DNA of 12,874 nucleotides from contig JAEZSL010000250.1 in assembly GCA_023443925.1 (NCBI GenBank), positions 1-12,874 of the forward strand. Direction: 5' to 3'. Made by a program: the position numbers and the translations under genes. This DNA is from Bacillota bacterium. Lineage in GTDB: Bacteria; Bacillota_A; Clostridia; Lachnospirales; Lachnospiraceae. A model generated the notes under the pieces. That model did no database searches, was not told the origin of the DNA, and saw only the letters and a list, made by a program, of their open reading frames with translations. This document shows positions 1 through 12,874 of this stretch, one piece after another (within the stretch, counting starts at the first letter, position 1; every line of letters begins with the position of its first letter).

Positions 1-14
1 TTTCTGAATTTCAT
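1..14 (-). CDS. 5' end of an unidentified gene running off the left edge
   Basis: An ATG at 14-12 reads leftward as Met-Lys-Phe-Arg and leaves the window. It is preceded by AAAAGGAG (28-21) at a normal 6-base distance, an excellent Shine-Dalgarno sequence. Only the first codons are visible, so no function can be assigned. A TATAAT lies upstream at 64-59 on the same strand but has no convincing -35. The call rests only on the ribosome binding site plus start codon and on the gene-free AT-rich DNA upstream. Confidence 0.45.
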
Positions 15-375
15 AATAGTCTCCTTTTAACGGCTTAATTTTATTTAAGTCATTCCTAATTATAACTATCAAATTATTACAATTTTCGAACATGTATTAA
101 GATGAGGTAATAATCATTTAATAATTACGTAATAATTATATCATAGGATAAAGGAAAAAGCAAGCTATTAAAAGCCAATAAAACATTAATAATCCATAAA
201 TAAAATGCTAAATCAGTTTAAAAAAGTACAATATTCACCAAATATGCCCTTAAATTATGTTAAACAGGCGAAATACCCCGTTAAACAAATTGCAAATTTT
301 ATTAAATATATTACAGAAATTAATTAATAGAAGATAACTTCCGGCTTGCCCCTTAGATATTACTCAGTTAAGTTA
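15..375. other. AT-rich intergenic region, no gene seen
   Basis: This stretch between the left-edge gene and the rfb operon terminator contains no supported coding region on either strand. It holds a 10-bp palindrome ATTACGTAAT near 124-133 and two direct copies of GTTAAACA (259-266 and 280-287) exactly 21 bp apart. No strong promoter was recognised. Confidence 0.5.
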
Positions 376-435
376 ATAAAAGAGAAGCAGATAAGAAACA
401 ATCCCAAATGGTGCCGTTTCTTATCTGTTCCTCTT
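376..435 (-). terminator. Rho-independent terminator of the rfb operon
   Basis: A perfect 12-bp inverted repeat, CAGATAAGAAAC (388-399) and GTTTCTTATCTG (416-427), lies downstream of the rfbB stop. Outer AAGAG/CTCTT pairs extend it past a 3x3 internal loop. Read on the minus strand it is followed by the U-rich CTTCTCTTTTATT. The 16-nt loop is larger than usual. Confidence 0.7.
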
Positions 436-546
436 ATCCGCTGCCATATTTATTGTATTATCAATTTTGTTATCTATTAGTACTATAAATCTCCGGTCTT
501 GTTTCAATATTTAGGAAGATTACTATTATGATAAATCTCTGCCGGA

Positions 547-1620
547 CTACTGATACATATCCCGGTAATATTTCTGATAATCCCCGCTGGTTACGTGATC
601 CATCCACTCCTGGTTGTTCAGGTACCATTCAATAGTCAGGCGGATGCCCTTTGCAAACATGGTATCCGGTTCCCAACCGATTTCAGCTTTGATTTTATCC
701 GGTGCAATGGCATATCTTCTGTCATGGCCTTTCCTGTCTTCCACATACAAAATCAAATCCTTGTTCAGATGAGCTTTTCTTGGATCATTCTCCGGCAGCA
801 GCTCTGCCAGTGTTTCGATAATCAGATTCACGATTTCTATATTCTGTTTTTCATTGTGGCCGCCGATATTATATACCTGACCAGTTCTCCCCTGTTCCAT
901 AACCATATCTATGGCTTTGGCATGGTCTGCAACATACAGCCAGTCCCTGACATTCTTTCCGTCTCCGTAAACAGGTAGTTTTTTACCGGTGAGGGCATTG
1001 TTAATCATAAGAGGAATTAACTTTTCAGGAAACTGGTAAGGTCCGTAATTATTGCTGCATCTGGTAATGTTAGCCGGAAAGTGAAAGGTATCTATGTACG
1101 CTTTTACCAGCATATCCGCAGATGCTTTACTGGCCGAATAGGGACTATGAGGGTCAATGGGGGTTGTTTCATAGAAATAACCGGATTCTTCCTCCAGGGA
1201 TCCGTATACTTCATCGGTTGATACCTGGAGATACTTTTTGTCTTCCAGATAACCGTCCTCTGTTTCCCATGCACACTTAGCTGCATCCAAAAGGTTTAAC
1301 GTACCGATTACATTGGTGCTTACAAATACCTGCGGATCTCTGATACTGCGGTCAACATGGCTCTCAGCGGCGAAATGTACAACCCTGTCAATATTATATT
1401 CCCTGAAAATTTGATGCATTGCTTCTTTATTGCAAATGTCTTCCTTAACAAATACATAATTCTCATAATCCTTAACAGAAACCAGATTTTCGAGATTACC
1501 GGCATAGGTTAAACTATCTACATTAATAATCCGAATCTCTTCCTTATATTTATCAAACATATATTGTATATAATTTGCACCGATAAATCCGGCTCCTCCG
1601 GTTACTAAATATGTTTTCAA
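547..1620 (-). CDS. rfbB: dTDP-glucose 4,6-dehydratase (RmlB)
   Basis: It converts dTDP-glucose to dTDP-4-keto-6-deoxyglucose with bound NAD+, the second step of cytoplasmic dTDP-L-rhamnose synthesis. It is an extended short-chain dehydrogenase. The Rossmann motif GGAGFIG sits near residues 8-14, the catalytic Thr-Asp-Glu in STDEVYG near 135-137, and the Tyr-x3-Lys pair in YSASK near 161-165. The conserved NNYGPYQFPEKLIPL segment follows. I start it at the TTG at 1620, giving 357 residues beginning MKTYLVTGG. An in-frame TTG at 1635 lies inside the Shine-Dalgarno TTGGAGG and cannot be the start; GGAGG is 8 bases from the chosen TTG. It is the last gene of the rfbACDB operon, 17 bp after rfbD, and is followed by a hairpin terminator. 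Length and motifs are normal. Confidence 0.96.
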   Translation of the reverse strand: MKTYLVTGGAGFIGANYIQYMFDKYKEEIRIINVDSLTYAGNLENLVSVKDYENYVFVKEDICNKEAMHQIFREYNIDRVVHFAAESHVDRSIRDPQVFVSTNVIGTLNLLDAAKCAWETEDGYLEDKKYLQVSTDEVYGSLEEESGYFYETTPIDPHSPYSASKASADMLVKAYIDTFHFPANITRCSNNYGPYQFPEKLIPLMINNALTGKKLPVYGDGKNVRDWLYVADHAKAIDMVMEQGRTGQVYNIGGHNEKQNIEIVNLIIETLAELLPENDPRKAHLNKDLILYVEDRKGHDRRYAIAPDKIKAEIGWEPDTMFAKGIRLTIEWYLNNQEWMDHVTSGDYQKYYRDMYQ

Positions 1621-1637
1621 TTTATTTACCTCCAATT

Positions 1638-2501
1638 TTATGATTCCATATATTCTTTCAGGGCATCCTTCCAGAATTTTAACGTATGTCCTGCTTCTGC
1701 CAGCCTCGTATTCTTAAGTACCGAATACTTAGGCCGCTTAGCCGGAGTTGGATATTCCTCCGTCGTAATCGGTATCACCTTAACTTCTTTTCCCGCCAGG
1801 CGGAAGATTTCAACTGCAAACTCATACCAGGTAGCAGTGCCTTCACAGACACCGTGATAAATCCCCTGTCCGTCCGTATCAATTAAAAAAGCTATGGCCC
1901 TGGCAAGTTCCAGAGCACTGGTGGGTGAACCGTATTGATCATTTACTACCCTGATTTCGCTGTTCTTTTCAGCCAGGGCAAGCATTGTCTTTACGAAATT
2001 CCTGCCGTCCCCGTACAGCCAGGCAGTCCGAATGATGTTATAATTTTCACACAGACTTTGAACAAATTCTTCCCCGGCAAGTTTCGTAGTTCCATATACC
2101 GTATTGGGACTGGTTACGGAATCTTCCGCAATGGGTAAATTTCCTTCCCCATTAAACACATAATCGGTGGAGATATGAATCAGCTTAGCTTCCAGAGCAG
2201 CGGCCGCTGCTGCCAGATTCTTTGGACCTATAGCATTCATACGGTATGCTTTTTCTTGTTCGCTTTCACATAAATCCACACCCGTATGTGCCGTACAATT
2301 TATAATGATCTCCGGTTTTATCTCCTGTATAAAATTCATCACTGCTACGGGATTGGTAATGTCCAAAATAATAGGACAATATGCGGTCGGTTCTCTCGAA
2401 CCCGTATTCACTATCGTCAGATCTGATCTTTCTTTCAGTACCTGGTTTAAGGCCTGCCCTAACTGACCGGAAGCACCGGTAATTACGATTCTTCGTTCCA
2501 T
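1638..2501 (-). CDS. rfbD: dTDP-4-dehydrorhamnose reductase (RmlD)
   Basis: This NAD(P)H-dependent short-chain dehydrogenase/reductase makes dTDP-L-rhamnose from dTDP-4-keto-L-rhamnose, the last step of the pathway. The N-terminal Rossmann motif is GASGQLG (residues 9-15), the active-site strand is ISTDYVF (110-116), and the catalytic pair is in YGTTK (Tyr136, Lys140). The start is the ATG at 2501, giving 287 residues (MERRIVITG), because AAGAGG is placed just upstream of it. An in-frame ATG 24 bases earlier lacks this spacing. The gene is the third of the operon, about 80 bp after rfbC and 17 bp before rfbB. No residues of the family core appear to be missing. Confidence 0.95.
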   Translation of the reverse strand: MERRIVITGASGQLGQALNQVLKERSDLTIVNTGSREPTAYCPIILDITNPVAVMNFIQEIKPEIIINCTAHTGVDLCESEQEKAYRMNAIGPKNLAAAAAALEAKLIHISTDYVFNGEGNLPIAEDSVTSPNTVYGTTKLAGEEFVQSLCENYNIIRTAWLYGDGRNFVKTMLALAEKNSEIRVVNDQYGSPTSALELARAIAFLIDTDGQGIYHGVCEGTATWYEFAVEIFRLAGKEVKVIPITTEEYPTPAKRPKYSVLKNTRLAEAGHTLKFWKDALKEYMES

Positions 2502-2581
2502 CTTAACCTCTTTTCTGCACCACAAAGGGTTATTTCTTTAATCCCACCCCATATGAAATATTCCTTAATCTTATGCAGCTT

Positions 2582-3133
2582 TTAGTTGTTTAATTCACAA
2601 AATCTGAGTTGTTTTGTATCTTTCTCCGACAGTGTTAACGAAACCCCTTCATCCAACGGCCAGTCTATATCCAGATCCGGATCATTCCACATGATTCCGC
2701 CTTCGTCTTCCGGGTGATAAAAATCGGTACACTTATATGCAAATTCCGCTTCTTCCGACAAAACAAGAAAGCCATGGGCAAATCCTACCGGTATATAAAA
2801 TTCTCTTTTATTTTCATCCGATAGGATTACCCCCTGCCATTTACCATAGGTTTGCGATTCAGGACGTAAATCAACCGCAACGTCGAATACCTGCCCTTTT
2901 AATACCCGTACCAATTTTCCCTGGGGATTATTCTTCTGGAAATGAAGACCTCTTAAGACTCCTTTTCCGGACATGGACTGATTATCCTGAACAAATACCT
3001 GGTCAAGTCCTGCTGCTTTAAAATCTTCATAATTATAGGTTTCCATAAAATAACCGCGGCTGTCCCCGAAGCATTTCGGTTCAATAATATACAAACCTTC
3101 TATATCACATTTTATAAAATTAAATTGTCCCAT
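2582..3133 (-). CDS. rfbC: dTDP-4-dehydrorhamnose 3,5-epimerase (RmlC)
   Basis: This cupin-fold enzyme epimerises C3 and C5 of dTDP-4-keto-6-deoxyglucose, the third step of dTDP-rhamnose synthesis. At 183 residues it has the usual family length. Visible signatures are DSRGYFMETYN near 24-34, the LRGLHFQ motif holding the catalytic His64, the QGKLVRVLKG strand (71-80), and the FAYKCTDFY segment with the conserved Tyr133. The IPVGFAHGFLVLSE stretch is typical of RmlC. AGGAGA lies 6-7 bases before the ATG. It is the second gene of the operon. The 157-bp gap separating it from rfbA is unusually long for this operon and contains several inverted repeats. Confidence 0.95.
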   Translation of the reverse strand: MGQFNFIKCDIEGLYIIEPKCFGDSRGYFMETYNYEDFKAAGLDQVFVQDNQSMSGKGVLRGLHFQKNNPQGKLVRVLKGQVFDVAVDLRPESQTYGKWQGVILSDENKREFYIPVGFAHGFLVLSEEAEFAYKCTDFYHPEDEGGIMWNDPDLDIDWPLDEGVSLTLSEKDTKQLRFCELNN

Positions 3134-3290
3134 AAATTCTCCTGCCGTATATTATGATCTTGGCCTTTATGACAGAAATCACCTGTTAACAGATGTTTTA
3201 CTGCCTGACAAAAGACATTTTTTCTAAGCCACTGTCTGATCAGTGATTTACACTGCCACAACGATTTTTTGTGGTGAATCAGTTTTTTGT
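3134..3290 (-). promoter_or_regulatory. Inverted-repeat-rich gap between rfbA and rfbC
   Basis: This gap holds several short dyads: CTGTTAACAG (perfect 10-bp palindrome near 3185-3194), CACTG/CAGTG around the CTGATCAG at about 3236-3243, and CCACAA/TTGTGG near 3256-3274, which sits within weaker TGATT/AATCA pairing. None is followed by a clear U-tract on the minus strand. It may be an RNA processing or partial attenuation region. No convincing promoter was found. Confidence 0.3.
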
Positions 3291-4160
3291 TTACAAACCA
3301 TTTGCTACTTCTGCCATATACTTGCCGTACTCGGTTTTTAACATAGGCTCCGCAAGCTTTAACAGCTGTTCCCTGGTAATATATCCTTTTTTAAATGCAA
3401 TTTCTTCAATACAGGATATATATAAGCCCTGCCTTTTTTGTATGGAAGCCACATAGTTTGAAGCATCCAGCAGAGAATCATGATTGCCCGTATCAAGCCA
3501 GGCCATACCGCGCCCGAGGGTTTCCACTTTTAAATCTCCTGCTTTAAGATATGCATTATTTACTGCTGTAATTTCAAGTTCACCCCGATCGGAGGGTTTA
3601 ATGTTTTTAGCGATCTCAATTACCCGGTTATCATAGAAATACAGACCCGGTACTGCAAAATTGGATTTTGGTTTCACGGGTTTTTCTTCGATGGAAATTG
3701 CATTGCCTTCATCATCAAACTCCACTACACCATAAGCTTTTGGTTCCCGTACATAATAACCGAATATGGTGGCTCCATGTTCTCTTTCCGAGGCCTTCTG
3801 CAAAGTTGCGGAAAAACTTCTGCCATAAAAAATATTATCACCCAGAATCAAACAAACCTTGTCATTGCCAATAAAATTTTCTCCTATGATGAAAGCTTCT
3901 GCCAAACCTCTGGGCTCATCCTGCACTTCATAGGTAAAAGACATCCCCAGCCTGCTTCCATCTCCCAGCAGCTCTTCAAATACAGGAAGATCTCTGGGGG
4001 TTGATATAATCAGCACTTCTCTGATACCTGCCAGCATAAGGATGGAAAGCGGGTAATAAATCATTGGTTTATCATAAATCGGAAGTATTTGCTTTGAAAC
4101 TGCCTTTGTAACCGGGTACAATCTTGTTCCGGAACCGCCGGCCAGAATAATCCCTTTCAT
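3291..4160 (-). CDS. rfbA: Glucose-1-phosphate thymidylyltransferase (RmlA)
   Basis: It couples glucose-1-phosphate and dTTP to form dTDP-glucose and pyrophosphate, the committed first step of dTDP-rhamnose synthesis and the usual feedback control point. The nucleotidyltransferase signature GGSGTRLYP occupies residues 8-16, followed by the conserved [17 protein letters not shown]. The metal-binding LGDNIFYG has Asp107, and EEKP lies near 157-160. The protein is 289 residues, the normal length for the class. I use the ATG at 4160 with AGGAGG 8 bases upstream; the TTG directly before it is a less likely start. It is the first gene of the rfbACDB operon, with a promoter at 4273-4301 and a leader of about 106 nt. 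Confidence 0.96.
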
Positions 4161-4272
4161 CAATAAATCCTCCTATAGCAATCGTTTTGATCTACTTTTT
4201 TATATTATTTGGTAATTCAGTTTATTTTACCACATATTTATAAAAAAATCTTTTACTTTTTATAATTAAGCT

Positions 4273-4301
4273 ATTTTATCTGTTTTTCTGTATATTTTCA
4301 A
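4273..4301 (-). promoter_or_regulatory. Sigma-A-type promoter of the rfbACDB operon
   Basis: On the minus strand TTGAAA (4301-4296) and TAAAAT (4278-4273) are separated by exactly 17 bp, each matching five of six consensus positions. Transcription would begin near 4266. The rest of the 4161-4436 gap is AT-rich, with one small hairpin in the predicted leader (TGGTAA/TTACCA, about 4209-4233) and no gene. Confidence 0.65.
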
Positions 4302-4436
4302 TAGTCAGCATTGGTTTTACACTGACTGCTTGATATTCCTATCGGCAGAAACAGAAATCTCATTTATTATATTCCGCTCCGTCTCATCCATTGCTTCTTT
4401 TTATGTAATTTTCCTCATATCTTTTAAAAGAATGAG

Positions 4437-4483
4437 CGGTAAAAAGAAAACGACACCAGATAATTTATGATATCAGATGTCGT
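4437..4483 (-). terminator. Rho-independent terminator of the VOC-family gene
   Basis: Arms at 4450-4462 and 4471-4483 pair at 11 of 13 positions around an 8-nt loop, with ACGACA/TGTCGT at the base. On the minus strand the hairpin is followed immediately by TTTTCTTTTT. It lies 46 bp past the stop of the VOC-family gene, isolating that gene from the rfb operon. Confidence 0.85.
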
Positions 4484-4529
4484 ACTGATTTGATCTTTAA
4501 TTGGAAATTATTAGCACCCTTTTATGCTA

Positions 4530-4910
4530 TCAGGCGCTTACCATAAACCCCCAAATGACCCCGAATTTATCCATAAAATTACCTACCAGTTTGCTATATG
4601 AAGTTTCAGCGAATGGAGCAGAAAGGCTTCCCTCTGCCTTTAAAATTTCATAACAGGCAAGCAATTCTTCTGAAGTCTGAAACGTAATTACCAAATGCAC
4701 AGCTCCACAATCAAGCGTTTTATTTTTGTTACCAAATGCATCATTTAAAAACACTTCCATACCATGTATATTCATAGCAGCATGAGCAATTTTTTTACCA
4801 TCGGGCATGTAATCAATTGATTCCGCTTTTACTTTTGTGCAAAACGCTCTTCCATACAAGTCAATCGCTTCTTTGCAATTACCGCCTAAATGTAAATGAG
4901 GTATAAGCAT
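4530..4910 (-). CDS. VOC/PhnB-like glyoxalase-fold protein
   Basis: This 126-residue protein resembles the PhnB-like (3-demethylubiquinone methyltransferase-like) branch of the vicinal-oxygen-chelate superfamily. The N-terminal strand MLIPHLHLGGNCKEAIDLY, the IAHAAMNIHGMEVFLND segment (about 41-57), a second half with VHLVITFQTSEELLACYEIL, and the closing DKFGVIWGFMV are characteristic. Members are typically cytoplasmic homodimers; the substrate cannot be predicted. I start it at the ATG at 4910, because GGAGG is about 8 bases upstream, rather than at an ATG 30 bases earlier. It is a single-gene unit with its own promoter (4976-5004) and terminator. A tandem repeat array abuts the promoter. 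Confidence 0.85.
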   Translation of the reverse strand: MLIPHLHLGGNCKEAIDLYGRAFCTKVKAESIDYMPDGKKIAHAAMNIHGMEVFLNDAFGNKNKTLDCGAVHLVITFQTSEELLACYEILKAEGSLSAPFAETSYSKLVGNFMDKFGVIWGFMVSA

Positions 4911-4975
4911 ATATATTTCCTCCGCTAATATAGTAATCAATAACCAAACTATTTGTTAAAATTTAGATTTATTTA

Positions 4976-5004
4976 ATTATAGCAGAGAAGAGTGTGCGCT
5001 TCAA
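4976..5004 (-). promoter_or_regulatory. Promoter of the VOC-family gene
   Basis: On the minus strand TTGAAG (5004-4999) and a perfect TATAAT (4981-4976) are spaced 17 bp, about 65 bp before the start codon. The -35 hexamer begins only 5 bp from the first unit of the 27-bp tandem array, so the array occupies the activator/UP-element zone of this promoter. Confidence 0.75.
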
Positions 5005-5008
5005 GATT

Positions 5009-5205
5009 TTAATAACTTTATCTGCAGACTGAATCTTAATAACTTTGACTGAAGTCAGAATATTAATAACTTTGTCTACAGTCTGAATCTTTTTAACTTT
5101 GACTGCAGTCTGAATATTAATATCTTGTCCGCAGTCTGAATCTTAATATCTTGTCCGCAGTCTGAATCTTTTTAACTTTGTCCGCAGTCTGAATCTTTTT
5201 AAGGT
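5009..5205. repeat. Tandem array of seven 26-27 bp repeats plus a partial unit
   Basis: Units begin at 5009, 5036, 5063, 5090, 5117, 5143 and 5169. Five are 27 bp and two (5117, 5143) are 26 bp; a partial eighth starts at 5196. The pattern is TTAATAAC-TTTGTCCGCAGTC-TGAATC. Most units carry a short dyad at the centre (GACTGCAGTC in its best form). Units differ by point changes and by TTAATA versus TTTTTA starts. There is no unique spacer, so it is not CRISPR, and the mixed lengths exclude a coding repeat. It fills the space between the DUF454 stop and the VOC gene promoter. Confidence 0.92.
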
Positions 5206-5213
5206 TAATTTCC

Positions 5214-5579
5214 CTAGCTTCTCGTTTTAAGCTTACCAATATGAATTGTCACACATATGCCAATAAAGGTTAATAAGACCGTTAGAAAAAGCGTCTTTAT
5301 TAATACCATGGAAATTATAAGACCGGTCCATAAAAAGAAGATGGCACGGATTTTGACTATTCTCGGCACTCCTGTTTTATGGCGGTAATTTTCAATATAA
5401 CTTCCAAAATACCGGTTTCTCATTAATATGGCTTCCATTCTGGGACTGCCTGCCGAAAAACAGCCTGCTGCCAGCAGGAAAAAGGGGGTGGTCGGCAAGA
5501 CCGGCAGAAAAATCCCTGCCGTCCCCAGTGACAGAGACAAAAATCCAACTATAGTCAGTAATATATTTTTAATGTTCAT
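5214..5579 (-). CDS. DUF454 (YbaN-family) inner membrane protein
   Basis: This 121-residue protein matches the DUF454/YbaN family. It opens with a hydrophobic helix (about 6-24) followed by the family signature GTAGIFLPVLPTTPFFLLAAGCF (about 19-41). A basic cytoplasmic segment RNRYFGSYIENYRHKTGVPR (about 54-73) comes next, then one or two closely packed helices from about 78 to 115. It is an integral membrane protein whose biochemical role is not established. GGGAG lies 6 bases before the ATG. The leader has two hairpins followed by GATGGGAGT, the same layout as the repeated cassette ahead of the DUF1858 gene at 7306. No separate strong promoter was found, so it may depend on read-through past the 5611-5645 hairpin. 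Confidence 0.88.
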   Translation of the reverse strand: MNIKNILLTIVGFLSLSLGTAGIFLPVLPTTPFFLLAAGCFSAGSPRMEAILMRNRYFGSYIENYRHKTGVPRIVKIRAIFFLWTGLIISMVLIKTLFLTVLLTFIGICVTIHIGKLKTRS

Positions 5580-5640
5580 GACTTACTCCCATCCACGTGC
5601 TTTGGCACGCATTAAAAAGTTGAAAGTGTTTATCTTTCAA
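5569..5640 (-). other. Possible 23-codon leader ORF before the DUF454 gene
   Basis: On the minus strand AAGGGG is followed 5 bases later by TTG-AAA and 23 codons to a TAA that overlaps the first codons of the DUF454 gene in another frame. The ORF spans both leader hairpins. The same SD-TTG-AAA opening and the same 23-codon length occur in the cassette copy at 8330-8400. Expression is inference; the similarity could reflect shared RNA structure only. Confidence 0.25.
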
Positions 5641-5645
5641 CTTTT
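5580..5645 (-). promoter_or_regulatory. Two-hairpin leader of DUF454, doubling as terminator for the DUF438 gene
   Basis: Hairpin 1 is a perfect 12-bp stem, AAAAGTTGAAAG / CTTTCAACTTTT (5615-5626 and 5634-5645), followed on the minus strand by TTTTTAAT, so it can act as an intrinsic terminator for the DUF438 gene ending at 5704. Hairpin 2 is CGTGC-N4-GCACG (5596-5609), followed by GGATGGGAGT and the DUF454 start. Order, stem-loop types and SD parallel the cassette at 7311-7381 although the sequence has diverged. Confidence 0.6.
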
Positions 5646-5660
5646 CCCCTTTCTGGCTTT

Positions 5661-5684
5661 GGGACCTGGAATCAGCCAGGTCCC
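5661..5684. repeat. Perfect inverted repeat after the DUF438 gene
   Basis: GGGACCTGG (5661-5669) and CCAGGTCCC (5676-5684) form a 9-bp GC-rich stem with a 6-nt loop, 20 bp past the DUF438 stop. No T-run follows directly, so it is more likely an mRNA 3'-end stabiliser or the first half of a double terminator with the 5615-5645 hairpin. Confidence 0.7.
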
Positions 5685-5703
5685 TGGTCTATTCTTATTT
5701 TTA

Positions 5704-6918
5704 CTAGTCCTGGGCTACCAGTCTTTTCTCACCGGTTATCTCCTGAATCGGTTTAATATCCTGGGTCACTTCCAGTACCCCCAGATATTGACCTTCTTCG
5801 CTGCGGACTGCGTAATAACGAATTAAAATATACTTATCTCCCATTTTAATCCAAAAATCTTCGTGATCTTTTTTACCGCTCTTAAAATCTGCTACAATCT
5901 GTTCTACTATATGGACACTTGCCGGCGGATGGCAGTTGGAGACATTCCGTCCGATTACTGCTTTTGTACGGGGAAAAACACGCTCGGAGCTCTGGGAGAA
6001 ATATTTTACCACATCATCCTTATCAACAAAAGTAATATCAAAGGGCAGGGTATTCAGTAACTGGATTAGTTCTTCCGTTCTGAAAACTCCGGTGGGCAGG
6101 GTTATGACTCCCGCTTCTTTCTTTTCTTCCTTAATTTCAGCCTGATACCCCGCCACCGGATTCCACACCGGAACCTTTTCTACCAGAAAACCGATCTCTC
6201 CGCTTTCTTCCGCAATCTTCTTCCATTCATCCTGGGTAAGAGTCTCTAATAGCATAGGGAGAAGAATGTTTTCTTCTTTAAAGATCATTTCCTGAATTTT
6301 CTCTACCAGAGCATTCATTTTATCCTTTGCCTCTTCCATGCTGAAGTCTTGTGTTTTTTCTATTATAACATGCTGAACTGCCTTTAGCATATCCCTGATT
6401 TCGTCATCCACTCCCCACATAACCTTCGGCGGGGCAGTAATTCCGTATTGCTCCATATAAGGGAAGAACAGGTTCTCTTTTTTTGAATAATGCAGATCGA
6501 TCCTGGATAGATTATCCAGACCTTCCTTTAAGGATAAAAGATCCTGGTTTTCATTTTTCCCCTCCAGAAAAGGTTTTATCTGTTTTTCCAGGATTCTTTC
6601 AATGGCACGATTTTCCCGAATCAAGGTATTGGCCGGATGTCCGGGTATCTGGGTCTGATCGGAAGGCTGGTGGATTTCTTCTATGGTTCCTTTAAACACT
6701 GCCGCATGGACATCACACAGCCTCTGAATTTCAGCTACGGGTAAGCCCTCTGCAATAAGAGCTGCCTCTGCTTCGGATATTTCTGTTGCGGATACTCCGC
6801 TAAAAGCCGCTTCAAACTCCTGCTTTACTTCATCTACGGTTTTTCCTTCATGAAGCTTTGATATTACCTGTTTAATCACATTTTGCCGGTATTCCCTGTT
6901 ATTAATACTTTCACTCAT
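5704..6918 (-). CDS. DUF438-hemerythrin-PAS protein
   Basis: This 404-residue cytoplasmic protein has three parts. The N-terminal DUF438 domain (about 1-80) shows LHEGKTVDEVKQEF and AEGLPVAEIQRLCDVHAAVF with a Cys68-x2-His71 pair. A hemerythrin-like HHE helical bundle (about 90-245) has His94 in HPANTLIREN, His143 in DLHYSKKENLFFPYM and a KEENILLPM motif near 214-222. The C-terminal PAS domain of the DUF438-associated type (about 283-392) has an NCHPP motif at 328-332. Family members are thought to bind a non-haem di-iron or other redox centre and sense O2, NO or redox state; no catalytic role is proven. AGGAGG precedes the ATG. The gene is 157 bp downstream of the DUF1858 gene; these two domains are often fused in other bacteria, which supports a shared job. 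It probably acts with the RIC protein. Confidence 0.88.
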   Translation of the reverse strand: MSESINNREYRQNVIKQVISKLHEGKTVDEVKQEFEAAFSGVSATEISEAEAALIAEGLPVAEIQRLCDVHAAVFKGTIEEIHQPSDQTQIPGHPANTLIRENRAIERILEKQIKPFLEGKNENQDLLSLKEGLDNLSRIDLHYSKKENLFFPYMEQYGITAPPKVMWGVDDEIRDMLKAVQHVIIEKTQDFSMEEAKDKMNALVEKIQEMIFKEENILLPMLLETLTQDEWKKIAEESGEIGFLVEKVPVWNPVAGYQAEIKEEKKEAGVITLPTGVFRTEELIQLLNTLPFDITFVDKDDVVKYFSQSSERVFPRTKAVIGRNVSNCHPPASVHIVEQIVADFKSGKKDHEDFWIKMGDKYILIRYYAVRSEEGQYLGVLEVTQDIKPIQEITGEKRLVAQD

Positions 6919-6983
6919 ATTGTTTCCTCCTGACTACACTTCCTAATTTTGTTCATTCTTCGCTTAGAATATTCTTATACTCT

Positions 6984-6989
6984 ATTATA
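6984..6989 (-). promoter_or_regulatory. Possible -10 element for the DUF438 gene
   Basis: A perfect TATAAT (6989-6984) lies 65 bp before the start codon on the minus strand, but no -35 resembling TTGACA occurs 16-18 bp upstream. If real, the promoter would need an activator. A compact dyad TGAT-T-ATCA (7025-7033) is nearby but not at a standard activator distance. Confidence 0.35.
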
Positions 6990-7075
6990 TCTGACAATAC
7001 TATTTGTTTATGGATTCGGTGAAATGATTATCAAAGAGTCTTTTTTATTCTGAACCATATGCACCATTCACTGCA

Positions 7076-7306
7076 TTATTCCAATATTTCATAACCTTTA
7101 TCAGCAAATGCCTGCTTCACGGTGTCCAAACTAATCTTTTTCATTACAGCTCCTTTGGGTATGGTCATAAACCTGCCGGCGGTTTTAAGCATACCCGGTT
7201 TCGTGATATCCGTAAATCCGATTCCGGATAAGATTTCTGCTGCCTCCGGATACTTACTGCATATTTCATATACGGTTTTATTCAAATCAATAACTTTCTC
7301 CTGCAT
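7076..7306 (-). CDS. DUF1858 domain protein
   Basis: This 76-residue protein is a stand-alone DUF1858 domain, the small helical fold related to the N-terminal domain of ScdA/RIC proteins. The start VIDLNKTVYEICSKYPEAAEIL, then GIGFTDITKPGMLKTAGRFMTI and ISLDTVKQAF, are typical. Unlike the redox-disulfide subgroup it has no Cys-x2-Cys, only Cys15. Fused DUF1858-DUF438 proteins are common, so it probably works with the next gene. I use the ATG at 7306, with GGGAG 5 bases upstream. However, an in-frame TTG at 7378, also with a good SD (AGAGG), would add a 24-residue N-terminus encoded entirely by the repeat cassette at 7311-7381. Which start is used cannot be settled from sequence. Confidence 0.82.
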   Translation of the reverse strand: MQEKVIDLNKTVYEICSKYPEAAEILSGIGFTDITKPGMLKTAGRFMTIPKGAVMKKISLDTVKQAFADKGYEILE

Positions 7307-7310
7307 AATA

Positions 7311-7381
7311 ACTCCCATCTGTGCGCTTAAGCGCACGTATAAATCAAGATGTTGAAAAACTGTATTTCGTTTTTTCAACCT
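7311..7381 (-). repeat. Leader cassette X, copy A (before DUF1858)
   Basis: This 71-bp element is identical to copies at 8258-8327 and 8330-8400 except for one substitution and a 5/6 T-run difference. In transcript order it holds hairpin 1 (GTTGAAAAAC/GTTTTTCAAC, loop GAAATACA; 7379-7351), a spacer, a perfect 16-bp palindrome GTGCGCTTAAGCGCAC (7336-7321) and GATGGGAGT, which serves as the DUF1858 ribosome binding site. Confidence 0.93.
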
Positions 7382-7462
7382 AACCTCTTTTCTGAGTATT
7401 CTTATTTTCGATTGAATATATGCGTTATTTATTAGTTGAAAAACGGACTTTTTTACAACTTT
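7382..7462 (-). repeat. Leader cassette Y', degenerate copy after the RIC gene
   Basis: This segment aligns with the RIC leader at 8170-8257: both have TAACCTCTTT, CTGA-TATT, TCGATT-AATAT and TAGTTGAAAAA in the same order. Hairpin 1 survives (GTTGAAAAA against TTTTTACAAC with one bulge, 7435-7460), but the second AT-rich stem has decayed. It lies between the RIC stop and cassette X copy A and retains AAAGAGG, now placed 5 bases before a TTG. Confidence 0.75.
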
Positions 7463-7476
7463 TCCAATGGCTTTAA

Positions 7477-8169
7477 TCAGCCGCGGATCGAATAGCTTTT
7501 AAGTAGAATATTGTTTTCAAGGTGTATATGCTGGTGCAGATCCTGTTCCAACTCTTCCAGCATGGAATAGGATTTTCTATAAGTTCCGCAAGCATCTTCC
7601 GGGAGCTTATAATTACCGGAGACTTCTCTTAATTTTCTTAAAATTTCACCGGCAGCTTCGTGCTCCGATATGATTTCATCCGTTAAAGAGAGAACCTCAT
7701 CATAATTTTCCTCAACCTGTTCCAGCACCGGAAACAAAAGGGTCTCTTCTTTTAATAAATGCTGTTCCAAATCTGTTTTCAGCCTGCCAAATAACTGATT
7801 TATTTCAAACAGTTCGCGGTGATTCCTGCCATGAACCCTGACTATGGTGTTGAGCAAATCGGCTGTTTCCGGTAAGGTTTTTCTCAAATAGCCGTGATGA
7901 GTATCCTCTATATATGCCGTCAGGACTGCCGGACTCATTTCATCAAAGTGATCTCCCAGACTCCCATATTCCTCCTGACGGTTTGAGAAAGCTTTAATTA
8001 ATTTCTCATAAACCTCAGATTCATTTAATTTCTGCTCCTTAATAACCTCCGTAAGATTCCGGTGTCCGCCGCAGCAATAATCAATGCCAAATTCACGAAA
8101 AATCTCAGTTGCCTTAGGTACTGCAGTCACGACATCGCCTATACTCATATTTTTATCCAGATTATTCAT
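7477..8169 (-). CDS. RIC/ScdA-type di-iron iron-sulfur cluster repair protein
   Basis: Proteins of this family (ScdA, YtfE) restore Fe-S clusters damaged by NO or oxidants, using a hemerythrin-like di-iron centre in the cytoplasm. The 230-residue product has the ScdA_N/DUF542 domain (about 5-60) with the signature DYCCGGHRNL (Cys32, Cys33), then a four-helix HHE domain (about 80-226). Likely iron ligands are His91 or 92, His113 or 117, His137 with Glu141 (HLLKE), His170 and His214 with Glu218 (HIHLE). Length is normal. AGAGG lies 5 bases before the ATG, directly after an 11-bp hairpin. Its promoter (8437-8478) carries an FNR-type site at a class II position, and its leader of about 260 nt is built of three repeat cassettes. 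DUF1858 and DUF438 genes follow. Confidence 0.93.
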   Translation of the reverse strand: MNNLDKNMSIGDVVTAVPKATEIFREFGIDYCCGGHRNLTEVIKEQKLNESEVYEKLIKAFSNRQEEYGSLGDHFDEMSPAVLTAYIEDTHHGYLRKTLPETADLLNTIVRVHGRNHRELFEINQLFGRLKTDLEQHLLKEETLLFPVLEQVEENYDEVLSLTDEIISEHEAAGEILRKLREVSGNYKLPEDACGTYRKSYSMLEELEQDLHQHIHLENNILLKSYSIRG

Positions 8170-8257
8170 ATTAACCTCTTTCCTGAATATTTAATCATCG
8201 ATTAAATATTCGATAATCAGTAGTTGAAAAAACAGCTTTTCGTTTTTTTCAACCTAA
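8170..8257 (-). repeat. Leader cassette Y (immediately before RIC)
   Basis: In transcript order this has hairpin 1 (GTTGAAAAAA/TTTTTTCAAC, 8253-8244 and 8232-8223), a perfect 11-bp AT-rich hairpin (GAATATTTAAT/ATTAAATATTC, 8211-8201 and 8195-8185, 5-nt loop) and AGGAAAGAGG, the RIC ribosome binding site. It has the same architecture as cassette X but a different second stem. A degenerate copy lies at 7382-7462. Confidence 0.85.
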
Positions 8258-8327
8258 ACTCCTATCTGTGCGCTTAAGCGCACGTATAAATCAAGATGTT
8301 GAAAAACTGTATTTCGTTTTTCAACCT
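8258..8327 (-). repeat. Leader cassette X, copy B1
   Basis: This 70-bp copy matches copy B2 with a 72-bp period. The palindrome GTGCGCTTAAGCGCAC is at 8268-8283. It ends in ATAGGAGTTT, 6 bases before a TTG that opens the next cassette. On the transcribed strand its homopolymer is A5 rather than A6, so a TTG-initiated reading frame stops after 16 codons inside the palindrome. Confidence 0.93.
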
Positions 8328-8397
8328 AAACTCCTATCTGTGCGCTTAAGCGCACGTATAAATCAAGATGTTGAAAAACTGTATTTCGTTTTTTCAA
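8326..8397 (-). other. Possible 23-codon leader ORF in cassette copy B2
   Basis: GAGAGG is followed 6 bases later by TTG-AAA-AAA-CGA and 23 codons ending in TAG at 8328-8326. One base later another TTG opens the next cassette, preceded by AGGAG, an arrangement that would allow coupled re-initiation. No independent evidence of translation is available from sequence. Confidence 0.3.
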
Positions 8398-8400
8398 CCT
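8330..8400 (-). repeat. Leader cassette X, copy B2
   Basis: This is the promoter-proximal copy of the 71-bp cassette, beginning about 30 nt after the predicted transcription start near 8430. The palindrome is at 8340-8355 and hairpin 1 at about 8371-8399. It is identical to copy A apart from C-to-T in the SD segment. Confidence 0.93.
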
Positions 8401-8436
8401 ATTCCTCTCTGGTGATATTGTTTCTTTGTTGAATTC

Positions 8437-8478
8437 ATTATAACCTAAGTTAAGCTTTCATTCTGTGATTCAAATCAA
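8437..8478 (-). promoter_or_regulatory. FNR-type class II promoter of the RIC gene
   Basis: On the minus strand TTGAT-TTGA-ATCAC (8478-8465) matches nine of ten positions of the FNR consensus. Its centre, 8471.5, is 29.5 bp upstream of a perfect TATAAT (8442-8437), placing it about -41.5 from a start near 8430. The hexamer at the -35 position (CAGAAT) is poor, as expected for an activator-dependent promoter. The flavodiiron gene has the same layout. Confidence 0.75.
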
Positions 8479-8580
8479 ACTATTAATATTTTTATTAAGC
8501 TTTAATGTGAAAAATACGGTGAACTCTCAATATAAAACGCTTTCTATTATAAAGTTAACCGCTTAATTATAAATTCACCA

Positions 8581-8648
8581 TTGACAAATATTGTTTGCGT
8601 ATTATAATAGTAAGTGTACTTATTATATGTATACTTACTATTATAATA
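8581..8648 (+). promoter_or_regulatory. marR promoter with large palindromic operator
   Basis: TTGACA (8581-8586) and TATAAT (8603-8608) with a 16-bp spacer form a near-consensus promoter. A perfect 16-bp inverted repeat, TATTATAATAGTAAGT (8600-8615) and ACTTACTATTATAATA (8633-8648), overlaps the -10 and the start point. Inside it lie two smaller dyads, TAAGTGTACTTA and TATGTATACTTA, typical in size for MarR dimers. Autorepression is the simple reading. Confidence 0.85.
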
Positions 8649-8764
8649 TTAATCTACGATACAACTATTTTAGAATAAAATTTATGCAAAACATATGTAA
8701 TATCCTGAGTACCAGCCGGATAACGCATTCGTCAGAAAGTAATTTTTAAAAGGAGACAGGAATT

Positions 8765-9220
8765 ATGGAAATACAGCAAATACTCGGTTATCTCCTAAAT
8801 ACCGCCGCAAGGATGATCAAAAGAGCAATGGATGACAATTTAAGCAAATACAATATTACGACTTCACAATGGGCTGTGTTAAAACTTTTAGACAGTAAAC
8901 CTGGATTGACACAAACCGAAATTGCCAGGGCTCTCTCTGCTGACAAGGCCACGGCGGGCGAGGTTATCTTGCGGTTAAGTGAAAAAGATTATCTTAAAAA
9001 ATCGGTAAATGAAAGAGATAAAAGGAGTTATTCGGTAAGCTTAACACCCAAAGCAAAAGAACTGATAAAAGATATGGAAAGAATGGCATCAGACGTAACA
9101 ATGAAAGCACTGTATGGTATGGAGGATACAGATATACAAAATTTAAACAAATCCTTACAACAAATTATCAAAAATTTATCAAAGGAGGAATCTTTATGTC
9201 CTGGGGAAGAGAAATATTAA
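8765..9220 (+). CDS. MarR-family transcriptional regulator
   Basis: This 151-residue protein is a MarR-type dimeric winged-helix DNA-binding regulator. After an N-terminal dimerisation helix come ITTSQWAVLKLL (31-42), the helix-turn-helix GLTQTEIARALSADKATAGEVILRLSEKDYL (about 47-77) and the wing with the conserved Asp85-x-Arg87 (NERDKRSYSVSLT). The C-terminal helices complete the dimer interface. The start is the ATG at 8765 with AAAAGGAG upstream. The promoter contains a large palindrome that probably binds this protein. The last 25 bases overlap the next gene, so the two are translated together. The ligand is unknown; Cys145 is its only cysteine and lies in the tail, so a classical OhrR-type thiol switch is unlikely. 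Confidence 0.93.
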   Translation: MEIQQILGYLLNTAARMIKRAMDDNLSKYNITTSQWAVLKLLDSKPGLTQTEIARALSADKATAGEVILRLSEKDYLKKSVNERDKRSYSVSLTPKAKELIKDMERMASDVTMKALYGMEDTDIQNLNKSLQQIIKNLSKEESLCPGEEKY

Positions 9221-9570
9221 GAGCATTTTTGTTGGCATTTGGAACTATGGAAATTCTAACTAATCTAACCTTTTTACTTCAGAAAAACGGACTGGATTCA
9301 GCCAGAAAATGGCACAGAGAATTGCCGCCTCAGATACCGGATCATAATATCCGGGTGAAGGCAGTTCTTATGCTACTGTTTGGCTGTATATTTTTTGCGG
9401 TTTCGTTATCTTCTTATATGGTTCATAAATATATGCCGGTATTTTATACAATATCTTCCGGATTATTTTGTATCTACGCCATTTTGGAAGCTTTCTATTA
9501 CAAGTATTGGAAAACCTTTGGATTTGCAGCGGTCTCCATCCTTTTAATGGTTATTTCTATCATTATTTAA
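9196..9570 (+). CDS. Small four-helix membrane protein, function unknown
   Basis: This 124-residue protein has about four hydrophobic segments: roughly 8-28, 54-75, 79-98 and 103-124. A basic, proline-containing loop (about 30-50) follows the first. I do not recognise the family. The start is the ATG at 9196, inside the end of the marR gene, with AAAGGAGG 7 bases upstream, so translation is coupled to the MarR regulator. That link suggests control by the MarR protein and a role in stress, export or envelope function, but this is inference. The stop is 6 bp from the stop of the convergent Crp/Fnr gene, with no separate terminator between them. Confidence 0.8.
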   Translation: MSWGREILRAFLLAFGTMEILTNLTFLLQKNGLDSARKWHRELPPQIPDHNIRVKAVLMLLFGCIFFAVSLSSYMVHKYMPVFYTISSGLFCIYAILEAFYYKYWKTFGFAAVSILLMVISIII

Positions 9571-9576
9571 AGTAGT

Positions 9577-10293
9577 TTACACATCTGCTGTTTCCTGTAA
9601 TACACTTTCTTTTAGTATCAGCAGGGATTTATTACTGACAGAACAAATGACACCCTCACTCTCTAACTGTCCTAGTTTACGGCTTACGGTTTCTCTTGCC
9701 ACCCCAAGATAGTTTGCCATACCTTCACGGCTTAAGGGAAGTCTCACCAGAATTCCCTCCGGAACTTTCTTACCGTACTTGTCCGAAAAATCCAGCAACA
9801 GGGAACTAATTCTTGCATCCACGCTTCGGACACCCATGCTTTGCATGGCACTTTCCAGCCTTGACATACGGCTGCCTAATTCCTCTATAATTTTAATAGC
9901 AATTCCCGGATAATGCTGCAGCAGCTGGGTGAAATGCTCTTTTGTCAGCATGCATACTTTAACGGAGGTCAACGCCTCCACGGTATAAGCAGCTGTCTGG
10001 TTGCTTAACAGATACTGTTCACCAAAAAAATCGCCTTCTGAAAATACATATAGAATCTGTTCTCTCCCTTCCGGAGTGTATTTATAAGCCTTTACACTAC
10101 CTTCATTGATAATAATGATAGAGTCCAGAGTATCCCCCAGATTAAAAACTGCCTGCCCCTTTTTATACTCCACATGCTCAATCCATTCTGAAATGTTTAC
10201 CAGATCTTTGTGATCCAGTACAGAAAAAATAGGTACTTTATGGATGCACAGATGATTGGAACAATGGATACAGCTTTTTTCTGCTAAAGACAT
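9577..10293 (-). CDS. Crp/Fnr-family regulator, probable FNR-like [4Fe-4S] sensor
   Basis: This 238-residue protein has a cyclic-nucleotide-binding-type beta-roll (about 25-120), a long dimerisation helix (about 125-155) and a C-terminal winged helix (about 185-230). The N-terminus carries Cys8-x2-Cys11-x4-Cys16. A fourth cysteine, Cys114 in TSVKVCML, aligns with E. coli FNR Cys122 (TSMVCEIP). Together these resemble the four ligands of the FNR [4Fe-4S] cluster, so O2 or NO sensing is likely. The recognition helix reads ARETVSRKL: it keeps the FNR Glu-x2-Ser-Arg and also the Arg that CRP uses. The E. coli ArcA/CRP cAMP pocket is not evident. An AAAGGA site precedes the ATG. FNR-type sites in front of the RIC and flavodiiron genes are its most plausible targets. 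Confidence 0.9.
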   Translation of the reverse strand: MSLAEKSCIHCSNHLCIHKVPIFSVLDHKDLVNISEWIEHVEYKKGQAVFNLGDTLDSIIIINEGSVKAYKYTPEGREQILYVFSEGDFFGEQYLLSNQTAAYTVEALTSVKVCMLTKEHFTQLLQHYPGIAIKIIEELGSRMSRLESAMQSMGVRSVDARISSLLLDFSDKYGKKVPEGILVRLPLSREGMANYLGVARETVSRKLGQLESEGVICSVSNKSLLILKESVLQETADV

Positions 10294-10451
10294 ACTAATT
10301 CCTTTCTTCCCCTTAGAATGGAGTTTTTTGCGGCACTCTTATATCAGGTCTGTCCATCCTGTTTAATAAATGTACAAAACTTCAATAAGGCTGCCGCACT
10401 GCCTGTTTATATTTATAAATTACATCAGGGACATATGGGTTGGGTGCTGAT
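10294..10451 (-). other. Upstream region of the Crp/Fnr gene
   Basis: This AT-rich leader region lies between the start codon and the palindromic repeats. It has a TATAAG about 50 bp before the ATG with a weak TTAAAC 17 bp further upstream, and a distant inverted pair TGCGGCA (about 10329-10335) and TGCCGCA (about 10403-10409). No FNR-type palindrome was found, so autoregulation is not supported. Confidence 0.3.
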
Positions 10452-10490
10452 ATCATTTATTACTCCAGTTTGTCCGCTTTCATAATATCA
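10452..10490. repeat. Palindromic repeat, degenerate copy 3
   Basis: This 39-bp piece keeps the ends of the element (ATTACTCCAG and CGCTTTCATAATATCA) but lacks the central GCAAGCTTGC hairpin, as if that stem had been deleted. It is the copy nearest the Crp/Fnr gene. Confidence 0.6.
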
Positions 10491-10511
10491 GAAGCATAAA
10501 TCTTGTTCCTT

Positions 10512-10575
10512 ATCTTGTTACTCCAGCCGGTTTACATGCAAGCTTGCAAACCTCATTTCACTTCCATTATATCAT
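10512..10575. repeat. Palindromic repeat, copy 1
   Basis: This 64-bp element runs from ATCTTGTTACTCC to CATTATATCAT. Its centre is a stem of GGTTT/AAACC (10529-10533, 10548-10552) enclosing the perfect palindrome TGCAAGCTTGCA (10537-10548). Copy 2 has the same ends and centre but different outer stem bases that still pair. Confidence 0.85.
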
Positions 10576-10597
10576 GAACAAAATGCGTGTTCATGAT
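10571..10597. repeat. Perfect hairpin joining repeat copies 1 and 2
   Basis: ATCATGAACA (10571-10580) and TGTTCATGAT (10588-10597) form a 10-bp stem with a 7-nt loop. It overlaps the end of copy 1 and the start of copy 2, so the cluster consists of alternating large and small hairpins. Confidence 0.85.
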
Positions 10598-10662
10598 CTT
10601 GTTACTCCAATCGGAATTCACAAGCAAGCTTGCAATTCCTCATTCCGTTTTCATTATATCAT
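10596..10662. repeat. Palindromic repeat, copy 2
   Basis: This 67-bp element has the same ends as copy 1, with a stem of GGAATT/AATTCC (10613-10618, 10634-10639) around GCAAGCTTGC (10624-10633). On the minus strand each full copy begins GATATAATG, which includes a TATAAT; no -35 was found. Confidence 0.85.
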
Positions 10663-10751
10663 AATTTTAAAGCATTACCATTATTTATGATAAAGATTTC
10701 AGCCGTACCGCGAATTATAAGAGCGTTATTCTAATTACTAAGATTAAAATT
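10663..10751. other. AT-rich spacer after the flavodiiron gene
   Basis: No gene and no clear U-tailed hairpin lie directly after the flavodiiron stop. The adjacent palindromic repeats are the nearest structures that could end its transcript. Confidence 0.35.
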
Positions 10752-11942
10752 TTACTTTAGATGGCTGACAAAATCCCTGCCGTATTCCGTGATACCCTTA
10801 ATTGTTTCTTCGTCCGGTACCCAAAGAGTACGATAACCATCATCCGCCAGTGTAAACCCGCATTTTCCAAGTTCTTCGGTAAGCTGTTTGACAGCCTCAC
10901 CACTCCAGCCATAGCTGCCGAAAGCAGCTGCACTTTTCTTTTTGAATTTCAGGCCTTTTACCATCTCTAAAAGACCTCCCAGGGAATGAAGATACCCATT
11001 ATTAACAGTTGGGGAACCAACAAGGATTGCCTTGGACCGGAAAATTTCCGTAATAATATCATTTTTATCTTCCTTGGAAGAATTAAATAATTTAACCGTA
11101 ACCGTACTGTCCGCCTGTCTTATACCGGCAGCAATTGCCTCTGCCATTTTTCTGGTGGCATTCCACATCGTATCATATACGATCGTAATCTGATTTTCCT
11201 GATAAGCATCGGCCCACTTTAAATAATGTTCCACTATCTGTGCAGGATTGTCTTTCCAGATGATACCGTGGCTGGGACATATCATACTAAGAGGCAGGTT
11301 AAATTTAAGCACCTCTTCTATTTTCTTAATTACCAGGGAGCTGAACGGTGTCAGGATATTGGCATAATACTTAAGCGCTTCCACGTAAAGTTCCGCGTTG
11401 TCTACTTTATCATTATATAAAGACTCCGTAGCATAGTGTTGACCAAAGGCATCATTGCTAAAGAGAATATTGTCCCCGGTCATATAGGTAAACATACTGT
11501 CCGGCCAGTGAAGCATGGGGGCTTCGACAAAAATCAGTTTGCTTTCCCCGATATCAAGTGTATCTCCGGTCTTAACCGTTATAAAATTCCAGTTTTCATG
11601 ATAATGACCTTTTAAGATCTGTGCTCCTTTGGCAGTACAGTAAACAGGGGTATCAGGAATTTCCCGAAGCAGTTCGGGCAGCGCACCACTGTGATCGATT
11701 TCACCATGGTTTGCAATAATATAATCGATTTCCTTTAAATCAATTTCCTGTTTTAACCGTGTAACAAATTCCTTGTCAAAAGGCTGCCATACCGTGTCAA
11801 TCAGCACGGTTTTCTTATCCCTTATCAGATAGGAATTATAAGAAGAGCCTTTGTTTGTAGAATATTCCTGTCCATGAAAGTTTTTTAATTCCCAGTCTAT
11901 TTTACCTACCCAGGTTACTTTATCCGTTAATTTCTTTGCCAT
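10752..11942 (-). CDS. fprA: Class A flavodiiron protein (FprA/ROO type)
   Basis: It reduces NO to N2O and/or O2 to water in the cytoplasm of anaerobes, using electrons passed through FMN. The 396-residue protein has the two standard domains. A metallo-beta-lactamase-like domain (about 1-250) carries the di-iron ligands His79-x-Glu81-x-Asp83, His145, Asp164 and His225, matching the rubredoxin:oxygen oxidoreductase numbering closely. A flavodoxin domain (about 253-396) has the FMN loop YDTMWNATRKMA and GSYGWSGEA. There is no rubredoxin or NAD(P)H-reductase extension, so it is class A and needs an external donor. The start is the ATG at 11942 with GGAGG 7 bases upstream; an in-frame TTG at 11957 overlaps the SD and is rejected. 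An FNR-type promoter lies directly upstream. Confidence 0.95.
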   Translation of the reverse strand: MAKKLTDKVTWVGKIDWELKNFHGQEYSTNKGSSYNSYLIRDKKTVLIDTVWQPFDKEFVTRLKQEIDLKEIDYIIANHGEIDHSGALPELLREIPDTPVYCTAKGAQILKGHYHENWNFITVKTGDTLDIGESKLIFVEAPMLHWPDSMFTYMTGDNILFSNDAFGQHYATESLYNDKVDNAELYVEALKYYANILTPFSSLVIKKIEEVLKFNLPLSMICPSHGIIWKDNPAQIVEHYLKWADAYQENQITIVYDTMWNATRKMAEAIAAGIRQADSTVTVKLFNSSKEDKNDIITEIFRSKAILVGSPTVNNGYLHSLGGLLEMVKGLKFKKKSAAAFGSYGWSGEAVKQLTEELGKCGFTLADDGYRTLWVPDEETIKGITEYGRDFVSHLK

Positions 11943-11972
11943 ATTAATTGCCTCCAATCTTTATTTGTTTAT

Positions 11973-12014
11973 AGTATACCACCTTCCCTTTTTCTAAACT
12001 ATGATTTAAATCAC
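11973..12014 (-). promoter_or_regulatory. FNR-type class II promoter of the flavodiiron gene
   Basis: The perfect palindrome TGATTTAAATCA (12002-12013) gives TGAT-N4-ATCA centred at 12007.5. A TATACT -10 (11978-11973) lies 29.5 bp away, so the site is centred at about -41.5 from a start near 11966. The -35 position reads TAGTTT, a poor match. Site sequence and spacing equal those of the RIC promoter. Confidence 0.75.
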
Positions 12015-12060
12015 AATTAATCAATTTAATTTATACTTAAAAAATTATTCAGCCCCGGCA

Positions 12061-12096
12061 AAAAGAGAACAGTGTATGTACACACTATTCTCTTTT
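12061..12096 (-). terminator. Terminator between the flavodoxin and flavodiiron genes
   Basis: AAAAGAGAACAGTGT (12061-12075) pairs with ACACTATTCTCTTTT (12082-12096) over 15 positions with one mismatch that is a G-U pair in the minus-strand RNA, and a 6-nt loop. The minus-strand arm ends in TCTCTTTTTG. It separates flavodoxin transcription from the FNR-type promoter of the flavodiiron gene. Confidence 0.85.
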
Positions 12097-12150
12097 ATAA
12101 ATCCTTATTATGTAATAAATATTATTTTCACTAAAGTAAACTATCCCGTA

Positions 12151-12582
12151 TTAAAGAGCTGCCAGATCTTTACCTAATTGCAGACATTTATCTAATGTTT
12201 CGCTGTCCGGATCATTTAACACGGTGATACCTTCGCCGTTTATGATTTCTGCGCCGGCATTTATTAATCTCTCTTCCCAGTCACGCATCCATTCGCAGTC
12301 ACCCCATCCGTAGGAACCGAACAGACCGATTTTTTTACCGGCTGCAAATTTTTCAACTTCGGCTACGAAAGGCTCCATAAATTCTTCTTCCAGTACCTCT
12401 GCTCCCATAGAAGGGCAGCCCAGGGCAAATGCTGTCAGACCCGTAAGTTCCTCCGCTTTTATAGCGGAGACCTCAACGACATTAGCTTCTTTCCCTTCCG
12501 ATACAACACCTTCACCGATTTTCTCTGCCATCGCCTGTGTATTTCCTGTACCACTCCAATATACAATTACTACTTTATCCAT
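12151..12582 (-). CDS. Flavodoxin
   Basis: This 143-residue short-chain flavodoxin is an FMN electron carrier of the cytoplasm. The phosphate-binding loop WSGTGNTQAMA (9-19) follows the first strand VVIVY. The 50s loop ALGCPSMGAEVLEE and the 90s loop FGSYGWGDCEWMRDWEE frame the isoalloxazine ring; the Trp and Tyr positions are typical. AAGGAGG precedes the ATG. It is 27 bp after the DUF2325 gene on the same strand, so the two are probably co-transcribed, and it is followed by a strong terminator. Its place next to a donor-dependent flavodiiron protein makes it a candidate electron donor, though rubredoxin is the usual partner. Confidence 0.94.
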   Translation of the reverse strand: MDKVVIVYWSGTGNTQAMAEKIGEGVVSEGKEANVVEVSAIKAEELTGLTAFALGCPSMGAEVLEEEFMEPFVAEVEKFAAGKKIGLFGSYGWGDCEWMRDWEERLINAGAEIINGEGITVLNDPDSETLDKCLQLGKDLAAL

Positions 12583-12609
12583 ATGAAACCTCCTTATAAT
12601 GTATAAAAA

Positions 12610-12874
12610 TCAGACTGCTGCTTTACAGTGTCCTGATAATATATCTTTCAGAGCACAGGCACTGCTGCTGTGACATCTTTCGATAATTGTACTCTCATTC
12701 TCCACTGCCTGCAAGGCAGAGACAACCATTTTATGGGATACGGTATTGGTAAATAAAAAAAGTAAGTCCGGTTTCCCTACCATGGTTTTAAAATTGGCAG
12801 GCATATGTGTAAATACTTTTGCTTTGCACTTATGCTGTTTGCATATTTCTTTATATGTACAGACCATTCTATCA
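12610..12874 (-). CDS. DUF2325 protein, 5' end outside the window
   Basis: The visible 87 codons match the small DUF2325 family: CTYKEICKQHKCKAKVFTHM, then KPDLLFLFTNTVSHKMVVSAL and the closing RCHSSSACALKDIL. An ATG at 12867 exists, but it has no SD and the frame stays open to the window edge. The two codons before it read Asp-Arg, as in the conserved Gly-His-Asp-Arg-Met segment of the family, so the true start lies beyond the window. The family's function is unknown; conserved Cys, His and Ser residues suggest ligand or metal binding. It is 27 bp before the flavodoxin gene and probably shares its promoter. Confidence 0.85.
   Translation of the reverse strand, partial: DRMVCTYKEICKQHKCKAKVFTHMPANFKTMVGKPDLLFLFTNTVSHKMVVSALQAVENESTIIERCHSSSACALKDILSGHCKAAV

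Follow-up and report, generated by a model that had tools for sequence, protein, structure and literature searches.

A short two-hairpin cassette with its own SD sequence lies before many start codons in some Lachnospiraceae and is probably a mobile leader element

The window analysed here is a stretch of 12,874 nucleotides from a Lachnospiraceae genome (contig JAEZSL010000250.1), in which genes for a RIC protein, a DUF1858 protein and a DUF454 protein lie on the minus strand, each preceded by one or more short structured cassettes (Table 1); the window also encodes a DUF438/hemerythrin/PAS protein, as recognised with Pfam. A preliminary description had reported three near-identical copies of a unit, here called X, each with two hairpins and an SD sequence, in the transcript order X-X-Y-RIC-Y'-X-DUF1858, and inspection of the letters on the minus strand confirmed both the copies and the order. 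A fourth X, located before the DUF454 gene, had been missed. Each of the three reported X copies combines a first hairpin, P1 (GTTGAAAAAC..GTTTTTCAAC), with the palindrome GTGCGCTTAAGCGCAC and a GGAG; copy 3 has GATGGGAG in place of the GATAGGAG of the other copies, and the first arm of copy 2 carries A5, not A6.

Table 1 Cassettes, genes and leader signals of the RIC, DUF1858 and DUF454 region of the window.
Feature	Coordinates	Strand	Remarks
Presumed RIC promoter -10 box (TATAAT)	8437..8442	minus	Upstream of the cassettes; read directly; TTATACT equivalently placed in L001-L006
Former native SD of RIC (AGAGAGGAATAG)	8399..8410	minus	Now 5' of the first cassette; from orthologue comparison
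Cassette X, copy 1	8329..8398	minus	P1 8370-8398, linker 8356-8369, P2 8340-8355, SD GGAG 8331-8334
Cassette X, copy 2	8257..8325	minus	P1 8298-8325, linker 8284-8297, P2 8268-8283, SD GGAG 8259-8262
Cassette Y	8170..8253	minus	P1 8223-8253, linker 8212-8222, P2 8185-8211, SD GAGG 8175-8178; RIC ATG at 8169 follows
RIC gene (ScdA_N + hemerythrin)	7477..8169	minus	Pfam PF04405, PF01814
Degenerate cassette Y'	7381..7459	minus	5' of X copy 3; kinship to Y judged by eye
Cassette X, copy 3	7310..7379	minus	SD GGAG 7312-7315, 5 nt before ATG at 7306
DUF1858 gene	7076..7306	minus	PF08984
Likely former native SD of the DUF454 gene (AGAAAGGGGAAA)	5643..5654	minus	L001 orthologue reads GAAAGGAAATTAT-ATG without a cassette
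Fourth X cassette, diverged	5580..5642	minus	SD GGAG 5586-5589; model R1 match at 5586-5623, 28 bits
DUF454 gene, led by the fourth X	5214..5579	minus	PF04304

Several other features accompany these genes. Just 3' of the DUF454 gene, at 5001-5214, lie diverged 27-bp direct repeats (like TCTGAATCTTAATAACTTTGACTGCAG), which appear in a repeat listing as six overlapping 54-nt members spaced mostly by 27 nt. A CRP/FNR-like site, TTTGATTTGAATCACAG, precedes RIC at 8463-8479 on the minus strand, with a similar site seen by eye before RIC in the related loci L001-L006, and another, GTGATTTAAATCA, precedes a flavodiiron-type gene at 12002-12014, also on the minus strand; a CRP-family regulator gene occupies 9577-10293, and its orthologue lies directly before RIC in L001-L007. 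Between the RIC operon and a divergent MarR gene, a 24-nt inverted repeat at 8600-8648, with arms that are 92% complementary and 1 nt apart, is perhaps a MarR operator.

X measures about 60-70 bp and is laid out as the P1 hairpin, a UCYUGAUUU linker, a covarying second hairpin (P2) and the SD, with the start codon about 5 nt further on; the left-end hairpin opens with a start-like NTGAA, and the right end consists of SD and spacer. When compared with dinucleotide shuffles, the predicted folds of X copy 2 (200/200 shuffles beaten, z -4.6), of X copy 3 (198/200, z -2.8) and of Y with the RIC start (200/200, z -3.8) were more stable, while six further folds ranged from z -6.4 (the Y of L195) to -0.95 (L155), three of them, including that Y, at or near -4 or below and three weak (-2.4, -1.7 and -0.95). 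In P2, 96.7% of cells are paired, with two-sided changes in 6/6 base pairs of alignment A2, whose 96 distinct rows were fitted to the model, and in 3/6 pairs of the MAFFT alignment A1 of 25 cores, in which pairing is likewise 96.7%. P2 stems tend to be lineage-specific and shared among unrelated loci, with GCCCGC/GCGGGC in genome G271 (14 exact), GCGCGC/GCGCGC in G114 (10), GTGTGC/GCACAC in G005 (10, one among several stems there) and GTGCGC/GCGCAC in the window (3). The sequence of P1 is variable, and a best-hairpin search run without a shuffle control scored at least 7.5 in 40 of 67 start-site copies. The P2 of Y has 12 pairs and is 93.4% paired in alignment A4 (24 rows).

Further cassette types were seen by eye at L135, L147, L149, L164, L017, L285 and L292; they have a similar P1 followed by a different right part (ACCACAAATTTGTGCT..CAAATTTG, or a GCAGTATCGCA..TGCGATATGC or GTGGCAGTGCCAC hairpin) and end in SD-like sequence, with either a start codon or an X following. 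Two other ideas about P1 were rejected. A conserved mini-ORF starting at the NTG of P1 was dropped on inspection by eye, because copies with A5 and A6 differ in frame and the frame of copy 3 continues into DUF1858, and the idea that each P1 pairs through its 3' arm with the start of its own gene in a locus-specific manner was discarded after own pairs proved no better than permuted ones (184/500 within-genome permutations reached the observed value).

The linker has two potential pairing partners at the SD. In alignment A1, pairing is possible in 98% of cells between its UCYU and the SD's RGGA, and in 84% between its CAUC and a GAUG before the SD; CAUC:GAUG was therefore rejected as the sole outer helix, 84% paired versus 98% for UCYU:RGGA. 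Because the SD is invariant, a covariation test of the SD pairing is not possible. For 60/70 elements, predicted folds left the SD less accessible than it was on average in shuffles of that element (mean 0.30 vs 0.43), a modest effect, with a mean rank among shuffles of 0.33. A partly occluded SD that can pair with UCYU would also be compatible with an RNA thermometer, in which a bulged anti-SD hairpin melts with heat; we give this explanation very little credence, since P2 itself does not hold the SD, the 25 of 106 downstream protein families that were shown reveal no heat-shock theme, and P1 and the tandem arrays would be left unexplained.

To relate the cassettes to genes, we read 99 matches of R1, a model built from the 25 cores of A1 that ends in GGAG and contains no start codon, in the window and in 80 stretches of G005, G114, G134 and G271 picked by R1 score. 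An open frame of at least 60 codons begins at +4 to +8 after 67/99 of these matches, at +5 in 43 of the 67, with ATG (58), GTG (7) or TTG (2) as start codon. Such a frame follows 89/1194 of the other GGAG sites in the same stretches (Fisher 8e-44) and 1/99 antisense cassette ends. The remainder comprises 13 upstream members of tandem arrays and 19 others, several of which, as judged by eye, lead into another cassette type that has a start codon behind it, and a few of which (e.g. L137) have no nearby start. The share at start sites is 38/47 in G005, 11/16 in G114, 6/10 in G134, 10/22 in G271 and 2/4 in the window; in a second sample, from G006, 36/40 further matches stand at a start (+3 to +9, frame of at least 40 codons). 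For Y, 20 of 27 pattern matches, a few of which are spurious, precede a start followed by at least 60 codons. Random intergenic copies with no link to start codons, the outcome that the preliminary description named as refuting its reading, are not the pattern of G005, G006 and G114; G271 comes closer to it, with its 10/22.

Seven of the ten long-frame matches in G271 start at GTG or TTG. At four loci of this genome (L136, L141, L146 and L152), TTAGTGTGAA or a similar sequence comes after the cassette SD, giving GTG starts that copy the left end of a unit. At L152, which encodes acetate kinase, the cassette-led frame would extend the protein past what we take to be its usual N-terminus.

Among the lineages searched, X is abundant in a few. 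A search for relatives of RIC gave 8 genomes, of which five carry the label Anaerocolumna, a genus of Lachnospiraceae. A 75-base query around X gave 13 to 42 matches each in G001 and G003-G006 at E<=10, the weak end of which must be chance, and R1, whose E-values are rough and for which at most 150 candidates were scored per genome, gave 14 matches at E<=1 in G001, 9 in G002, 9 in G003, 15 in G004, at least 81 in G005, at least 108 in G006, 2 in G007 and 1 in G008. Across the family, with 21 candidates scored per genome, 20/299 genomes had a match at E<=0.01; eight of these (G001, G003, G094, G114, G134, G171, G180 and G271) had at least five, and the other twelve had one or two. A further R1 count for G271 gave 33 matches at E<=0.01. 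At the level of the order, a search of 295 genomes at E<=1e-4 returned only G001 and G003, both known already. The Y family has DNA matches (E<=0.01) in G005 (26), G006 (31) and G001 (4), along with single matches of 20 nt in G094 and in G171. The genomes compared are partly MAGs or drafts. The unit therefore recurs in relatives as a dispersed family, which makes X more than a chance feature of one contig.

The preliminary description knew no named family with this architecture, and no Rfam 15 family came near its threshold: the search returned 7 weak matches of assorted families in the window at E<=5, all well below the gathering score, the one over X being to a plant-type miRNA model (24.6 bits against a gathering score of 100), and 3 matches in 18 related loci at E<=1, all to miRNA models below the gathering score. 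An origin from a phage or plasmid was rejected, with no match of the 1801-base leader region in plasmids, none of the unit in phages and none of one exact IUPAC pattern in the viral contigs searched.

Comparison of orthologous leaders indicates how the cassettes may have arrived. In L001-L006, the RIC leader runs from the TTATACT box to the SD and on to the ATG with no cassettes, the SD reading AGGAGGA(A/T)T..-ATG in L001 and L003-L006 and TGGAGAATGGAAT-ATG in L002; in the window, AGAGAGGAATAG stands where this SD lies and is followed by X-X-Y. Likewise, DUF454 orthologues without a cassette read GAAAGGAAATTATATG (L001) and AAAAAGGAAATAATGAAATG (L002) where the window has AGAAAGGGGAAA and then X, and the leader in L003 is unclear and may, by eye, hold another cassette type. 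A further case comes from G005 and G006, which are about 90% identical across most of the RIC region. At a gene named UvrA-like by eye, G005 reads AAGGAGATTAGTATGG, an empty site, and G006 has 69 extra nt between AAGGAGAT and TAGTATGG, i.e. between SD and start. The outgroup G002 (91% protein identity over 113 residues) reads AAGGAGACACAATATG with no unit, in a leader that differs otherwise as well. Because the unit is absent from both G005 and G002, a gain in G006 is the simplest account. This is the one insertion polarised by an outgroup; those at RIC and DUF454 are likely by comparison with orthologues.

The inserted G006 unit is 90% identical to another G006 copy, and in about two dozen more matches from G005 and G006 the similarity, at 83-95% identity, is confined to its left ~38 nt. 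In the flanks of L285 and L292, the left half shared with the inserted unit is followed by a different right half, so left halves are common to several cassette families. Among the 22 copies in G271, the 15 best unit pairs from different loci are 92-98% identical, with flanks (40 nt upstream and 32 nt downstream) at 15-44%. X thus has the short unit, unlinked loci and unrelated flanks by which a MITE or small dispersed repeat is recognised. Taken together, near-identical units in unrelated flanks, empty RIC orthologues and the empty UvrA-like sites make X look insertion-derived. The dispersed copies, one polarised SD-start insertion and two likely ones, and the SD at the 3' end lend good support to the suggestion in the preliminary description that a small mobile element lodges in leaders and brings an SD with it.

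Movement was gauged in the G005-G006 pair. Of 20 X-led genes taken from G005, 19 had a match in G006, and 18/19 carried an R1 match at the start (one of these, L243, may be a paralogue, its identity being only 73%; the remaining gene, L235, looks by eye like it has a degenerate X), which indicates slow movement in this pair; in the reverse direction, 16 of 20 G006 genes had a G005 match, with R1 present at the start in 8/16 and absent in 8/16, the UvrA-like gene with its clean empty site being one of the latter. Tandem number also varies between orthologues, with four R1 units before recG in G005 and one sense R1 match in G006.

By eye, the termini have no inverted ends, and the two flanks are alike only as SD-spacer-NTG. 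Among single elements with P1, 23/47 have an SD-like motif (GGAG, GAGG, AGGA, GGGA or GGGG) within 15 nt upstream of P1, compared with 74/368 control windows further upstream (p 7e-5), although an older cassette accounts for some of the 23. In 14/19 upstream copies, several of them from one array, the next unit provides an NTG at +5 or +6 after the GGAG, so that arrays repeat the SD-spacer-NTG register.

Elements of the IS200/IS605 and RAYT kind have two subterminal hairpins, tandem copies and a fixed left-flank sequence, and these properties would suit X if it were a MITE of a Y1 transposase, with its two hairpins as transposon ends and GGAG as the target. However, no mover gene was found: Y1_Tnp had no match (E<=0.001) in 6/12 motif-bearing genomes searched (G001, G002, G006, G094, G114 and G171, where R1 has 7 to 108 matches) and did match in 9/14 motif-poor genomes, so that we regard this origin as highly improbable. 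In REP/RAYT systems and MITEs, too, a genome contains numerous small palindromes that are mobilised in trans; X differs from REP/RAYT in its fixed orientation and position, as well as in this distribution of the transposase.

What the cassettes do for their host genes was approached through conservation and through the genes themselves. In 18 G005-G006 pairs, identity was 0.96 in the coding sequence, 0.91 from SD to start, 0.90 in P2, 0.84 in the linker, 0.74 in P1 and 0.69 upstream. The 65 of 67 downstream proteins that were scanned matched 106 Pfam families, with at most three proteins per family (the commonest being Response_reg, with 3), and thus do not share the metabolic theme expected of a riboswitch. 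Sharing of targets across genomes is rare among 72 proteins, the cases being an ACT protein and an ABC ATPase in G005 and G114, response regulators in G006 and G005 at 30% identity, and one pair from the closely related genomes G005 and G006; TsaB was recognised by eye as a target in both G005 and G271. None of the eight RIC loci fetched has cassettes before RIC, according to an R1 search and inspection of the leaders by eye. The link to RIC, NO or O2 hinted at earlier is therefore unsupported, and a RIC- or NO-specific regulator was rejected because RIC orthologues lack cassettes and the downstream genes are mixed. The broader proposal of a modular RNA regulator may hold: there is covariation in P2, and predicted folds partly hide the SD, but no signal, ligand or protein emerged, and the downstream families are mixed.

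In its most specific form, such regulation would mean that X is a cis-regulatory RNA passed on vertically, either riboswitch-like or recognised by a global RNA-binding protein such as CsrA, with a regulon of about 100 genes whose copies are regulon sites, not insertions. The covariation of P2, the stronger conservation of the linker than of P1, the 18/19 G006 counterparts of G005 sites that carry X, and a CsrA match above the cut-off in 12/12 motif-bearing genomes but only 8/14 motif-poor ones would all agree with this. On the other hand, the functional theme of a regulon is absent, distant genomes have few targets in common, 8/16 sites are unshared in the G006-to-G005 sample, empty sites with an SD exist, and P2 stems tend to belong to lineages at unrelated loci. 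Targets of CsrA have as their hallmark a GGA in a hairpin loop of the leader, and by eye neither X nor Y has such a loop. We consider a regulon RNA of this kind unlikely.

From the mixed functions and the distributions of CsrA and of Y1 transposase, we therefore place X as probably a mobile supplier of ribosome-binding sites, with a probable effect on translation strength. The literature searched, outside which most subscription papers fall, contained no description of this cassette element, and the closest systems in print within it, going by the portions of the sources available, are the TAACTGA repeats (PMC4679880) and BOX/RUP/SPRITE (PMC3049150). In the portions available, TAACTGA repeats of marine Beggiatoaceae, of which one genome has 169 direct-repeat sets, are described as mostly forward, immediately 5' of start codons, in tandem copies and with no downstream functional theme, and a translational role has been proposed; they are 7 bp long, bear little resemblance to an SD and seldom have a canonical SD nearby (PMC4679880). 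X resembles these repeats, as far as they are described there, in its sense orientation immediately before the start codons of many genes, and differs as a 60-70 bp two-hairpin unit that carries an SD; a check of the letters found no TAACTGA heptamer in the X and Y units of the window. BOX, RUP and SPRITE of Streptococcus pneumoniae are, according to the accessible part of the source, short, dispersed, structured and thought to be non-autonomous mobile elements, BOX being modular at 67-637 bp, and they are over-represented between convergent genes (PMC3049150), unlike X with its sense placement at start codons and its terminal SD. Like translational riboswitches and other SD-sequestering leaders, at least in the available parts of two RNA discovery papers (PMC11109978, PMC8632094), X has a conserved structure able to hide the SD; no word starting with "Lachno" occurs in the main texts of these two papers. 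Unlike such leaders, X precedes about 100 genes of mixed function per genome and has empty sites.

On this evidence, we think it likely that X is a non-autonomous leader element that inserts in sense into the spacer between SD and start codon, whereby the gene acquires a new ribosome-binding site that is partly occluded. X, its sister Y and, by eye, at least two further types would be short non-autonomous dispersed elements entering in this way, as seen at the one polarised site and as the comparisons suggest for RIC and DUF454. The old SD would stay upstream, and the cassette SD, positioned about 5 nt before the start, would take over. Units would then multiply in tandem, in keeping with the copy-number differences, and upstream copies would decay. 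P2, the UCYUGAU linker and the SD, whose divergence is lower, would be kept by selection, probably because they set translation, and the linker, which by its sequence can pair either with the SD (UCYU:RGGA) or with the GAUG (CAUC:GAUG), may switch the leader between closed and open forms.

More tentatively, and we would not yet bet on it, X could represent a new class of mobile elements, with the translation start as their homing site. The SD-spacer-NTG junction would then be both the target and the two ends of the element, insertion would keep the register, and the anti-SD linker would choose between the old and the new SD, leaving the host with a tunable ribosome-binding site and arrays that act as SD selectors formed by repeated homing.

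If the proposed explanation is true, a mobile repeat has replaced the ribosome-binding sites of about 1-2% of genes in some Lachnospiraceae (estimated from the 81 and 108 matches found in genomes of 6.4 and 5.5 Mb), including those of apparent housekeeping genes such as recG, tsaB, hisF, gyrA, clpP and the UvrA-like gene, as named by eye or by Pfam. The translation start signal would then serve a mobile element as its accepted target, and the element would be a natural source of new 5' leaders and a natural experiment on how SD-adjacent structure tunes translation.
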